Shown here: positions 1 to 64,000 of the stretch, one piece after another | How the letters are laid out: each line of letters starts with the position of its first letter | How positions within the stretch are numbered: the stretch's first letter is position 1 | Assembly (NCBI RefSeq): GCF_030034735.1 | Contig: NZ_CP125370.1 | Location: 3,162,001 to 3,226,000, forward strand | Source of the DNA: Paenibacillus sp. RC334 | GTDB lineage: Bacteria; Bacillota; Bacilli; Paenibacillales; Paenibacillaceae | Direction of reading: 5' to 3' | Length of the DNA: 64,000 nucleotides | The notes under the pieces: model-generated | What the model saw: the letters and a program-made list of their open reading frames with translations, nothing else | Told to the model about the DNA's origin: nothing | The model's database searches: none | Translations under genes and position numbers: made by a program

Positions 1-182
1 CCATCCATTTCTGCGACCATCATATTTGCTTGGCAGTCCTCCTGCGTAGTTCCCATAACTTCTTTCATCACACCACAAGTCATCGGATATCCGACTTCTC
101 TTAGCAGTCCTGTTACGGCTTCGCAATCGCCAAGCTCTACGGAACGAATTGTCAGTACTGGAAACATCACATTGTTAGACAT
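1..182 (-). CDS. GNAT-like N-acetyltransferase, N-terminal part (cut by window edge)
   Basis: This is a partial reading frame that runs off the left edge; about 60 residues are visible from an ATG at 182. The start [19 protein letters not shown] and the stretch around [11 protein letters not shown] resemble the first strand and helix of small GNAT acetyltransferases, but the acetyl-CoA loop lies outside the window, so the family is an inference. A good ribosome binding site (GGAGGT) sits about six bases before the ATG, inside the end of purT. The ATG lies 5 bp upstream of the purT stop codon, so the two genes overlap by 8 bp and are probably translated together. The acceptor substrate cannot be guessed. 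Confidence 0.6.
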
Positions 183-1359
183 GATTTACCTCCACTTTCA
201 GCATATTGGCAGCTTCTTTGGCCGTCTTCCGTGCTGTTTCCACATCTCCCGCAGCGCTAAGCGCTACAGCCATCCGGCGTCCCGGCTTGGTTTCAGGCTT
301 CCCGAACACTCGCACCTGTGTCCGGGGTAGCAATAATGCATCATACAGACCACCGATTACAAAATCCCGCGTAGCTTGTTTTGCCTTCAAGGTAGCCGAA
401 GCCCCAGGGGTTAGCAGTGTAACCGACAGTATCGGGAATCCGAGAATGGCCCGTACGTGAAGCGCAAATTCCGACAAATCCTGCGTAATCATCGTTACCA
501 TTCCCGTATCATGCGGACGGGGGGATACTTCACTGAATACGACGCCATCAGCCGTTAAAAACAGCTCTACGCCAAACAATCCGTAACCACCCAGTTCATC
601 CGTAATCGTACGGGCAATGTCCTCCGCGTCCGAAAGTTGCTTGTCCGTCATGCCATGAGGTTGCCAAGATTCGACATAATCCCCATCCTTTTGAATGTGG
701 CCAATCGGTGGGCAAAAAGTCGTACCCGATACCGATCTGACAGTCAATAACGTAATTTCACTTTCAAACGGAACAAAAGCTTCAACAATGACACGTGTTG
801 TTTTGGCACGTGCGCCTTCCAACGCCGTATTCCAGCAGGATTCCGCTTCCTCGGGTGTCCGGCATACAGACTGCCCTTTACCCGACGAACTCATCAAGGG
901 CTTGACCACGCATGGCGTGCCCAGCTCATGAACCGCTGACCGCAACTGCTCAAAATGATCTGCAAAGCGGTAGGCGGCGGTCGGAAGTTGCAACTTCTCG
1001 GCAGCAAGCCTGCGAATGCCCTCCCGGTCCATCGTAAGACGGGCGGCCCGGGCCGTTGGAACTACGTAAAATCCCTCTTGCTCCAATTCTTCCAAAGCAC
1101 CCGTAGCAATAGCTTCGATTTCAGGTACAATTATGTCGGGCTTTTCCTTGCGAATCAGTGCCTTCAATGCCTCAGCATCCTGCATATCCAAACAATAAGA
1201 ACGATGAGCCACCTGCATTGCTGGAGCCAGTTCATAGCGGTCTACAGCAATACATTCCACGCCAAGCCGCTGAGCTTCAATAATGACTTCTTTTCCCAAT
1301 TCGCCGCTACCCAGCAGCAGCATCTTTTTAGCCCCAGCAGAAAAAGGAGCACCCCACAT
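175..1359 (-). CDS. purT: Formate-dependent phosphoribosylglycinamide formyltransferase (GAR transformylase 2)
   Basis: PurT makes formyl-GAR from GAR, ATP and formate in the third step of purine synthesis, avoiding formyl-tetrahydrofolate. The 394-residue length fits the family (about 390). The start of the dinucleotide-like fold reads [13 protein letters not shown], and the ATP-grasp domain shows [13 protein letters not shown] near residue 150, [17 protein letters not shown] and the metal/ATP motif [14 protein letters not shown] near 280, all closely like the E. coli enzyme. The ATG at 1359 follows a GGGGGAAGAG ribosome binding site. The gene overlaps the GNAT-like gene downstream by 8 bp. 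A use of free formate fits with the formate metabolism cluster at 22-32 kb, although nothing in the sequence links their regulation. No purine riboswitch or clear PurR box was seen upstream. Confidence 0.96.
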
Positions 1360-1487
1360 CTTGAACTCTTCCCCCTCTGAAGATATTGCTCTGATCTCTT
1401 TTCATCTTTATTTTCAGGGTTTAGCTCCAAGAATGCAATAGCGCTCCGCATTTAAATTTACAAAAATCGCGATTTTTTGATCTTTTT

Positions 1488-3326
1488 TTACAAAAATCTG
1501 AACTGTGCTTCCACCAGCCCCCGATAAATTCCATGTTTTTTCATCAATTGTTCATGATTCCCACTTTCTTGGATCTGCCCATGATCCAGCACGACGATAT
1601 GATCGGCATTCCGAATGGTGGACAAACGATGAGCAACCATGAAGGAGGTTCTGCCTTCCAGCAGCACCTGAAGAGCCTCCTGAATTTTCAGTTCTGTTTC
1701 CGTATCTATACTGGCTGTGGCTTCATCCAATATGAGAATTCGTGGATTAGCCAGTAAAGCGCGGGCAAAAGATAGCAGCTGGCGCTGGCCCATGGACAGC
1801 ATACCGCCCCGCTCCTCTACCTCTGTTTCATAGCCGCCCGGCAAATGAACGATGAATTCATGAGCATTGACTGCCTTCGCAGCCGCTTCAATTTCCTCAT
1901 CCGTTGCATCCAGTCGACCGAATCGAATATTATCGCGAATCGTACCTGAAAAAATAAATGTATCCTGAAGTACGATGCTAATTTGGCTACGCAAGCTCTC
2001 CACCGTTACATCACGCACATCATGGCCGTCAATCATAAGTCGCCCTGATGTAATGTCATAAAACCGGCTGAGCAGGTTAATGATTGTGCTTTTACCAGAT
2101 CCGGTATGCCCGACAAGCGCAATGGACTGACCCGCCTCGACAGAGAGATTAATGCCTTTAAGCGCCTGACGTCCCTTTTCATATTCAAAAACAACTTCTT
2201 CAAAATGGATATCGCCGCGAATGGACGGTAGGTCTTTGGCTCCCGGCTTATTCGCAATATTCGGCTGTTCATCCATAAACTCAAAAATTCTTTCAGACGA
2301 AGCCATCGCAACCAGCAACTGGTTGTACATTTGGCCCAGTCGATTAATCGGGTCCCAAAAGTTCCCCACATAGTTGGCAAACGCAACCAGCAGACCTACC
2401 GTAAGCTGATCCGTCTGAATCAGATGTGCCCCGAACCAGAACAGCACAAGCGTACCCAAGCCTCCGGTAATATCAATGAGCGGGCCGAAGATCTGATTCA
2501 TGGCCGATGCTTTATCCCAAGATCGTTTGCTGGAGCTGTTCATGTTATCGAAATAAGCCATGTTTTCCTGCTCCTGCGTGTACGCCTGCGTCACACGGAT
2601 ACCCTGAATGGATTCATTCAGATGAGAGTTGATACGGGAATTCTTCATGCGTACTTCCTGCCAGGCACGGCGGATGCGCACACGCAGCTTGGTAGAGATT
2701 AAAAACATGATCGGAACAGTCACGATGACCGCCAGACCAAGCTTCCAGTTAATCAGCAGCAAAATGACGATGATTCCAGTGAGCTGTACACAGTCAATCA
2801 GGACATTCACCGCACCATTCGTAAATAGATCCTGAAGCGAGTTGATGTCATTCGTAACGCGTACCAATACAGATCCAGCCGGTCTTTTATCAAAAAAGTT
2901 GAAGGAAAGCTTCTGAATATGCTTGAACAGATCCTCACGCAGATCGTAAATGACACGTTGACCGATAATATTTGTGAATTTAATGCGGTACGTACTGGCT
3001 GCCCATTGAATTAAATATAGCAACAGCACTGCTCCAGTTATAAGCAGCAGCAATTTTACACTCGGCAGTGCAGGCCCTACGGGAGCAATCGCCTTGTCAA
3101 TGGCCAGACTGATCAGATAGGGAACGGTCAACTTGGTGATGGTACCAAGAATCATCATGACCAGTAGTATCGGCAGGATCTGCCGGGCGTAAGGCTTCAT
3201 GTATGCGAGCAACCGTTTGAATTCGGACCAGTTAAACGGTTTGTCGATGATATCATCATCCTGGTACACAAATCGCTCATTCATTGGTTTTTGAAGCGTT
3301 TTGGCTTTTTCAGCGGGTACATTCAT
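1488..3326 (-). CDS. ABC multidrug exporter half-transporter, catalytic-Glu subunit (BmrD/YfiC type)
   Basis: This is a 612-residue half-transporter with an N-terminal six-helix membrane domain (about residues 45-330) and a C-terminal nucleotide-binding domain. The Walker A is GHTGSGKST, the Walker B ILILDEATASID keeps the catalytic glutamate, and the H-loop is VAHRLSTI. The signature is degenerate: LSMGQ instead of LSGGQ. With its upstream partner it should form an asymmetric heterodimer of the BmrCD, YfiBC or TM287/288 class, exporting amphiphilic drugs. Its ATG overlaps the partner's stop codon (ATGA at 3323-3326), so expression is coupled. Which of the known pairs is the true orthologue cannot be decided from the sequence, so no symbol is given. 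Confidence 0.9.
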   Translation of the reverse strand: MNVPAEKAKTLQKPMNERFVYQDDDIIDKPFNWSEFKRLLAYMKPYARQILPILLVMMILGTITKLTVPYLISLAIDKAIAPVGPALPSVKLLLLITGAVLLLYLIQWAASTYRIKFTNIIGQRVIYDLREDLFKHIQKLSFNFFDKRPAGSVLVRVTNDINSLQDLFTNGAVNVLIDCVQLTGIIVILLLINWKLGLAVIVTVPIMFLISTKLRVRIRRAWQEVRMKNSRINSHLNESIQGIRVTQAYTQEQENMAYFDNMNSSSKRSWDKASAMNQIFGPLIDITGGLGTLVLFWFGAHLIQTDQLTVGLLVAFANYVGNFWDPINRLGQMYNQLLVAMASSERIFEFMDEQPNIANKPGAKDLPSIRGDIHFEEVVFEYEKGRQALKGINLSVEAGQSIALVGHTGSGKSTIINLLSRFYDITSGRLMIDGHDVRDVTVESLRSQISIVLQDTFIFSGTIRDNIRFGRLDATDEEIEAAAKAVNAHEFIVHLPGGYETEVEERGGMLSMGQRQLLSFARALLANPRILILDEATASIDTETELKIQEALQVLLEGRTSFMVAHRLSTIRNADHIVVLDHGQIQESGNHEQLMKKHGIYRGLVEAQFRFL

Positions 3327-5098
3327 GGTCTCACCTGCCTTTCGGATGCACCGTCAGGAGTCTGGGCTATGTAGTCAGCGTATTGAATATGATACACATC
3401 CTGATACGGACCTGGAGTAGCAATGAGCTGTTCATGCGTTCCTCGCTGGGCTATCTGCCCTTCCTCCAGCACTACAATTTCATCAGCATGACGAAGTGAA
3501 GAAATACGGTGAGCAATAATAAAGGTCGTCCGTCCTCGCATAACCTCTTGAAAACCGGTCTGGATTTCATGCTCCGTCTCCATATCGACCGCGCTGGTCG
3601 CATCATCAAGCACCAAAATTTTCGGATTTTTGAGTAGTGCGCGTGCGATGGCAATCCGTTGCTTTTGCCCACCAGACAGCCCCAGTCCCCGTTCACCGAC
3701 AACTGTGTCATAGCCCAATGGCAGCTCGGTAATAAATTCATGCGCCTGAGCCAGCTTGGATACGCGTATAATGTCATCCATACTGACATGGCTTAGTCCA
3801 TAAGCAATGTTGTTACGGATGGAAGATGAGAACAGGAACGTCTCCTGGAACACGGAAGATATTTGAGCACGTAAATCACGGATTTTCAAATGGCGTATTT
3901 CCGTTCCATCCAGCTTGATGCTGCCTGCGTTCACATTGTAAGCTCGCATAAGCAGTTGAATAATGGTGGATTTACCTGATCCGGTTCCGCCCAAAATACC
4001 GATGACTGATCCCGGGGGCGCATCCAGGTTGATGTCAACCACAGCGGGTAGCTTATTCCCGTAAGCAAAAGTGACATGCTCAAATGTGACATGGCCCTCC
4101 ACCTCGTCAGCATCGAGCGACAGAGCATCAGCTTCATCGGTAACATCCACCGATTGATTCAATAGCTCCAAGACCCGTTCACCAGAAGCTTTGGACTGGG
4201 TATAGTTATTGATATGGAAGCCAATGTTCCAGATGGGGCCGATAATATACCAAATTAAGCTAAAAAAGGCGACAAGCTGACCCAGGGTCAGCGACTTTTC
4301 AATAACCAGATAGCCCCCCATGCCCAGCAGAAGAACCACACTGACAGAAGCAATCAGCTCCATGGCGGGGAAGAAACGGCTCCACAGGGAAGCAGCTTGA
4401 ATTTGATTACTTTTGTATTGCTCATTTCGCACTGAAAATTTTTCAACCTCATATGATTCGCGGGCAAATGATTTGACGGTGCGCACGCCTGTTATATTTT
4501 CCTGCACCGCTGTCGTCAAGGCGCTGAGCGCAATCCGCATTTCCTGAAAGGTGGGGTGAATTCGGGATTCGAACTTAAACGTGACGAAGAGCAGCAAAGG
4601 CATGCTGATCATCGTAAAGAGGGTGAGTTGCCAGTTGATATACAGCATCATCATAGATCCGAATACGACCATCAGTACCACATTGAGGATTTGGGCAAAA
4701 CCAAACCCGATAAAGTTGCGAATCGCCTCCAGATCACCCGTCAAACGGGACATGAGATCGCCAGTTTTGGCAGTGTCATAATATCTGAAGGACAAAAATT
4801 GCAGCTTTTCATAACAAGCATTGCGGAGTCGGTAGGCCAGATAGTTACCCAGCCGTCCACCAAAAAATCCGTGTAAAAATTGCATAAAACCTTTGACGAT
4901 CACGACTCCCAGCACAGTTAGAGCCAGTGCCGGAACTTTCCCGAAGTCACCGGGGATGATAGCGTTATCAATTAGCCTTTGGAGCAGGTTTGGATACACC
5001 AGTCCCAGGGCCGTCGCTATCGCAAGGCATAGAATAGAAAGAAACAGATAATGTCTCCTCTCACGAAAAAAGCCCTGCAATTGCCTGAGCACTTCCAT
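3323..5098 (-). CDS. ABC multidrug exporter half-transporter, degenerate-site subunit (BmrC/YfiB type)
   Basis: This is a 591-residue half-transporter with six membrane helices (about residues 15-310) and a C-terminal ATPase domain. Walker A is GGTGSGKST and the signature is canonical (LSGGQ), but Walker B reads ILVLDDATSAVD, with aspartate where the catalytic glutamate normally sits. In the heterodimer, this Walker B pairs with the LSMGQ signature of the 612-residue subunit to give one inactive site. The LSGGQ of this subunit pairs with the partner's glutamate to give the active one. The ATG at 5098 has an upstream GGAGGG ribosome binding site. The pair is the whole operon: an adjacent promoter-like sequence lies at 5147-5175, and purT begins 128 bp beyond its end. 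Confidence 0.9.
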   Translation of the reverse strand: MEVLRQLQGFFRERRHYLFLSILCLAIATALGLVYPNLLQRLIDNAIIPGDFGKVPALALTVLGVVIVKGFMQFLHGFFGGRLGNYLAYRLRNACYEKLQFLSFRYYDTAKTGDLMSRLTGDLEAIRNFIGFGFAQILNVVLMVVFGSMMMLYINWQLTLFTMISMPLLLFVTFKFESRIHPTFQEMRIALSALTTAVQENITGVRTVKSFARESYEVEKFSVRNEQYKSNQIQAASLWSRFFPAMELIASVSVVLLLGMGGYLVIEKSLTLGQLVAFFSLIWYIIGPIWNIGFHINNYTQSKASGERVLELLNQSVDVTDEADALSLDADEVEGHVTFEHVTFAYGNKLPAVVDINLDAPPGSVIGILGGTGSGKSTIIQLLMRAYNVNAGSIKLDGTEIRHLKIRDLRAQISSVFQETFLFSSSIRNNIAYGLSHVSMDDIIRVSKLAQAHEFITELPLGYDTVVGERGLGLSGGQKQRIAIARALLKNPKILVLDDATSAVDMETEHEIQTGFQEVMRGRTTFIIAHRISSLRHADEIVVLEEGQIAQRGTHEQLIATPGPYQDVYHIQYADYIAQTPDGASERQVRP

Positions 5099-5146
5099 GT
5101 CAATGTCCCTCCATTAGTTGCACGACGTTGTTATATGGCTTAGTGA

Positions 5147-5175
5147 AGTTTACCATTCGCATTCCAAGGGGGCAA
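5147..5175 (-). promoter_or_regulatory. Probable sigma-A promoter of the ABC exporter pair
   Basis: Read on the minus strand: a -35 of TTGCCC, a 17-base spacer and a -10 of TAAACT preceded by TGG (an extended -10). It lies about 50 bp before the start codon of the first half-transporter gene. No leader peptide like BmrB of Bacillus was recognised in the short leader. Confidence 0.4.
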
Positions 5176-5300
5176 AGAGGATAACTGGCCGTTTTCAGGC
5201 AGGTTCGCAATTGGCGGGTGATTAGACAAATTAAATCGCTTTCTTATCATTGAATATGGCTAATTACTCGTTATTGCTGTCTTTTTGAAGCATGCTTAAA

Positions 5301-5327
5301 ACACCGGGTTGTCCCGCAACCCGGTGT
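5301..5327 (-). terminator. Rho-independent terminator after the dynamin gene
   Basis: Perfect 11-bp stem (ACACCGGGTTG and its complement) with a 5-base loop. On the minus strand it is followed by TTTTAAG. It lies about 120 bp beyond the stop of the dynamin gene; with the exporter promoter it accounts for most of the 349-bp gap 5099-5447. Confidence 0.7.
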
Positions 5328-5447
5328 CCTGATGAAAGATATGCTTGTCCATGAAGCGACGGTAGCCCGCAATCTATGGATGGAATGCTTATTAGGCGGC
5401 TGATTAGGTTATTTGAAAAAATGAACTTAGGCAATGTGTGGCAAGAA

Positions 5448-8400
5448 TTACGTTAGCGATTCTTCCTGCTCCAAGGCGACAATCCGACTGGCAAGCTCTT
5501 CCCAAACCTGTGGCTGCTCACCACCCGTAAGTGCATGCTCCATACCGCGAATCGTCTCCAGCATCTGCTCCCGAAGCTGAGTCGTCTGCCACATTTGTTC
5601 CTCCTGTACCAGCATAATGTAAAAAGAGGACATTCGTTCTCGCTGTTGCTCTACAGCTTCCCCGATTCTCTCGCGCAGCACTGGCTCCAGTTTGGTTTGC
5701 AGACCCGCACGGCCAGATCCTTCAAAAAATAGCTTTGGATTTTTAAAGCTGCCCCAATATTCTTTCCAATGGACGGACTCCTGTAAGGAAATTTCAATCA
5801 GTTCGGGAACAGCCCATTCTCTGGGTTCAGGAACCGTGCAATCCAGTCCTTCCAGCTGATGGTTCATGTCCTCTACACACCGCTGTATAGCCTTGCGTAC
5901 CAAGCTTTGTCCCGTTTTTTCCAGCCTCAGCGTGGTTGCCAGCAATTCTTGTGACAGTTCCAGTTCGATCAGGCGCATCAGCTCACGGCCACAGGAAGCA
6001 AATGCTGAACGAAGATCGCCCACACCTTCCCGCAGGACAGACGGATGAAACGCCTCCGCGATAAACTCTCCAGTCCGATAAGCCAGCCGTTGACGTACGT
6101 GAAACAGCAGTTCATCGGTTTCCCCAGACAACACGGCTGCACCACTGCTATCAGACAGGCTCAGTAGTGTTTGCTCCAGTCCCTCGCGGATATGGTTTAT
6201 TCGCTCCAACCGCCCTTCGCGTTCCTCCACGCTATATCTGGCATCTGCGGCGTGTTGCACTATCCGGCTTCGCAACCGCCCCAGCTCCTGCATGGCGGAA
6301 GCAATGGACAATCCGGCCAGCTCTTCGGCTGCAAATGCTGAAAAATCATCTTCAAACGCATCAAAACCTGAAGCCGCACGCAGCGAAGCCTCTCCTTGCT
6401 CGGCTGCTTCCAGCGCCAGCATACTGGACAGCGGATAAATACGCGGCTTACGAATCCCGTTCGCTTGCAGTTGCTCATGCACATGCCGGGTTACGGATTG
6501 TAGCTCTTCTTCGGACGAAGCGAGGTCCGCTGCATTGACGATGAAAAAGGTCTGATCCAGCGCCAACGTCTCTTTCACCCGGCCCAATTGATTCAAAAAT
6601 TGACGGTCTCCTTGAGTGAACGCATGATTATAGTACGTGACAAATACAAGAGCGTCCGCATGCTTCATATAATTGAAGGTCACACCTGTGTGACGCGCAT
6701 TGACTGAATCCGCTCCAGGCGTATCCACAAGCACGATCCCCTGACGGGTCAGAGGGCAGTCATAATAAAGGTCAATATGCTCCACAAAGCATGACTTATG
6801 CTCGGATGCAACAAAATCCCGATATTGCTCCAGATTTACTTGAAGCTGCTGGCCCAGCAAACTTTCAGCTTCTTCCCATCCAGCGGCGGCAGCCTTCAAA
6901 AAGCTGTAATGGGGCCGCCCGGCAGGGTGAATGCCTTCGGGGGATAACGCATGTACGGTATCCTGCCATCCCTCTGCACCCGGTTCTCCCAGCCCTAACA
7001 GCCGAAACGAGTATTTAAGGTCTTCCCGCAAAGCGTCCACTGATTTCATATGGACGTCTGCGGTAGCATGGCGCTCCTTGCTTGCGGGCGCCATAATCCG
7101 GTTAATCGCCGCTGTCGTCGGATGCGGCGATACAGGCAACACCGCTTCGCCCAGCAAAGCGTTGGCGAAGCTGGACTTCCCGGCGCTGAACGCTCCGAAC
7201 AGCGCCAGCGTGAACCGCCCGCCTTCCAGCGCAGCGGCGCGGGCGTGCAAATCCCGTACTGCAGCTTGCATGGCAGGGTACGGGCTCAACAATGCAGCGG
7301 CGGCCTCCAATCGGGACGCTGCTGCATCCAGCCGCGTGCGGCGGCCTCCGGCGGCGGGCTGTGCTGCCGTCGTGCCTGCAAGCGGCTGCGCCGCTGCGGC
7401 GTGTGCGCCAGCGGCGGCAGTACGCGCAGCGCCCGCTGGCGCGGCCGAAGCCGCAGCGGTGGTTTCCGCCGCAGGCGCTGGCGCGGCCGCCTGGGGCAAC
7501 GCGTCAGGCGCGGCTGCTTGCGGAAGCAGGCTGCGCAGCACGGTGGCGTGCGCAGCCGAGGCGCTTAGGCGGGCGCGATAACGGCCTGCCGCGTCCGCCT
7601 GCGCCAGCAGCTCGGTGCGCGCGGACGCAAGCGCCGCGCGGCGTGCTTCGGCCTGCGCAGCTAGCTGCGCCAGCATGCGATCTGCCAGCGCCAGCGCCTT
7701 GCAGCGGCAATCTGCCGTAACGGCGCTGCGCAGATCCTTGCAATAGTTCAGCGTATACTCCGACGACAACGCGGTTTCCTTCACCGTCTGCTCAATCAGT
7801 CTCCGATCCGTCACAGGACGAATTTCGTCCAGCTCCTGCTCCATCGCAGCCGACCACAAACCATGCCCATCCCCCCAGGAACGCAGCAGCTCTCGAACAT
7901 GAGGAAGCAACTGCCCCTCCACCTGATCAGCCAGCATACCAGTCAGTCGTTCTAAACGGTTTTCCTTCTCCCGCTCCGTCTTTCCCCCGGCAAACCATAG
8001 CCCGGCCTTGAAGCCCGGCTTGCGGCTCTCCAAATATTCGCCCGCCGCCTCACGCAGCTCCGCAGGTGTCAAATGGGCATGCTCCAGTACATGATCCAAC
8101 TCTTGCCGCAGCCGTTTATGCTCCTGCTCCGCCAGCATCAGCCAGCGTTCATCCTCTTGCTGCAAAACTTCCAGCTCCATATCCAGACGCGAAATGGCTT
8201 CCTCCCCGCCTGCCTCTTCCAGCAACGTGTTCAGTTCCTCTTCCTCCGCAGCCTGTACAGCCTCCACATGTTGATCCGCCAAATGGCGCATGGAGGAAAC
8301 CAAACTGTACGACAATAGCTCTGTTTTTCGCTCCAACAGTGCTTTGATTAGCAACGGCAGCTCTTTCCATTGGTTCCAAGGATGGTTTTGCTCTTTCAAG

Positions 8401-9122
8401 GAGGTGAACAGTATATCCGTGTAATGAACCTGCCAAGCATGAAAGCTAGCCTCCACCTCACTACGATAACGTGTAAATGAAAGCTCTCGCTCTCGATGCT
8501 TATCTATTTGGTTAATAATCAAATATAACGGCTTGCCCCAATCCGACAGACTTTTGGCAAAGGACAAGTTATTTTCCGATTGAATATGGTTATAATCCAT
8601 CACATAAAAAACAATATCCGCCCAGTGCAAAGCAGAATGTGTCGCCAGCGCATGGCCGTGGTCCGTAGAATCGACACCAGGTGTATCCAGCAGTACCCCT
8701 CCGCCAGCTAACATCGGGACATCCTCCCATACCTGAACCGATTCGTAAGCTCCGCCATTTTTACAATATTCAGCCAGCTCGGACAGAGAGGTTTCCAGCA
8801 CCTCCGGCTCCGGGTTTTCTGATGTTTTGGCCGGATGAATTAGCGCTCTCGAACGTCCGTAACGGATGGACACCACATTAGCGCTCGTAGGAACCGGCCC
8901 GGAAGGCAGCACTGTTTTGCCGCACAGACTGTTGATCAAGCTCGATTTCCCAGCGGAAAAATGCCCGCAAAATGCAATGGTCAGTTCCTCTGCATCCGCC
9001 TTCTCCAGCAAGTCAGCTACGGCTTTCGCTCCTTCCTCATCCCCGGCTGTGCGCAAAAAATTCCGTAACTGTTCTATCGTATTCATTTCTTCCCGAGCAT
9101 TCCCTGTAATCGTTTGCATCAT
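5448..9122 (-). CDS. dynA: Double-headed bacterial dynamin-like GTPase (DynA/YpbR type)
   Basis: This 1224-residue protein contains two complete dynamin-like modules in one chain, as in Bacillus DynA (about 1190 residues). That protein tethers and fuses membranes and helps cells survive membrane damage and phage. Module 1 has a P-loop GHFSAGKSS at residues 53-61, a switch motif LLDTPGVDSTD near 145 and NQID near 190. Module 2 has GAFSAGKSS near 645, VLVDTPGADS and a weaker NAAD for base recognition. Long helical stretches follow each GTPase head. The modules are joined by about 80 residues made almost only of Ala, Pro, Thr and Gly, coded by unusually GC-rich DNA (about 7300-7540). The ATG at 9122 has AAGGAG 15 bases upstream, which is rather far. 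A second ATG 12 codons in is a possible start. Confidence 0.9.
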   Translation of the reverse strand: MMQTITGNAREEMNTIEQLRNFLRTAGDEEGAKAVADLLEKADAEELTIAFCGHFSAGKSSLINSLCGKTVLPSGPVPTSANVVSIRYGRSRALIHPAKTSENPEPEVLETSLSELAEYCKNGGAYESVQVWEDVPMLAGGGVLLDTPGVDSTDHGHALATHSALHWADIVFYVMDYNHIQSENNLSFAKSLSDWGKPLYLIINQIDKHRERELSFTRYRSEVEASFHAWQVHYTDILFTSLKEQNHPWNQWKELPLLIKALLERKTELLSYSLVSSMRHLADQHVEAVQAAEEEELNTLLEEAGGEEAISRLDMELEVLQQEDERWLMLAEQEHKRLRQELDHVLEHAHLTPAELREAAGEYLESRKPGFKAGLWFAGGKTEREKENRLERLTGMLADQVEGQLLPHVRELLRSWGDGHGLWSAAMEQELDEIRPVTDRRLIEQTVKETALSSEYTLNYCKDLRSAVTADCRCKALALADRMLAQLAAQAEARRAALASARTELLAQADAAGRYRARLSASAAHATVLRSLLPQAAAPDALPQAAAPAPAAETTAAASAAPAGAARTAAAGAHAAAAQPLAGTTAAQPAAGGRRTRLDAAASRLEAAAALLSPYPAMQAAVRDLHARAAALEGGRFTLALFGAFSAGKSSFANALLGEAVLPVSPHPTTAAINRIMAPASKERHATADVHMKSVDALREDLKYSFRLLGLGEPGAEGWQDTVHALSPEGIHPAGRPHYSFLKAAAAGWEEAESLLGQQLQVNLEQYRDFVASEHKSCFVEHIDLYYDCPLTRQGIVLVDTPGADSVNARHTGVTFNYMKHADALVFVTYYNHAFTQGDRQFLNQLGRVKETLALDQTFFIVNAADLASSEEELQSVTRHVHEQLQANGIRKPRIYPLSSMLALEAAEQGEASLRAASGFDAFEDDFSAFAAEELAGLSIASAMQELGRLRSRIVQHAADARYSVEEREGRLERINHIREGLEQTLLSLSDSSGAAVLSGETDELLFHVRQRLAYRTGEFIAEAFHPSVLREGVGDLRSAFASCGRELMRLIELELSQELLATTLRLEKTGQSLVRKAIQRCVEDMNHQLEGLDCTVPEPREWAVPELIEISLQESVHWKEYWGSFKNPKLFFEGSGRAGLQTKLEPVLRERIGEAVEQQRERMSSFYIMLVQEEQMWQTTQLREQMLETIRGMEHALTGGEQPQVWEELASRIVALEQEESLT

Positions 9123-9246
9123 AAGCTATAGTTCCACTCCTTGTCCCTTAACTACCTCAAATAGCTTTATTGTAGCATTCCTTAGGCGCTGTGAGAATCA
9201 TCACAGTTCAGGTTTTTGCAAAAATCCACAAAGCGACGTGTAACCA

Positions 9247-9289
9247 GCAATATATAGATCGAAAATGATTTTATTCGTCTATATATTGC
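9247..9289. repeat. Perfect 12-bp AT-rich inverted repeat
   Basis: GCAATATATAGA at 9247-9258 is repeated as its exact complement at 9278-9289 with a 19-base loop that can fold a little further (CGAA...TTCG). It has no U-tract on either side, so it is not a normal terminator. It lies about 125 bp upstream of the dynA start and could be an operator or a leader hairpin. Confidence 0.6.
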
Positions 9290-9343
9290 ACCTTGGAGCG
9301 ACTGGAATCGAATTTTGCAAAATCCTGAATTAAAAAAGATGTT

Positions 9344-9392
9344 AAAAAAAGGCGCTCCCCGCCATGTACATGACTTTGGGAAACCGCCTTTT
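9344..9392. terminator. Probable bidirectional terminator after gpx
   Basis: AAAAAAAGGCG and CGCCTTTTT flank an imperfect inner stem (CTCCC/GGGA). The outer arms give a U-tract in both directions. Located about 50 bp after the glutathione peroxidase stop codon. Confidence 0.55.
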
Positions 9393-9439
9393 TATCAATA
9401 GTACCAATAAGTTCATCTCATTCTGTCCAAAACTGATCT

Positions 9440-9986
9440 TTACAGCAAAGCTTCAATATCCTCTTCCATATCCAGGGGATCCGTCGTCGCCTCAAAGCGT
9501 TTGACCACTTTCCCGTTCCGATCAATCAGGAATTTTGTAAAATTCCATTTGATCGAATCTCCAGCTAAGTATTCAGGATGACGCTCATGAATTAAAGGAA
9601 TAAGTATTTTGGCAACCGAATGCGTTTCATCAAAGCCCTCAAAGGGGCAACGACGAAGAAAGATATGTAAACAACGGGTGAGCCTGCTTATCACGTACAT
9701 CCACCTTTTGGAACATGGGGAACGCAACGCCATAATTCAGGGTACAAAATGCATGCACGCTGTCATTGGAATCCGGCTCCTGATCGGCAAACTGATTACA
9801 CGGAAAGCCGAGAATCACCAAACCTCTATCCTTATAGTGATCATACAAACGCTGCAAATCCTGATATTGAAATGTAAAACCGCACTGGCTGGCTGTATTT
9901 ACAATTAATACCACTTTATCTTTAAAATCACTAAGGGAGATTTCCTTACCGTTCATTGCAACGGCTGAATAATCATAAATGCTCAT
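9440..9986 (-). pseudogene. gpx: Glutathione peroxidase family protein, interrupted by a single-base frameshift
   Basis: The gene encodes a thiol peroxidase of the glutathione peroxidase fold, which in Firmicutes probably uses thioredoxin or bacillithiol. The first frame (9639-9986) gives the peroxidatic Cys35 in NTASQCGFT and the FPCNQF motif. After YLSSSLPL it hits a stop. The second frame (9440-9733) continues exactly where expected with CPFEGFDET, then [11 protein letters not shown] bearing the catalytic Trp and Asn. Removing one C from the GCCCC run (plus-strand G run at 9644-9647) joins them as SSLPFEGFDE and gives one ORF of 181 residues. Both halves are otherwise well conserved, so a sequencing error or a very recent mutation is more likely than old decay. 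Confidence 0.85.
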
Positions 9987-10028
9987 TTAAGAATAACTCC
10001 TCTGTAAGTTATACACCATGCGCCCCGA

Positions 10029-10080
10029 GGCTGGTTAGACCAGCCGAGCCGCTTACGGCGGAGCATGCAAGCATGTCCGC
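10029..10080. repeat. Two adjacent GC-rich hairpins between gpx and the next gene
   Basis: Hairpin 1 (10029-10045) is a perfect 7-bp stem, GGCTGGT, with a 3-base loop. Hairpin 2 (10058-10080) pairs GCGGA and CATGC arms with one bulged G. No U-tract follows either hairpin on the minus strand, so this could be an mRNA-stabilising or REP-like element rather than a terminator. Confidence 0.4.
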
Positions 10081-10089
10081 TAATTGAAC

Positions 10090-10362
10090 TTAATTTGTTG
10101 CCGTCTCAAGCACTGGCAGCAAAATTTCGAATACTTGACCATGCTGCAAAATTGTAATTCCGCGGGATTTGTCCTTCATTACGACTACTTCCGGCTTTTG
10201 AGACATACGCTCCAGATAATACTCAGGTACATCACCAGAATGGCTAACTGTGATTCCTTCAAGCTCGCGCTCTTCGTTTTCAGCAAACTCCGATGTTACG
10301 ATTTGCTCAAAAATATCGGAAAAAGCCTCAAAATTGTCTGTATATACCGAAATGCATTTCAT
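10090..10362 (-). CDS. Conserved hypothetical protein, 90 residues
   Basis: I do not recognise a named family with certainty. The protein begins MKCISVYTDNFEAFSDIFEQ, is acidic, has no signal peptide or membrane helix, and ends QHGQVFEILLPVLETATN. The alternation of short hydrophobic strands and charged helices suggests a small alpha/beta domain. An ATG three codons upstream (10371) touches the ribosome binding site AAGGA, leaving no spacing. The ATG at 10362 is eight bases from it and was chosen. It stands alone between nth and gpx, all on the minus strand. No function is proposed. Confidence 0.75.
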   Translation of the reverse strand: MKCISVYTDNFEAFSDIFEQIVTSEFAENEERELEGITVSHSGDVPEYYLERMSQKPEVVVMKDKSRGITILQHGQVFEILLPVLETATN

Positions 10363-10419
10363 ACTCTTCATCCTTTTCTACACTTAAATGGTTAAACCCT
10401 CGTAATCTCTGCGGGGTCT

Positions 10420-11094
10420 TTAAGCTCTACGTTCCTTATCTTTCCTGATCAGGGACGTTTTCATACGTTTCTTGCCTTCCCTGCATACATCGAGCAACGG
10501 ACATACCTGACATTGAGGGTTTTGCGCTTTGCAGTGATAGCGGCCGAAAAAAATGAGCCTGTGATGGGTCAAGGACCATTCGTCCCTAGGTACCCTTTTC
10601 ATCAGCTTTTTTTCCACCTCTAGCACTGAATCGTCCCATCCCGCAAAGCCCAGTCGTTTGGAAACACGCTCTACATGCGTATCTACCGCAATAGCTGGTA
10701 CATTAAAAGCGGTGGACACAACGACATTAGCCGTCTTGCGCCCAACACCGGGAAGCTTGACCAACTCATCATGCTCAGACGGTATTTCTCCGCCGTACTG
10801 GTCTATCAATAAACGGCACAGGTTTTGAATATGCTTAGCCTTGTTCCGGTACAAGCCGATTCTGCGGATATCCTGCTCCAGTTCTTCAATGGGAACAGCC
10901 AAATAATCCTCGGGTGTCTTGTATTTTTGAAACAGGTCTGCCGTTACTTTATTCACCATCTGATCGGAGCATTGAGCAGACAATAACACAGCAATCGTTA
11001 ATTCAAAAGCATTGTCATGGTTCAACTCACAATGGGCATCCGGAAACATCGTACCGATGGTGTCCAATATATGACGTGCGGTTGCTGCATTCAC
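10420..11094 (-). CDS. nth: Endonuclease III (DNA glycosylase/AP lyase)
   Basis: Nth removes oxidised pyrimidines and cuts the strand by beta-elimination. In this 224-residue protein the helix-hairpin-helix LPGVGRKTANVV carries catalytic Lys120, and VDTHVERVSKRLG carries Asp138, at the same numbers as in E. coli. The iron-sulfur loop has Cys188, Cys195, Cys198 and Cys204 with the standard spacing (6, 2 and 5 residues). The start is a GTG at 11094, nine bases after an AGGAGG box. In Bacillus, nth follows asnS-dnaD. Here asnS-dnaD is nearly 50 kb away in the window and nth stands apart, so the ancestral linkage has been broken. A C-terminal tail of basic residues follows the cluster. Confidence 0.97.
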   Translation of the reverse strand: MNAATARHILDTIGTMFPDAHCELNHDNAFELTIAVLLSAQCSDQMVNKVTADLFQKYKTPEDYLAVPIEELEQDIRRIGLYRNKAKHIQNLCRLLIDQYGGEIPSEHDELVKLPGVGRKTANVVVSTAFNVPAIAVDTHVERVSKRLGFAGWDDSVLEVEKKLMKRVPRDEWSLTHHRLIFFGRYHCKAQNPQCQVCPLLDVCREGKKRMKTSLIRKDKERRA

Positions 11095-11112
11095 GGAATC
11101 CTACCTCCTACC

Positions 11113-11152
11113 AAAAAAAACGTCTTGATACGGGATAGCCCGCATCAAGACG
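11113..11152 (-). terminator. Strong Rho-independent terminator
   Basis: Stem CGTCTTGAT with its complement, plus an inner CGGG/CCCG stem, followed on the minus strand by eight U. It ends the transcript of the GerMN lipoprotein gene just before the nth ribosome binding site. Confidence 0.85.
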
Positions 11153-11305
11153 GTCACTCTAAATAATCATCCGAAAAGAAACGAATACTATTTGTGCATG
11201 ACTGCCTGCATAGGCGAGAAATACACTCCTATATTAACATTAACTGTCACAGATTGCACGAGAAAAGTGTGTAATTCCCAAGAAATTTTCATACAGTCTG
11301 ATCTG

Positions 11306-11956
11306 TTAACGGTTCATCGGATGATCCAGGTCTACATGTCCCATTAAGGATTCCAGGGATTGACCATCTACGAGCAAATCCAGCGTTTTGACTTCCTTGA
11401 ACTGGAACATCGTTTTCTTCAAAGCGTCAATAGCCAATTCCTCGCCGCCTGCACCCAGACGAGCCTCGTCCGGCAGGGAAATATCAAACGTCAATGCTCC
11501 ATTGTCCAATTTGATTTTATGCACGGAAATTTTCTCGGACCATAACGGTATCAGAGTAGAATTCCCACTCTTTTGCAGAGCTTCAAACGCCTTTTGGAAT
11601 TTTTCCAGCTCGCTTGGGTAGGTAATTTCCTTTTTCTGTTCCTTCAAACCTGTCTCTTGTGTATCGGTGTAGTACACCGTGATCTGTTGAGTTTGGCGGT
11701 CTCCTGATTTTACCGTATCCGTCTTGGTGTTTGTAGGCTCGGTTGACGAGGATGCAGGTGTTTGACTCGCTCCGTTATTTTCAGCAGACTGAGTCGATGA
11801 ATCAGGGATCGTTTGTTCTAATGTGCTATTTTGCGCCGCAGACGTTTTTGTTTCCTGAGATGGAGCAGCAGGAGCGGCTGTCTCCTTGGAGGCGCAGCCT
11901 GCACCTGCAATAGCAAACAGTGCCAGCAGACCTGCGATTACGATTTTCTTGTTCAT
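11306..11956 (-). CDS. GerMN-domain protein with signal peptide (probable lipoprotein)
   Basis: A 216-residue exported protein. The N-terminus MNKKIVIAGLLALFAIAGAGC is a signal peptide. The Cys could be lipidated, but the residues before it (GAG) are an imperfect lipobox. A Ser/Thr/Gln-rich linker (about residues 25-85) precedes one GerMN domain (about 90-210), recognised by QITVYYTDTQ, TFDISLP and the final LLVDGQSLESLMGHVDL. GerM in Bacillus is involved in spore germination and sporulation; other GerMN proteins act in the envelope. The neighbour upstream on the same strand is a cell-wall amidase (45 bp gap), so a shared role in wall or spore-cortex work is a reasonable inference. Confidence 0.85.
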   Translation of the reverse strand: MNKKIVIAGLLALFAIAGAGCASKETAAPAAPSQETKTSAAQNSTLEQTIPDSSTQSAENNGASQTPASSSTEPTNTKTDTVKSGDRQTQQITVYYTDTQETGLKEQKKEITYPSELEKFQKAFEALQKSGNSTLIPLWSEKISVHKIKLDNGALTFDISLPDEARLGAGGEELAIDALKKTMFQFKEVKTLDLLVDGQSLESLMGHVDLDHPMNR

Positions 11957-12001
11957 ATGTCCCCCTCCTTGCTTGACGTTGGCAAGCGATTTGTTGAAGA
12001 T

Positions 12002-13501
12002 TTATTTTACACCAAGATACTCTGTGATGCCATCTGCAATCCCTTGAGCTACCCGGTTTTGGAAATCTTCATCAAACAGTGTGGCTTCCTCTTTCGCATT
12101 ACTGAGATATCCTACCTCAAGCAAAACAGCAGGCATCGTCGTTTCCCGAATGACATGGAAATTGCCATAACGAATGCCCCGGTCTGTTAAACCTGTCGCT
12201 GGTGCAAAGTACTTATGCATGACGTCCGCGAACGCTTTGCTTGCACTACGCTGGTAATACGTCTCTGTACCGTTGGAAGCCGAGCTGCCGCTGCTGTTGG
12301 CGTGAATGGACACGAATACGTTGGCATTGAGATTTTCAGCCACTTTTACGCGTTGTTTAAGCTCCAAAAACGTATCATCGCTGCGTGTCAACACAACCTC
12401 AAGATTAGGGTTCTGCTTCAAAATGCTTTCTACCTTCAGAGCCATAGCCAAGTTGAAGGTCTTTTCGTAATTTTTTCTAGAAATCCCAACGGCTCCGGAA
12501 TCCTTCGCTCCATGACCGGCATCAATAACAACGACTTTTTTGCCATTGCTGTTAACTGGTGAGGTCTGTGTACCATCCGGCTGTGAACCATCTGGTAAGG
12601 TAGCGTCAGGTGTTGTATTCACTGAATCCTTCGATGCCAGATCGACGATAACACGACTCGAGCCGTCATTGTATGCGGTATAATTCATGACATGCTTCAG
12701 ATCAATAACAACACGAACCGTTGAAGGTTCCTTTTGGAATAAAGCATAACGGATACCGGATACATCCGCTTCATCCTGAATATCCAGTGAACCATTCTGG
12801 CTGCTGTCCAGCTTTTGCTGGGCCCCAAAGTTGTCAGCAAAAGCCGTAGCCGGCAAATCCACAACTACTCGATCAGGGGCAGTCATTGTAAATGCTTTTG
12901 GCTTCACTGCACCCGTAGTCGTAATGGTTAAGCGGTTTTGACTGAAACTGATTCCCTGTACCTGCATTACACCTGAACTGGCATTATTCGTTGGTAAAGT
13001 TACACTTCCAGTATCTGTGCTGCTATTCCCGGATTTAGGAGGAGTAAATTCCCCGTTTCCCGACCCGCTGCTGCGGGTATATAATTTTACGGACTTGGAG
13101 CTACTGTCCCATTTTACGTCCAGTCCCATTTGCTCGCCGATAAAGCGAAGCGGTACAAGGGCATAATTGGAACGCAGCAGAGGCGAAGCATCCAGACTAA
13201 TGTCGCTTCCATTGACAGTCGCCGTCTTGCTTCCGATTATCATTCGGATCGAGGTACTGTCCTTCTCAATCGTTATGGTTCGCGCCTGCTGCTTCCATGT
13301 CACGTCATAACCTAAATTTTCAGAAATTACGCGTAGCGGAACCATTGTACTTCCACCAATCACTTGTGCCTTAGCACCGCTCGGGACACTTAACTGTTGA
13401 TCGTCGAGATAGATTTGTGTTCCACTCGAAGCCGCATGTCCATAACCCGGAACCGCCCACATGAAGACAAATAATAACAACAAAAAACCAAATTTCTTCA
13501 T
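12002..13501 (-). CDS. N-acetylmuramoyl-L-alanine amidase with stalk and AMIN domains
   Basis: A secreted 499-residue wall hydrolase that cleaves the bond between muramic acid and the stem peptide. Domains in order: signal peptide (1-24); copper-amine-oxidase-like stalk domain (about 27-140; VPLRVISENLGYDVTWK and VPLRFIGEQMGLDVKWD); linker; AMIN domain (about 180-295; PDRVVVDLPATAF, RVVIDLKHVM); Amidase_3 catalytic domain (about 320-499). Zinc ligands are visible in DAGHG, in the NYEK glutamate and in SIHAN, and the catalytic Glu in LLEVGYLS. The ATG at 13501 follows AAGGGTG. The gene is a paralogue of the next one upstream; the two are separated by a strong terminator, so they are probably separate transcripts. 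Confidence 0.93.
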   Translation of the reverse strand: MKKFGFLLLLFVFMWAVPGYGHAASSGTQIYLDDQQLSVPSGAKAQVIGGSTMVPLRVISENLGYDVTWKQQARTITIEKDSTSIRMIIGSKTATVNGSDISLDASPLLRSNYALVPLRFIGEQMGLDVKWDSSSKSVKLYTRSSGSGNGEFTPPKSGNSSTDTGSVTLPTNNASSGVMQVQGISFSQNRLTITTTGAVKPKAFTMTAPDRVVVDLPATAFADNFGAQQKLDSSQNGSLDIQDEADVSGIRYALFQKEPSTVRVVIDLKHVMNYTAYNDGSSRVIVDLASKDSVNTTPDATLPDGSQPDGTQTSPVNSNGKKVVVIDAGHGAKDSGAVGISRKNYEKTFNLAMALKVESILKQNPNLEVVLTRSDDTFLELKQRVKVAENLNANVFVSIHANSSGSSASNGTETYYQRSASKAFADVMHKYFAPATGLTDRGIRYGNFHVIRETTMPAVLLEVGYLSNAKEEATLFDEDFQNRVAQGIADGITEYLGVK

Positions 13502-13815
13502 TCGTCACCCTTCCATTCATAATTTTTTTGCCACATGCTCCGGTGCGGCGACCTGATATACGCGCTTATGTAATATCAGACAACCTTTTAGACGTTATTC
13601 CACACCAAAAGTTGCGAATATATTCCATCATAACAGAAATATACGTGCCAAAGAACTAGTTTTGTCGAATTTTAGCTAAAAATATAGTTCATTCGCTTTG
13701 CGGCTAAGGTCATTGATCGGATTACAAAAAAAAGCTGCTTTCTCCCTAAACATGGATAGGGATAAAAAGCAGCTTTGGGATGAGTTTCATACGATCTCAT
13801 TTAAAATTTTCAAAA
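13502..13815. other. Intergenic region between the two amidase genes
   Basis: 314 bp. It holds the terminator of the upstream amidase gene (13731-13776) and the AT-rich leader of the downstream one. No gene or riboswitch was recognised. Confidence 0.5.
13725..13776 (-). terminator. Rho-independent terminator after the second amidase gene
   Basis: A long stem (AAAGCTGCTTT with complement, plus ATCCCTA/TAGGGA) followed on the minus strand by a run of U. It starts about 40 bp beyond the stop at 13816. Confidence 0.88.
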
Positions 13816-15390
13816 TTATGAGTTGATAGAATCACTCGTGTCGTTGACCGTCACAGTCCCCAGATATTCCTTTAGACCGTCCACAATCCCTTCCGCAATC
13901 CTTTCCTGTGTTTCTTCCGAGAACATGGCTGCTTCATCAGACAGATTGCTAAGGTAGCCACATTCCAGCAACACGGCTGGCATTTGGGCCTTTCTCGTCA
14001 CGATATGATTCGCCACCTTAATCCCGTTATCCTTAAATCCGGTTGCTGCCACAAGATGCTTATGCATCGTCGTTGCTAGCCCCAGACTTCCCTGACGTGC
14101 ATAGTAGGTTTCAGAACCGTTGGCTTTTCCTTTATTGGAGGGGAGCATACTGTTTCCATGGATCGAAACAAATACGCTTGCATTCTGATCGTTTGCAAGC
14201 TGGGGGCGTTCATCCAGTGTAGGATACGTATCTCCATCCCGGGTCATGACTACCTGAATATCAGGATCGTTTTGCAAGAGCTGCTTGACCTTTAACCCTA
14301 CAGCCAGTGCAAACTCCTTTTCATGTCTTCCAGTGATACTGCCTGCTCCGGGATCTCTGCCACCATGCCCTGGATCAATGACGACTATTTTCCGTCCGCC
14401 GCTGTTGGTTGGTGTCACAGCCTGATCAACACTGCGTTCACGCAAGAGTGTGATTTCACCTGTGCCGTTAGTTGAAAGCTCGTAATCACGTACCTGGTTT
14501 AAAGCAATTACAATGCGGACGCCGCCCTTTTGTCCATCGGCGGGAGCAAACCTGACTTCCTGCACATCCTCGCTGTCAATATTCGTCAGCACTCGTAATC
14601 CATCGCTACGAAGCGGAAACTGCTGAGAAATTTCCGACGTAAGCACAGCTTCTGCCAGATCTACAACAATGCGATCAGGTCCCGTCATCTTGGTCACTTT
14701 GGGCGTTACATCCCTGTTCAATGAAATCTGTAATGCCTCATCTTGAAAGGTAATGTTTTGTACTAGTAGTGTATTTGCTTGTAGCTGTTCTGTATCCTGC
14801 TGCTTGGATGATGCGAGTTCGTCCTGTGTAAGCTTGTCTGATCCAGTCAGCTTTGTAGTCGTTGTTGTTGACGAAGACGTTTTTTGTGTACTCGTGATCT
14901 GTGTCTGCGTTTGTGATGTTTTTTGGGATGGAGACTGTTTTTCTGTCTGCTGGTCTGTCACCTTTTGACTGAGATTTACGGATTTATTTTTATTATTCCA
15001 ATCTACCTTCAGCCCCATTTGCTCCCCGACAAAACGTAACGGAACCATGGTGGAGTTGCCACGCAGCACAGGAGGTGCGTCCAAATTGACCGTTTGTCCA
15101 TTCACATCAGCCGATGTACGGCCCACATACATGGACATATCCGTGCTGTTTTTTTGGATTGAGATTTTATAGGCTTGTGGTTCCCATTTAAATTGATATC
15201 CAAGTTGTTCACCAACCACTCGAAGCGGAACCATGACTTTTCCATTGACCATCTCAGGCTTGGCATCTGCGGGCGCTTCTATCCTTTTTCCATCTAAAAA
15301 CAACTCTGCTCCAGCCGCATTCACATGAGAGGAGGACGGCCACAACCAAATTAAGATAGCCGCCAGTATCAACCAACTATATTTCTTCAT
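13816..15390 (-). CDS. N-acetylmuramoyl-L-alanine amidase, paralogue with Ser/Thr/Gln-rich linker
   Basis: Same build as the preceding amidase: signal peptide (ends near SSHVNA), stalk domain (about 28-140; VPLRVVGEQLGYQFKW, VPLRFVGEQMGLKVDW), AMIN domain (about 210-320) and Amidase_3 domain (about 335-510). The zinc and catalytic residues are in DPGHGG, RHEKEF, SIHGN and LLECGYLS. It differs by a roughly 60-residue linker of Thr, Ser and Gln after the stalk domain, which probably spans the wall. Two ATGs compete: the outer one (15396) abuts the AGGGGA ribosome binding site, while the one at 15390 is six bases away and starts MKKYSW, as in the paralogue, so it was chosen (524 residues). A short tail VNDTSDSINS follows the catalytic domain. 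Confidence 0.92.
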   Translation of the reverse strand: MKKYSWLILAAILIWLWPSSSHVNAAGAELFLDGKRIEAPADAKPEMVNGKVMVPLRVVGEQLGYQFKWEPQAYKISIQKNSTDMSMYVGRTSADVNGQTVNLDAPPVLRGNSTMVPLRFVGEQMGLKVDWNNKNKSVNLSQKVTDQQTEKQSPSQKTSQTQTQITSTQKTSSSTTTTTKLTGSDKLTQDELASSKQQDTEQLQANTLLVQNITFQDEALQISLNRDVTPKVTKMTGPDRIVVDLAEAVLTSEISQQFPLRSDGLRVLTNIDSEDVQEVRFAPADGQKGGVRIVIALNQVRDYELSTNGTGEITLLRERSVDQAVTPTNSGGRKIVVIDPGHGGRDPGAGSITGRHEKEFALAVGLKVKQLLQNDPDIQVVMTRDGDTYPTLDERPQLANDQNASVFVSIHGNSMLPSNKGKANGSETYYARQGSLGLATTMHKHLVAATGFKDNGIKVANHIVTRKAQMPAVLLECGYLSNLSDEAAMFSEETQERIAEGIVDGLKEYLGTVTVNDTSDSINS

Positions 15391-15524
15391 CCTCATTCCC
15401 CTAACTTAGATATGTATTTTTTTGTGCTACTGCATAGGCATAGTCCTTCAGGCATTTTACATTTACCATACCATGCTGAGTCGAACCGTCAACCCCTTAT
15501 TTACCAATTTATCTTATGAACATG

Positions 15525-15568
15525 ACAAAAGCCCGCAGGCAAAAGGATTGCCAGTACGGGCTTTTTGT
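15525..15568 (-). terminator. Rho-independent terminator of leuCD
   Basis: Stem ACAAAAGCCCG with CGGGCTTTTTGT and an inner GGCAA/TTGCC stem, about 50 bp after leuD. The A/T arms let it work in either direction. Confidence 0.8.
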
Positions 15569-15616
15569 CCAACAAACCAGTTCACTTTATCGCTACAAAC
15601 TCATACTGAGCTGGAA

Positions 15617-16219
15617 TTATGCGCCTTGCTTCGCAGCACGCTTCTGTTCATAAGCCAGAATTTCAGCCTCATGCTGGAGCGTCAAGCCAATGTCATCCAA
15701 ACCTTGCAGCAAAAATTGACGGCGATGCTCATCCAGATCAAAATCAATATGCAGACCATAATCGTCGGTAATTGTTTTTTCGTTCAGGTCTACGTTCAAT
15801 TGGTAGTTATCATGCTTCGCTGTGCGTTGAAACAAATCCTCTACTTGCTCCTCAGACAACTTGATCGGTAAAATAGCATTTTTAAAACAGTTATTATAGA
15901 AGATATCCGCATAAGACGGTGCAATTACGCAGCGAAATCCATAGTCCATGATCGCCCACGGCGCATGCTCACGGGAGGAGCCGCAGCCAAAGTTGGCACG
16001 AGAGATCAGAACAGATGCTCCTGCATAGCGAGGTTTATTCGGTTCAAAATCAGGATTTATATTTCCTTCCTCATCAAAACGCCACTCGTAAAACAGAAAC
16101 TGTCCAAAACCTGTGCGCTCGATTCGTTTCAAAAACTGCTTGGGGATAATAGCATCTGTATCTACGTTCACCCGATCCACAGGTGCTACAATCCCTTTTA
16201 AAGTTGTGAATGCTTCCAT
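15617..16219 (-). CDS. leuD: 3-isopropylmalate dehydratase, small subunit
   Basis: LeuD is the swivelling domain of isopropylmalate isomerase, which converts 2- to 3-isopropylmalate in leucine synthesis. The 200-residue length is normal. It starts MEAFTTLKGIVAPVDRVNVDTDAIIPKQFL and contains the family motif NFGCGSSREHAPWAI near residue 80, which lines the active site. The ATG at 16219 is preceded by GGAGGAGG. It follows leuC by 21 bp on the same strand, and the two subunits form one enzyme. No leuA or leuB is nearby, so the leucine genes are split in this genome. Confidence 0.97.
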   Translation of the reverse strand: MEAFTTLKGIVAPVDRVNVDTDAIIPKQFLKRIERTGFGQFLFYEWRFDEEGNINPDFEPNKPRYAGASVLISRANFGCGSSREHAPWAIMDYGFRCVIAPSYADIFYNNCFKNAILPIKLSEEQVEDLFQRTAKHDNYQLNVDLNEKTITDDYGLHIDFDLDEHRRQFLLQGLDDIGLTLQHEAEILAYEQKRAAKQGA

Positions 16220-16240
16220 TGTAAATTCCTCCTCCGTATC

Positions 16241-17665
16241 CTAGTGGACTACTGCTTCCTGCTTGAACTTCCAGTCCCGTACATCGACAAAATGTCCATG
16301 AATCGCCGCAGCGGCTGCCATTGCCGGAGATACGAGGTGAGTACGCCCTCCACGTCCTTGACGACCTTCAAAGTTACGGTTAGAAGTCGACGCACAGCGC
16401 TGTCCCGGTTGAAGTACATCCGGATTCATGGCAAGACACATACTGCATCCCGCTTCACGCCACTCAAATCCTGCTTCCTTGAAAATGACGTCCAGTCCTT
16501 CTTCCTCGGCCTGAATTTTCACACGTCCTGAGCCCGGTACGACGATTGCCGTTACTTTGTCAGATACCTGGTAGCCCTTGGCAACCTCGGCAGCAGCGCG
16601 CAAGTCTTCAATCCGCCCGTTTGTGCATGAACCGATAAACACATAATCAATCGCAATATCCGTGATCGGTGTGCCTGGCTTCAAATCCATATATTCAAGC
16701 GCTTTTTCAGCAGCTTTACGTTCGTTTTCTGTCGGCAATTCTGCCGGAATCGGTACTGTGGCAGAGATATCTGTACCCATGCCCGGGCTAGTCCCCCAGG
16801 TTACTTGTGGAATCAAAGCATCCACATCAAACTCTAGCACGACATCAAACTCAGCGCCTTCATCTGTAACAAGCTCTTTCCACTCAGCAACCGCCTGCTC
16901 GAAAGCAGCTCCTTGCGCTACATGTTGACGTCCACGCAAGTAGTTAAAGGTTGTTTCATCCGGCGCAATCATACCCGCTCTGGCTCCGCCTTCAATGGAC
17001 ATGTTGCACACGGTCATGCGCTCTTCCATGCTCAATTTGCGGATGGATTCACCTGTATACTCAATAACATAACCGGTAGCGAAATCCGTGCCGTATTTGG
17101 CGATGACACCCAAAATCATATCCTTTGCTGTCACACCCGGCTTGCGGCGGCCCACAAAGCGGACTTCCATTGTTTTTGCTTTAGCTTGCTGGAGACATTG
17201 CGTTGCCATTACGTGCTCTACTTCGCTGGTTCCGATACCAAAAGCGAGCGCTCCGAACGCGCCATGTGTGGAGGTGTGACTGTCACCACAAACAATTGTT
17301 TTACCCGGGTGAGTCAGACCGAGCTCCGGCCCCATAACGTGAACGACACCTTGATCAATCGTATCCAGATCATACAGTGTGACACCGAAATCACGGCAAT
17401 TTTGAGTCAAAGTATCAATCTGCTGCTTGGAAATCGGGTCCGTAATATTGTAACGATCCTTCGTCGGTACGTTATGATCCATCGTCGCAAACGTAAGCTC
17501 TGGACGACGCACCTTGCGTCCGCTCAGACGAAGCCCCTCAAACGCCTGCGGCGAGGTCACCTCATGTACTAGATGAAGGTCAATGTACAAAATACTCGGC
17601 TTTCCCTCTTCCTGATAGATGACATGGTTATCCCAAATTTTCTCGAACATGGTCTTTTTGCTCAT
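16241..17665 (-). CDS. leuC: 3-isopropylmalate dehydratase, large subunit
   Basis: LeuC carries the catalytic [4Fe-4S] cluster of isopropylmalate isomerase. The 474-residue protein shows DNHVPT and [14 protein letters not shown] near residue 130. Two cluster regions are visible: FIGSCTNGR near 345, and [12 protein letters not shown] near 405 with the last two cysteine ligands. Two ATGs lie next to each other. The second (17665) has the better spacing from GGGGTG and gives the usual [11 protein letters not shown] start. A leader of about 250 bp upstream carries a LexA-like operator inside a good minus-strand promoter (17922-17950), which is an odd partner for a leucine gene. No leucine T-box was found. 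Confidence 0.97.
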
Positions 17666-17692
17666 CATAATTCACCCCTGTGTTTTTCGAAC

Positions 17693-17854
17693 CTATTGTA
17701 GAGAAGTCTGTACGGCTTTCTCTTGGATGTCAACAATATACCACGGCATGCTTGATTGATCCAAGATATGATATCTATAGAAGTGATAGGTTAAGGCTAT
17801 AAGGCGGGTTAAGGCAACATGGGATAGATATTGGTATAAATACGCCATGAACAT
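17693..17854 (-). CDS. Possible small SOS-linked peptide, 53 residues (uncertain)
   Basis: A short open frame downstream of the LexA-like promoter, starting MFMAYLYQYLSHVALTRLIA and rich in Tyr, His and Leu in its first half. Small SOS-controlled division inhibitors such as YneA lie behind LexA boxes in Bacillus, which makes a small peptide here conceivable, but the sequence does not resemble YneA. The ribosome binding site (GGGA) is weak. An upstream ATG in the same frame falls inside the -10 box and cannot be used. It may equally be noncoding leader of leuC. Confidence 0.22.
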   Translation of the reverse strand: MFMAYLYQYLSHVALTRLIALTYHFYRYHILDQSSMPWYIVDIQEKAVQTSLQ

Positions 17855-17921
17855 TTCCCAACGAGACAGCTTTACTTCACATCTGCTCTGCTTGTGTTTA
17901 TTGAGGTAACAACGTGTACAA

Positions 17922-17950
17922 ATCATAAACAGAACATATGTTCTGTTCAA
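17922..17950 (-). promoter_or_regulatory. LexA-type (SOS) box inside a minus-strand promoter
   Basis: Bases 17928-17947 are a perfect 20-bp palindrome whose core GAACATATGTTC matches the Bacillus SOS consensus GAAC-N4-GTTC. On the minus strand it fills the 17-base spacer between a -35 of TTGAAC (17945-17950) and a -10 of TATGAT (17922-17927), a position where a repressor would block RNA polymerase. The transcript would run toward leuC. Confidence 0.65.
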
Positions 17951-18044
17951 GAAATTTACAGATAGAAAAATATTCCTAGGTCTGATAGACTACTTGTAAA
18001 ATGGGAGTTTGCAAAATCCTGAAATATTAAAAGAGGAGATTATT

Positions 18045-19001
18045 ATGAAGCGCCTTCTTACTTTATTGTTAATTTTTGTTGTCTATTTTGGAACGATTCC
18101 AACAATACATGCGAATCCGTCGAATTATCGTATTTTTTTGGATGGAAAGATTGTGACACTTCAATCTGCCCCTCGCATTGAAAGTAACACCCTTATGGTT
18201 CCAGTTGTCCCGTTGTTAAAAAAATTAGGCTATACAGCTGCTGTAGATCCCGATATTCCTGATCGTGTAAAAATAACAAATTCGAATAATTCGATTACCT
18301 TTGTGATTGGTGCTAAAAATATTTATATCAACGGAAAAGAAATTCGTATGCCTATTAGCTCTAAATCATACAATGGAGTAACTTACCTTCCTATGCGCGC
18401 AATTTCGCAAGCGCTCAGGAAACCATTTGGCAGTAACCCTACAGAACAGTACGCCTGGATTGGAGCTGCACCTAGTAAAAACCAAAACATTCCCCCAGAA
18501 TTGCAAGGGAAAGATTTTAGAAATGCTGTATGGGGTATGACAGTTCAGCAAATTAAAAGGTCCGAGACACTGCCTCTCATCAATGCTGTCACTGAATTGG
18601 ATGATTACGGCATGAGTAATATGTACTATACTTATTTGGACTACAAAGGTGAATACAACGGGTACAAAGCAGTTTACACTTATATCCTATCCGGGAAGAA
18701 TAAAAACAGCACTAAACTGATTGACGGACAGATTTTATTTCCTGAAAAATTTAGTAACATGCAAAACTATATAGATCGTTTCTTTAAAATTAGTTCTAAA
18801 ATGCAATTGGCATACGGTGCACCCGTTGAAACGGAGCGACCACGAGGAAGAGATCAGAGTAAATGGGCGGAAGACCTGTCTTTAGGTAATCTCTCATTAA
18901 CCGATTACTACAATGTCGGTCGAAATTCTTATTATATCCGATTGTACAAAAGTATGAATTCTGAATATCCTCAATTGGATATTTTGGTGTCTCAAAGATA
19001 A
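18045..19001 (+). CDS. Secreted stalk-domain (copper amine oxidase N-terminal-like) protein
   Basis: A 318-residue exported protein with signal peptide MKRLLTLLLIFVVYFGTI and processing near HANPSN. Residues 28-145 form a stalk domain of the kind also found in the two amidases of this window (IFLDGKIVTL, NTLMVPVVPLLKKLGY, GVTYLPMRAIS). The rest (about 160-318) is unrecognised: it begins WGMTVQQIKRSE and is rich in Tyr and Asn. The ATG at 18045 has a perfect AGAGGAG box, while the longer frame begins at a TTG without one. The DNA is AT-richer than the surroundings, a possible sign of transfer. Just past the stop, another frame reads through a coding-like tail (DNIKFFSENQYDSVIDFIKY) up to the terminator, so the 3' end may be altered. 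Confidence 0.8.
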   Translation: MKRLLTLLLIFVVYFGTIPTIHANPSNYRIFLDGKIVTLQSAPRIESNTLMVPVVPLLKKLGYTAAVDPDIPDRVKITNSNNSITFVIGAKNIYINGKEIRMPISSKSYNGVTYLPMRAISQALRKPFGSNPTEQYAWIGAAPSKNQNIPPELQGKDFRNAVWGMTVQQIKRSETLPLINAVTELDDYGMSNMYYTYLDYKGEYNGYKAVYTYILSGKNKNSTKLIDGQILFPEKFSNMQNYIDRFFKISSKMQLAYGAPVETERPRGRDQSKWAEDLSLGNLSLTDYYNVGRNSYYIRLYKSMNSEYPQLDILVSQR

Positions 19002-19085
19002 TATTAAATTTTTTTCTGAGAATCAGTACGACAGTGTAATTGATTTTATCAAATACTTCGAAGATCGCTATAGAACTGACTAAAC

Positions 19086-19129
19086 AAAAAGCTCTGCCGA
19101 CCCATTAAGGTCAGCAGAGCTTTTACTAT
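19086..19129 (+). terminator. Rho-independent terminator after the stalk-domain gene
   Basis: Stem AAAAGCTCTGC...GCAGAGCTTTT with an inner GACC/GGTC pair, then UUUU. The A-rich left arm would also serve the minus strand. Confidence 0.82.
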
Positions 19130-19281
19130 TTCACTATAAACCTTACCTTTTTTCCATCAGCATAATAACTTGTACCGAGAAAATAGTTGCCAGCAAAAAT
19201 ACGATGTTAACTTCTGGGTTCGTAGACCATTTCGTCAACAGATCGGCCGATTTTCAATGCACTGCGTAGTAAAAAAATCGC

Positions 19282-19311
19282 TTGACTTGGAGTTAACTCC
19301 AAATGTAATAA
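19282..19311 (+). promoter_or_regulatory. MerR-family operator/promoter for the aldo/keto reductase
   Basis: A -35 of TTGACT is followed by the perfect 16-bp palindrome TTGGAGTTAACTCCAA (19287-19302) and an AT-rich -10 area (TAATAA) at a spacing longer than 17 bases. A dyad lying between over-spaced -35 and -10 boxes is the hallmark of MerR-activated promoters. The MerR gene lies just downstream at 20473 and is the likely ligand. Confidence 0.72.
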
Positions 19312-19393
19312 TATCGGATGTAAGTAGGTGAAGAGTAATCGGAGTAAGCTACATTTGAAGGAAACAATACCTAGGAAAGTGAGGAACAATCAA

Positions 19394-20374
19394 ATGGAAT
19401 ATGTGAAACTTGGAAATACCGGCTTGGATGTATCCCGGCTTTGTCTTGGCTGTATGGGCTTTGGTGTTGCAGAGCGGTGGATTCATCCTTGGATACTTGA
19501 TGAAGAACGCAGTCGTCCAATTATAAAAAAAGCCCTGGAGCTTGGTATCAATTTTTTTGATACTGCGAATGTATATTCAGACGGAACAAGCGAGGAAATT
19601 GTTGGGCGGGCTTTAAAGGATTATGCGAATCGAGATGAAATTGTCCTCGCGACGAAGGTTCATTTCCGTATGCATCAAGGTCCAAACGGTGCGGGACTTT
19701 CCCGAAAGGCAATCATGAGTGAAATAGATAAAAGCCTTAAGAGACTGGGAACAGATTATGTGGATCTGTACCAAATTCACCGCTGGGATTATAATACTCC
19801 CATCGAAGAGACGATGGAAGCATTACATGATGTTGTGAAGGCCGGGAAGGCAAGATATATTGGTGCTTCTGCCATGTACGCATGGCAATTTCTGAAGGCG
19901 TTACATGTAGCTGAGAAAAATGGATGGACCCGGTTTGTATCGATGCAGAATCATTTAAACCTCTTATATCGTGAAGAGGAGCGGGAGATGCTGCCGCTTT
20001 GTAAGGAAGAAAAAATCGGTGTGGTTCCATACAGCCCTCTTGCAGGAGGAAGATTGACGCGTGATGCGCAGGAAACAACACATCGTTCCGAAACCGATCA
20101 AGTTGCGAAATCTAAATATGATGCGACTGCACATACCGATCGATTGATCGTGGATCAGGTTGCGGCAATCGCAGAACAACGTGGAGTTCCCCGTGTCCAA
20201 ATCGCACTTGCCTGGTTGCTGCAGAAAGAACCGGTAACAGCTCCCATTATCGGTGCTACGAAAACGTCTCATCTCGAAGATGCGGTAGCTGCGCTCTCGA
20301 TTACGTTAACACCTGAAGAAATTGCGTTGCTGGAAGAGCCGTATGTTCCTCATCCGGTAATTGGAGCCCAGTAA
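19394..20374 (+). CDS. Aldo/keto reductase
   Basis: A 326-residue NADPH-dependent aldehyde/ketone reductase with the TIM-barrel AKR fold. It starts MEYVKLGNTGLDVSRLCLGC. The catalytic tetrad is visible as Asp in FFDTANVY, Tyr in the same segment, Lys in VLATKVHF and His in YQIHRWD. The cofactor end shows SMQNHLNL and PIIGATKTSHLEDA. The nearest known group is the YccK/GRP-type reductases. The frame is open farther upstream, but the ATG at 19394 has GAGGAA in place and begins where homologues do. It is preceded by a MerR-type promoter and followed by a MerR gene, so it probably detoxifies an electrophile or aldehyde that the regulator senses. Confidence 0.9.
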   Translation: MEYVKLGNTGLDVSRLCLGCMGFGVAERWIHPWILDEERSRPIIKKALELGINFFDTANVYSDGTSEEIVGRALKDYANRDEIVLATKVHFRMHQGPNGAGLSRKAIMSEIDKSLKRLGTDYVDLYQIHRWDYNTPIEETMEALHDVVKAGKARYIGASAMYAWQFLKALHVAEKNGWTRFVSMQNHLNLLYREEEREMLPLCKEEKIGVVPYSPLAGGRLTRDAQETTHRSETDQVAKSKYDATAHTDRLIVDQVAAIAEQRGVPRVQIALAWLLQKEPVTAPIIGATKTSHLEDAVAALSITLTPEEIALLEEPYVPHPVIGAQ

Positions 20375-20410
20375 ATTTTGATGCGATGACAGTTTTGATA
20401 TAAGAAACGA

Positions 20411-20446
20411 CAAGAACGCCCTATCCATTTACTTGGGGCGTTCTTG
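20411..20446 (+). terminator. Hairpin between aldo/keto reductase and merR
   Basis: Stem CAAGAACGCCC / GGGGCGTTCTTG with a 13-base loop. The downstream bases (TGCTAAAA) lack a U-tract, so it may weaken rather than stop transcription into the MerR gene. Confidence 0.5.
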
Positions 20447-20472
20447 TGCTAAAATCGGGAGGTGAAATCTGC

Positions 20473-20859
20473 ATGTTGATAGCAGAAGTAAGTAAAAAAT
20501 TTGATCTATCACAGGATACACTCCGCTATTATGAACGCATCGGACTTATTCCACGTGTGAACCGCAATAAAAGCGGAATCAGGGATTATACGGAAGAAGA
20601 CTGCAGGTGGGTTGAATACATCAAATGTATGCGAGCCGTAGGTCTTCCAGTTGAAATTTTGATTGAGTATGTTGGGTTGTTTCAACAGGGTGATGAAACC
20701 ATGGATGCTAGAAAAGAACTCCTAATCGAGCAACGTAAGCAGCTCATAACAAGAATGGAAGACATGAAGAACGTGTTGGAACGCATGGATTATAAAATTG
20801 CAAGATATGAACAGACAATATTTGAAAAAGAAAAAACACTAAATAGACCACAAGATTAG
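20473..20859 (+). CDS. MerR-family transcriptional regulator (AdhR/NmlR-like)
   Basis: A 128-residue regulator: winged HTH at residues 1-70 (IAEVSKKFDLSQDTLRYYERIGLIP, then the wing and RDYTEEDCRWVEYIKCMR) and a long dimerisation coiled coil (about 75-120). The single Cys residues are in CRWVEYIKCMR, within the region where NmlR/AdhR-type members keep a redox-active cysteine, but I cannot say which would react. The ATG at 20473 follows GGGAGGTG. Its gene lies directly after the aldo/keto reductase whose promoter has a MerR-type dyad, a layout typical of aldehyde or thiol stress regulators. Confidence 0.9.
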   Translation: MLIAEVSKKFDLSQDTLRYYERIGLIPRVNRNKSGIRDYTEEDCRWVEYIKCMRAVGLPVEILIEYVGLFQQGDETMDARKELLIEQRKQLITRMEDMKNVLERMDYKIARYEQTIFEKEKTLNRPQD

Positions 20860-21010
20860 TTTTGTGAATGACAATGGGGGAATCATACCACAAGTCAGCT
20901 CTGTCTATAGTAGTAATATTGGCGTCTGGTTCAGTAAAGAAACTTGTGCCTATAGTAAGGATTAGGATCATCGAGTTGGGTAATTACTTATACAAAGGAG
21001 TGAAAAATCA

Positions 21011-21391
21011 ATGATTAGTAAAGTCGGTCAAATTATGTTGTATGTAAATAACCAAGATGAGTCACTGGATTTTTGGACAGGAAAAGTAGGATTTAATGTA
21101 ATTTCAGAAGAAAATAATGGTCAAGGAATGAGATGGATTGAAATTGCTCCTGAAAAGGGTGAAGAAACAAGTATCATTCTCCATAATAAGGAATTCGTTG
21201 CTAAAATGTCACCTGAATTAAATCTCGGTACACCTTCTTTAATGTTTTTTTCGGAAAATCTCGATCAATTACATGGCGACTTATCCAATAAAAATGTCAA
21301 AGTCGGAGAAATTGTAAATATGCCTTCCGGCAGAGTATTTAACTTTGCAGACAATGAAGAAAATTACTTTGCTGTAATGGAAAAAAAGTAA
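21011..21391 (+). CDS. VOC-family (glyoxalase/bleomycin resistance-like) protein
   Basis: A 126-residue single-chain protein with the two beta-alpha-beta-beta-beta units of the vicinal oxygen chelate fold: MISKVGQIMLYVNNQDESLDFW begins unit 1, and SLMFFSENLDQLHGDLSN begins unit 2. Possible metal ligands are Glu in WIEIAP and Glu near the C-terminus, whereas a histidine at the first strand is absent, so enzymatic activity is uncertain. AAAGGAG precedes the ATG. It stands after the MerR/aldo-keto reductase pair with its own terminator. A role in detoxifying an electrophile or antibiotic is plausible only from context. Confidence 0.85.
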   Translation: MISKVGQIMLYVNNQDESLDFWTGKVGFNVISEENNGQGMRWIEIAPEKGEETSIILHNKEFVAKMSPELNLGTPSLMFFSENLDQLHGDLSNKNVKVGEIVNMPSGRVFNFADNEENYFAVMEKK

Positions 21392-21740
21392 ATTACGATA
21401 AAAATGGGATAACGATCAGTCATCCCACCTTTATAAAAGAGTAAAAGCCCTCCGTTTAAGAGGGCTTTTTCATATATGCTGGCCGCAAACTAAAGTCATT
21501 CGATTGACCTCACTAACCTCCAATCAAGTCCACTCCAACCTCATCTATGTAAAATTATGGCTTAGTGTAATGAATTTCACATCTTTCCGGGTCAACCTGT
21601 TCTACCATAGAAGAGTGATACGCCGTGCTGGGCAGACCACTTTGGGCGGGACGGGTGCGTTCTGCTGTAAATCAGCTACACAGGCTGTCTGGCATGTGCG
21701 GCAAGCACGCTTTTATTTTGATTCGAAGCGGAGTGTCCAG
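21392..21740. other. Intergenic region upstream of the DUF2294 gene
   Basis: 349 bp. It has the VOC gene terminator (21443-21476), then about 150 bp of GC-rich sequence (21600-21725) that may fold as a structured leader. No known riboswitch class was recognised. Confidence 0.4.
21443..21476 (+). terminator. Rho-independent terminator after the VOC gene
   Basis: AAAAGCCCTC / GAGGGCTTTTT with a short loop and a U-tract. Confidence 0.88.
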
Positions 21741-22106
21741 ATGTTGAATATCGAATGGGAATACCGTGAGCGCATCAGGAAGCTGGCCGTATGCATTGTC
21801 AAGCATTACCGAGGAAAAGGACCGGACAATGTCAAGGTTTCACTGGATTCGCCGCTCCGGATTACGGTAGAAATTTGGGGCACCTTGTCCAATCTCTCCG
21901 AAATTTTGGTTCATGAAGGGGCTGGCGAAAAGGTCAAAGAATATTGGAACGTCCTTCGTCCTTATCTGGAAAAGGAATTTATGAGCGAAGCTGAAAAAAC
22001 ACTTGGCAGTCCCTTCACTTACACTTGGGAAGTCTACCCCTCCGTCCATGGAGACGGACATATTATCATTACTCTTGAATTACAACACATACACCGGTTG
22101 GATTAG
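21741..22106 (+). CDS. DUF2294 (MpsC-like) domain protein
   Basis: A 121-residue cytosolic protein. The pattern RKLAVCIVKHYRGKGPDNVKV, then an amphipathic helix and VHGDGHIIITLELQ at the end, matches DUF2294, a domain also called MpsC in the staphylococcal membrane-potential system; its biochemical role is unknown. The ATG at 21741 has GGAG seven bases upstream. The open frame continues farther 5' but without a plausible start. It lies just before the formate dehydrogenase gene, but a strong hairpin with seven U (22138-22188) separates them, so the link may be regulatory rather than a shared transcript. Confidence 0.75.
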   Translation: MLNIEWEYRERIRKLAVCIVKHYRGKGPDNVKVSLDSPLRITVEIWGTLSNLSEILVHEGAGEKVKEYWNVLRPYLEKEFMSEAEKTLGSPFTYTWEVYPSVHGDGHIIITLELQHIHRLD

Positions 22107-22137
22107 CGGGAAGGAGCTTGTCTCCTCGCCTGCGGAT

Positions 22138-22188
22138 AAGCCAGTACAGGATGCAGCGTGAAGCGGCATTTTTGTATTGGCTTTTTTT
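22138..22188 (+). terminator. Terminator or attenuator before formate dehydrogenase
   Basis: An 11-bp stem AAGCCAGTACA / TGTATTGGCTT with one G-U pair and an inner TGC/GCA stem, followed by seven U. A smaller hairpin (AGGAG/CTCCT) precedes it at about 22110-22130. It could end the DUF2294 transcript or attenuate the 10-kb hydrogenase operon. Confidence 0.75.
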
Positions 22189-22235
22189 CATGTTACGAGC
22201 TTCATCTATTTCATATAAAAAGAGGTGCTGCACAC

Positions 22236-24398
22236 ATGGCAGACAAGGTATTGACCGTATGTCCCTACTGCGGAAGCGGTTGTCAGCTTCATTTGCTGGT
22301 GGACAAGGGACAGGTAATTGGCGCAGAGCCGGCTGGTGGTCGTACAAACGAAGGAACATTGTGTCTGAAAGGACATTATGGATGGGATTTTCTGAATGAC
22401 CCGCAAATTCTAACCGCACGCTTGCGCAAGCCCCTGATTCGAAAAAATGGAGTCATGGAGGAAGTGGAGTGGGAAGAAGCCATCCAGTATACCGCTGAAC
22501 GCCTTTTAGCAATCAAGGAAAAATACGGACCAGATTCCATTATGGGAACAGGCTCCGCACGTGGTCCGGGAAACGAAGCGAATTATGTCATGCAAAAGTT
22601 CATGCGGGCGGTCATTGGCACGAACAATATTGACCATTGCGCTCGTGTATGCCATGGCCCTTCTGTGGCTGGTTTGACATACTCACTCGGGGACGGAGCC
22701 ATGTCCAACTCAATTCCAGAAATTGAACACTCTGATCTTATTTTCGTGTTTGGGTATAATGCACCCGAAACACATCCGATCGTCGCAAGACGCATTGTAG
22801 CTGCCAAGCAAAAAGGTGCCAAAATTATTGTATGCGATCCGCGCATGACTGAAACTGGACGCATTTCAGATATGTGGCTACCTCTAAAAGGCGGTTCGAA
22901 CATGGCTTTGGTGAATGCTTTTGGTCATGTGCTTGTACATGAAGGACTGTACGACAAACGATATGTGGAAGCAAACACAGAAGGCTTTGCCGAATACGTA
23001 GAAAGCATTAAAAAATATACGCCTGAATATGCAGAAGGCATTACGGGGGTCAAGGCGGCTGACATTCGAGCAGCTATGAGGGAATATGCAAAGGCCCCTA
23101 CCGCTACAATTCTGTATGGAATGGGCGTATGTCAATTTTCACAGGCCGTTGACGTGGTAAAGGGACTCGCTTCTCTTGCACTGTTGACCGGAAATCTGGG
23201 CAAGCCGAATGTGGGGATTGGGCCTGTGCGGGGGCAAAACAATGTCCAGGGCTCCTGCGACATGGGCGCATTGCCGAATGTATATCCTGGTTATCAGGAA
23301 GTAACGGATAGCACGGTTCGCAAAAAGTTTGAAAAAGCATACGGTGTTGAGCTGCCGCGTAAAAAAGGATATCCCCTTACGGAGGTGCCACACCTCATCC
23401 TGAAGGAGAACAAGCTGAAAGCTTATTATATTTTCGGCGAGGACCCTGTACAAAGCGATCCGAACGCCGCCGAGTTACGTGAAGCGCTAGACCAATTGGA
23501 ATTTGTCGTGGTGCAGGATATTTTCATGAATAAAACGGCGCTGCACGCCGATGTCATCCTCCCTTCTACCTCCTGGGGCGAACATGATGGTGTGTATTCC
23601 TCGGCAGACCGCGGCTTTCAGCGCATTCGCAAAGCGGTCGAGCCACAAGGTGACGTAAAGCCGGACTGGGCCATTATTAGCGAAGTTTCTACCGCCATGG
23701 GCTACCCTATGTCCTATGCAAACACAGAGGAAATTTGGGATGAAATGCGTAGCCTCTGCCCGTTATTCGCTGGTGCCAGCTACCAAAAAATGGAGGAACA
23801 AGGTGGCGTACAGTGGCCCTGCCCTACAGAGGATCATCCAGGCACACCGTATTTGTACAAAGGTAATCAATTTTCCACTCCTAATGGCAAAGGCCGATTA
23901 TTTGCCTGCGAATGGCGTCCGCCGCAAGAACAGCCGGATGCGAAATTCCCGCTTGTCTTATCTACAGTCCGTGAAGTGGGGCATTATTCCGTACGCACCA
24001 TGACCGGTAACTGCCGTGCGCTGCGCCAGTTAGCTGATGAACCGGGCTTTATACAAATTAGTCCGGAAGATGGAATCGATCTGAATATTCTCGATGGCGA
24101 AATTGTCGCCATATCCTCCCGTCGTGGACGCATTATGGCACGAGCGCAGATTAGTGACCGTGTGCAACAAGGCGCGACCTATATGACCTATCACTGGTGG
24201 GTTGGAGCATGTAACGAGCTGACCGCTGATTTTCTCGATCCGGTATCTAAGACCCCGGAATTAAAATACTGCGCCATTCGGCTGGAACGGATCGCCGACC
24301 AAACACAGGCCGAGCGTGATGTACATGAATCGTACCAACGGATTCGCAGACAGATGAACGTCCAGGAAGCTGTTTTGGCGGATAAGGTGACGAGATGA
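22236..24398 (+). CDS. fdhF: Formate dehydrogenase catalytic subunit (Mo/W-bis-MGD, Cys form)
   Basis: A 720-residue molybdopterin enzyme that oxidises formate to CO2. The N-terminal [4Fe-4S] ligands are Cys9, Cys12, Cys16 and Cys43 (VCPYCGSGCQ, TLCLKG). The metal ligand motif CARVCHGPSVAGL has Cys139-His140, the place of selenocysteine in E. coli FDH-H. The formate-binding arginine is in VRGQNNVQGSCDMG. The bis-MGD region ends with VREVGHYSVRTMTGN. It lacks the 2Fe-2S/ferredoxin extension of NAD-linked enzymes, so electrons must leave through separate iron-sulfur subunits. The ATG at 22236 follows AGAGGTG. It overlaps the next gene by 4 bp (ATGA) and heads the hydrogenase operon. Confidence 0.95.
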   Translation: MADKVLTVCPYCGSGCQLHLLVDKGQVIGAEPAGGRTNEGTLCLKGHYGWDFLNDPQILTARLRKPLIRKNGVMEEVEWEEAIQYTAERLLAIKEKYGPDSIMGTGSARGPGNEANYVMQKFMRAVIGTNNIDHCARVCHGPSVAGLTYSLGDGAMSNSIPEIEHSDLIFVFGYNAPETHPIVARRIVAAKQKGAKIIVCDPRMTETGRISDMWLPLKGGSNMALVNAFGHVLVHEGLYDKRYVEANTEGFAEYVESIKKYTPEYAEGITGVKAADIRAAMREYAKAPTATILYGMGVCQFSQAVDVVKGLASLALLTGNLGKPNVGIGPVRGQNNVQGSCDMGALPNVYPGYQEVTDSTVRKKFEKAYGVELPRKKGYPLTEVPHLILKENKLKAYYIFGEDPVQSDPNAAELREALDQLEFVVVQDIFMNKTALHADVILPSTSWGEHDGVYSSADRGFQRIRKAVEPQGDVKPDWAIISEVSTAMGYPMSYANTEEIWDEMRSLCPLFAGASYQKMEEQGGVQWPCPTEDHPGTPYLYKGNQFSTPNGKGRLFACEWRPPQEQPDAKFPLVLSTVREVGHYSVRTMTGNCRALRQLADEPGFIQISPEDGIDLNILDGEIVAISSRRGRIMARAQISDRVQQGATYMTYHWWVGACNELTADFLDPVSKTPELKYCAIRLERIADQTQAERDVHESYQRIRRQMNVQEAVLADKVTR

Positions 24399-25024
24399 GC
24401 GGGACACGAAACGCGCTGAGTCGTCCGATGAGTAGAATGGGAGCAGCCGATAGAACAAGCGCTGTCGCCTCTTCCTTTGTGGTCGCAGATGCCGGGCACT
24501 GTATCGGCTGCAAAGCCTGCGAGCTGGCGTGCTTCGCCGTTCACAGTCAAACTAACGGCATAGGCGCTTCGGTCGGAACCGTCAGCGTGCCTGTCGTACC
24601 TAAGGTGTATGTTGTACGCGCCGGGGATACGTATGTGCCTGTGCAATGCCGGCATTGTGAGAATGCGCCCTGCGCACATGCCTGTCCGGTTCAGGCCATT
24701 CGACAGGAGAACGGTGTGGTTATGATTGATGAGGAGCTGTGCATCAGCTGTACCTCTTGTGTTTTGGCCTGTCCCTTCGGGGCCATTGAGGTATCTACCG
24801 TCTACCGGGAAGGACGCGTCATGACGCAGCCCGGCTTGACTGATCGTGCCGCTCACAAGGCTCTCCCCCGGACTGCCGCAGGCAAATGCGACCTCTGCGC
24901 AGACACAAACGGAGGACAGCCTGCCTGTGTAGAAGCCTGTCCAAACGATGTACTACGGCTGGCTATAGTCGAGTCCGATCCGCTTCCCGAGCGTCGGCGG
25001 GAAGTCTTCTTCCCTCGCCTGTAA
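24395..25024 (+). CDS. Polyferredoxin electron-transfer subunit (HydN/HycB type), first copy
   Basis: A 209-residue protein with four cysteine clusters of the kind that bind [4Fe-4S]: CIGCKACELAC, CRHCENAPCAHAC, CISCTSCVLAC and CDLCADTNGGQPACVEAC. This DMSO-reductase B-like pattern is used by HycB/HydN to carry electrons between formate dehydrogenase and hydrogenase. About 25 extra residues rich in Ser, Arg and Ala precede the first cluster. There is no Tat signal or membrane helix, so the complex should be cytosolic. The start overlaps the fdhF stop (ATGA), and hydA follows after 33 bp. A second homologue lies at 26744. Confidence 0.92.
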   Translation: MSGTRNALSRPMSRMGAADRTSAVASSFVVADAGHCIGCKACELACFAVHSQTNGIGASVGTVSVPVVPKVYVVRAGDTYVPVQCRHCENAPCAHACPVQAIRQENGVVMIDEELCISCTSCVLACPFGAIEVSTVYREGRVMTQPGLTDRAAHKALPRTAAGKCDLCADTNGGQPACVEACPNDVLRLAIVESDPLPERRREVFFPRL

Positions 25025-25057
25025 GGCCAAAATCAGCCGCAGAAAGGTAGAAAAAAG

Positions 25058-26560
25058 ATGTCCATAACAACTAACAATGCCTCTTCGGCTCCTTGTATGG
25101 AGACGACGGATTACACCAACCCCATTATTCATATTGATCCCAGTATGTGTACCGGGTGCAGACGCTGTGCAGGGGTTTGTCCGGTAGATGCCATAGAAGG
25201 ACAGCCCGGAGAGCCGCAAACCGTGAACGCAGACCGCTGCGTGATCTGTGGCCAATGTGTACAAATATGCAGCGTATACGCATCCGATTGGGCAGGTTCA
25301 TCCCCACAGGAAGCCGCCAGCAGACGACAGGAGCGCTTGCGTGAGCGCGATATGCCTGCTGACATCGGAGAACCGCTATTCGCTGCCTATTATAGCGGTA
25401 GCCTGAATAAGGTAACCGACATGATGACGAAACCGGGACAGTTTCGGATCGTCCAATGTGCTCCAGCCATTCGCGTTTCAATCGCAGAGGAATTTGGTAT
25501 GCCATTTGGCACGCTCACACCAGGTAAAATGGCTGCGGCCCTGCGCCGTCTTGGCTTTGATCGGGTATATGACACCAACTTTGGAGCTGATGTCACCATT
25601 ATGGAGGAAGGCACCGAGCTGATTCGTCGTGTAACCGAAGGTGGGCCGCTACCGATGTTTACCTCCTGCTGTCCGGCATGGGTTCGATTCGCCGAGATTG
25701 AATATCCCGATCTTTTGGACCATCTATCCAGCTGCAAATCCCCTATGCAAATGCTAGGCTCGCTGGTCAAAACCTATGGTGCCCAACTGGACGAGGTGGA
25801 ACCTGCGAACATTTATAGCGTCGCAATCATGCCTTGTACCTGCAAGCAATTCGAATGTGATCGTCCTGAAATGGAATCCGACGGGTACCGTGACGTGGAT
25901 GAGGTACTGACAACGCGTGAACTGGCATACTGGATCAAGAAAAGCGGCATTGATTTTATGAATCTGCCAGATGAAGAATTCGATTCACCGCTAGGACGTT
26001 ATTCAGGAGCAGGGTCCATTTTTGGTGTAACCGGAGGCGTTATGGAAGCCGCCATCCGTACAGGCTACGAGCTGCTGACGAATGAAAAGCTACCGAAGCT
26101 CCAACTGGATTTTGTACGCGGTGAGGAAGGCATTCGAGTCGCTGAGGTTCAGGTGGGTGAGCTGGAACTCAAGGTAGCGGTCGTCGCGGGGCTGCAACAT
26201 GCCTATGGGCTGCTGGATCGTGTGCAGGCAGGCGAATGTGATTATCATTTTATTGAGGTAATGGGCTGTCCTGCCGGATGTATTAGCGGAGGCGGTCAAC
26301 CCAAGCTCATGCTGGAAAAACACCGGATTGAAGCTTACCGGGCACGCAAATCCTCTATTTATGGACATGATGCGGGGCTTCAGGTGCGAAAATCACATGA
26401 AAACCCTCACATTATTAAGCTGTACGATGAATTTTTAGGTGAGCCGCTTGGTCATGTTTCGCATCATCTGCTGCACACGACCTTCCAAAAGCGCGGACCA
26501 GGCAAGCAAAGTCGTAGCTGTGATGCTCCCGCTAAAGAGACAGGTAGCTCCATTCATTAG
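25058..26560 (+). CDS. hydA: [FeFe] hydrogenase catalytic subunit
   Basis: A 500-residue iron hydrogenase. Two [4Fe-4S] sites lie near residues 31-75 (CTGCRRCAGVCP, CVICGQCVQIC). The H-cluster motifs are complete: L1 TSCCPAW near 205, L2 MPCTCKQFE near 257 and L3 EVMGCPAGCISGGGQP near 400, giving all four cysteine ligands. Alanine after the proline in L1 (rather than Gly) is a trait I associate with group B [FeFe] enzymes; this subgrouping is inference. A C-terminal tail of about 60 residues ends the chain. The gene lies between two polyferredoxin genes, after fdhF, which suggests H2 formation from formate. The ATG has GAAAGG upstream. Confidence 0.96.
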   Translation: MSITTNNASSAPCMETTDYTNPIIHIDPSMCTGCRRCAGVCPVDAIEGQPGEPQTVNADRCVICGQCVQICSVYASDWAGSSPQEAASRRQERLRERDMPADIGEPLFAAYYSGSLNKVTDMMTKPGQFRIVQCAPAIRVSIAEEFGMPFGTLTPGKMAAALRRLGFDRVYDTNFGADVTIMEEGTELIRRVTEGGPLPMFTSCCPAWVRFAEIEYPDLLDHLSSCKSPMQMLGSLVKTYGAQLDEVEPANIYSVAIMPCTCKQFECDRPEMESDGYRDVDEVLTTRELAYWIKKSGIDFMNLPDEEFDSPLGRYSGAGSIFGVTGGVMEAAIRTGYELLTNEKLPKLQLDFVRGEEGIRVAEVQVGELELKVAVVAGLQHAYGLLDRVQAGECDYHFIEVMGCPAGCISGGGQPKLMLEKHRIEAYRARKSSIYGHDAGLQVRKSHENPHIIKLYDEFLGEPLGHVSHHLLHTTFQKRGPGKQSRSCDAPAKETGSSIH

Positions 26561-26743
26561 CACGTTAAGTTAAAAGGGTGAACCATTGCGGCATCCTGCC
26601 TCTCCATGCTTAAAAAGAAGCTGCTGAGTCTTATCTGTGTTCATCCTATGCTCATCATGTTCTGCACCAACAAATTGCATTTTTAAACTTTTTCATACTG
26701 TACCCATTGTATTTTGTCGTTAGTTAGAAAGGAGTCGAGTTGT

Positions 26744-27334
26744 ATGAACCGCTTTGTTTTAGCTGATCCCGATCAGTGTATCGGTTGTCGTACCTGTGAA
26801 ATCGCATGTGTCATCGCACATTCAGCAGGTAACCCTTTTATCTCGCCGGATGATGAGTTTCATTTTCATCCGCGTCTAAAGGTCATCAAATCTATTGGGG
26901 TCACTGCCCCTGTCCAATGCCGTCACTGTGAGGATGCCCCCTGCGCCAACGCTTGTCCGAACGGTTCCATTACGAACGCGGACGGCTGCATTCTCATTAA
27001 CAGCGAGAGCTGCATAGGCTGTAAAACCTGTATGATCGCCTGCCCATACGGCGCTATTACCATGGTACCTGAATATCGGGACGGGCGGCCTGTAGTACAG
27101 GATGGACTGTACAGCAATGTGTCAGGACGTTTGCAACCCAAAGAGCGAATGATTGCCAGCAAATGTGATCTGTGTGAAGGTGTAGAGGGTGGTCCCGCCT
27201 GCATTGGAAAATGCCCAACACGTGCCCTCAAGCTGGTTGAGCCTGATCTGGTTCACGCCCGTATTGAGGAAAAACGTGCTGCGAGCGCACGCCAATTACT
27301 GCATATGACGCGCATTCCGGCAACGGGTCTATGA
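26744..27334 (+). CDS. Polyferredoxin electron-transfer subunit (HydN/HycB type), second copy
   Basis: A 196-residue homologue of the first polyferredoxin, with four cysteine clusters: CIGCRTCEIAC, CRHCEDAPCANAC, CIGCKTCMIAC and CDLCEGVEGGPACIGKC. It starts directly with MNRFVLADPDQCIG and lacks the N-terminal extension of the other copy. AAAGGAG precedes the ATG at 26744. A gap of 183 bp separates it from hydA. No clear terminator or promoter was seen there, but the gap allows a separate promoter. The stop is one base from the start of the aspartase-like gene. Having two such proteins suggests either one larger complex or alternative electron partners. Confidence 0.92.
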   Translation: MNRFVLADPDQCIGCRTCEIACVIAHSAGNPFISPDDEFHFHPRLKVIKSIGVTAPVQCRHCEDAPCANACPNGSITNADGCILINSESCIGCKTCMIACPYGAITMVPEYRDGRPVVQDGLYSNVSGRLQPKERMIASKCDLCEGVEGGPACIGKCPTRALKLVEPDLVHARIEEKRAASARQLLHMTRIPATGL

Positions 27335-27335
27335 C

Positions 27336-28784
27336 ATGACTGAAGCCTTTCCTCTGCAAAAGGATACGCGAACCGAGCGGGATGCGCTAGGGGAAATGGA
27401 GATTCCCGCCAATGCCTGTTACGGCATTCATACCGCACGTGCAATGAACAACTTTGCGGTCAGCGGCAGACCTGTAAATCAAAAACTGATTCACGCGCTA
27501 GTACTGGTGAAGAAAGCAGCCGCTCAGGTGAACTGTGAGCAAAATCGACTCCCTCCCCACCAGGCGGCTGTAATTATAGACGCCTGCGATGAATTGCTCG
27601 CCGGGCGGCTTCTGGATATGTTCACAGTCGATGCCCTGCAAGGCGGTGCAGGTACCAGCACCAACATGAACGTCAACGAGGTCATTGCTAATTTGGCGAT
27701 TATGCGGCTTGGTGGAAAACCCGGACAGTATGAGCTAGTACATCCTCTGGATGATGTGAACTGCTGTCAGTCCACGAACGATGTTTATCCGACAGCATTA
27801 CGAATTGCTGCCATTCGACTGCTTCGTCCTTTATGTGACGCGATGGCTTCGTTACAAGAGTCTTTACAGCACAAAGAAACGGAATATGCCGATCTGCTCA
27901 AGCTAGGTCGCACACAGCTAATGGATGCCCTGCCCATGATGGCGGGGCAAGGCTTTGGTGCTTACGCAAAGGCCGTGGCACGTGACCGCTGGCGTCTCTA
28001 CAAAGCCGAGGAACGGCTGCGGGAAATCCCTATTGGTGGTACGGCGATCGGCACAGGCATGAATGCGCCTCGTGCTTACAGCTATCGGATGGTTGAGAAA
28101 CTGGCGGACGAGACTGGCTTTGGGCTATGCCGAAGTGACCACCCGATGGACCCGATTCAGAATATGGATGTCTTTGTGGAGGTATCTGGTCTGCTCAAAT
28201 CCGCTGCTGTGAACCTGTTCAAAATATCAGGCGATTTTCGCCTGCTGGCCTCTGGTCCTCTCGGCGGTATTGGCGAGTTCACTCTACCTCCAGTTCAGGC
28301 CGGATCATCCATTATGCCTGGCAAGGTTAATCCGGTGATGGCTGAACTGGCCGGACTAACGGCGTTGCGCGTGATAGCCGAAGATGCAGCGATTACTATG
28401 GCGGCTGCCTCCGGGCAGCTAGAGCTAAACGCGTTCCTGCCGCTGATTGCCGAATCGCTGCTGGCATCGCTACATATTCTGGACGGCGCGGTTCGGCTGT
28501 TCGATGAACGATGTGTACGCGGTCTGATCGTATGCGAGGACCGCTGTTCAGCTAATCTGCGTAACTCCGCTGTGATGGCTTCTGCGCTGGTCGCGGAGCT
28601 TGGCTATGATGAAGCTGCCTCCATTGCCTCAGCAGCCATTGCGCAGGGCCGCACACCGGAGGATATTACCGAAGAACGCGATTTGCTGACACGCTCGCGC
28701 ATTGAGCAATTGTGCCATCCCTATACAGTAACCAAGCCCGGTATTCCGGGGCAGGAAGAAGGAATTCACGATGGGAATGAATGA
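27336..28784 (+). CDS. Aspartase/fumarase-family lyase (aspartate ammonia-lyase-like)
   Basis: A 482-residue member of the fumarase/aspartase superfamily. It shows GAGTSTNMNVNEV near residue 105, CQSTNDVYPTA near 145 and the signature GSSIMPGKVNPVMAE near 325, whose mobile loop carries the catalytic serine. GSS followed by IMPGKVNP fits aspartase as well as fumarase. Its position, one base after a polyferredoxin and overlapping hydF by 14 bp, ties it to H-cluster assembly rather than to general amino acid use. An ammonia-releasing enzyme could feed the nitrogen of the dithiomethylamine bridge; this is inference. No strong ribosome binding site is present, so translation is probably coupled. 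Confidence 0.88.
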   Translation: MTEAFPLQKDTRTERDALGEMEIPANACYGIHTARAMNNFAVSGRPVNQKLIHALVLVKKAAAQVNCEQNRLPPHQAAVIIDACDELLAGRLLDMFTVDALQGGAGTSTNMNVNEVIANLAIMRLGGKPGQYELVHPLDDVNCCQSTNDVYPTALRIAAIRLLRPLCDAMASLQESLQHKETEYADLLKLGRTQLMDALPMMAGQGFGAYAKAVARDRWRLYKAEERLREIPIGGTAIGTGMNAPRAYSYRMVEKLADETGFGLCRSDHPMDPIQNMDVFVEVSGLLKSAAVNLFKISGDFRLLASGPLGGIGEFTLPPVQAGSSIMPGKVNPVMAELAGLTALRVIAEDAAITMAAASGQLELNAFLPLIAESLLASLHILDGAVRLFDERCVRGLIVCEDRCSANLRNSAVMASALVAELGYDEAASIASAAIAQGRTPEDITEERDLLTRSRIEQLCHPYTVTKPGIPGQEEGIHDGNE

Positions 28785-30024
28785 TACTCCCCGTAGCAAC
28801 CGACCGCACATCACCCTGCTCGGTCGCCGTAACGCTGGCAAATCCAGCATTCTGAACACCCTGACCGGCCAGCCCGCCGCCGTGGTATCTCCCGTAGGAG
28901 GAACGACCACGGACCCCGTTTTCAAGCCGATGGAGCTGCTCCCTGTTGGCCCCATTGTTCTGGTGGATACCGCCGGACTGGACGATGAGGGTGAGATCGG
29001 AGCACTGCGCCGCAACAAAACGCTAGAAATATTAAATAGCACGGATCTGGCGCTGCTAATCATCGATGCTACTACTGGGGTTAGCGCATTCGAACATGGA
29101 TTACTCGAAAAGCTGCGTGCCAAGAAGATTCCCGTCATTGGTGTATTAAACAAGACGGACATCCTTGCAGAAACAGAGAAAATAACCGCAACGCTGGGGG
29201 CTGAACTGGATTTATCCCTGATTCCTTTCAGTGCCTCTAAGCAATGGGGAGACGCGGAAGTGAAAAAGGCCATCATGGATGCCCTTCCGCAAAACGAGGA
29301 TCGTTTCCGTATCGTCGGTGACCTGCTATCGCCCGGCGATTTTGTCGTGCTGGTCGTTCCAATCGACAAAGCTGCGCCAAAGGGCCGACTGATTCTGCCA
29401 CAGCAGCAGACGATCCGCGATACATTGGAGAGCGATGCCATTGCCGTAGTGACTAAAGAGCATGAGCTACGGCTGACGTTGGAGCGCCTGGGGCGCAAGC
29501 CCCGCTTGGTCATTACCGATTCACAGGCTTTTATGAAGGTTGCCGCAGATACTCCCAAGGATGTGCCCCTGACCTCCTTTTCCATCCTGTTCGCCCGTCA
29601 TAAAGGTGACCTTGATGAACTCGTACGAGGTGCAAGAGCCATTGACCGTCTCAAGGATGGCGACCGCGTACTCATTGCCGAAGCCTGTACGCATCAATGT
29701 CAGTCTGACGATATCGGTCGTGTGAAAATCCCCCGTTGGCTCCGTCAAACGATAGGCAAACGTCTCATCATCGAGCATGCATCCGGTTCCAGCTTTCCTG
29801 ATGATCTAAGCGAATATGCGCTGGTTATTCACTGCGGGGCATGCATGCTCAATCGACGTACCATGCTGCACCGGATGGCAGAAACGGAAGCCGCCGGGGT
29901 ACCCATTGTGAACTATGGTATTTTCATCGCCTTCGTGCAGGGGGTCTTCCCCCGTGCCATCGAATGCTTCCCATCCGCTATGCTGGCATGGGAGCAAGCC
30001 GTTGGTGCTGGCAGCCATTCCTGA
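28771..30024 (+). CDS. hydF: [FeFe] hydrogenase maturation GTPase HydF
   Basis: HydF is the scaffold on which the di-iron subcluster is built before transfer to HydA. The 417-residue protein has a Ras-like GTPase domain (P-loop GRRNAGKSS at residues 18-26, switch VDTAGLDDEGEIG, NKTD), a dimerisation middle domain and a C-terminal cluster-binding domain. The [4Fe-4S] motif is seen as CTHQC near 306 and HCGAC near 352. The ATG at 28771 lies inside the end of the aspartase-like gene with AAGGAA upstream. The plus-strand operon ends here, facing hydG across a shared terminator. Confidence 0.96.
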   Translation: MGMNDTPRSNRPHITLLGRRNAGKSSILNTLTGQPAAVVSPVGGTTTDPVFKPMELLPVGPIVLVDTAGLDDEGEIGALRRNKTLEILNSTDLALLIIDATTGVSAFEHGLLEKLRAKKIPVIGVLNKTDILAETEKITATLGAELDLSLIPFSASKQWGDAEVKKAIMDALPQNEDRFRIVGDLLSPGDFVVLVVPIDKAAPKGRLILPQQQTIRDTLESDAIAVVTKEHELRLTLERLGRKPRLVITDSQAFMKVAADTPKDVPLTSFSILFARHKGDLDELVRGARAIDRLKDGDRVLIAEACTHQCQSDDIGRVKIPRWLRQTIGKRLIIEHASGSSFPDDLSEYALVIHCGACMLNRRTMLHRMAETEAAGVPIVNYGIFIAFVQGVFPRAIECFPSAMLAWEQAVGAGSHS

Positions 30025-30067
30025 ATGAGACGAATCATTGAAGCAACCAATTCCGCCCCATACACGC

Positions 30068-30108
30068 AAAAGCAGCCGCGCTGACTCTCACGCGGCTGCT
30101 TTTTATTT
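30068..30108. terminator. Bidirectional terminator between hydF and hydG
   Basis: A 13-bp stem AAAAGCAGCCGCG / CGCGGCTGCTTTT with an 11-base loop and U-tracts on both strands, placed between two convergent operons. Confidence 0.9.
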
Positions 30109-30136
30109 GCCAAATTCCAAAGAAAAGATCGATATT

Positions 30137-31549
30137 CTAAAAATACAAATCCCGCTCGCCCGCTTCCAAGCGTTCCAGCTTTCCCAGTGTCAAACGACGT
30201 GACGATTCATGCGGAATACGCTCCAAATTATCACGCAGGGCGGCAGCTCCCAGCTCACGTGCCTCTTCATCTCCATAATCCAACAGGTACTCCTGAAAGG
30301 TCAGCAGCGAATTGGGCTGGCATACGTTGTGAATCTGGCCTGATTTGGCCAGCTCCATGAACCGATCTCCGGTTCTTCCTTCGCGATAGCAGGCTGTGCA
30401 ATAGCTTGGCATATATCCGCCACGACACAGACTTTTGATGATTTCCACCGGCGAACGATGATCCCCGACCTCGAACTGGGGTTTATCTTCCGTATCCTGT
30501 TTTGCATAAGCCCCTACACCCGTAGCTGAACCTGCACTAATTTGTGACACACCCAGACCAATAACACGGTCTCTGTATTCCGGTTCTTCACGTGTAGACA
30601 AAATCATACCTGCATAAGGCACAGCCAGTCGGAGAACGGACACAATTTTCATAAAATCCTCGTCGTTGACCAAATACGGATAGCGCTCCAGATCCACATT
30701 TTCAGCCGGACGTAACCGTGGAACCGAAACCGTGTGAGGACCACAGCCAAACACTTCCTCCAGATGCTCAGCATGCTTAAGCATAGCTATCGTCTCATAA
30801 CGGAAATCGTATAAACCATACAGCACACCAATACCCACATCGTCTATCCCTGCTCGCATAGCGCGGTCCATGGCAGTCGTGTGCCAGTCATAATTCCGTT
30901 TTGGCCCTTGAAGATGATATTTGCGGTAGCTTTCGCGATGATACGTTTCCTGGAACAAAATATACGTACCAATTCCTACCTCTGCCAGCTTCCGATAGTC
31001 TTCTTCGGTTGTGGAAGCAATATTGACGTTGATTCGGCGTATGCTGCCATTGTCCACTTTAACCTCATAAATCTGACGCAGACAATCTACGATATAATCA
31101 ATCGGACAATTGAGCGGATCTTCCCCCGCTTCCAGTACGAGGCGCTTATGCCCCAACTCCTGAAGCACTCTGACCTCCTCGACCAGTTCCTCCGGTGTCA
31201 AACGGCTGCGGGTAAAGCTGTCATTGGTATGCTTATAGCCGCAGTATTCGCAGTTATTGACACAGTGGTTACTTACATATAGGGGGGCAAACAGTACAAT
31301 CCGATTGCCGTAAATCTGCTCTTTCACCGCCCGTGAGGATCTAAACATTTCCTCCAGCAGTTCAGGATCATCCACATGCAAAAGAGCCGCCGCTTCAGTC
31401 GCACTCAATCCCCGGCAAGCTCTTCCCTTCTCCAAAATGTCTAAAATACGGTTTCGATCTGTTGCTTCCTGCTTTCCCTGCTCCACCGCTGCCATAATCT
31501 CTGCCTCATTAATGAAATCCGCCGACACTTTCTCCCGTACTTCACTCAC
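30137..31549 (-). CDS. hydG: [FeFe] hydrogenase maturation radical SAM enzyme HydG
   Basis: HydG cleaves tyrosine to give the CO and CN ligands of the H-cluster as an Fe(CO)2CN synthon. The 470-residue protein has the radical SAM cysteines Cys96, Cys100 and Cys103 (CVNNCEYCGYKHTN), the GE-like segment VLEAGEDP and the C-terminal second-cluster motif YCTACYREG with a third Cys 22 residues on (HNVCQPNS). The start is a GTG at 31549, about ten bases from a GGGAGATG box. It lies downstream of hydE with a 76-bp gap containing a copy of the 16-bp near-palindrome (31577-31592). It is encoded on the strand opposite to its partner hydF. Confidence 0.96.
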   Translation of the reverse strand: MSEVREKVSADFINEAEIMAAVEQGKQEATDRNRILDILEKGRACRGLSATEAAALLHVDDPELLEEMFRSSRAVKEQIYGNRIVLFAPLYVSNHCVNNCEYCGYKHTNDSFTRSRLTPEELVEEVRVLQELGHKRLVLEAGEDPLNCPIDYIVDCLRQIYEVKVDNGSIRRINVNIASTTEEDYRKLAEVGIGTYILFQETYHRESYRKYHLQGPKRNYDWHTTAMDRAMRAGIDDVGIGVLYGLYDFRYETIAMLKHAEHLEEVFGCGPHTVSVPRLRPAENVDLERYPYLVNDEDFMKIVSVLRLAVPYAGMILSTREEPEYRDRVIGLGVSQISAGSATGVGAYAKQDTEDKPQFEVGDHRSPVEIIKSLCRGGYMPSYCTACYREGRTGDRFMELAKSGQIHNVCQPNSLLTFQEYLLDYGDEEARELGAAALRDNLERIPHESSRRLTLGKLERLEAGERDLYF

Positions 31550-31625
31550 GTAGATCCATCTCCCTTATTTTGGTGAGGATTTCGCAAAATCCTATGGTTA
31601 CCTACTATTTTTTAGTTCAGCCCCA

Positions 31626-32636
31626 TCATTGACTTAGGAGCTGTCGCTGCACCCTCAAACTATCACCACGCCCCATATCGACTTCAAACCCCGCTCCACG
31701 GATGCGCAGCTCCAGGCAATGTCGACATTGGGCAGATTCATCACCCAAGCATATTTTATTTTCATAAATGGCATACTTCGGCCTCACTGCAAGTGGCGAC
31801 AAATTGGGCATAACTACATTCGCTCCCGCCTGTAGCGCCTTCTCCCGACCTTGGGGATGGATCGTTCCCATCGCTGTCGAAGCAGGAATAAGCGCATCTG
31901 GAACGACCAACCGGGACAACGAAACAATATCCAGCGCCTTTTCCATGCTTCCCTGACTGGCATCCCGGAGCGGCGTGTTGCTATGCGGTAAAAACGGTCC
32001 AATCCCGATCATATCCGGCGACAAGCTGTGCAAATAGACCAAATCGTCTGCCAAATCACTGTTCGTTTGTCCCGGTAAACCAACCATACATCCAGCCCCG
32101 ATCTGAAATCCGATTCGCTGCAAGGCCAGCAGACGACTGCGCCTGCTTTCTATCGTCATCGTCGGATGCAGCTTGGCGTACAAACGCGGTGAAGCCGTCT
32201 CATGCCGCAGCAAAAAGCGGTCCGCCCCCGCCTCGTATAATAGCGCATAGGTTTCATCATCCCGCTCACCAATGGACAGTGTAACGGCCACATCGGTAAA
32301 ACGGCTTTTGATCTCCCGAATCAGTTTCGCCAGCCGGGCTGCTGTGAACCAGTAATCTTCGCCGCTTTGCAGGACAAAGGTCCGATATCCCAGCTCATAC
32401 CCTTCCGCGCAACAGGCCAAAATTTCTTCCGGTTGCAAACGGTAGCGATCCGCCTGCTTATTCGAGGCCCGTAGCCCGCAATACATGCAGTCCTGACGAC
32501 ATATGCTGGAGAACTCAATTAATCCACGTAAAAAAACACCTTTACCGTAACGCTCCATTTTGATGCGAGCTGCCAGTTTTCGTAACTGTGTCCGCACCGT
32601 CGGTTCTTCCTCCAGACATACCAGCAGCTCCGTCAT
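31626..32636 (-). CDS. hydE: [FeFe] hydrogenase maturation radical SAM enzyme HydE (5' end irregular)
   Basis: HydE processes the Fe(CO)2CN-cysteine synthon during H-cluster assembly. From the first standard ATG (32636) the protein has 336 residues with radical SAM cysteines 46, 50 and 53 (CRQDCMYCGLR), LQSGEDYW and GAGCMVGLPGQTN, as in T. maritima HydE. Family members carry about 20 more residues, and such residues (TDELLLRLADGKEW) are encoded in frame upstream as far as 32693, where a TGA blocks the frame without any start codon. An ATG with a GAAGGG box overlaps this TGA in another frame (32695-32697). A one-base error near 32680-32697 would restore a normal start. Confidence 0.92.
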   Translation of the reverse strand: MTELLVCLEEEPTVRTQLRKLAARIKMERYGKGVFLRGLIEFSSICRQDCMYCGLRASNKQADRYRLQPEEILACCAEGYELGYRTFVLQSGEDYWFTAARLAKLIREIKSRFTDVAVTLSIGERDDETYALLYEAGADRFLLRHETASPRLYAKLHPTMTIESRRSRLLALQRIGFQIGAGCMVGLPGQTNSDLADDLVYLHSLSPDMIGIGPFLPHSNTPLRDASQGSMEKALDIVSLSRLVVPDALIPASTAMGTIHPQGREKALQAGANVVMPNLSPLAVRPKYAIYENKICLGDESAQCRHCLELRIRGAGFEVDMGRGDSLRVQRQLLSQ

Positions 32637-32863
32637 TTCCGTATGCGTCCATTCCTTGCCGTCAGCCAGACGCAGTAATAATTCGTCCGTGACTCATCCC
32701 TTCTTCCCTCGTCCATCTGGACTCCACGTCGTCAGCAGCTTGTACCGTACATGTATTATTCTAGCAACATCAGAGGGAATAGAACGTGACTAGCTTCACA
32801 AAAAATCCCATTTTCTGAATATAAACTCCAGCTTCTGCCTCAAAAAATACATATTTACCGCAA

Positions 32864-32903
32864 CAAAAAAAGCTGTTTCTCCTTTATATGGAAGAAACAG
32901 CTT
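32864..32903 (-). terminator. Rho-independent terminator beyond the phosphatase relic
   Basis: Stem AAGCTGTTTCT / AGAAACAGCTT with a 12-base loop, followed on the minus strand by six or more U. It still marks the end of the former alkaline phosphatase gene. Confidence 0.82.
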
Positions 32904-32916
32904 CTGATCAAGCTTA

Positions 32917-33454
32917 TTATTGAATTAAATCAACCGCCTGCTGTTCCAGTCCGAGTACACGTGTCATGTATTTATTGACATCCGTGTTGTCGATCACGCC
33001 GGACGGACGATCTCCGTTCGGCGTATAAGTGTACAGCACAACATCACCACCCGTATGACCACCTGTAGTCCAGCCAATATTTGCGCCTTTGCTAATGATC
33101 GGTCCGACTGCATAGTTCACGCTGCCTTCTTTGGCATCTTTGATCGTTTTTACTTCCTCATCCGTCAGATCCGTAATACCAAAATACGTGGACAGCACTT
33201 CTTTAATGTTGCTGCGATCTGCATCCAGCTTGGCTTCCAAGCCTTCACCTGCTGGAGCGGAATCTGCAATCGGAGCATCCGCAGAATGCGTGCGCACCAT
33301 ACCACTTGCCATGCTGTCTAACGTTAAGGAAGAACCTTTATACCATCTAGCCAGTGCAGTGGCATCATTAGCCATACCGTCTGGAATGAGAATAATTACA
33401 TACTGCTAACATCATGGTTGCTACGAGTGCAGCCACCGATTTTTTCGTATGTAT
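32917..33454 (-). pseudogene. Alkaline phosphatase relic with internal deletions
   Basis: The frame 32917-33375 reads MANDATALARWYKGSSLTL and DSMASGMVRTHSADAPIADS, typical of the active-site region of PhoA-type alkaline phosphatases. It then jumps at APAG to GEGLEAKLDADRSNIKE and the C-terminal metal-site motif WTTGGHTGGDVVLYTY. The central part of the family, roughly 200-250 residues with several metal ligands, is missing. Upstream in another frame there is a signal-peptide remnant (TKKSVAALVATMMLAV, about 33402-33448) without a start codon, then VIILIPDG leading into the main frame. Two deletions and a lost start show true decay. The usual total length would be near 450-550 residues. Confidence 0.82.
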
Positions 33455-33589
33455 CCCCCAACACTTTAACATTCAATTTCCCCCCAGACACTTTATTGTA
33501 CAATCAGAACTAAGTTTAATCATACTTTGTCAGGAGAATGTTAAGGGGATTGTCTAACTATATTAAAGATGCTCTCTGGAGTATTGGTC

Positions 33590-34729
33590 TCACTCAAATT
33601 CCCCCTGAATTACCGATACGATACTTTCACGCAGTGCTTTGGCGTTTTGTGACTTATATGGATCAGCATTAAAAAGGATTGTATCTGCTGTGTAGTTTTC
33701 TTTTATACGTCCCAATCTGTCCCCATATCCCAAAATTTCAGCGGCGAATTCCGTGGCAGCCTGCCAGGCCTCTTTTCGAGTTAATCCACAGTCTATGAGT
33801 GTATCTAATTCCTCAAGGTTGCGTCCATGTAACGAAGGTGTGGCAAAATCTGTACCGAACGCAATTCGTACGCCTGCTCTTTTGGCATAGCTGACAGCTT
33901 TAGGATGGGCTTCGGCGGCGCGGGCGGCGCGATCACAAATTTCCCTGTCGAGTGAAAGAACTCCAGACGGGTCTGCAGCAATACGATAGATGGAAGCAGT
34001 AGGCACAAAGGCTGTCCTGGATTGCGCAAGCCGGTTGGCTTGATCCTCGGTCAAATACATTCCATGCTCTATAGATTCCACGCCAGCGTCGATAGACCAG
34101 TCCACAGTAGGTCCGCCCCAGGTATGAACCATGACTTTTATGTTACGTGCACGGGCGCTACGGACAATATAAGAGAATTCTTCCTCAGAAAAAATCGGGT
34201 TCAGCACTGTATCTGGCGACGATCCTAGCCCCCCCGTTGCAAGAATTTTAATCCAGCTTGCCCCGGAATCAATCATTTCTGTTACCCGCCGTTCCAAATG
34301 CTTAAGACCCCGTGCATCTCCGGCTCCAAGCATATCACCACAGGTATAAACCCTTAAAGCCTGGCTGTAATGCTGACCTATATGCTTCACCGTACTTGGC
34401 AAAAGCCCACCTGCATCACGCACCGAAGTCACTCCAGCCCGGAAAGTAGCCTCAAAGGCTTGCGCCTGCATCACTTCGATCTCCAGTTCATCGCGCTTCT
34501 CCTGGTCAGTATGATTAAAATCCGTCCATGCCAAATGCGTATGAAGGTCAATTACGCCGGGGCTAATCCATAAGTCGCCATCTGGACTATTTTGTTGCGC
34601 GTACGGAGATACGGACTCTGCAATGGACGAAAAACGACCATTGCTGATCGTAATATCGAATCGTTTCCCATCAATCCCCGCCACAAATATATTATGATAT
34701 GTTAGCTCTTTTTGAATGTTATTTCCCAT
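33590..34729 (-). CDS. Metal-dependent amidohydrolase (imidazolonepropionase/dipeptidase-like)
   Basis: A 379-residue TIM-barrel amidohydrolase. The metal sites are visible as DLHTHLAW near residue 62, a lysine in WIKILATGG, a histidine in VMVHTWGG, another in SIEHGMYL and the aspartate in GTDFATP. The flanking beta domain (residues 1-55 and the C-terminus DTILFNADPYKS) is typical of cytosolic members of the imidazolonepropionase/Xaa-Pro-dipeptidase group. The ORF overlaps the end of the class V aminotransferase gene by 11 bp and is the last gene of a dipeptide-type ABC importer operon. This suggests that it hydrolyses the imported amide or dipeptide. The precise substrate cannot be told. Confidence 0.85.
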   Translation of the reverse strand: MGNNIQKELTYHNIFVAGIDGKRFDITISNGRFSSIAESVSPYAQQNSPDGDLWISPGVIDLHTHLAWTDFNHTDQEKRDELEIEVMQAQAFEATFRAGVTSVRDAGGLLPSTVKHIGQHYSQALRVYTCGDMLGAGDARGLKHLERRVTEMIDSGASWIKILATGGLGSSPDTVLNPIFSEEEFSYIVRSARARNIKVMVHTWGGPTVDWSIDAGVESIEHGMYLTEDQANRLAQSRTAFVPTASIYRIAADPSGVLSLDREICDRAARAAEAHPKAVSYAKRAGVRIAFGTDFATPSLHGRNLEELDTLIDCGLTRKEAWQAATEFAAEILGYGDRLGRIKENYTADTILFNADPYKSQNAKALRESIVSVIQGEFE

Positions 34730-35789
34730 CTTTATTCCCCCAGATTGACCTTTGGGCCGTCAGCGCATGATCAGGATCTTGATGCATAAGCTCTGCAAGC
34801 GTCAGGATGGCTTCTTCAACGCTTTGCTGATTTGCCTTCGCTCCAAAATGGTTAATTCGTAAGAGTTTATGATGCAATTCTCCGTCCCCGGGAGCGACAA
34901 TACCTATGGGCTGTTCGATATTGAAATGGCTGCCTTGAGGAATCCGAACCGTTGTAGTCAACGTTGAGTAGCTGTCTTTGTTCCGCTGCCACGGCTCAAG
35001 GCCCAAGGCTGTAATGCCGGCAATTGCAGCGGATGTAGTTAAGCAATGGCGGCGGTTGACCGCTTCCAGTCCTTCTTCTTCAATAAGCTTTAATGCCTCT
35101 ATCAGCGCCCGGGCTTCCAAAACAGGGATGTTGGCAGGAACTCGCACGGGCGTCACATGATTAGGGGAGCGCTTTAAGTCAAGCAAAGACAGAATGGAAT
35201 TGCGCGGCGCATTTTCGTTGGAGGCCAGAAACTCCCAACCACGGGGAGAAATCCCCACAGCGCTGATCCCGTTAGGGCCGGCTAATGCTTTTTGCGCGCC
35301 CACAGCTACAAAATCGATTCCCCACTCGTCCATAAGCACCGGTTCGCCCCCGATTGCCGAAACTGAATCTATCACGGTTATAATATTTGACCGACGCGCA
35401 AGCTCCAATATTTCCCTTGTTGGATTGGAGCCTCCTGTGACCACTTCTGCCTGCACGAAAGAAAGCGCACATGGGTTATATCGCTCAATCGCTGCGGCGA
35501 CTTCATCTACAGTTACCACTTCATCAAAAGATGTTTTGAGCTCGATGACTTCTGCTCCGCCGCGCGCAAGCCAGTTCCCGAAGATCGTTCCATAGGGACC
35601 TGTCACAATGTTTAGAATTGTACGGTCGGGCGCAGCTATGCCTGCTGCTATGGCTTCAATTCCCAGGATCGCCTCGCCCGGTATGATTACCGGAGATTCC
35701 TGGGTGGACAGGAGTTTGGAGAGCAAGTTAGTTAGCGTATCAAACTCCGATATTGTAAGAGGTACAAATCCTTTATTATTTTGACTCAT
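34719..35789 (-). CDS. Class V aminotransferase (serine/alanine-glyoxylate or PucG-like)
   Basis: A 356-residue PLP enzyme of the class V aminotransferase family. The PLP pocket is visible as TGPYGTIFGNW near residue 63, VIDSVSAIGGEP near 140 and the Schiff-base lysine Lys167 in VGAQKALAGPNG. The C-terminal domain ends near TLAELMHQD. Relatives are serine-pyruvate, alanine-glyoxylate and ureidoglycine-glyoxylate (PucG) aminotransferases, all moving amino groups to or from small oxo acids. A longer frame upstream has no ribosome binding site; the ATG at 35789 lies close after AGGAGG. It overlaps the ATPase gene before it by 14 bp and the amidohydrolase after it by 11 bp, so it is part of the same importer operon. 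Confidence 0.87.
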   Translation of the reverse strand: MSQNNKGFVPLTISEFDTLTNLLSKLLSTQESPVIIPGEAILGIEAIAAGIAAPDRTILNIVTGPYGTIFGNWLARGGAEVIELKTSFDEVVTVDEVAAAIERYNPCALSFVQAEVVTGGSNPTREILELARRSNIITVIDSVSAIGGEPVLMDEWGIDFVAVGAQKALAGPNGISAVGISPRGWEFLASNENAPRNSILSLLDLKRSPNHVTPVRVPANIPVLEARALIEALKLIEEEGLEAVNRRHCLTTSAAIAGITALGLEPWQRNKDSYSTLTTTVRIPQGSHFNIEQPIGIVAPGDGELHHKLLRINHFGAKANQQSVEEAILTLAELMHQDPDHALTAQRSIWGNKDGK

Positions 35790-36561
35790 AAATACCTCCT
35801 GCAGAATGGGATATTGGCATTTTGGGAACAGCGGACAAAAGCTCACGGCTATAAGGCGTTTCAGGACGAGAAAAGAATTTCTCCTTGGGGTTGATCTCAA
35901 CCAGCTTCCCCTGCCGCATTACAGCAACAATATCGCTTATGGCATTTATAACTCCCAGGTCATGAGAGATAAAAAGCATCGTAAGATTAAGCTCCGATTT
36001 GAGTGTGCTCAACAGTTCAAGCATACTCCGTTGTACCGAAACATCCAGTGCGCTCGTTGGTTCATCTGCGATAAGTATGCTTGGCTCAACGCTCAATGCG
36101 CGGGCAATTGCTATCCGCTGACGCTGACCGCCGGAAAATTCGTGAGGGAATCTGCCAAGGGCGCTTTCATCGATGTGAACACGTGTAAGCAGTTCCCTAC
36201 ATCTCTTGTCCACTTGAGCGCGGTCAACAATCTTGTGAAAAAGCAAGGCTTCGGCAAGGATTTGCCTGATCGTATGCTTTGGATTTAGCGAGGAATCCGG
36301 GTTTTGGAAAACCATTTGTATTCTTTTATGCTGCTCCCGGCTCCGTCGCTTGCCCAGTACCTGAGAACCCAGCATGATCTGGCCCTCATCCGGGGCGATC
36401 AGCCCGGCTATTACCCGCGCGAGGGTAGACTTTCCTGAACCCGATTCTCCCACAAGACCAAGCGTGGTACGCTCCTGCAGCTCCAGGCTTACTTGATCAA
36501 GTGCGGTGAACTTACCATAAGCAACCGTTATATTTTCTATCCGCAAGGCTGTTTTCATCAA
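35776..36561 (-). CDS. Dipeptide/oligopeptide-type ABC importer, ATPase (DppF/OppF-like)
   Basis: A 261-residue ATPase with Walker A GESGSGKST near residue 38, Q-loop MVFQNPDSSLNP, signature FSGGQRQRIAIARAL near 140, Walker B ILIADEPTSALD and H-loop FISHDLGV. It works with the second ATPase (36558-37316) to power the two permeases. The usual C-terminal extension with an iron-sulfur or oligopeptide-specific end is short here. The ATG overlaps the stop of the preceding ATPase gene (ATGA at 36558-36561), and its 3' end overlaps the aminotransferase start by 14 bp. Expression as one polycistron is therefore clear. Confidence 0.93.
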   Translation of the reverse strand: MMKTALRIENITVAYGKFTALDQVSLELQERTTLGLVGESGSGKSTLARVIAGLIAPDEGQIMLGSQVLGKRRSREQHKRIQMVFQNPDSSLNPKHTIRQILAEALLFHKIVDRAQVDKRCRELLTRVHIDESALGRFPHEFSGGQRQRIAIARALSVEPSILIADEPTSALDVSVQRSMLELLSTLKSELNLTMLFISHDLGVINAISDIVAVMRQGKLVEINPKEKFFSRPETPYSRELLSAVPKMPISHSAGGIYESK

Positions 36562-37316
36562 TCGGCGCTCCTTTCAAGATCCGGGAGAGGAAGCACTGAG
36601 CTTATCAGCAACTGTGTATACGGATTTTGCGGGTTTTGTAAAAGGGGCAAAGTGTCTCCCCGCTCTATGATTCTTCCCTCTTTCATAACGCAAAGCTTTG
36701 AGCACATCGAAGCAGCTACGGCAAGATTGTGCGTAACAAACACCATGGCAAAACCCAACTCCTTTTGAAGACGTGAAATAACGTCAAGTATTTGCCGTTG
36801 AACCGTTACGTCAAGCGCCGTTGTTGGCTCATCACAAAGAAGGATGCCCGGCTTGCACGCCAAAGCCATCGCAATAACAATACGTTGACACTGGCCGCCT
36901 GAAAGCTGGCGGGGGTAACGGTCAGTATGCTTTAAGGAATCGGGAAGACCGAGCATTTCAAGCAGTTCCAAAGCTATTGTACGCGCCACCTTCCGGCTCA
37001 CCTTCTGCCTGTAGTACACAACCTCGGCAAGCTGCCGGGCCACCGGGCAGAGAGGGTCAAGTGCCCTTATCGGGTCTTGAAAAATCATTGCGCATCTGCC
37101 ATGGCTCCTGATATTCCCGCCAACCTGTTCAATCCCGGAGGGAAGCAACCCTATGATGGAGCGCAGCGTGAGCGATTTTCCAGATCCGGATTCCCCCACC
37201 AGTCCTATGCTTTCGCCCGCTTCAACTTTAAGACTCACATCGGTGACCAATTTATGATTCGATCGCGTCGCGAGCGACAAATTTTCCACTTCTAAAATTG
37301 GATTCATAGCATTCAT
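36558..37316 (-). CDS. Dipeptide/oligopeptide-type ABC importer, ATPase (DppD/OppD-like)
   Basis: A 252-residue ATPase with Walker A GESGSGKSL (the usual Thr/Ser after Lys-Ser is replaced by Leu), Q-loop MIFQDPIRALDP, signature LSGGQCQRIVIAMAL, Walker B ILLCDEPTTALD and VTHNLAV. The open frame extends upstream inside the permease gene. The ATG at 37316 overlaps the permease stop (ATGA) and has GGAG six bases before it, so it was chosen over the longer version. It pairs with the DppF-like ATPase in the same operon. Compared with most OppD proteins (over 320 residues) it is short at the C-terminus. Confidence 0.92.
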   Translation of the reverse strand: MNAMNPILEVENLSLATRSNHKLVTDVSLKVEAGESIGLVGESGSGKSLTLRSIIGLLPSGIEQVGGNIRSHGRCAMIFQDPIRALDPLCPVARQLAEVVYYRQKVSRKVARTIALELLEMLGLPDSLKHTDRYPRQLSGGQCQRIVIAMALACKPGILLCDEPTTALDVTVQRQILDVISRLQKELGFAMVFVTHNLAVAASMCSKLCVMKEGRIIERGDTLPLLQNPQNPYTQLLISSVLPLPDLERSAD

Positions 37317-38179
37317 TTTCTTCTCCATATATCTGCTAGCCCATCGCCCACAAGGGATAAGGCTATTCCCGTATATACCACCGCAAAGCCCGGGATTGCT
37401 GAAAGCCACCACTTTGTAGATATAAAGGGCTGCCCATCAGAAATCATCGTTCCCCAATCCGGAGTTGGCGGCGCAATGCCGATACCGAGATAGCCTAGCG
37501 TAACAATGGCCACAAGCAGAACAGCCATATCCGTCATAAGCACTACCACTGCTTGCGGTAGCACATTCGGCAGGAGATGGCGCAGTATGATTTTAATATT
37601 CGGGATTCCCAGTGTCTTGGCTGCGGCTATCCATTCCTGCTTGCGAAAGGATGCGCTAAGACCCTTGACCACACGAGCGTATACGATCCAGCCAACGAGA
37701 GCAAACGTAATATATATCCCCTGTTCACCCGTACCGCTTGCAAACGCCACTATAATGACAATCAAATAAAAAGGGAACGCAATCAACGTATCGGTCAAAA
37801 GCGTGATAACCGTGTCTACCCATTTACCATAATACCCGGCAAGCATTCCCAGAAACACCCCCATACAAAAAGGGATGATCTCCGCCAGCACCATAATCTT
37901 CAAATCAGTCCGTGCGGCATAGATCAGCCGTGTAAACAAATCACGCCCCAGTTGATCGGTTCCCAGCCAGTGTTCGAAGGACGGGGGTTGTAAAGTTGCC
38001 GAAATATTTTGATCAGAAGGCTGGTAGGGGCTAATAACCGGTGCGAACACTGCAATACCTATGAGTAACGCAAACATAATACTGCCCCATAAAAGAGATG
38101 GAGTATTTAGTATTTTTCCCCAAGAGCGGTTGCTATGACCCGCCTTCTGATTCTGAATATCTAATTGCGTGCGTTTCAT
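37313..38179 (-). CDS. Dipeptide/oligopeptide-type ABC importer, permease (DppC-like)
   Basis: A 288-residue integral membrane protein with a hydrophilic start (about 30 residues), a first helix near 31-50 (LWGSIMFALLIGIAVFAPVI), the DppC-type periplasmic segment SFEHWLGTDQLGRDLFTRL, and five more helices. The coupling-loop region that contacts the ATPase is GLSASFRKQEWIAAAKTLG near residue 175. The start overlaps the upstream permease stop (ATGA at 38176-38179). The end overlaps the ATPase start. With the DppB-like protein it should form the heterodimeric channel. Confidence 0.93.
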   Translation of the reverse strand: MKRTQLDIQNQKAGHSNRSWGKILNTPSLLWGSIMFALLIGIAVFAPVISPYQPSDQNISATLQPPSFEHWLGTDQLGRDLFTRLIYAARTDLKIMVLAEIIPFCMGVFLGMLAGYYGKWVDTVITLLTDTLIAFPFYLIVIIVAFASGTGEQGIYITFALVGWIVYARVVKGLSASFRKQEWIAAAKTLGIPNIKIILRHLLPNVLPQAVVVLMTDMAVLLVAIVTLGYLGIGIAPPTPDWGTMISDGQPFISTKWWLSAIPGFAVVYTGIALSLVGDGLADIWRRK

Positions 38180-39174
38180 TGTTCTCCTTTCGTCCTGGGA
38201 TCAAGATACCCAGAAGCAACCTCAATCACGAAGCCGATGATGACCACAGATAGCGCACAATAAAGAGCAATCCCCTGTATAACAGGAAAATCCCGGTTTG
38301 AAATGGCTGAAAATAACAGGCTTCCGATACCCTTTAGACCAAAAACCTGTTCAATTACCAACGTGCCGCCCATCAGGTAGGCAATGTTTACGCCAAGCAG
38401 CATAAGCGCGGGAAGAGCGGAATTGCGCAGGACATGCTTTATCAGTATAACCCGGCCGGGGATTCCCGCTGCCTTCAAGGTTACAACAAAATCAGATTCC
38501 AGCACTTCCAGCATCTGCGCTCTTAAAGAACGAACGAGCGAAGGAATTTGCGACAATCCGACAGTTATCGCAGGAAGGGCGAGACTGTACAAGATTCCAA
38601 GCCAGCCCTCGCCGACTCCCCCAACGGGAAACCAGCGAAGCCGAACGCTAAATACCAGAATCAGTAGCAGTCCAACCCAAAAAATCGGCATACCGAGCGT
38701 TACAGCAGGCAAGATGCGTATCATATGGTCAAGCAGTCCGTCTTTATGTGTTGCCGCAAGGGTGGCCAGCACCAGCGAAACAATGATGGCAAAAAGACAG
38801 GTCATTGCAATGAGCAGCAGCGTCACGGGGGCCCGCTCTGCAATCAATTCTCTTGAAGAAGTCTCAAAAACAATCGAAACGCCGGTATCACCGTGTGTAA
38901 AGAAATTGTGCACAAAGCCTATAAACTGCTCCCAAAGAGAACGATCCAGCCCCAACCTATGACGCATACTCTCAATAGCCTCAGCTGTGGCGTATTCCCC
39001 CAGAATCATTTTGGCGGGGTCTCCCGGCACCAGCCTTATGATGAAGAAGACTGCCACCACCACACAGATGACTACTGATGCCGCTCTTATCATAGCGCGT
39101 ACGAGCCATTTGTGTGGGGAAGTAGGATTTGCACGTAATCCGGCAGACTTTTTAAATAAATTGTGGGCCGTCAA
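38176..39174 (-). CDS. Dipeptide/oligopeptide-type ABC importer, permease (DppB-like)
   Basis: A 332-residue membrane protein with six predicted helices. The first (about 28-50) reads AASVVICVVVAVFFIIRLVPGDPA, the DppB hallmark with VPGDP. It is followed by a long external segment (residues 55-115) and the cytoplasmic ATPase-contact loop near VRSLRAQMLEVLESDFVVTLKAAG. The C-terminus ends with LDPRTK, as in typical DppB proteins. It starts only four bases after the binding-protein gene stop and overlaps the DppC-like gene by 4 bp. Confidence 0.93.
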   Translation of the reverse strand: MTAHNLFKKSAGLRANPTSPHKWLVRAMIRAASVVICVVVAVFFIIRLVPGDPAKMILGEYATAEAIESMRHRLGLDRSLWEQFIGFVHNFFTHGDTGVSIVFETSSRELIAERAPVTLLLIAMTCLFAIIVSLVLATLAATHKDGLLDHMIRILPAVTLGMPIFWVGLLLILVFSVRLRWFPVGGVGEGWLGILYSLALPAITVGLSQIPSLVRSLRAQMLEVLESDFVVTLKAAGIPGRVILIKHVLRNSALPALMLLGVNIAYLMGGTLVIEQVFGLKGIGSLLFSAISNRDFPVIQGIALYCALSVVIIGFVIEVASGYLDPRTKGEQ

Positions 39175-39178
39175 GGAT

Positions 39179-40780
39179 CTAATTACCTTTCACACGTACA
39201 TCTTCAAAACGAACGCTGTTATTAGGAAGCACGATCAGGCCATCAATGGAAGAACGAACACCTTTCAGAATATCCGGATAATAGAGCGGGATGTAAGGCA
39301 CCTCATCTGCAAGGATTTGTTGAAGCTTGGCGTAAATTCCCGCACGTTCTTCCCCATCAGGTGTTTTTTGCCCCTCGTGCAGGAGCTTGGTAACTTCATT
39401 GTTCGTGTAATGAGTCCAATACGACTTGCTAAAGCCTTCCGGGTCTGTCTGGAAAGCGAGGATCGAGTTGGCTTCTGGAGAATCCGCCTGTCCGCTGTTG
39501 ATCATTGCCGAAAAATCATAGGCAAAGAAACGCTCGCGGAATGAGGCCAACTCAACAGATTCGATTTGAATGTCTATGCCGATCGTTTTGGCGGCCGCCT
39601 GAATAATCTGTGCCTCCTGAGTTCTTGAGTTGTTTCCAGAGGCAATAAGCAATTTTGTAGAAAACCCATTAGGGAACTTTGATTTTGCAAGCTCTGCTTT
39701 GGCAGCGTTCGTATCAAAGCTGAGCGCTTTAATCGTATCGTTCGTGTTGTAGGGAATGGCTGGCGGCAAAAGCGAATTGGCTGGCTTTGCGAAACCAAAG
39801 GTAACCGCATTGGTCAATCCATTACGGTCAAGTGCCAACGCCAGCGCACGGCGAACGTGCACATCCGAAAAATGTTTGTCCAGGGTATTGAAGAACAATT
39901 GCTCTGTCACCCAGCTTCCATTGGTCGCCACCTTGGTATCCGTACCTTGTTTTAATTCATTTACATTTTCAAGAGCTACAGACTCAATAGCATCAATCGC
40001 GCCAGCCTTCAGCTGGTTAATCGCTTGGCTGTCATCTTCAATGAGCTTGTAGACAAGCTCATCGATATATGGCTTGCCTTTCTGCCAATAGTATTTATTT
40101 TTGCTGAAAGTAAGATCACCGGCAGAATCCCATTTCTTAACGACGAAGGGACCGGTACCGACCGGATTCTTGAAGAATTCTTTTTCCGAGACGCCGCCGA
40201 AACCCTTTGGAAGGATACCATTGGAAAAGTTTGAGAGTTCAGAAATAAACGGCGTATACGGCGCTTTAAGCTTAATTACGAGTGTTTTTTCATCTTTAGC
40301 CGAAAGCGAAGCCACCTTTGCAGCTATTGCAAGAGGACCTCCTACATTCAAATGACGCTGAATTGAAAAAACTGCGTCCTTGGCAGTAACTCCGGTTCCG
40401 TTTGAAAACTTCAAGCCATCGCGCAAAACAAAAGTATAGGTTAAACCATCTGCGCTTATACTGTGCGACTCTGCAAGCCAATCCACAATCTTTCCATCAC
40501 TGTTAAAGGCGACCAGCGGCTCAAATACTTTGTCGATAGCAAAAGCATTATTTGATGTAATCTGATTGTGCAAATCAAACGAGGTTACGGAAGCCGGGCG
40601 ACCATATGTAAAGGTTCCCCCTTCTGCGGGTTGATCAGCGGTTGTGCTTGGGTTAGTTGCGTTTGTATTTTTACCTGCATCATTTTTGGAGCCAGAGCAT
40701 CCTGCCACGAGAATCAGTAAAAGAAATACTAAAGATCCAACCAAAAACGGCTTCCTAAAAGATACAATAAGTTTGGACAT
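39179..40780 (-). CDS. Solute-binding lipoprotein of the dipeptide-type importer (family 5)
   Basis: A 533-residue extracellular binding protein. The signal peptide ends at the clear lipobox LVAGC (Cys near residue 27), so it is anchored to the membrane outside. A Thr/Asn/Gly-rich linker leads to the SBP_bac_5 fold: GGTFTYGRPASVTSFDLH, the signature-like DGLTYTFVLRDGLKFSNG near residue 95 and NPVGTGPFVVKKWD near 185. The frame opens ten codons earlier, but the ATG at 40780 is better placed after AAGGGG. The binding protein defines the imported compound, which might be a peptide or another small amide, given the aminotransferase and amidohydrolase in the operon. A strong promoter lies at 40831-40859. 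Confidence 0.92.
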   Translation of the reverse strand: MSKLIVSFRKPFLVGSLVFLLLILVAGCSGSKNDAGKNTNATNPSTTADQPAEGGTFTYGRPASVTSFDLHNQITSNNAFAIDKVFEPLVAFNSDGKIVDWLAESHSISADGLTYTFVLRDGLKFSNGTGVTAKDAVFSIQRHLNVGGPLAIAAKVASLSAKDEKTLVIKLKAPYTPFISELSNFSNGILPKGFGGVSEKEFFKNPVGTGPFVVKKWDSAGDLTFSKNKYYWQKGKPYIDELVYKLIEDDSQAINQLKAGAIDAIESVALENVNELKQGTDTKVATNGSWVTEQLFFNTLDKHFSDVHVRRALALALDRNGLTNAVTFGFAKPANSLLPPAIPYNTNDTIKALSFDTNAAKAELAKSKFPNGFSTKLLIASGNNSRTQEAQIIQAAAKTIGIDIQIESVELASFRERFFAYDFSAMINSGQADSPEANSILAFQTDPEGFSKSYWTHYTNNEVTKLLHEGQKTPDGEERAGIYAKLQQILADEVPYIPLYYPDILKGVRSSIDGLIVLPNNSVRFEDVRVKGN

Positions 40781-40830
40781 CTCATTTTCCCCTTTTCCCC
40801 AATAAAACATATTGTTTTAATATGAATAGT

Positions 40831-40859
40831 ATTATGGATGAACCCATTTGCCATGTCAA
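40831..40859 (-). promoter_or_regulatory. Strong sigma-A promoter of the importer operon
   Basis: Minus strand: consensus -35 TTGACA (40854-40859), a 17-base spacer and -10 CATAAT (40831-40836). It lies about 50 bp before the binding-protein start, in the region shared with the divergent LysR gene. Confidence 0.75.
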
Positions 40860-40948
40860 ACAGAATTAAATACCATAATTTAAAAAATCAAAGATAAAAG
40901 TAAACATAGGGATTTTTCAGCTTGTGAACACATGGAGTTCATTTGGGA

Positions 40949-40977
40949 TTGGGATTTTGATCTAAATATTGTATAAT
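40949..40977 (+). promoter_or_regulatory. Sigma-A promoter of the LysR gene
   Basis: Plus strand: -35 TTGGGA, a 17-base spacer and a perfect -10 TATAAT (40972-40977), about 75 bp before the LysR start. The 90 bp between this and the divergent promoter contain AT-rich dyads (for example ATTAAATACCATAATTTAA) where a LysR protein could bind. Confidence 0.65.
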
Positions 40978-41052
40978 AAGCACATGGTGTAATAGATAAA
41001 TCTTATAAGCCGACAACCATTATAAAAGTGTATAAAAGGGGTCTATAACTCG

Positions 41053-41970
41053 ATGGAATTCAGACAGCTTCAATACACCCTGCAAATTGCAGCGGAAAAA
41101 AACTTCTCACGCGCAGCGGAAAAGCTGCACATTGCCCAGCCTTCCCTGAGCCAGCAATTGTCCAAACTGGAAAAAGAGCTTGGGGTGCTGTTATTTCAAC
41201 GCAATACAAGTGCGGTGGAATTAACGCATGCAGGAGCAAGCTTTGTGGAAAAAGCGAAAAAGATCGTCGACGCCGTTGAGCAACTCCGACAGGAAATGGA
41301 CGATATTTCTCAGTTGCGTAAAGGGAAGGTTGTCGTTGGCAGTATGCCTATCACGGGTTCCCATTTGCTGCCGCATGTGCTGCCTGTGTTTAAGAAAGCT
41401 CACCCTGACATTGAAATTGTTTTGGTCGAGGATTCATCCATGAATCTGGAGAAAAAAACAGCCAGCGGCGATACCGACCTCAGCCTGCTTTCTCTCCCAT
41501 TGGTAGAACCGACACTTTCCTATGTGCCCATCGGTGAAGAATGGATTGATCTTGCTGTTCCCCCGGGTCACCCGCTGGCTCTGCGCAAAAACGGCGACCA
41601 GCCGCAGCCTGTGCATCTGGAAGAGCTGAAAGACGAACCTTTTGTCGTCCTGAAAAAAGGGCAAGGCTTCCGCAAGCTGACGATGGACTTGTGCCATCAA
41701 GCGGGCTTTGAGCCGAATGTGGTGTTTGAAAGCACCAATATGGAAACCCTCCAATCGCTCGTAGCAACAGGGATGGGGGTAACACTCGTACCTCGTTTTA
41801 TCGCCCGGGCTGCCAGTAGCGAATTTGTTCCGGCATTGCTGCCACTGGCTGAACCGACGCCAAGCCGCACGCTGGCTATTGCATATCGGAATGGACGTTA
41901 TTTGTCCAAAGCCGCCGAGGCTTTTATTGAAACTTTCCGTGAAACGGTCAAACAGCTTTCCGAAAAGTAG
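41053..41970 (+). CDS. LysR-family transcriptional regulator
   Basis: A 305-residue regulator. The winged HTH at residues 1-60 reads MEFRQLQYTLQIAAEKNFSR and AAEKLHIAQPSLSQQLSKLE. A linker helix and a two-lobed effector-binding domain follow (about 90-300; KGKVVVGSMPITGSHLLPHV, LKDEPFVVLKKGQGFR, SLVATGMGVTLVPRF). It resembles the CynR/CysL/YwfK group that responds to small metabolites, but the ligand is unknown. It is transcribed away from the dipeptide-type importer operon, the classic arrangement for a LysR activator of its neighbour. The ATG at 41053 has AAAGGGG upstream. Confidence 0.92.
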   Translation: MEFRQLQYTLQIAAEKNFSRAAEKLHIAQPSLSQQLSKLEKELGVLLFQRNTSAVELTHAGASFVEKAKKIVDAVEQLRQEMDDISQLRKGKVVVGSMPITGSHLLPHVLPVFKKAHPDIEIVLVEDSSMNLEKKTASGDTDLSLLSLPLVEPTLSYVPIGEEWIDLAVPPGHPLALRKNGDQPQPVHLEELKDEPFVVLKKGQGFRKLTMDLCHQAGFEPNVVFESTNMETLQSLVATGMGVTLVPRFIARAASSEFVPALLPLAEPTPSRTLAIAYRNGRYLSKAAEAFIETFRETVKQLSEK

Positions 41971-42309
41971 TCTCACGTAAAAAGACCGTCTTCCTCCCCA
42001 GCCAAAGCCAGAGAAGAAGACGGTCCTGGGGCTACACCCCTATACATTCCAAATTTAATGTTCAGTTCCATTAGGTTCGATTACAATGTTGCTATGCTGC
42101 TCCACCTGGTTTCAACGAACCTTATTTCAAGTTCACTTGAATTCCATGTCAGCCTCGCCTGATTACCTTACACTTGCTCGGAAACTCCACTTTATCCACC
42201 CCGCATCACTTCTTTCCTTAAGGTCTCATGCCCTGGTTTCCCAAGAATGTCCTACCTCAGTTCCAATGTGCTGTGTGATCCCAAAGTGTCTGTCCTCGCC
42301 TTGTAGTGA
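41971..42309. other. Intergenic region with no confident gene
   Basis: 339 bp. It holds the hairpin at 41984-42025. The minus strand carries only very short frames: 16 codons starting GTG and ending NIVIEPNGTEH at about 42059-42109, and 16 codons ending CKVIRRG near 42160-42210. They may be remnants of a lost gene. Confidence 0.4.
41979..42025. terminator. Terminator between lysR and the facing minus-strand genes
   Basis: A 10-bp stem GACCGTCTTC / GAAGACGGTC with a 22-base loop. The U-tract is on the minus-strand side, so it mainly stops transcripts coming from 42.3-43.2 kb, but it lies 14 bp after the lysR stop and may serve both. Confidence 0.7.
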
Positions 42310-42450
42310 TCAGGGTCGCCCTGAATCTGGTGGACTTTTATCCTGATCATAGCCCATTTCGTGATTATTGCCGACAACCTGCCTATTTAAGCCTCTCGGC
42401 CGTGACAGGCCATCCCTATTCGCCAGTTCGGATCTACTTTGGTTATCCAT
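42310..42450 (-). CDS. Small hydrophilic protein, 46 residues
   Basis: A short gene with a perfect AGGAGG ribosome binding site nine bases before the ATG at 42450 and a TATAAT -10 sequence a further 25 bp upstream (about 42480). The product starts MDNQSRSELANRDGLSRPRG and ends SPPDSGRP. It is very hydrophilic, rich in Asn, Gly, Arg, Asp and Ser, with no Cys, Trp, signal peptide or helix-forming pattern. The composition is reminiscent of small spore or stress proteins, but there is no recognisable family motif and no function is claimed. Confidence 0.5.
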   Translation of the reverse strand: MDNQSRSELANRDGLSRPRGLNRQVVGNNHEMGYDQDKSPPDSGRP

Positions 42451-42564
42451 CGTTATCAACCTCCTGGTGTCGGGATACTATTATAATACACCTATGGGCT
42501 GTATCTGAAACAGGAACGCTAATATTTTTTTATCAGGAAGAACCAAACGCTTGCTGTACGTCCG

Positions 42565-42738
42565 CTATAATGTTTCCTGCTGTAACTTGGAGAGTTGGGA
42601 AGAGAAAACATCCTTTTGTATGGTTACCTTAAACGTGTCGCCATTGCTTTTCGTTACACTCGAATAGTCGGCCAAGAAGGGCGAGAACCCTACACCAAAT
42701 ACCAGCAGTACCCCGATTGTAGTCAAAAATCCTTTCAT
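42565..42738 (-). CDS. Small exported or membrane-anchored protein, 57 residues
   Basis: A short frame starting MKGFLTTIGVLLVFGVGFSP, a clear signal peptide or membrane helix, followed by an external part with TKSNGDTFKVTIQKDVFSS and ending QLSKLQQETL. An AAGGGG box stands 11 bases upstream of the ATG at 42738. It lies 38 bp downstream of the hypothetical gene at 42777 on the same strand, so the two are probably cotranscribed. The family is not recognised. Confidence 0.5.
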   Translation of the reverse strand: MKGFLTTIGVLLVFGVGFSPFLADYSSVTKSNGDTFKVTIQKDVFSSQLSKLQQETL

Positions 42739-42776
42739 CGTTCATAGCCCCTTTTTTATCATCTATGTTCAATGGG

Positions 42777-43196
42777 TCAGGCTGTGATCAAACCCATATA
42801 GATCAGCTCGGATGGATTAGCCGGATTGCTGCCCAGGCCGACCGTATCACCTGTACGTGGAATTTGCAGCTTGGATACGAGCGTTTCCAGTGTCTTTTGG
42901 TATCTGTTGCCGTTGGCTTCCGTCACGTCCAGCATGAGTACCACAATCGGGTCAAAATTCACGAGCTTCCCGGTATCTGTCACGGAAATGACAACCGCAG
43001 TCGCCGCCATCGCCAAGCCTCCGTTAGCTGCGATTTGAGCCTGCTTTGCCGAGTTTAGACTTTGATGGATCTGCTCACGATGCTCTTTGGGTACAAAACC
43101 CTTCATAAACAATCCCGACAAGCCTTTATTCATCAATTGATCTGCTTGCTCCAAAGCATCCTTTTGTTTTTTCTTTTTACCGAAAAAGTTCATCAT
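42777..43196 (-). CDS. Hypothetical protein, 139 residues
   Basis: I do not recognise the family. The N-terminus MMNFFGKKKKQKDALEQADQ is strongly basic, then amphipathic (LMNKGLSGLFMKGFVPKEHR). A helical segment with many Gln and Ala (SAKQAQIAANGGLAMAATAV) leads to beta-rich sequence (VVISVTDTGKLVNFDPIVVL, LDVTEANGNRYQKTLETLVS) and GDTVGLGSNPANPSELIYMG. No signal peptide or true membrane helix. A GAGGTG box lies seven bases before the first of two adjacent ATGs. It is probably cotranscribed with the small exported protein downstream. Confidence 0.75.
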   Translation of the reverse strand: MMNFFGKKKKQKDALEQADQLMNKGLSGLFMKGFVPKEHREQIHQSLNSAKQAQIAANGGLAMAATAVVISVTDTGKLVNFDPIVVLMLDVTEANGNRYQKTLETLVSKLQIPRTGDTVGLGSNPANPSELIYMGLITA

Positions 43197-43290
43197 GTGG
43201 TTGCACCTCGTTTTTTGTATTGTCGATCCTTATGTATTCAGTATATGAGGCCCTATCCGGCATCACAATACGTTTTGGCGCATACAAACA

Positions 43291-43330
43291 AACCGGAAAA
43301 ACAGGAGCTTTAACCTGTATTTTTCCGGTT
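43291..43330 (-). terminator. Terminator after the HTH-TPR gene
   Basis: AACCGGAAAAACAGG with near-complement CCTGTATTTTTCCGGTT (two unpaired bases). U-rich sequence follows on the minus strand (GGTTTGTTTG). It lies about 100 bp past the HTH-TPR stop. Confidence 0.6.
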
Positions 43331-43430
43331 GATTTTTGAACAATGGACGTTTTACACAAAACTTTGCGCGATTTGAAGCATTCTTTCGCTCGATCAGCCA
43401 ACTGTTTTGTGAAAAATGAGTGATTTCAGA

Positions 43431-44713
43431 CTATTTTTTGCGTAGAAGATAGACCAATTTCCGATAATACGCCGAGGATTCCTTATAGCGACGACTGTCC
43501 TCGGATACGACTGCGAGCGTTTCATACAATTGTTCAAGCCGACCCGGATGCTGTAAAGCTTCAAAATAAGGCAAGCATTGCAGCGCATGCGTCCAAAAAG
43601 CGTCCCGATCTCCTTTCGCAAGCGCCAACTGACTTTCATAAAAATAAAGCCCCATCTGCTGATCCGTCGTCAGGCTTGTTTGGAGCAGTTGATCCAAATG
43701 CTGTGACAGCAGTCCCCAGTTTTTACGGGTAAACGCAATTTCGCAGCGATACACCAGCGTCACGGGCCGCATCAGTTGCTGCATTTCCTCCCGTTCCCGG
43801 CTAACCAGCGCTTCAAAACGCGCCACTTCCTCTAAGGCCTTATCCAGCTCGTTAATCGACGTCAGCATAATAATCCGGTTGTTCAAAATGGTTGTAAGCA
43901 TATCTGCCGCATTTTCCAAATAGGCCAGATTGGCTTCCGCCATAGACAGCGTTAACAACGCTTCCTGTACGGAACCCATAGCAAAACAATACCCGCTGTA
44001 AGCCACATATAGGCCCGTCAAACGGTGAAAAAGACGATCATCATACACCCTTCTCATCGTCTGCTCGAATACCTGCTTCGCCTGATCAAATTGTTTGACC
44101 TGAATGCAGGCTTCCATCGTTATATTTTGTGCGTTCAGCCAGTTTTCCGTGCCCTCTTCTACCAGAAGACTCAGCTGTGTAACGTTATTAAGTACATCAT
44201 GATAATGATTTTTGGATCGGAAATACTGGATTTTATAAAATAAAATTGCTTTTTTCAGCGGCGCTGGCAGCTCCACCTCATCCGAACGCCCAAACTTCTC
44301 CAAATAAAAATTCAAATAGGACTGGTGCAAATATTCATAAGCCGTCGGATCATTTAACTGCTGAAAATAGACTGCCTTCATCAAGTAGGCTGTCATCTCC
44401 ACCACAAGCGAGTCGTTGCGATATCCTCCAACTGATCCACAAAGCTTTCCGTAGCGGGATTAGCCAGCTTGGACAACTCCGTAAAAATCATATCCGCTGT
44501 AGCCAGCGTCTGCTCATCCTCTGCGGCTGCACGCAACAGGTAGGACGGTCTTACTCCCAGACGCTCAGCAATTTGCTCCGCCAAATCCTCTGCCAACGGA
44601 TAACGATCTGCCAAAATATTCGCAAAATGTGCCGGGGTCACCAGCCCGTCCACCAGCTCCTTGCGGGACAAGTTTTTCTTTTTACACAAAAATTCAATTC
44701 GTTCCTTGAGCAT
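43431..44713 (-). pseudogene. XRE-type HTH regulator with TPR-like repeats, split by a one-base frameshift
   Basis: The upstream frame (44393-44713) encodes an HTH domain: MLKERIEFLCKKKNLSRKEL, then LADRYPLAEDLAEQIAERLG, and stops after DIATTRLWWR. The downstream frame (43431-44405) encodes 324 residues of helical repeats (for example NDPTAYEYLHQSYLNFYLEKF and GSVQEALLTLSMAEANLAYL) ending in YYRKLVYLLRKK. Adding one A at about 44416-44417 changes ATTRLWWR to ANDSLVVEMTAYLMK and makes one ORF of about 427 residues. That is the size and order of peptide-sensing or stress regulators with HTH plus TPR. There is no ribosome binding site for the second frame on its own. Confidence 0.75.
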
Positions 44714-44745
44714 GGACGTTTCCTTTCTGATTAAAGGTTGCCAAA

Positions 44746-45564
44746 TTACAGATCATACAGAGAAGGACGACGGTCCTCGAATACTGGAATACGCCCACGT
44801 ACGTCCTGCACCAAGGCTGACTCAATCGTTCCTGTGATGATGCCCTCCTGCTCCCCGCCCTCGGCAATAATTTCCCCCCACGGATCAATAATGAGGGAAT
44901 GCCCGAAGAAATCCGAATCCCCGCTGCGACCTACCCGGTTACAGGCGATGACGTACATTTGATTTTCAATAGCCCGTGCAGTCAGCAACGTGCGCCAGTG
45001 ATGAAGACGGGGATGTGGCCATTCCGCAGGTACGATAAGCAGATTTGCGCCAGACAGGGCCAGACTGCGCGCTAGCTCGGGAAAGCGGATGTCGTAGCAG
45101 ATCGACGCACCCGCCTGAATCCCTCCATCCAGCGTGAATAAAACCTTTTCCTCGCCAGGCTGCAAATATTTTTCTTCATCCATAAGGCGGAACAAATGAA
45201 TCTTGGAATATGAAGCAACCTCTGCGCCTGTCCGATCAAAAACGAGCATCGTATTGTACACATGACCGTCGCTTTTCTTCTCCGCTATAGATCCGGCTAC
45301 CACGTTCACCTGATGAGTAGCAGCGAATGCCGATATCCATTCCCGGGTTTCCGCTCCTTCCTGATCCGCCAGCTCATGAATGCGATCCAGCGCATACCCC
45401 GTGTTCCACATTTCCGGCAGTACAATCAGGTCCGGCTTCAATTTGGCTGTCACCGCTTGTTCCATTAACGAACGAATATGACTGCGGTTTTCCGGTGGAT
45501 TGCCCAGCTCAATATGAGCTTGTATGAGTGCAACATTGAACGGCTGAGCTTCATGATATGTCAA
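44746..45564 (-). CDS. mtnU: Carbon-nitrogen hydrolase (omega-amidase, MtnU-like)
   Basis: A 272-residue nitrilase-superfamily amidase with the Glu-Lys-Cys triad in VLPEMWNTGYAL, YSKIHLFRL and ASICYDIRFPE. In methionine salvage the omega-amidase hydrolyses the 2-oxoglutaramate left by glutamine-dependent transamination of the methionine keto acid, which pulls that reaction forward. This fits its place beside the mtnE aminotransferase, divergently transcribed 173 bp away, and near mtnW, mtnX and mtnB. The start ATG at 45564 follows an AGGGAGGATG sequence. No SAM riboswitch was seen in the 173-bp divergent region. Confidence 0.85.
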   Translation of the reverse strand: MTYHEAQPFNVALIQAHIELGNPPENRSHIRSLMEQAVTAKLKPDLIVLPEMWNTGYALDRIHELADQEGAETREWISAFAATHQVNVVAGSIAEKKSDGHVYNTMLVFDRTGAEVASYSKIHLFRLMDEEKYLQPGEEKVLFTLDGGIQAGASICYDIRFPELARSLALSGANLLIVPAEWPHPRLHHWRTLLTARAIENQMYVIACNRVGRSGDSDFFGHSLIIDPWGEIIAEGGEQEGIITGTIESALVQDVRGRIPVFEDRRPSLYDL

Positions 45565-45737
45565 AATCGTTCATCCTCCCTGTGAACCGGAGCTTCCGGT
45601 GAGCGCTTGTCCGGCATTTTCTCCCATCATAGCCCGACCAGCCTCTACCACGCAACCGCATAGGTTTAATCCCCTCTATACAACTTGGTTAAATCGTGAT
45701 AAATTAATCCTCAAACTATTCCAAAAGGTCGTGTGAA

Positions 45738-46922
45738 ATGATGAGTAATTTTTCCATTCCCTCCGCTGATGTGATGAAGCAGTTACCGACTCAATTTTTT
45801 GCCTCACTCGTACAAAATGTAAATCGTGAAATTGCGGAAGGGCATGATGTCATTAATCTTGGACAGGGGAACCCGGATACACCTACCCCACCTCATATTG
45901 TAAAAGCCTTGCAGGAATCAGCGGATAACCCGCTGTATCATAAATATTCGCCTTTTCGCGGTTACGGCTTTCTCAAGGAAGCCGTTGCCCAGCGCTATCA
46001 GGAGGATTACGGCGTAACACTTGACCCGGAAACCGAGGTCGCCATCCTGTTTGGCGGAAAAACAGGCTTGGTGCAGCTACCGCAAGTCTTACTCAATCCC
46101 GGTGATGTGTGTCTCGTTCCAGATCCCGGCTACCCGGATTACTGGTCTGGCGTAGCCCTGGCTAAAGCGGAAATGTCCTTTCTCCCATTAAAGGAAGAGA
46201 ACCGTTTTCTGCCCGATTATGAGGCTATTTCCGAGGAAGGCCGCCGTCGCGCCAAGCTGATGTTCCTCAATTATCCGAATAATCCGACCTCGGCCACCGC
46301 GCCTCTTTCCTTCTATGAGGAAACGGTTGAATTTGCGAAGCGTAACGGCATTGTGGTGGCCAGTGATTTTGCCTATGGCGCTATCGGCTTTGACGGCGAA
46401 CGTCCGGTGAGCTTCCTTCAGGCCGAGGGGGCCAAGGACGTAGGGATTGAGTTTTATACCCTGTCCAAAACGTACAATATGGCGGGCTGGCGCGTCGGTT
46501 TCGCGCTCGGTAATGCCGAAATCATCTCGATGATTAATCTGCTTCAGGATCATATTTATGTAAGCCTGTTTGGCGGCATTCAGGCAGCGGCGGCCACTGC
46601 TCTCACGTCCTCGCAGGACTGCGTGGGCGAGCTGGTTGCACGCTATGAATCGCGCCGCAACGCTTTTTATGATGCGCTTGGGCAAATTGGCTGGAAGGCG
46701 ACGCGTCCAAGCGGCTCCTTTTTTAGCTGGTTGCCCGTGCCGCAGGGCTATACCTCAGCTTCCTTTGCCGATCTGCTGCTGCGGGAAGCCAAGGTGGCTG
46801 TCGCTCCAGGGATCGGCTTCGGTAACGGCGGCGAAGGATATGTGCGGGCGGGGCTGTTAAGCTCGGAAGCTCGACTGACCGAGGCGGTTGAACGAATTGG
46901 CAAGCTGAACCTGTTTGGTTAA
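45738..46922 (+). CDS. mtnE: PLP aminotransferase of methionine salvage (MtnE/YkrV-like)
   Basis: A 394-residue class I/II aminotransferase that converts 4-methylthio-2-oxobutyrate to methionine in the last salvage step. It shows NLGQGNPDTPTP near residue 40, NYPNNPTSA near 180, the PLP-binding lysine in SKTYNMAGWRVGF near 240 and the carboxylate-binding arginine in YVRAGLLSSE near the end. The ATG at 45738 follows AAAGG with loose spacing, and a second ATG is adjacent. It is divergent from mtnU. The downstream gap begins the promoter and T-box of proBAC, whose operon runs on into mtnWXB. Confidence 0.85.
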   Translation: MMSNFSIPSADVMKQLPTQFFASLVQNVNREIAEGHDVINLGQGNPDTPTPPHIVKALQESADNPLYHKYSPFRGYGFLKEAVAQRYQEDYGVTLDPETEVAILFGGKTGLVQLPQVLLNPGDVCLVPDPGYPDYWSGVALAKAEMSFLPLKEENRFLPDYEAISEEGRRRAKLMFLNYPNNPTSATAPLSFYEETVEFAKRNGIVVASDFAYGAIGFDGERPVSFLQAEGAKDVGIEFYTLSKTYNMAGWRVGFALGNAEIISMINLLQDHIYVSLFGGIQAAAATALTSSQDCVGELVARYESRRNAFYDALGQIGWKATRPSGSFFSWLPVPQGYTSASFADLLLREAKVAVAPGIGFGNGGEGYVRAGLLSSEARLTEAVERIGKLNLFG

Positions 46923-46947
46923 GCCGTATTTTCCAGCTACAACTTCT

Positions 46948-46977
46948 TTGCCAAACCCGACCTTTTCATGGTATTCT
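46948..46977 (+). promoter_or_regulatory. Promoter of the T-box/proBAC-mtnWXB operon
   Basis: -35 TTGCCA (46948-46953), an 18-base spacer and -10 TATTCT (46972-46977) with an upstream TGG (extended -10). It ends about ten bases before the T-box leader begins. Confidence 0.6.
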
Positions 46978-46989
46978 GTTACCAATATC

Positions 46990-47226
46990 ATTAAGCGCGT
47001 TGAAGGGACTATTAAGAGAGAATCGTCCTGTTCAGAGAGTAAATTCCGATAGGCTGCAAGAATTTACCTGGACCCTCTCCCAACTCCTATCCCCGAGCGC
47101 CCTGCGCAGTCAGGCGGTTCCTGCCGTTAACAGGTTTCAAGTGGGATGATCATGAATCATCAATGAAGGTGGTACCGCGGAAGCACAAACTTTCGTCCTT
47201 TGTATACAAAGGATGAAAGTTTTTTT
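46990..47226 (+). promoter_or_regulatory. T-box riboswitch, probable proline specificity
   Basis: The hallmark T-box sequence AAGGTGGTACCGCGG is at 47166-47180. Stem I begins and ends with matching GCGC ends (46995-46998 and 47098-47101) plus GGGA/TCCC, and contains the AGAGA region and GGCTGCAAGAA. On its 3' side CCT A (47087-47090) is well placed as a proline specifier codon. The leader ends in a terminator AAACTTTC...GAAAGTTT with a U-tract (47187-47226). Uncharged tRNA-Pro would prevent termination and switch on the proline genes that follow. Confidence 0.9.
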
Positions 47227-47253
47227 GTATATTAAATTAAGGAAGTGGACGTC

Positions 47254-48354
47254 TTGTCAACACGAATAGTCATTAAAATCGGAAGCAGCTCCTTAACCGG
47301 AGTCGAGGGGGGCTTGAATCGGGAAGCCATTGCTTATTTTGCCCGCGAAATCGCTGGACTTCGTTCGAAAGGCCATGAAGTGCTGCTGGTCACATCAGGG
47401 GCAGTCGCCGCCGGGTTTCGGGAGATCGGGTACCCGTTTCGCCCCAAGCTGCTGCATGAGAAACAAGCGGCAGCAGCCGTAGGTCAGGCGCTGCTTATGC
47501 AAGCCTATCAACAGGCTTTTAGGGATTTTGGCTTGGTGAGCGCGCAGATCCTGCTGACACGCAGTGACTTTTTGAGCCGCAAACGGATGAACAATGCTGG
47601 AATGACCGTAGAAGAACTGCTGCGCCAGCAGGTCATTCCGATTTTTAACGAAAATGATACTGTGTCGATTGACGAATTGAAATTTGGTGATAACGATATG
47701 CTGTCTGCACTGGTCGCCAATCTGGTCAAAGCACAGCATTTGATCATTATCACAGATACCGATGGCGTATATACGGCAGACCCGCGCAAGCATCCGAACG
47801 CCGTACGTTTTGAACGCATCGACGAGATTACCGAGGAAATTTATGCATTGGCTGGAGGTTCCGGGTCAGCCGTAGGGACTGGCGGCATGCGATCCAAGAT
47901 CGAAGCAGCCAAAGTCGCCACACGCGGTGGTGTACCTGTGTTTGTGGGACGCGTCAACGCAGACGGCGATCTGGATGCCGCCGTGGAGGGACATGGGCCG
48001 GGGACTTATTTTGACACCCACCTCTCTTCCCTGCCGATGAAAAAACAATGGCTTGGCTTCATGTCGACGCCGCTCGGTACGGTGCATGTAGATCAGGGAG
48101 CCGAGGAAGCGCTGGTGAACGGTGGTCATAGCCTGCTTCCCGTTGGCGTACGGCGTGTGGAAGGCAGCTTTCATGCCGGAGATGTCGTTGAGGTGCTGGG
48201 GCCGGAACATAAGGTGCTGGGGCGCGGCGTTGTCAATTATGACGATGGACAGCTTCGAAGCGTACAAGGATTACCAAGCGGCGAGATTGTGGGCAAGATC
48301 GGCCCCATTCACCGCCTTGAGGTGATTCACAGGGATGAATGGATTACATTATAA
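47254..48354 (+). CDS. proB: Glutamate 5-kinase
   Basis: ProB phosphorylates glutamate, the first and usually feedback-controlled step of proline synthesis. The 366-residue protein has the amino-acid kinase domain (RIVIKIGSSSLTG at the start, LVTSGAVAAGFREIGYP, IFNENDTVSIDELKFGDND, TDTDGVYTADPR) and a C-terminal PUA domain (from about residue 275; GHSLLPVGVRRVEG). A GTG at 47245 touches the AAGGAAG box, so the TTG at 47254, eight bases away, is the better start. It is directly controlled by the T-box and is followed by proA after 18 bp. Confidence 0.95.
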   Translation: MSTRIVIKIGSSSLTGVEGGLNREAIAYFAREIAGLRSKGHEVLLVTSGAVAAGFREIGYPFRPKLLHEKQAAAAVGQALLMQAYQQAFRDFGLVSAQILLTRSDFLSRKRMNNAGMTVEELLRQQVIPIFNENDTVSIDELKFGDNDMLSALVANLVKAQHLIIITDTDGVYTADPRKHPNAVRFERIDEITEEIYALAGGSGSAVGTGGMRSKIEAAKVATRGGVPVFVGRVNADGDLDAAVEGHGPGTYFDTHLSSLPMKKQWLGFMSTPLGTVHVDQGAEEALVNGGHSLLPVGVRRVEGSFHAGDVVEVLGPEHKVLGRGVVNYDDGQLRSVQGLPSGEIVGKIGPIHRLEVIHRDEWITL

Positions 48355-48372
48355 ATGCGGGGAGGCCGTAAC

Positions 48373-49664
48373 ATGAGTGAATTAACGACGAACACAGCCA
48401 CAACAGATGAAAGCCAGTTCAGTGAAGTACGCACCAAAGCGACTCTGGCCAAAAAAAGCGCCGGGGTCATGAACCGACTGACGGCAGTACAAAAAATGAA
48501 GCGCTGCTCGCCATGGCTGAAGCACTGGTAAATCATACGGAAGAGCTGATTGCAGCGAACAAAAACGACTTGAAGCGCGGACGGGAACTGGGAACGTCGG
48601 AATCACTGCTCGACCGCCTCAAGCTGACCGAGGACCGTATCGGGGCCATCGCCGAAGGCTTACGCCAAATTGTGGAGCTGCCTGATCCGGTCGGTGACAT
48701 GCTGGAGCATATCGAACGTCCAAACGGTCTGCGTATTGAGAAAATACGTGTGCCGCTAGGTGTCATCGGCATCATCTATGAAGCGCGTCCTAATGTGACG
48801 GTAGATGCTGCGGGCCTGTGTCTGAAAACAGGAAATCCGGTTGTGCTTCGTGGTGGCTCGGCTGCCCTGTTTTCCAACCGCAAAATCATTGAAGTTCTCC
48901 AACAGGCGTTGGACACAACTGCTGTACCGCGCGATGCGCTTCAGCTCATTGAAGATTCAGATCGTGCCTCTGTCAACGAAATGCTCACGCTGAACGGTTT
49001 GCTGGATGTGATCATTCCACGCGGCGGGCGCTCGCTTATTCAAAATGTTGTTCAAAATTCCACTGTGCCTGTTATTGAAACCGGAGCTGGCGTGTGCCAC
49101 ACCTATTTGGATGCTACGGCAGATACACAGATGGCTGAGGCGATTACGCTGAACGCCAAGGTGCAAAGACCGTCGGTATGTAACTCCATGGAAACACTGC
49201 TCGTTCACTCGGATTATGCACAAGCACACTTGACGAGTTTGGCAGAACGTTTTCGTGAGGCCGGGGTTGAGCTGCGCGGCTGCGCACGGACACGGGAACT
49301 GGCTCCCTGGGCTGTTCCAGCCACGGAAGAGGATTATGGCACCGAGTATAATGATTACATTATGAACATCAAGGTAGTAGACAATTTGGACGAAGTGCTG
49401 GAGCATATTGCCCGGTACGGTACGATGCACTCGGAGTGTATTGTGACCACAGATAAAGCCCATGCCGAACGTTTTCTGCAAGAAGTGGACGCGGCAGCCG
49501 TGTATCACAATGCCTCCACCCGCTTCACGGATGGCTTTGAGTTTGGATTTGGTGCCGAGATCGGGATCAGTACACAAAAATTACATGCCCGCGGTCCAAT
49601 GGGACTGCCTGCGCTGACTTCAACCAAATATCGTGTGTACGGTACTGGACAAATCAGGGAATAA
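48373..49664 (+). pseudogene. proA: Gamma-glutamyl phosphate reductase, split by a one-base frameshift
   Basis: ProA reduces gamma-glutamyl phosphate to the semialdehyde for proline. Translation from the ATG at 48373 (GGGGAGG upstream) gives MSELTTNTATTDESQFSEVR and AKKSAGVMNRLTAVQ, then goes off frame. The remaining 380 residues (MAEALVNHTEELIAANKND onward, with the catalytic Cys segment VQRPSVCNSMETLLVH) are in another frame. Adding one A to the run of six at 48491-48496 yields VQKNEALLAMAEAL, exactly the family pattern, and one ORF of about 430 residues. Without repair the strain should be a proline auxotroph, so an error in the run is likely. Confidence 0.9.
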
Positions 49665-49703
49665 TATCATTTATCAATCCGTATCCTTGGAGGTTATGAA
49701 ACC

Positions 49704-50570
49704 ATGTGTGAATCACAAACAAAGGCTTTAATTCAAGAGCAAATTACGTTTTTCGGAGCAGGCTCGATGGCAGAGGCTATTATCCGCGGGATGATGGCCC
49801 GTTCCGTTGTCAAACGTGGCGGGATTACGGTCATCAACCGCAGCAATCAGGCACGCCTGGAGGAACTTCAACAGCAATATGGGGTGTTGTTCCAAACCGA
49901 GGATGCCGCCAAAATCGATCTGCTGCGCCGTTCTCCCGTGATTGTGCTTGCCATGAAGCCCAAGGATGCTGCACAAGCCCTTGGACAGCTCGGTCCGCTC
50001 CTGTCAGATGGGCAGTTGATCATTTCGGTGATCGCTGGACTATCCATTCGTACGATGCAGACGTTGCTTGGCCGCAAGCAGCCCATCGCCCGGACGATGC
50101 CGAACACATCCAGTTCGATTGGACTGGGAGCAACAGGCATCAGCTTTTCCAAGGAGATTAGTGAAGACCAGCGTAAAAACGTACTTACGATATTCGAATC
50201 TGTAGGTACGGTAACGGTCATAGAAGAAGAGAAAATGGATGTTTTGACCGGGATTTCCGGAAGCGGCCCTGCCTATGTCTACTACTTGATGGAAGCCATG
50301 ATTGCTGGGGGAATCCGTGGTGGCTTGACTCCTGAGCAAGCGCACGAACTGACAGTGCAAACGGCACTTGGAGCGGCACGCATGGTACAACAAACCGGGG
50401 AGGAGCCTTCTGCCCTGCGCCACAAAATCATGTCGCCCAACGGCTCGACGGTAGCCGCGTTGGAAAGGCTGGACAAAGGCGATTTCTACGAAACGGTCAT
50501 TGCGGCGGTACAACGTTGTGCTGAACGATCCCGTGAGATGGGAGCTGTACTAAAGGAGGGAATTGAATGA
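49704..50570 (+). CDS. proC: Pyrroline-5-carboxylate reductase
   Basis: ProC makes proline from pyrroline-5-carboxylate with NAD(P)H. The 288-residue protein has the Rossmann start ITFFGAGSMAEAIIRGM near residue 13, VLAMKPKDAAQAL, RTMPNTSSSIGLGATG and the C-terminal signature GGLTPEQAHELTVQTALGAA. A short N-terminal extension (about 12 residues) precedes the fold. GGAGGT lies ten bases before the ATG. Its stop codon overlaps the mtnW start (ATGA at 50567-50570), so proline synthesis and methionine salvage are translationally coupled here, which is unusual. Confidence 0.95.
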   Translation: MCESQTKALIQEQITFFGAGSMAEAIIRGMMARSVVKRGGITVINRSNQARLEELQQQYGVLFQTEDAAKIDLLRRSPVIVLAMKPKDAAQALGQLGPLLSDGQLIISVIAGLSIRTMQTLLGRKQPIARTMPNTSSSIGLGATGISFSKEISEDQRKNVLTIFESVGTVTVIEEEKMDVLTGISGSGPAYVYYLMEAMIAGGIRGGLTPEQAHELTVQTALGAARMVQQTGEEPSALRHKIMSPNGSTVAALERLDKGDFYETVIAAVQRCAERSREMGAVLKEGIE

Positions 50571-51778
50571 GCTATTGCTTGGCGACCTACCGGGTATACG
50601 ATGACAAAGCCGACTTTAACACAAAGGCCCAATCCATTGCCATCGGCATGACGGTGGGCAGCTGGACCGAGCTTCCCCAAGCCAAGCGGGACGCAATGCA
50701 AAAGCATCTCGGCTCAGTTCAAGCTGTGGACGTTCACGATGGAGGGCCTGGTGAACGATATGCCGACCTGACCATTGCTTACCCGGATGTGAATTTCAGC
50801 CGGGACATTCCTGCACTGCTGGTGACGGTCTTCGGCAAAATTTCGATGGACGGCCGTATCAAGCTGACGAAGCTGGGCTTCTCGGAAGCATTCCGTTCTG
50901 CTTTTCCGGGGCCGAAATTTGGCATCAGCGGCTTGCGTGAGCAGCTCGGGGTATATGACCGTCCACTATTAATGAGCATTTTCAAGTCGGTGATTGGCCT
51001 TAATCTGGACGAGCTGAGAGAGCAGTTTACCCGACAAGCCCTGGGCGGCGTCGATCTGATCAAGGACGACGAGATTTTGTTTGAAAATGCGCTGACGCCG
51101 ATTGAAAAACGCGTCGAAGCCTGCATCAAAGCCGCCGAAGCGGCTGAGCGTGAAACCGGTAAAAAGCTGCTATATGCAGCTAATTTAACTGGACCAACCT
51201 CGCAGCTCAAAGCGCAAGCCCTCAAGGCCATCGACGCAGGCGCAAATGCCCTGCTGTTCAACGTGCTGGCCTATGGCTATGATGTGCTGCATGAACTAAG
51301 CAGCGATCCCGCTATCTCGGTGCCGATTGCAGCCCACCCTTCGTTGGCGGGTGCTGCTTATCCGTCACCGCATTATGGTATTTCGGCGTCGGTGCTGCTC
51401 GGTCAGCTCATGCGACTGGCAGGAGCCGACCTCGTGCTCTTCCCTTCTCCTTACGGCTCGGTTACGATGCCGCGTGAGGAAAACATGGCGATCCGCGATG
51501 AGCTGATCACCCCTGAGCTGCCGCTAAAGGCCAGCATGCCTGTGCCATCCGCAGGGATTCACCCCGGCCTGGTGCCGTTAATTGTGCGTGATTTTGGCAC
51601 AGATGTTGTCGTTAACGCCGGGGGCGGCATTCACGGCCATCCGCTCGGCACCGAAGCAGGCGGACGCGCCTTTGTGCAGGCGATTGAAGCTGTGCATCAG
51701 GCTGTGCCGCTGGCGGAATACGCCCGCACGCACCCCGAACTGCAATCCGCGCTCGACACGTGGGGAGGTGAACGATGA
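50567..51778 (+). CDS. mtnW: 2,3-diketo-5-methylthiopentyl-1-phosphate enolase (RuBisCO-like protein)
   Basis: MtnW is a type IV RuBisCO-like enzyme of the methionine salvage pathway and does not fix CO2. The 403-residue chain has the RuBisCO fold: the N-terminal domain to about residue 125, then the barrel with GGVDLIKDDEIL, where the lysine corresponds to the carbamylated active-site residue and the two acids bind magnesium. HPSLAGAAYPSPHYG lies near residue 265 and NAGGGIHGHPLGTEAGG near 350, the phosphate-binding loops. It starts within the proC stop and ends within the mtnX start (ATGA overlaps on both sides). Confidence 0.96.
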   Translation: MSYCLATYRVYDDKADFNTKAQSIAIGMTVGSWTELPQAKRDAMQKHLGSVQAVDVHDGGPGERYADLTIAYPDVNFSRDIPALLVTVFGKISMDGRIKLTKLGFSEAFRSAFPGPKFGISGLREQLGVYDRPLLMSIFKSVIGLNLDELREQFTRQALGGVDLIKDDEILFENALTPIEKRVEACIKAAEAAERETGKKLLYAANLTGPTSQLKAQALKAIDAGANALLFNVLAYGYDVLHELSSDPAISVPIAAHPSLAGAAYPSPHYGISASVLLGQLMRLAGADLVLFPSPYGSVTMPREENMAIRDELITPELPLKASMPVPSAGIHPGLVPLIVRDFGTDVVVNAGGGIHGHPLGTEAGGRAFVQAIEAVHQAVPLAEYARTHPELQSALDTWGGER

Positions 51779-52452
51779 GTACAGCGAAGAAGCCCGTCAT
51801 TTTTTGCGATTTTGACGGGACGATTACGAACAGCGACAATATTGTCGCCATTATGAAGCATTTTCAGCCTGCGGGCTGTGAGGCCATCATGCATGATATC
51901 GTGAACGGACAGACGTCCATTCGTGAAGGCGTGGGTGCGATGTTCGCTCTGATGCCCTCGACGCAAAAAGATGAAATCATCTCTTATGTACTTGGACAAG
52001 CTGGTATACGCGAGGGCTTTGCCCGTTTTTTGGACTATGTACGGGAACAGGATATTGAATTTTTTGTCACCAGCGGTGGTATTGATTTCTTTATTGATCC
52101 ACTGCTGAAGCCTTTCGACATTCCACAGGATCACGTTTACTGCAATGGAGCCGATTTTTCCGGCGATCATATTGAAATTACGTGGCCTCATCCCTGTCAG
52201 GAGTCGTGTACAAACGATTGCGGTATGTGCAAAACAACTGTAATTCGTCAGTACCCTGCCGAACAGTACGAACGAATTTTGATCGGGGACAGCCTGACGG
52301 ATTTTGAAGGAGCCAAAATTGCTGACCTCGTGTACTCCCGTTCGCACCTGACTTTAAAGTGTCAGGAGCTGGGCGTACCACATGTGCCCTTTGAAACATT
52401 TGACGACATTATTAAGGATTTAAAGCAAAAACAGGAGCAAGGGGTGCTGTAA
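51775..52452 (+). CDS. mtnX: 2-hydroxy-3-keto-5-methylthiopentenyl-1-phosphate phosphatase
   Basis: MtnX removes the phosphate from the MtnW product to give the acireductone. The 225-residue HAD-family phosphatase has motif I FCDFDGTITNSDN near residue 11, motif II FFVTSGGIDFF near 100 and motif III/IV ILIGDSLTDFEGAK near 180. A cysteine-rich stretch (CQESCTNDCGMC) near 140-150 is typical of MtnX. It overlaps mtnW by 4 bp and abuts mtnB. The next enzyme, acireductone dioxygenase (MtnD), is not in the window. Confidence 0.95.
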   Translation: MSTAKKPVIFCDFDGTITNSDNIVAIMKHFQPAGCEAIMHDIVNGQTSIREGVGAMFALMPSTQKDEIISYVLGQAGIREGFARFLDYVREQDIEFFVTSGGIDFFIDPLLKPFDIPQDHVYCNGADFSGDHIEITWPHPCQESCTNDCGMCKTTVIRQYPAEQYERILIGDSLTDFEGAKIADLVYSRSHLTLKCQELGVPHVPFETFDDIIKDLKQKQEQGVL

Positions 52453-53103
52453 ATGAGCTATAGCTTGGCAGACATTACGTTGGAAGAAAAACGCCGCGCA
52501 CTGGAAGAACTCGCTGATGTCAAGGAGCTATTCGCATCTCGCAACTGGTTCCCCGGCACGAGCGGCAATTTGTCGATACGGATCGGGGATTTTCATCCTG
52601 AACAATTTTATTTTGCAGTTACTGCCAGCGGCAAGGATAAAACCAAGCGGACACCGGAAGATTTTCTGTTCGTGGACCAGCACGGAAAAGCGGCAGAAGC
52701 CACAAGCCTCAAGCCGAGCGCCGAAACGCTGATTCATTGCGAAATTTACCGTCTGACAGGCTGCGGAGCCGTTTTCCATGTGCATACGGTGTTCAACAAT
52801 CTGATTTCCGAATATTACGGGGAACAAGGCTCTGTACCTGTGCAAGGCATTGAACTCATTAAGGCTTTTAACATTTGGGAGGAAAATGCTTCGATTGACA
52901 TTCCTGTGCTGCCGAATTACGCGGATATTGCTTCGATTGCCAAGCTGGTGCCGGGTGTGCTGAATGATCAGGTGCCGGGAATTTTGCTGCGTAACCACGG
53001 CATTTATGCGTGGGGGCGTGATGTGTTTGAGGCTAAAAAGCATCTGGAGGCGTTTGAATTTTTGTTTGAAGCGACGTACCGCTCCTTGCTGCTAAGACCT
53101 TAG
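52453..53103 (+). CDS. mtnB: Methylthioribulose-1-phosphate dehydratase
   Basis: MtnB dehydrates methylthioribulose-1-phosphate, the step before MtnW. The 216-residue class II aldolase-like protein has PGTSGNLSIRIGD near residue 35, SLKPSAETLIHCEIY near 82, the zinc histidines in VFHVHTVFNN and the third histidine in LLRNHGIYAWG near 180. The ATG follows directly after the mtnX stop codon, with AGGAGCAAGGGG upstream. It is the last gene of the operon, closed by a terminator at 53165-53207. Confidence 0.95.
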   Translation: MSYSLADITLEEKRRALEELADVKELFASRNWFPGTSGNLSIRIGDFHPEQFYFAVTASGKDKTKRTPEDFLFVDQHGKAAEATSLKPSAETLIHCEIYRLTGCGAVFHVHTVFNNLISEYYGEQGSVPVQGIELIKAFNIWEENASIDIPVLPNYADIASIAKLVPGVLNDQVPGILLRNHGIYAWGRDVFEAKKHLEAFEFLFEATYRSLLLRP

Positions 53104-53164
53104 TTATGAAGAGCGACTTGCTACATGCGCGCCTGCTTTAATTATAAAGTGTAAATTGAATGCG

Positions 53165-53207
53165 GAGAACGTAGCCCCAGCGAAAGCAGGGGAGCGTTCT
53201 CTTTTTT
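53165..53207 (+). terminator. Terminator of the proBAC-mtnWXB operon
   Basis: Stem GAGAACG...CGTTCTC with an inner CCCC/GGGG pair, then six U. Confidence 0.85.
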
Positions 53208-53213
53208 AAATAC

Positions 53214-53256
53214 AAAGGCAGCCTTGGACGTGTATATAACGTCCCGGACTGCCTTT
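53214..53256. terminator. Terminator of thiD-thiE, facing the mtn operon
   Basis: AAAGGCAG / CTGCCTTT with an inner GGACG/CGTCC stem and a 9-base loop, 24 bp after thiE. Confidence 0.7.
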
Positions 53257-53279
53257 GTATCATTATTGAACCCATTTGA

Positions 53280-53930
53280 TCATTTCAGGATGCTTCTCAG
53301 ACTTTGTGCAGCCTCACGGGGGGCTTCTGCCCATGAGATGGCTGAAATGACCGCTATGCCATCTGCTCCTGCCTGTAGGACGTTTGTTGCGTTGTCCACC
53401 GTAATGCCGCCAATGCCAACCAACGGAAGGCTTGCACCACCGGTACGTAGCCTGCGGACCAGCTCCGGTCCCTGCACAGGATGTGCATCCGGCTTGGAAC
53501 GAGTCGGGAACATCGGCCCTGCACCCGCATAATCAGCGCCAGCGCGTACCGCCTGCTCCGCTTCCGTTAGGCTGTGTACCGATACGCCGATGATTTTGTT
53601 GCCCATTCGAGAGCGCACGCGGTCTGCAGGCTCGTCTTCTTGTCCAAGATGGACGCCATCTGCATTCACAGCCAAGGCAAGCTCGACATCATCATTGACG
53701 AGAAATGGAACGTCATACTGATGGCACAGCCTCCGGGCGGCTTGAGCGAACTCATGCAAGCGACTTCCCGTTAGACAGTCCGCACCCTTTTCACGCAATT
53801 GAAAAAGGGTCACACCTCCCTGCAACGCTTCCTCCAAAACCACCAGCGGGTCACGGCCGCAATTCACACTCCCCATGACCAAATAAAGATGCAGATGCTC
53901 CCGCATACGCCCTATTTCAATTCTTGGCAT
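53280..53930 (-). CDS. thiE: Thiamine-phosphate synthase
   Basis: ThiE joins HMP pyrophosphate and the thiazole phosphate to give thiamine phosphate. The 216-residue TIM barrel shows VTLFQLREKGAD near residue 40, the pyrophosphate/Mg segment VPFLVNDDVELALAVNADGVHLGQED near 75-100, IGVSVHSLTEA, and YAGAGPMFPT. The ATG at 53930 lies inside the thiD 3' end, seven bases after GAGGAG, and overlaps thiD by 14 bp. Both are controlled by the upstream TPP riboswitch. Confidence 0.95.
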   Translation of the reverse strand: MPRIEIGRMREHLHLYLVMGSVNCGRDPLVVLEEALQGGVTLFQLREKGADCLTGSRLHEFAQAARRLCHQYDVPFLVNDDVELALAVNADGVHLGQEDEPADRVRSRMGNKIIGVSVHSLTEAEQAVRAGADYAGAGPMFPTRSKPDAHPVQGPELVRRLRTGGASLPLVGIGGITVDNATNVLQAGADGIAVISAISWAEAPREAAQSLRSILK

Positions 53931-54786
53931 CGCTTCGCTCCTCCCTCATTGCCCTGCTCCACACAGACGCTTCCTCTCCTGTCCAGCGTGCGTTCCATGC
54001 CCAATGGTTCGTCGGTCCATGCCCACTGCCGATACCCAAGCCCTGCTCAATCGCCGCCTGTATAAAAGCCTTGGCCGTCTGTGCCGCCTGGGGTACACTT
54101 CGTCCTGCCGCCAATCCAGCCGCCAGCGCTGCCGAAAAGGTACAGCCCGTTCCATGGGTATGCGGGGTATGAATTCTTGGTCCGTCCAGTTCGATAAAAT
54201 CGCGCCCGTCGAACAACAAATCCACGGACCGTTCCTCTTCCGCGCTATGCCCTCCCTTGATGATTACGTAGCTGGTTCCCAAATCAGCCAGCATTCGAGC
54301 CGCTTCCTTCGCATCCTCACGACTGGAGAGGGTTAAGCCTGTCAACGCCTCTGTTTCCGGGAAATTCGGGGTGACTACCTTCGCCAACGGCAACAAATAC
54401 GATTTTAGCGTTTCCACTGCCTCATCTTGAAGTAGAGAAGTTCCGCCCTTAGCGATCATTACCGGGTCTACGACAACATTAGGCCATCGGAACTGGCGAA
54501 TTTGCGCGGCTACCTGACGAATGACCTCAGCCCCTACGAGCATACCCGTTTTAACGGCATCAGGCGATAAATCCGTACCTATGGACTGTAATTGAGCCTC
54601 TACCATGGCAACAGGGACAGGATGAACAGCTTGTACACCGCGTGTATTTTGAGCAGTAACTCCCGTCAGGGCAGACATGCCGTACACGCCCAGCTCCTGA
54701 AAGGTTTTTAAATCAGCCTGTATGCCTGCACCCCCTCCGCTGTCCGAGCCTGCAATGGTCAATGCTTTGTACACCGTATGGGTCAT
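53917..54786 (-). CDS. thiD: Hydroxymethylpyrimidine / phosphomethylpyrimidine kinase
   Basis: ThiD phosphorylates HMP and HMP-phosphate for thiamine synthesis. The 289-residue ribokinase-like enzyme begins MTHTVYKALTIAGSDSGGGA and has MSALTGVTAQNT near residue 40, VVDPVMIAKGGTSLL near 110, VIIKGGHS near 185 and the anion-hole motif HTHGTGCTFSAALAAGLA near 210. The frame extends 12 codons further, but the GGGGG box fits the ATG at 54786. A leader of about 200 bp connects it to the riboswitch terminator. The C-terminal 25 residues (from about RWTGEEASVW) exceed the usual fold. Confidence 0.95.
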   Translation of the reverse strand: MTHTVYKALTIAGSDSGGGAGIQADLKTFQELGVYGMSALTGVTAQNTRGVQAVHPVPVAMVEAQLQSIGTDLSPDAVKTGMLVGAEVIRQVAAQIRQFRWPNVVVDPVMIAKGGTSLLQDEAVETLKSYLLPLAKVVTPNFPETEALTGLTLSSREDAKEAARMLADLGTSYVIIKGGHSAEEERSVDLLFDGRDFIELDGPRIHTPHTHGTGCTFSAALAAGLAAGRSVPQAAQTAKAFIQAAIEQGLGIGSGHGPTNHWAWNARWTGEEASVWSRAMREERSDAKN

Positions 54787-54975
54787 AGTTGTGGCCCCCT
54801 GACAACGTCTTGCCGCTTCCAATTCTGCCGCTCATCCTGAATCTGATTTTTGGTATAAAGTAAAATGAATTTCAATATCAAGCGAACCCTGCTCCTTTGA
54901 TGACAGGAGCCTGCGCTTCTTTCCAGCCGAGAGCTATGGTTTTCAGCATGCACATGCTCAAGTGTATAAAACAAC

Positions 54976-55005
54976 AAAAAAAACACTATGCAAAAGCAGA
55001 GTGTT
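54976..55005 (-). terminator. Terminator of the TPP riboswitch expression platform
   Basis: AACACT / AGTGTT stem with a 12-base loop followed on the minus strand by eight U, placed directly after the aptamer. Confidence 0.75.
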
Positions 55006-55015
55006 CCTACACTAA

Positions 55016-55103
55016 GGTCCCTGCGCTGGCATTATCCAACAGGTTCATACGGTCTACGACAGATTAGTCGTACTCTCAGCTTGCTTCCGCAGGCTCCCGT
55101 GCT
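55016..55103 (-). promoter_or_regulatory. TPP riboswitch aptamer
   Basis: On the minus strand it has the THI-element signatures CACGGGAGCC, GCTGAGAGTACG, ACCGTATGAACCTG and GGATAATGCCAGCGCAGGGA in the right order, lying upstream of thiD-thiE. When thiamine pyrophosphate binds, the terminator at 54976-55005 should form and switch the operon off. Confidence 0.95.
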
Positions 55104-55108
55104 ATTTT

Positions 55109-55137
55109 TTTATAATCGTAACCCTTTATGCTGTAAA
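55109..55137 (-). promoter_or_regulatory. Sigma-A promoter of the thi operon
   Basis: Minus strand: -35 TTTACA (55132-55137), a 17-base spacer and -10 TATAAA (55109-55114), each one base from consensus, placed just before the TPP aptamer. Confidence 0.75.
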
Positions 55138-55149
55138 AAGCAACGTCCC

Positions 55150-55761
55150 CTATTGGGGACGCTCCAGCCTGAATTGCTCTCCCAGCTTTGCATAATCATT
55201 TCCGGCCAAACGACTCACCGGACGCAGCTCCTTGGCGATTATGTATGTATTTTGATACGCTTCCTCGGACAAATGATACTGCACCAAGCGCCCGATCAGC
55301 AGATCGCAGGCAGGTGCGCCCTCTGTGCCCCCCAGCGGTATCGCCTGCTCCAGGACACATTCCATGCGTATTTTCGCTTCAGCCACACCGGGAACCGCGA
55401 TTTTTGTACTTTTCACCGACGTAAGTCCGGCCAGTGTGATTTCACTTTCCTCCGGCGACAGACGGGAAGCCGTCACATTCACCGCACCCACATTGTCCTC
55501 ATCCGTTATATGTACGACAAAGGCTTTTTGCTCCATCGCATTACGTGCTGTATCCTTGGACACCCCATCGACACGTTGTACAGACACAGACAACAGCGGC
55601 GGCTCGGAAGCTACGATGGAAAAATAACTGAACGGCGCACCATTAAGTACCCCTTCACTGCTCAGTGTCGTCACAAAGGCTACTGGTCTTGGGATAATGC
55701 TTCCGGTTAACAGCTTATAATTTTCACGCCCTGTAAGTGTATCAGGATTTAGTGATATCAT
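55150..55761 (-). CDS. Flavin reductase-like FMN-binding protein
   Basis: A 203-residue member of the flavin reductase (DIM6/NTAB, flavoredoxin-like) family with the split-barrel FMN fold. It begins LTGRENYKLLTGSIIPRPVA and continues FVTTLSSEGVLNGAPFSYFS, where the Pro-Arg-Pro and the Ser-Tyr-Phe contact FMN. VVHITDEDNVGAVNVTAS and LIGRLVQYHLSEE are also typical. The substrate is unknown; members reduce flavins or act as electron donors to monooxygenases. It follows the LiaF-like membrane protein gene by 12 bp, so it may be the last gene of the sigma-factor operon, although its role there is unclear. Confidence 0.87.
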   Translation of the reverse strand: MISLNPDTLTGRENYKLLTGSIIPRPVAFVTTLSSEGVLNGAPFSYFSIVASEPPLLSVSVQRVDGVSKDTARNAMEQKAFVVHITDEDNVGAVNVTASRLSPEESEITLAGLTSVKSTKIAVPGVAEAKIRMECVLEQAIPLGGTEGAPACDLLIGRLVQYHLSEEAYQNTYIIAKELRPVSRLAGNDYAKLGEQFRLERPQ

Positions 55762-55773
55762 TGTTTTCCCCTC

Positions 55774-56556
55774 CTATTTTTCAATTACATTTCCCTGATT
55801 ATCGCGCAAGGTAACCGTAATCCCTTCGGGTACAGCAATCGTAACGTCGAGCTGATGCTGGGGCTGCATATAACGTGTCGGGATTTGGCTCAGTAGCACA
55901 TACAGCGTATCTCCGATATGCTTTGTCTGATACAGCTCCTGTCCTTTTGATTCATCCTCGTTGCCTGTATAGACATAACTTCCGAACACATGCACCTCTG
56001 GTGAGGTAGTTGCGTCAATTTTGACCGCATAGGGATTCTCACCCTGCACGATCACCTTGGTCACTCCGGCAGGCAATTTTTCATGCCAATCAGGAAGGAC
56101 CCTTGTTTCCTGAACCGAGCTCATCATATCCCTGACTTGCGAAGTAAGTCCCAGTGAACTGACCAAAGCAAATCCGATACAACAAAAAACCAGGACTGCT
56201 GTAATAAACATACTGAACAAATCATAACGGATGCGCTCACGTGTCCCTTTCCACGCCGTATACATTAAAATTTCGAGTCCCAGCAAAACAAAAACGACAG
56301 GCCACCACGTCAACGCCTGATCCAATATGCCCGCTCCCCAAAACTTGGAGGCAAACGTTACTCCTCCCAACAAGACCAGAAAAAGTCCCATCGACAGTCT
56401 TCCGACCTTCCAAACCCCTGCCGGGGCGTTTGGTGTTTTGGAGGAGCTGCTATTGTTGGTTGATGTACCCAATATACCTGTAGAGCCTCCTGTATCGCTA
56501 TGAGGATGATGGACTCCCTTAAAGGGAGCCTCACTCTTTGAAAACTCAGTATCCAT
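55774..56556 (-). CDS. Membrane protein with LiaF-like organisation
   Basis: A 260-residue protein. The first 45 residues are Ser/Asn/Gly-rich and hydrophilic. Three membrane helices follow: GLFLVLLGGVTFASKF near 55, ALTWWPVVFVLLGLEILMY near 80 and LFSMFITAVLVFCCIGFALV near 115. The remaining outside part (about 140-260) is beta-rich (VTKVIVQGENPYAVKID, LDVTIAVPEGITVTLRDNQG). Closely spaced helices with a WWPVVFVLLGLEIL motif are typical of the LiaI/LiaF-like transmembrane domain, and proteins of this sort act in cell-envelope stress control. It begins one base after the end of the TM2-like gene. Confidence 0.78.
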   Translation of the reverse strand: MDTEFSKSEAPFKGVHHPHSDTGGSTGILGTSTNNSSSSKTPNAPAGVWKVGRLSMGLFLVLLGGVTFASKFWGAGILDQALTWWPVVFVLLGLEILMYTAWKGTRERIRYDLFSMFITAVLVFCCIGFALVSSLGLTSQVRDMMSSVQETRVLPDWHEKLPAGVTKVIVQGENPYAVKIDATTSPEVHVFGSYVYTGNEDESKGQELYQTKHIGDTLYVLLSQIPTRYMQPQHQLDVTIAVPEGITVTLRDNQGNVIEK

Positions 56557-56557
56557 C

Positions 56558-57825
56558 CTATTGTTTCTCCTTTACCCGTTTAGATTTGGAATTACCGATC
56601 ATCATCCAAATACCACCGCCAATCAACAATAAGGATACGATAATCGTCCGTAGATACATGTCAACCAAATTATAAATCTCTCCGTTCGGAAACAGACGAT
56701 CCAGAGTAGGAACAAGTACGTTGATCAAGATGTAATAGGCACCCAGCAATAGCAACCCCAAACCTACCCAGCGGTCATATTGTGCAAACATACCGATCAC
56801 AGGCTTGTCAATCAACGGTTCCCGTCCATAACGGCTTACTTGCTGCAATGCATCAAAAAAGCTGTAAAACCAGACCACCGGGATCAGGAACAAAAAGAGG
56901 GACAAATACAGTACATCCAGCATGTAAATGCCGCCTAAGAACAGAAGCATGAGCTGAAGACCCCGTTTTTGCAGACCGATATACATATGTCCCGCCCCGG
57001 GAAATACCGATAGAATGGTAGCCAGCATTTTGCTACGCCGCCCCTCGACTCTTCCATGCTCCAGTTCTTCAAATAAAGTCCGATCCTGAAGAATTTCTCC
57101 CGCTTGTTTACGATGTACATGCTGCACCGCATCAAACATACAATACAGCCATATGATCGGCAGCACGCCCGCAAACGCCAAAAATCCGGATTCGTTTGTA
57201 ATGCTTGAAATAAAAACGAGAATCGCTCCAAAGCCAAAGAAGGACATCAGGAAAGACAAACCACGCTGCATCAGCCCCAAATGAAGGTGTCCCAACCCTG
57301 GGATGAACGACAGCAATATGGTGAAAAAACGTTCATTGTCCGATCCTTTTTGAAAAGCAGGCGATCCTGCCACACCGTAGTGTCCTTGTTCATAATAGTT
57401 ATAGCCTGCACCATAACCCATCTCTGCTCTCGGTGCATCCGTATCTGCGTCTTTTGCACCCTCCGGTACCTCTCCCGTTAAACCTGCATCTCCATAAGGC
57501 CTACTTTGAGAGTAAAAGCCATATGGATTGGGGCCTGCATGAGGGGGATATGGAGCAGCGACTGCACGAGGATCATAACGCAACAAGCTAATAATGATAT
57601 GCAGCATACTGAGCCCCCCAAAAAAGAGCGGCAACAAACATACTGGCCCAATAAAGGCATTTCGTCGCTTGAAACCACCGAAAAAAATATTCCTCCCGCC
57701 AGACATCCGAAAAACAAAATGGTGTATACAAACGCATTGGCTTTTCTGGTCCAGTAATAGTGTCCCACACCGGGAATGATGTTCAACAGAAATGCCAGAA
57801 GCTTGCTTCGTTCCGTATAAGGCAC
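56558..57825 (-). pseudogene. Multi-pass membrane protein with TM2-like repeats, split by a one-base frameshift
   Basis: A GTG start at 57825 (AGAGGAAG box) gives MPYTERSKLLAFLLNIIPGV, GHYYWTRKANAFVYTILFFG and then loses frame. The second frame carries FIGPVCLLPLFFGGLSMLHI through to the end at 56558. Adding one base, probably a T in the seven-T run at 57681-57687 or a base near 57655, joins them into one ORF of about 422 residues. The protein has three copies of the TM2-like motif PGxGHxYxG (IPGVGHYYW, IPGLGHLHLG, FPGAGHMYIG), each followed by a membrane helix pair, and a Pro/Tyr/Gly-rich linker near 85-150. The function is unknown; it sits in the ECF sigma operon. Confidence 0.72.
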
Positions 57826-57915
57826 CGATACACTTCCTCTCTAATCTTGGGATTTTGATTAAATCCTCATCTGAAGGTTTGAATTAAACCTTTTTATCTG
57901 TCACTTTAATTTATT

Positions 57916-58386
57916 TTAGGGCTTTAATTTGTCCAGCCAGCTTGTCGTAGCCCGCATGACCTCTTCACTGTAAGAGACGCGTTCTTTCGGAGGAACGGGC
58001 TTACCACCGGTTTGCGGCATCATTTTGTCAAAAGCACCACTGGACAGCAGAATTAGCGTCAAGCTTGCTGCAATTACATAGTGAAACACAGGTTTTTCAA
58101 ACCAGCGGCGTTTATTGAGGGTAGCTTGACTTGCTTCTGCTTCCTTATCGGGAAGAGCAGCCATTACCTGATCTGTGAAGCGTTCCGTATCCAACCAGGC
58201 AAAACAATCTTCCAATGTCGACTCCAGCTGCTCCATTGCAACAAGATATAAGGCCAGCGCCTGCTCATCTTCCAGCAGAAGCTTTTCCAGCCGTTCAGAT
58301 TCCTCTGTCGTGCAAGTTCCTGTAATATAAGCGTGCCAGTCATTCATCTGCCCTTTAGTCCACAGTTTATCATGTTGGTCAGTCAT
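57916..58386 (-). CDS. Probable anti-sigma factor of the ECF sigma operon
   Basis: A 156-residue protein with a cytoplasmic N-terminal part (MTDQHDKLWTKGQMNDWHAY, then LEKLLLEDEQALALYLVAME) of the helical kind found in anti-sigma proteins, one membrane helix near residues 100-117 (VIAASLTLILLSSGAF) and a short outside end rich in Pro and Lys. The Zn-binding His-Cys-Cys motif of ZAS proteins is not evident; only one TC pair is present near residue 25. The ATG at 58386 overlaps the sigma gene stop (ATGA), which is the standard coupling of a sigma factor and its antagonist. An AGGAGG box lies seven bases upstream. Confidence 0.78.
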   Translation of the reverse strand: MTDQHDKLWTKGQMNDWHAYITGTCTTEESERLEKLLLEDEQALALYLVAMEQLESTLEDCFAWLDTERFTDQVMAALPDKEAEASQATLNKRRWFEKPVFHYVIAASLTLILLSSGAFDKMMPQTGGKPVPPKERVSYSEEVMRATTSWLDKLKP

Positions 58387-58931
58387 TGCCATTCCTCCTC
58401 CTTCCAGTGATTTCGAATCCACTGCCGTGCCCGGTAGAGTCTGGACTCTACTGTTTTTAAGGCTACTTGCGTCTCTTCTGCAATTTGATCGTAGGTTTTG
58501 CCCTGCATATAATAGTCTTGGATAATATCCCGATGCTGCTGGGGCAGCTGGGCGATTTTTTGCGATAGTTCCACATTTCGTTCCTCGCGGATCAGACGGA
58601 CCAGCACATCCTCATCCCGGGAAGGGAGTTGAACGAGGGTTTCTGCCACATCTATCAGCTCTGCGGGCCGCCTGTCCTGTTTGCGCTTGATATCCAGCGC
58701 TTTGTGGAGCGCAATTCGGGTCAGCCACGTTTTAAAACCTTCGTTCCGGTACTGGGGGAGAGACTTATACACCTGAACGAACGCTTCCTGCGCGGCATCT
58801 TCCGCTTCTTTGCTATCATGCAGCACCGAATAGGCCACATGATACACATGCTTGCTATACAGCTCTACCATCTCACGGAACGCCTGCCGGTCACCAGACC
58901 GTATTCGTTCAATGATTCTCTCTATATCAAT
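58383..58931 (-). CDS. ECF-family RNA polymerase sigma factor (start codon uncertain, possibly ATT)
   Basis: An extracytoplasmic-function sigma factor. Sigma region 2 reads RQAFREMVELYSKHVYHVAY and LHDSKEAEDAAQEAFVQVYK, and region 4 reads LPQQHRDIIQDYYMQGKTYD with the DNA-binding helix IAEETQVALKTVESRLYRAR. The first ATG (58871) would begin in the middle of the first conserved helix of region 2 and give 162 residues. The frame continues upstream with IERIRSGDRQAF, the normal start of such proteins. The only start-like codon near the good GGGGGAG box is ATT at 58929-58931, giving 182 residues. The anti-sigma gene overlaps its end. Confidence 0.85.
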   Translation of the reverse strand: MDIERIIERIRSGDRQAFREMVELYSKHVYHVAYSVLHDSKEAEDAAQEAFVQVYKSLPQYRNEGFKTWLTRIALHKALDIKRKQDRRPAELIDVAETLVQLPSRDEDVLVRLIREERNVELSQKIAQLPQQHRDIIQDYYMQGKTYDQIAEETQVALKTVESRLYRARQWIRNHWKEEEWQ

Positions 58932-59006
58932 GACGCTCTCCCCCTTCCCAATACTATAGACGCCGGAGAATTTACTCCCCCTGCATATTTCGAAAAAAAA
59001 TATTTA

Positions 59007-59043
59007 AAAAAGGACACACCCTCCTCACGGAGTAGCGTGTCCT
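59007..59043 (-). terminator. Terminator of asnS-dnaD
   Basis: AGGACAC / GTGTCCT with an inner CTCC/GGAG stem, followed on the minus strand by UUUUUU. About 120 bp after the dnaD stop. Confidence 0.82.
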
Positions 59044-59161
59044 CTATCGCTAAGCTGCTGTTTGCTCAAATATTTTACTTGTATTCATTTAACTTTTTAG
59101 TCACTTTAAGCAAGCATTTAATGTAAGCCTTGCTGCTGCCTGAAAACCTCAGTCTATCGCT

Positions 59162-59891
59162 TTAGCTGCGTCCGCTCCCACGGAAACGCTGAGCGTATTC
59201 CTTTGCATCCTGTGCATTACGGACACGGTTTCGGCTCCATTCCAGCAAAATGCGGTCAATATACCGGAAATGCACCTTCCCTGCAAACACCGCTTCCTTC
59301 AAGGCCAGCAAAATCAGCTCCTCAAGATACCGATCCTGATCCACCCAACTGGTGATCGTCTCGTATTCCATCGGTGACAACGGTCGGCCGAATTCCTTCT
59401 CGAAAATCGTAAACAAATTCCGTTCCTCCAAAGGCGGAGACTCTGATATCCCATTCAGCACATCCGGTTTTCCAGCAAACAAAATATCATCATCATCGCT
59501 TTGCTCCGTGCGCTCGGGTATCATACATTCCGCCAGCTTACGGTACAGCCCCGTTAGATTGTAGCGTTCAAATTGCACGGACGAGTTGCGGTCTTCCACA
59601 GTATCAATCCGCAGAAAACCCTCCTTCATCAGCTTGCTGAAATAGAGCCCGATTTCGTTCGCTGTACATCCGATACGGGCCTGCAATTGCTCCCCAGGTT
59701 GGAAATTCATTACGTTCGGCTTGTTTAAAAGCAAGCAACTGCATAAGCAGAAGCATTTCGCCATCTGTCAGCCGAAGCGTCCGGTAATGCTTGAGCAGGG
59801 AGTAGGGAATCTGGACCATTCCGGCTTCCATAGCAAAGGCTACTCCCTCCGCCCACTCTGCCGCTGATGTCTTGTCGAATGATCCGGTCAT
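59162..59891 (-). pseudogene. dnaD: Replication initiation protein DnaD, split by a one-base frameshift
   Basis: DnaD helps load the helicase at oriC and at restart sites in Bacilli and is essential in B. subtilis. The first frame (59604-59891) gives the winged-helix domain: VQIPYSLLKHYRTLRLTDGE and QAERNEFPTW, then goes wrong. The second frame (59162-59764) continues EQLQARIGCTANEIGLYFSK and contains the C-terminal DNA-binding domain with EEFxRPLSP-like EKEFGRPLSPMEYETITSW and FRYIDRILLEWSRN. Removing one G from the GGGG run (plus strand C run 59692-59695) joins them as FPTWEQLQARIG and gives 242 residues (B. subtilis 232). An intact gene misread at the run is the likeliest explanation. Confidence 0.9.
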
Positions 59892-59894
59892 CGG

Positions 59895-61190
59895 TTACGG
59901 ATACAAACGATACAGCATACGTGGGAACGGAATCGTTTCACGCACATGATCTAGTCCACAAATCCATGCTACCGTACGCTCCAGTCCCAGTCCAAAGCCG
60001 GAATGCGGAACGGTGCCGTAGGTGCGCAGATCCATGTACCATTGGTAAGCTTCACGCGCCAGGTTATGCTCGTTAAAACGTTCTTCCATCAAGGCCGGAT
60101 CATCAATCCGTTGGGAACCCCCGATAATTTCGCCGTAGCCTTCTGGAGCGATCATATCAGCGCACAGGACAACCTCCGGACGAGTTGGATCAGGCTTCAT
60201 ATAAAATGCCTTAATGTGAGTCGGCCAATGTGTAATGAACACTGGCTTGTTGTATCTCTCAGCAATAGCCGTTTCATGCGGAGCGCCAAAGTCCTCGCCC
60301 CAAGGGATATCGAATCCTTCTCCTTGAAGGAAAGCAATCGCCTCATCATACGTAATGCGCGGGAATTCTCCCTGAATTGGCTCCAGCTTCGAAACATCGC
60401 GTCCGATCGTTTCAAGCTCTTTTGCACAATTTTTCAGCACTGATTGTACGATATGACTCACAAACTGCTCCTGTACGCGCAAAGATTCCTCATGATCTAC
60501 AAAAACCATCTCCGGCTCGATCATCCAGAACTCAATCAGGTGACGACGTGTTTTAGACTTTTCCGCACGGAAGGTTGGACCAAACGAGTATACCTTGCCA
60601 AGCGCCATGGCTGCCGCTTCCATATACAACTGTCCGCTTTGTGTCAGATAAGCATCCTCGTCAAAATATTTGATATGGAACAGCTCTGTTGTGCCTTCTG
60701 CGGAAGAAGGAGTCAAAATTGGCGGGTCCACCTTTGTAAAGCCATTGCCGTTAAAAAATTCCTGTACCGCACGGATAATTTCCGCCCGTACGATCAGAAC
60801 CGCGCGTTGCTTGGCGGAACGCAACCACAGGTGACGGTGATCCATCAGGAAATCTACACCGTGTTCTTTTGGCGTGATCGGGTAGTTTTCTGTCAAATGA
60901 ATGATTTCAATGCCCGTTACCGTTAATTCAAAGCCGGATTGGCTACGCGGTTCTTCGCGCACAACTCCGGTAACATACAAAGAGCTTTCTTGTGTCAAGG
61001 ATTTGGCATCATTCCAAATGTCCTCGGACACCTCGCTTTTCACGATAACCCCTTGAATATATCCGGTACCATCGCGCAGTTGCAGGAACTGGATTTTACC
61101 ACTAGATCGTTTGTTATTTACCCAAGCGCCGATTGTAACCGTTTCCCCTACATGGCGGCCCACTAGGGCAATCGTACTTTTATTCGTCAT
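59895..61190 (-). CDS. asnS: Asparaginyl-tRNA synthetase
   Basis: AsnRS charges tRNA-Asn. The 431-residue class IIb synthetase has an N-terminal OB-fold ([20 protein letters not shown]), then motif 1 near [20 protein letters not shown], motif 2 [21 protein letters not shown] and motif 3 [15 protein letters not shown] at the end. The start ATG has AGAGGAG upstream. It ends three bases before dnaD, the same asnS-dnaD order as in Bacillus. No T-box was seen in the 135 bp upstream, which hold only the acetate kinase terminator. Confidence 0.97.
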
Positions 61191-61218
61191 GACCGTCTCT
61201 CTCCTCTTAACCGAAAAT

Positions 61219-61251
61219 CAAACAGCCCTTCCCCCTGGGTCAGGCTGTTTG
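61219..61251 (-). terminator. Hairpin after acetate kinase, upstream of asnS
   Basis: CAAACAGCC / GGCTGTTTG with a 15-base loop and GATTTTC after it on the minus strand. The U-tract is poor, so it may be leaky. Confidence 0.5.
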
Positions 61252-61325
61252 CTCTCGCTGTTTGGTACATACGGAACCTATTTAAGTGATAGCCCGTATG
61301 CATAAAGTTTAAACTTCGGGTCGAA

Positions 61326-62522
61326 CTACTGAACCAGACGGTACGTGTCGCGGGCAATAACCAGCTCTTCGTTCGTCGGAACGATCAATACATCAACCTT
61401 CGAATTTGCTGTTGTAATCCGGCGAGGCTCGCCAGAACGAATAGCGTTCAACGATTCATCCAGCTCGATACCGAGGAATGTCAGTTGCTCCAACACTCTC
61501 TTACGCAGAACGACGGAGTTTTCGCCTACACCTGCCGTGAATACGATCACGTCTACCCCATTCATTGCCGCGGCATACGAACCAATGTATTTGCGCAGAC
61601 GGTATTCATACATTTCAAATGCCAATGTAGAATTAGCTTCGCCTTTTTCCATACCTTCCGTGATTTCACGCATATCACTGCTGATACCGGAGATAGCCAA
61701 AAGTCCACTGTGCTTGTTCAGCATGGAGTTGACTTCATTGACGGTCAATTCTTGCTTGTTCATCACATAAGGCACGATTGCCGGGTCCAAATCACCACTA
61801 CGTGTCCCCATCATAAGTCCTTCCAGTGGAGTCATACCCATGGAAGTATCTACGGACAAACCGCCTTGAACCGCTGTTACACTACCGCCGTTACCGATAT
61901 GACAAGTGATGATTTTCAACTCTTCCAAAGGACGACCGACGAATTTGGCGGCTTCCTTGCTTACATAATCATGGGAAGTACCGTGTGCGCCGTAGCGACG
62001 GACCTTGTACTTATTGTACAACACTCTTGGAATGGCGTACATATAAGCTTTTTCAGGCATCGTTTGATGGAATGAGGTATCAAATACAACAACCTGCGGT
62101 ACATCCGGCATATTCAATTCAGCCGCTTTAATACCCATCATGGAAGCCGGGTTATGCAATGGCGCAAGGTCGAACAAGCGGCGGATTTCACTCTTCGCTT
62201 CAGGCGTTACAACCGCTGACTGCTTGAAGATTTCGCCTCCATGAACAACGCGGTGTCCCACAGCCTCAATTTCGCTAGTGCTGGAGATTACACCATGTTC
62301 CGCATCTGTGAGTGCATTCAGCACTTTACGGATCGCTGTAGTATGCTCCAGAATTTCGCTAACCTCAGTGTATTCTTCTTTGTTGGTTGGCTTATGCGTC
62401 AGGATGGATGAATCCATACCGATGCGCTCGACCAATCCTTTTGCCAGAACGGACTCGTCCGACATATCATACAGCTGGTATTTCAGGGAAGAACTCCCTG
62501 CATTAATTACGAGAATTTTCAT
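61326..62522 (-). CDS. ackA: Acetate kinase
   Basis: AckA makes ATP and acetate from acetyl phosphate in fermentation. The 398-residue protein starts MKILVINAGSSSLKYQLYDM, and has EAVGHRVVHGGE near residue 86, VVFDTSFHQTMP near 148, ITCHIGNGGSVTA near 205 and VFTAGVGENS near 327. Its start overlaps the stop of the hydroxyacyl-CoA dehydrogenase gene (ATGA at 62519-62522), so the two are coupled. Acetate formation would suit the mixed-acid fermentation implied by the formate-hydrogen cluster elsewhere in the window. Confidence 0.97.
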   Translation of the reverse strand: MKILVINAGSSSLKYQLYDMSDESVLAKGLVERIGMDSSILTHKPTNKEEYTEVSEILEHTTAIRKVLNALTDAEHGVISSTSEIEAVGHRVVHGGEIFKQSAVVTPEAKSEIRRLFDLAPLHNPASMMGIKAAELNMPDVPQVVVFDTSFHQTMPEKAYMYAIPRVLYNKYKVRRYGAHGTSHDYVSKEAAKFVGRPLEELKIITCHIGNGGSVTAVQGGLSVDTSMGMTPLEGLMMGTRSGDLDPAIVPYVMNKQELTVNEVNSMLNKHSGLLAISGISSDMREITEGMEKGEANSTLAFEMYEYRLRKYIGSYAAAMNGVDVIVFTAGVGENSVVLRKRVLEQLTFLGIELDESLNAIRSGEPRRITTANSKVDVLIVPTNEELVIARDTYRLVQ

Positions 62523-63391
62523 ACCCGGTCACCATCCTTGTCGTACTTAAAGAAGCCTTCTCCTGATTTCACGCCCAGATTACCTGCACGCACCATTTTC
62601 TTCAGGACGATGGACGGACGATATTTCAATTCACCGAATTCACGGAACATGCGCTCCAGAGCAGCCAAAACGGAATCCAGACCAAAGCGGTCAGCCATTT
62701 CCAAAGGACCGCTTTGGAAGCTGTAGCCGATTCGCATAGCATCGTCGATATCTTCAGCGGAAGCTACGCCCTCTTGAAGAACGTGAGCTGCTTCATTAAT
62801 CAGCAGGCAAATGATACGGCTTGTTACAAAGCCCGGGGATTCATAAATCATAACCCCTTTTTTCTCCACTACTTCTTCAACAAACATTTTTGTGTTTTCA
62901 AACGTATCGTCCGAAGTTTTCAAGCCACGAATAATTTCCACAAGATCAATGCGGGATACTGGATAGATAAAGTGCATACCAATAACACGCTCAGGATACT
63001 TGGTCGAGCTGGCAAGCTCGGTCAGGCTCAGCGTGGATGTATTACTTGCAAGAATAATGTTGTTTGGACACACATAGTCCAGTTCTTGGAAAACAGCTTT
63101 CTTCTCGTCCAGATTTTCTGTAATGGTTTCAATGACCATGTCACAGCTTCCAAGCTCAGCCAAATGAGAAACTTTCTGGATGCGGGATAAAATCAATTTT
63201 TTCTCCGCTTGTGTGATTGCCCATTTTTCCAGTTGCTTGTCCAGACTCGTTTCAATCATATTGTAGGCGTAGTCTAGTTTCTCTGGTGTCTGCTCTACCA
63301 ACAGCACATCAATTCCTTTGGACGCGAGCATTTCAGAGATACCCTGTCCCATGGTGCCGCCGCCGATGACGCCGATTTTTTTAAATTGCAT
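62519..63391 (-). CDS. 3-hydroxybutyryl-CoA / 3-hydroxyacyl-CoA dehydrogenase
   Basis: A 290-residue NAD-dependent dehydrogenase of short hydroxyacyl-CoA esters. The Rossmann start is KKIGVIGGGTMGQGISEMLA. SNTSTLSLTELA near residue 118 and the catalytic His in GMHFIYPVSRIDLVEII near 140 follow, and the C-terminal dimer domain has SGPLEMADRFGLD and GVKSGEGFFKYD. It resembles Hbd and MmgB. No thiolase or crotonase lies beside it. Instead it overlaps ackA by 4 bp, a pairing for which the sequence gives no clear reason except joint regulation of acetyl-CoA use. Confidence 0.92.
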   Translation of the reverse strand: MQFKKIGVIGGGTMGQGISEMLASKGIDVLLVEQTPEKLDYAYNMIETSLDKQLEKWAITQAEKKLILSRIQKVSHLAELGSCDMVIETITENLDEKKAVFQELDYVCPNNIILASNTSTLSLTELASSTKYPERVIGMHFIYPVSRIDLVEIIRGLKTSDDTFENTKMFVEEVVEKKGVMIYESPGFVTSRIICLLINEAAHVLQEGVASAEDIDDAMRIGYSFQSGPLEMADRFGLDSVLAALERMFREFGELKYRPSIVLKKMVRAGNLGVKSGEGFFKYDKDGDRV

Positions 63392-63512
63392 GGTTCTTTA
63401 CTCCACCCTTTCCTGGTCACTCTCTTATATTGTATCCTTCTTTGTCGAAAAATACATGTTTATGTCCCAATAGCTAATAATATCTTAGCACGGACTAAAA
63501 GTAAAAAAAATA

Positions 63513-63536
63513 ACCAGCATAAAAAATTATGCTGGT
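63513..63536 (-). terminator. Terminator of the FtsH-like gene, including its stop codon
   Basis: ACCAGCATAA / TTATGCTGGT with a 4-base loop, then TTATTTTTTTT on the minus strand. The last codons and the TAA stop (63527-63529) of the protease gene lie inside the stem. Confidence 0.85.
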
Positions 63537-64000
63537 AATAGAGCATTTTCACTAAATTGACATCTAAATTGATCCCCGGACAGGGTTTCTTCCTTCATAA
63601 GGATGTCAAGAGAGTTGTCGAACACTGGACGATGCTTTTCGAGCAGCTCCAAAGTACGGTTATGAAGGTCGTCCATAATCTCACCATTTTCGCGCATGAG
63701 CTCTTCTTTCGTTACCATTTCCATGTTAATAATGCCAAGTGAAGTCAAACCGGAAGTCATCATCGTATGAACAATGTTCAGCGCCTGCTCAAAATCGTTG
63801 CTAGAGCCTGTACTGCGACCGCCATAGTACATTTCTTCCGCCGTAGCTCCTGCGAGCGAGATCATGATCTGCTCCTCCAGGAACTGCTTAGTATACAAAT
63901 AATGCTCTTGCTGTGGATTGTGCCGCACATAGCCGAGCGCTTTCCCACGCGGGCTGAGCGCTACCTGGCTGACACTGCCCGGACGAACGATTTCAGCCAT
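63527..64000 (-). CDS. FtsH-type M41 metalloprotease, C-terminal part (cut by window edge)
   Basis: The last 157 residues of an FtsH-like membrane protease. RPGSVSQVALSPRGKALGYV matches the part after the zinc motif, and YTKQFLEEQIMISLAGATAEEM plus TGSSNDFEQALNIVHTM match the peptidase domain, including the Asp (in SSNDFEQA) that is the third zinc ligand in FtsH. The ATPase domain and HEXXH lie outside the window. The end ELLEKHRPVFDNSLDILMKE and QFRCQFSENALLPA is shorter than in housekeeping FtsH, which has a longer tail, so this may be a paralogue. The stop codon lies within its terminator. Confidence 0.82.
   Translation of the reverse strand: MAEIVRPGSVSQVALSPRGKALGYVRHNPQQEHYLYTKQFLEEQIMISLAGATAEEMYYGGRSTGSSNDFEQALNIVHTMMTSGLTSLGIINMEMVTKEELMRENGEIMDDLHNRTLELLEKHRPVFDNSLDILMKEETLSGDQFRCQFSENALLPA

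Follow-up and report, generated by a model that had tools for sequence, protein, structure and literature searches.

The window, i.e., the whole stretch of DNA that was analysed, spans 64,000 nt of Paenibacillus sp. RC334 (NZ_CP125370.1, positions 3,162,001-3,226,000), and all coordinates are window-based. Computation of its gene content, subunit families and conserved boxes gave the following features:

21566..21581, no strand assigned: putative near-palindromic FNR/CRP-like box, TGTAA-N6-TCACA, preceding the fdhF transcription unit (one mismatch to TGTGA-N6-TCACA)
21566..21740, plus strand: non-coding leader upstream of ORF1-fdhF, highly conserved among polymyxa-group sequences (invariant-base counts)
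21741..22106, plus strand: ORF1, 121 aa, probable divergent MpsC/DUF2294 (PF10057) companion protein (profile matches of relatives)
22236..24398, plus strand: fdhF, Cys-type molybdopterin formate dehydrogenase (TIGR01591, 898 bits, cut-off 666)
24395..25024, plus strand: HycB4-like polyferredoxin with four [4Fe-4S] motifs (closest solved relative HycB4 of the T. kivui HDCR, 197 bits)
25058..26560, plus strand: hydA, group A [FeFe] hydrogenase of the HDCR type, carrying two cluster motifs of ferredoxin type (T. kivui HDCR HydA2, 681 bits)
26744..27334, plus strand: second polyferredoxin (HycB3/HycB4/HydN-like) with four [4Fe-4S] motifs (HycB4 165 bits, HycB3 147 bits)
27336..28784, plus strand: aspartate ammonia-lyase-family enzyme (NF008909, 602 bits, cut-off 510)
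28771..30024, plus strand: hydF, H-cluster maturation GTPase (TIGR03918, 558 bits, cut-off 326)
30137..31549, minus strand: hydG, H-cluster radical SAM maturase (TIGR03955, 645 bits, cut-off 312)
31626..32636, minus strand: hydE, H-cluster radical SAM maturase (TIGR03956, 456 bits, cut-off 255)
32785..32800, no strand assigned: putative FNR/CRP-like box TGTGA-N6-TCACG (read on the minus strand), upstream of hydE (conservation across loci)

On the plus strand, fdhF is followed by hydA flanked by two four-cluster ferredoxin genes, then by an aspartase-like lyase gene and hydF, all with intact frames, and this run converges on the minus-strand genes hydG and hydE. The initial annotation had described the same gene set in the same order, with every named gene intact and in place; its start coordinate, 21741, is indeed the start of ORF1, a gene that it left unmentioned. 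The open frames of fdhF and of the second ferredoxin are listed from a GTG at 22158 and a TTG at 26714, respectively, while the true starts, judged by comparison with related proteins, are likely the ATG codons at 22236 and 26744. The absence of a membrane subunit, a Tat signal and an NADH-binding subunit had also been pointed out, and our data agree. No cluster protein has a membrane span (the 19-residue hydropathy mean peaks at 1.77) or a Tat-like N-terminus; within the first 40 residues, RR occurs only in HydA (residue 35, inside a ferredoxin motif) and HydF (residue 19). Gene content and profile matches revealed no flavin/NADH subunit in the gene run and no flavin/NAD(P)H bifurcating subunit within the cluster.

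HydA, the genome's only Fe_hyd_lg_C match, had been likened to group B [FeFe] hydrogenases on the strength of its TSCCPAW loop. Profile classification with the NCBIfam models contradicts this reading, as the protein scores over the cut-off of the group A model (TIGR02512, 452 bits, cut-off 406) and under that of the B1 model (TIGR04105, 157 bits, cut-off 450). Among solved structures, its best relative is HydA2 of the T. kivui hydrogen-dependent CO2 reductase (HDCR; 7qv7_D, 681 bits, next 413 bits), with which it shares 63% identity. Moreover, 17 of the 18 aligned sequences of its group A clade (window included) carry TSCCPAW and the remaining one TSCCPSW. Since the loop is usual in this clade, it is not diagnostic of group B, and we regard membership of that group as practically excluded.

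The catalytic motif of FdhF, ARVCHGP, bears out the original assignment to the Cys type. Among solved structures, E. coli FDH-H comes closest to it (1001 bits), followed by FdhF of the T. kivui HDCR (724 bits). This bis-pterin enzyme is encoded within the same cluster as HydA and the ferredoxins, and the genome's single FdhD is encoded elsewhere, adjoining a second FDH. Each of the two polyferredoxins has four four-Cys motifs, as had been claimed, and both score higher against HycB4 than against HycB3. HDCR filaments form through the C-terminal helices of HycB3 and HycB4. The alignment of the second ferredoxin with HycB3 reaches residue 179 of 184, i.e., through the C-terminal segment of HycB3, and the first ferredoxin leaves its 18 C-terminal residues unaligned to HycB4.

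Judging from these relatives, a Cys-ligated Mo- or W-bis-pterin centre in FdhF would oxidise formate to CO2, and the electrons would pass along the chain of [4Fe-4S] clusters in both HycB-like subunits to the ferredoxin domain of HydA and on to the H-cluster, where protons would be converted to H2. Transfer of formate electrons through polyferredoxins to the H-cluster is described for the HDCRs of T. kivui and A. woodii and for Fdh/Hyd of C. beijerinckii (PMC6288185, PMC12905484). The same path had been proposed for the window, for which it is well supported by homology, but the idea is not new: Paenibacillus clusters and a formate-hydrogenlyase role for them appear in the 2018 review (PMC6288185). 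Could the genes be mere neighbours, with HydA using an unrelated ferredoxin/NADH partner and FdhF another acceptor? We consider this very improbable, since Paenibacillus, Clostridium and Desulfosporosinus loci all retain fdhF, two ferredoxin genes and hydA as a cluster and the subunits of the C. beijerinckii complex co-purify (PMC12905484).

The direction of the reaction is not fixed by sequence, because the relatives are reversible: the 2026 paper on the soluble C. beijerinckii Fdh/Hyd reports that it splits formate to H2 and CO2 and works in both directions at similar rates (PMC12905484). These rates, together with the HDCR-type HydA and first ferredoxin, would accord with a complex that acts mainly as a CO2 reductase, making formate from H2 and CO2 for one-carbon metabolism as in acetogens. 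We find this improbable, as a search of the genome gave no match for a CdhC-type acetyl-CoA synthase, PFL can supply formate, and the fermentation products of P. polymyxa include formate, H2 and CO2 according to the review (PMC6288185). The genome encodes one PFL-like enzyme and two formate/nitrite channels, and a search of it for the [NiFe] large subunit gave no match; the single PFL, with neither a [NiFe] hydrogenase nor a CdhC match beside it, favours oxidation of formate to H2. The review also notes HDCR clusters in many Paenibacilli, proposes a formate-hydrogenlyase role for them and cites a 1962 report of the conversion of formate to H2 by P. polymyxa extracts (Grau and Wilson; PMC6288185). 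We propose, with considerable confidence, that a soluble complex of the HDCR type is encoded here and serves as formate hydrogenlyase in fermentation, with PFL providing formate from sugar. The cluster is a likely genetic basis of formate-to-H2 conversion in P. polymyxa, a facultative anaerobe.

By analogy with known maturation systems, HydE, HydF and HydG would build the H-cluster, the aspartase supplying ammonia. The lyase falls below the TIGR00839 aspA cut-off (491 vs 681 bits), and its best solved relative is an aspartate ammonia-lyase. A role for aspartase in maturation, as the source of ammonia for the bridging ligand of the H-cluster, has been published (PMC11736057), and the cluster enzyme fits this role.

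Putative FNR/CRP-like boxes precede both transcription units and are kept in all seven close relatives examined (window included). Loci L021 and L023-L026 share the TGTAA-N6-TCACA box of the window in identical sequence and at the same distance from ORF1 (-175), and in L027 this sequence lies at -178. The hydE box is found at -164 from hydE in 7/7 polymyxa-group loci (the same seven), with constant half-sites and a variable 6-base spacer. No FNR-like box at one mismatch was present in any of the seven sister Paenibacilli scanned. These predicted boxes on both outer promoters fit anaerobic control; we infer their FNR identity and, from relatives, that anaerobiosis probably turns on both units via an FNR/CRP-type regulator. 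Conservation upstream of ORF1 extends beyond the box. In an alignment of 10 distinct leader sequences (15 of the 26 examined, chosen by a 12-base motif adjoining the start codon), 67 of 75 bases are invariant in 21566-21640, 13 of 40 in 21641-21680 and 53 of 60 in 21681-21740, compared with 57 of the 121 third codon positions of ORF1. The leader has no third-position excess in conservation, its predicted RNA folding is not exceptional, and an Rfam search with it gave no match.

The complex itself is ordinary and of a known kind, and the part of the locus that deserves attention is the companion gene ORF1. The window copy scores 19.4 bits against PF10057, below the gathering cut-off of 23; the family is matched by all 19 aligned ORF1 members at E<=10 (best E 1.3e-11), and the majority of the 101 relatives listed from the database bear its label. 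ORF1 and its relatives probably form a distinct branch of MpsC/DUF2294, set apart by its profile. Among 392 sampled Paenibacillales genomes, matches to the ORF1 profile occur in exactly the 33 with an HDCR-type HydA, and in 32 of these ORF1 lies ~3 kb upstream of hydA. Across 148 Paenibacillaceae genomes, the only matches to this profile outside the two HDCR genomes were two weak ones (E 4.6e-4 and 8.9e-4). Within 31 named loci, ORF1 is present in 23/23 of the Cys type and in 2/8 of those whose catalytic codon is an in-frame stop. For T. kivui, whose FdhF has no selenocysteine, the cluster as presented in PMC6119302 includes no ORF1-like gene. The linkage of ORF1 to the HDCR-type cluster is new in this analysis, and opens a direct way to the function of the misnamed MpsC family. 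In S. aureus, deletion of mpsC caused no growth defect, and outside staphylococci mpsC is not placed with mpsAB, as stated in PMC6689103. We speculate that ORF1 is a dedicated accessory protein, our best guess being FdhF assembly or stability. More broadly, and only tentatively, this FDH-dedicated branch of MpsC/DUF2294 may supply a specific factor by which FdhF is assembled, stabilised or positioned in soluble formate hydrogenlyases, and which chiefly the Cys form perhaps needs. If true, this would be the first function for the family. It should be noted that E. coli carrying the four subunit genes of C. beijerinckii Fdh/Hyd on plasmids produces the active enzyme (PMC12905484), and an ORF1 homologue is thus not indispensable there.

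By its sequences, the predicted complex is an HDCR-type (group A4) Fdh-linked [FeFe] hydrogenase complex. It resembles E. coli formate hydrogenlyase (FHL-1) in its FDH-H-like FdhF, HycB/HydN-like ferredoxins and proposed overall reaction, but has an [FeFe] instead of a [NiFe] hydrogenase and no membrane arm. With the HDCRs of T. kivui and A. woodii (PDB 7qv7; PMC6119302, PMC6288185) it shares the predicted FdhF-HycB-HycB-HydA subunit plan, and the T. kivui enzyme provides the best solved relatives of HydA and both ferredoxins; however, E. coli FDH-H outranks T. kivui FdhF as a relative of the window FdhF, and the host is a Paenibacillus without a CdhC match. The closest characterised relative is C. 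beijerinckii Fdh/Hyd, a group A4 Fdh-linked [FeFe] hydrogenase that, as described in PMC12905484, likewise combines a Cys-ligand FdhF, HydA and two HycB subunits in a soluble complex. In HUN142, a different strain of C. beijerinckii (locus L046), FdhF and HydA share 76% and 60% identity, respectively, with the window proteins, and the Cys-type fdhF is similarly preceded by an ORF1 homologue. This locus differs in that Mo-cofactor-type and fdhD-like genes (assigned by eye) separate fdhF from the ferredoxin-hydA genes, and in lacking a hydE, hydF, hydG or aspartase match within the stretch examined. In Paenibacillus, hydE, hydF, hydG and the aspartase are all in the cluster in 13 of the 17 loci with fdhF; two others (L028, L029) are without the lyase and hydF, and two (L033, L034) are cut by contig ends. 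Having all three H-cluster maturases and the aspartase at one locus, the window cluster offers a compact source for formate/H2 catalysts.

The fdhF region carries a real, intact-looking formate hydrogenlyase cluster of the hydrogen-dependent CO2 reductase (HDCR) type, a kind that is already published. All the genes named in the initial annotation were borne out by open reading frames and family matches, and they are headed by ORF1, a 121-aa open reading frame that the annotation had overlooked:

21741-22106, plus strand: ORF1
22236-24398, plus strand: fdhF (likely start, ATG 22236)
24395-25024, plus strand: first polyferredoxin
25058-26560, plus strand: hydA
26744-27334, plus strand: second polyferredoxin (likely start, ATG 26744)
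27336-28784, plus strand: aspartate ammonia-lyase-family gene
28771-30024, plus strand: hydF
30137-31549, minus strand: hydG
31626-32636, minus strand: hydE

The last two genes converge on the fdhF-hydF run, where coding overlaps between fdhF and the first ferredoxin and between the lyase and hydF suggest that the plus-strand genes form a single operon. Both polyferredoxins have four four-Cys motifs, HydA carries two ferredoxin-type motifs N-terminal to its H-cluster domain, and a sequence scan of the cluster proteins found neither a Tat-like N-terminus nor a strong membrane span. Beside hydE, a 152-aa minus-strand frame (32917-33375) matches an alkaline phosphatase model only over its C-terminal part (positions 340-422 of 423) and is possibly a remnant gene. 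The second ferredoxin and aspartase genes lie one base apart here; in the clusters of two sister Paenibacilli they are separated by a radical SAM gene that is moaA-like by eye (L030, 12010-13050; L036, 12042-13274).

Among solved structures, HydA best matches HydA2 of the Thermoanaerobacter kivui HDCR (681 bits; next 413). The first ferredoxin is closest to HycB4 (197 bits), the second scores 165 bits with HycB4 and 147 with HycB3, and FdhF matches E. coli FDH-H first (1001 bits) and the T. kivui HDCR FdhF second (724). HydA had been assigned to group B on its TSCCPAW loop; it scores over the cut-off of the NCBIfam model for group A and under that for B1, and the loop is common in its clade (17 of 18 aligned sequences, the window included), therefore that assignment was wrong. 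Among named relatives the window falls in the Paenibacillus polymyxa/terrae group, with 99% HydA identity to P. terrae NRRL B-30644. The genome holds one [FeFe] hydrogenase, four molybdopterin-oxidoreductase matches including this FdhF, one PFL-like protein, two formate/nitrite-channel genes and one FdhD adjoining another FDH, while matches to an [NiFe] large subunit and to CdhC were absent. This gene content supports formate oxidation in fermentation, rather than CO2 fixation, as the probable direction.

A scan of named genomes gave 80 loci, 31 of which have a HydA match of at least 57% identity together with an FdhF match; L022 was left out as having too little sequence, and the remaining 48 (HydA 44-48%) had no FdhF match. 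In 25 of the 31, ORF1 directly precedes fdhF; it was not found by tblastn or an ORF1-family profile in L040, L041, L047, L048, L049 and L050, the L041 case being a second cluster with FdhF 46% identical. When 392 Paenibacillales genomes were searched with the profile (E<=1e-15, up to 11 candidates scored per genome), 33 matched. HydA (up to three candidates per genome) matched in 64, comprising 33 of HDCR type (at least 716 bits) and 31 with only other [FeFe] hydrogenases (at most 426 bits), and the 33 HDCR-type genomes are exactly the 33 that the ORF1 profile matched. ORF1 and HydA share a contig and strand, 2.9-3.1 kb apart, in all of these except G233, where they are on different contigs. 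An overlapping sample of 148 Paenibacillaceae (E<=1e-3) gave strong ORF1 matches in its two HDCR genomes and weak ones in two others (E 4.6e-4 and 8.9e-4). The other hydrogenase type (390-426 bits, frames of ~580-640 aa, 31 of the 392 genomes) adjoins hydG in 13 of 13 small loci (L004-L016) and occurs without ORF1 unless an HDCR-type HydA is also present, as in G247.

Of the 31 named loci, ORF1 accompanies all 23 whose FdhF has a catalytic Cys and two of the eight with an in-frame stop at that position, which we infer to be selenocysteine, although by the tree few independent lineages underlie these counts. By sequence, ORF1 probably belongs to a divergent branch of MpsC/DUF2294: PF10057 matches 19 of 19 aligned members, with the window copy below cut-off, and labels most database relatives listed. 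The only RC334 match to PF10057 itself at E<=1e-3 is at another locus. Its predicted structure gave no confident fold match. In S. aureus, mpsC deletion is reported to cause no growth defect (PMC6689103). The C. beijerinckii enzyme was active when produced in E. coli from plasmids said to encode its four subunits together with the maturases HydE, HydF and HydG (PMC12905484, whose main text does not mention MpsC), so ORF1 is not strictly required for the enzyme made there.

TGTGA-N6-TCACA-like boxes, each with one mismatch, lie 175 bases before ORF1 (21566-21581) and 164 bases before hydE (32785-32800). Both occur in 7 of 7 polymyxa-group loci examined, the window counted, with the first box 178 bases away in L027; the seven sister Paenibacilli scanned (L028-L032, L035, L038; the scan leaves out L033, L034, L036 and L052) have neither. 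The thirteen loci scanned (278,669 bases) contain 21 such sites, 12 being the two boxes in six loci; the window has six versus 2.0 expected, a number reached in 3 of 100 shuffles. Across the leader from first box to ORF1, conservation is higher than at third codon positions, in a comparison of 10 distinct sequences (15 of 26 examined, picked by a conserved motif adjoining the start codon); the leader's RNA folding is not unusual. From these candidate boxes we infer that FNR may control the cluster. The window's sole exact match to TGTGA-N6-TCACA is at 9190-9205. Elsewhere, a 1224-aa minus-strand protein (5448-9122) shows, by eye, two dynamin-like GTPase halves and a very Ala- and GC-rich linker; within its gene, GC is 60% at 6001-8000 versus 47-48% in adjoining 2-kb windows.

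The ORF1 linkage and the conserved boxes are the parts for which literature searches found no published account; DUF2294 with formate dehydrogenase returned no paper, and none of the nine papers listed by a looser search has a title on formate dehydrogenase. Putative HDCR clusters are reported in many Paenibacilli by PMC6288185, which proposes a formate-hydrogenlyase role, cites H2 evolution from formate by P. polymyxa extracts and counts formate, H2 and CO2 among the fermentation products of that species. The soluble C. beijerinckii complex is reported with both formate-hydrogenlyase and CO2-reductase activity (PMC12905484), aspA is said commonly to adjoin hydF, and aspartase is shown to be a possible nitrogen source for the bridging ligand of the H-cluster (PMC11736057), and the composition and filaments of the T. 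kivui HDCR are treated in PMC6119302 and PMC10413684. Through these papers, the cluster, its likely function and the likely role of its lyase already have a published explanation.
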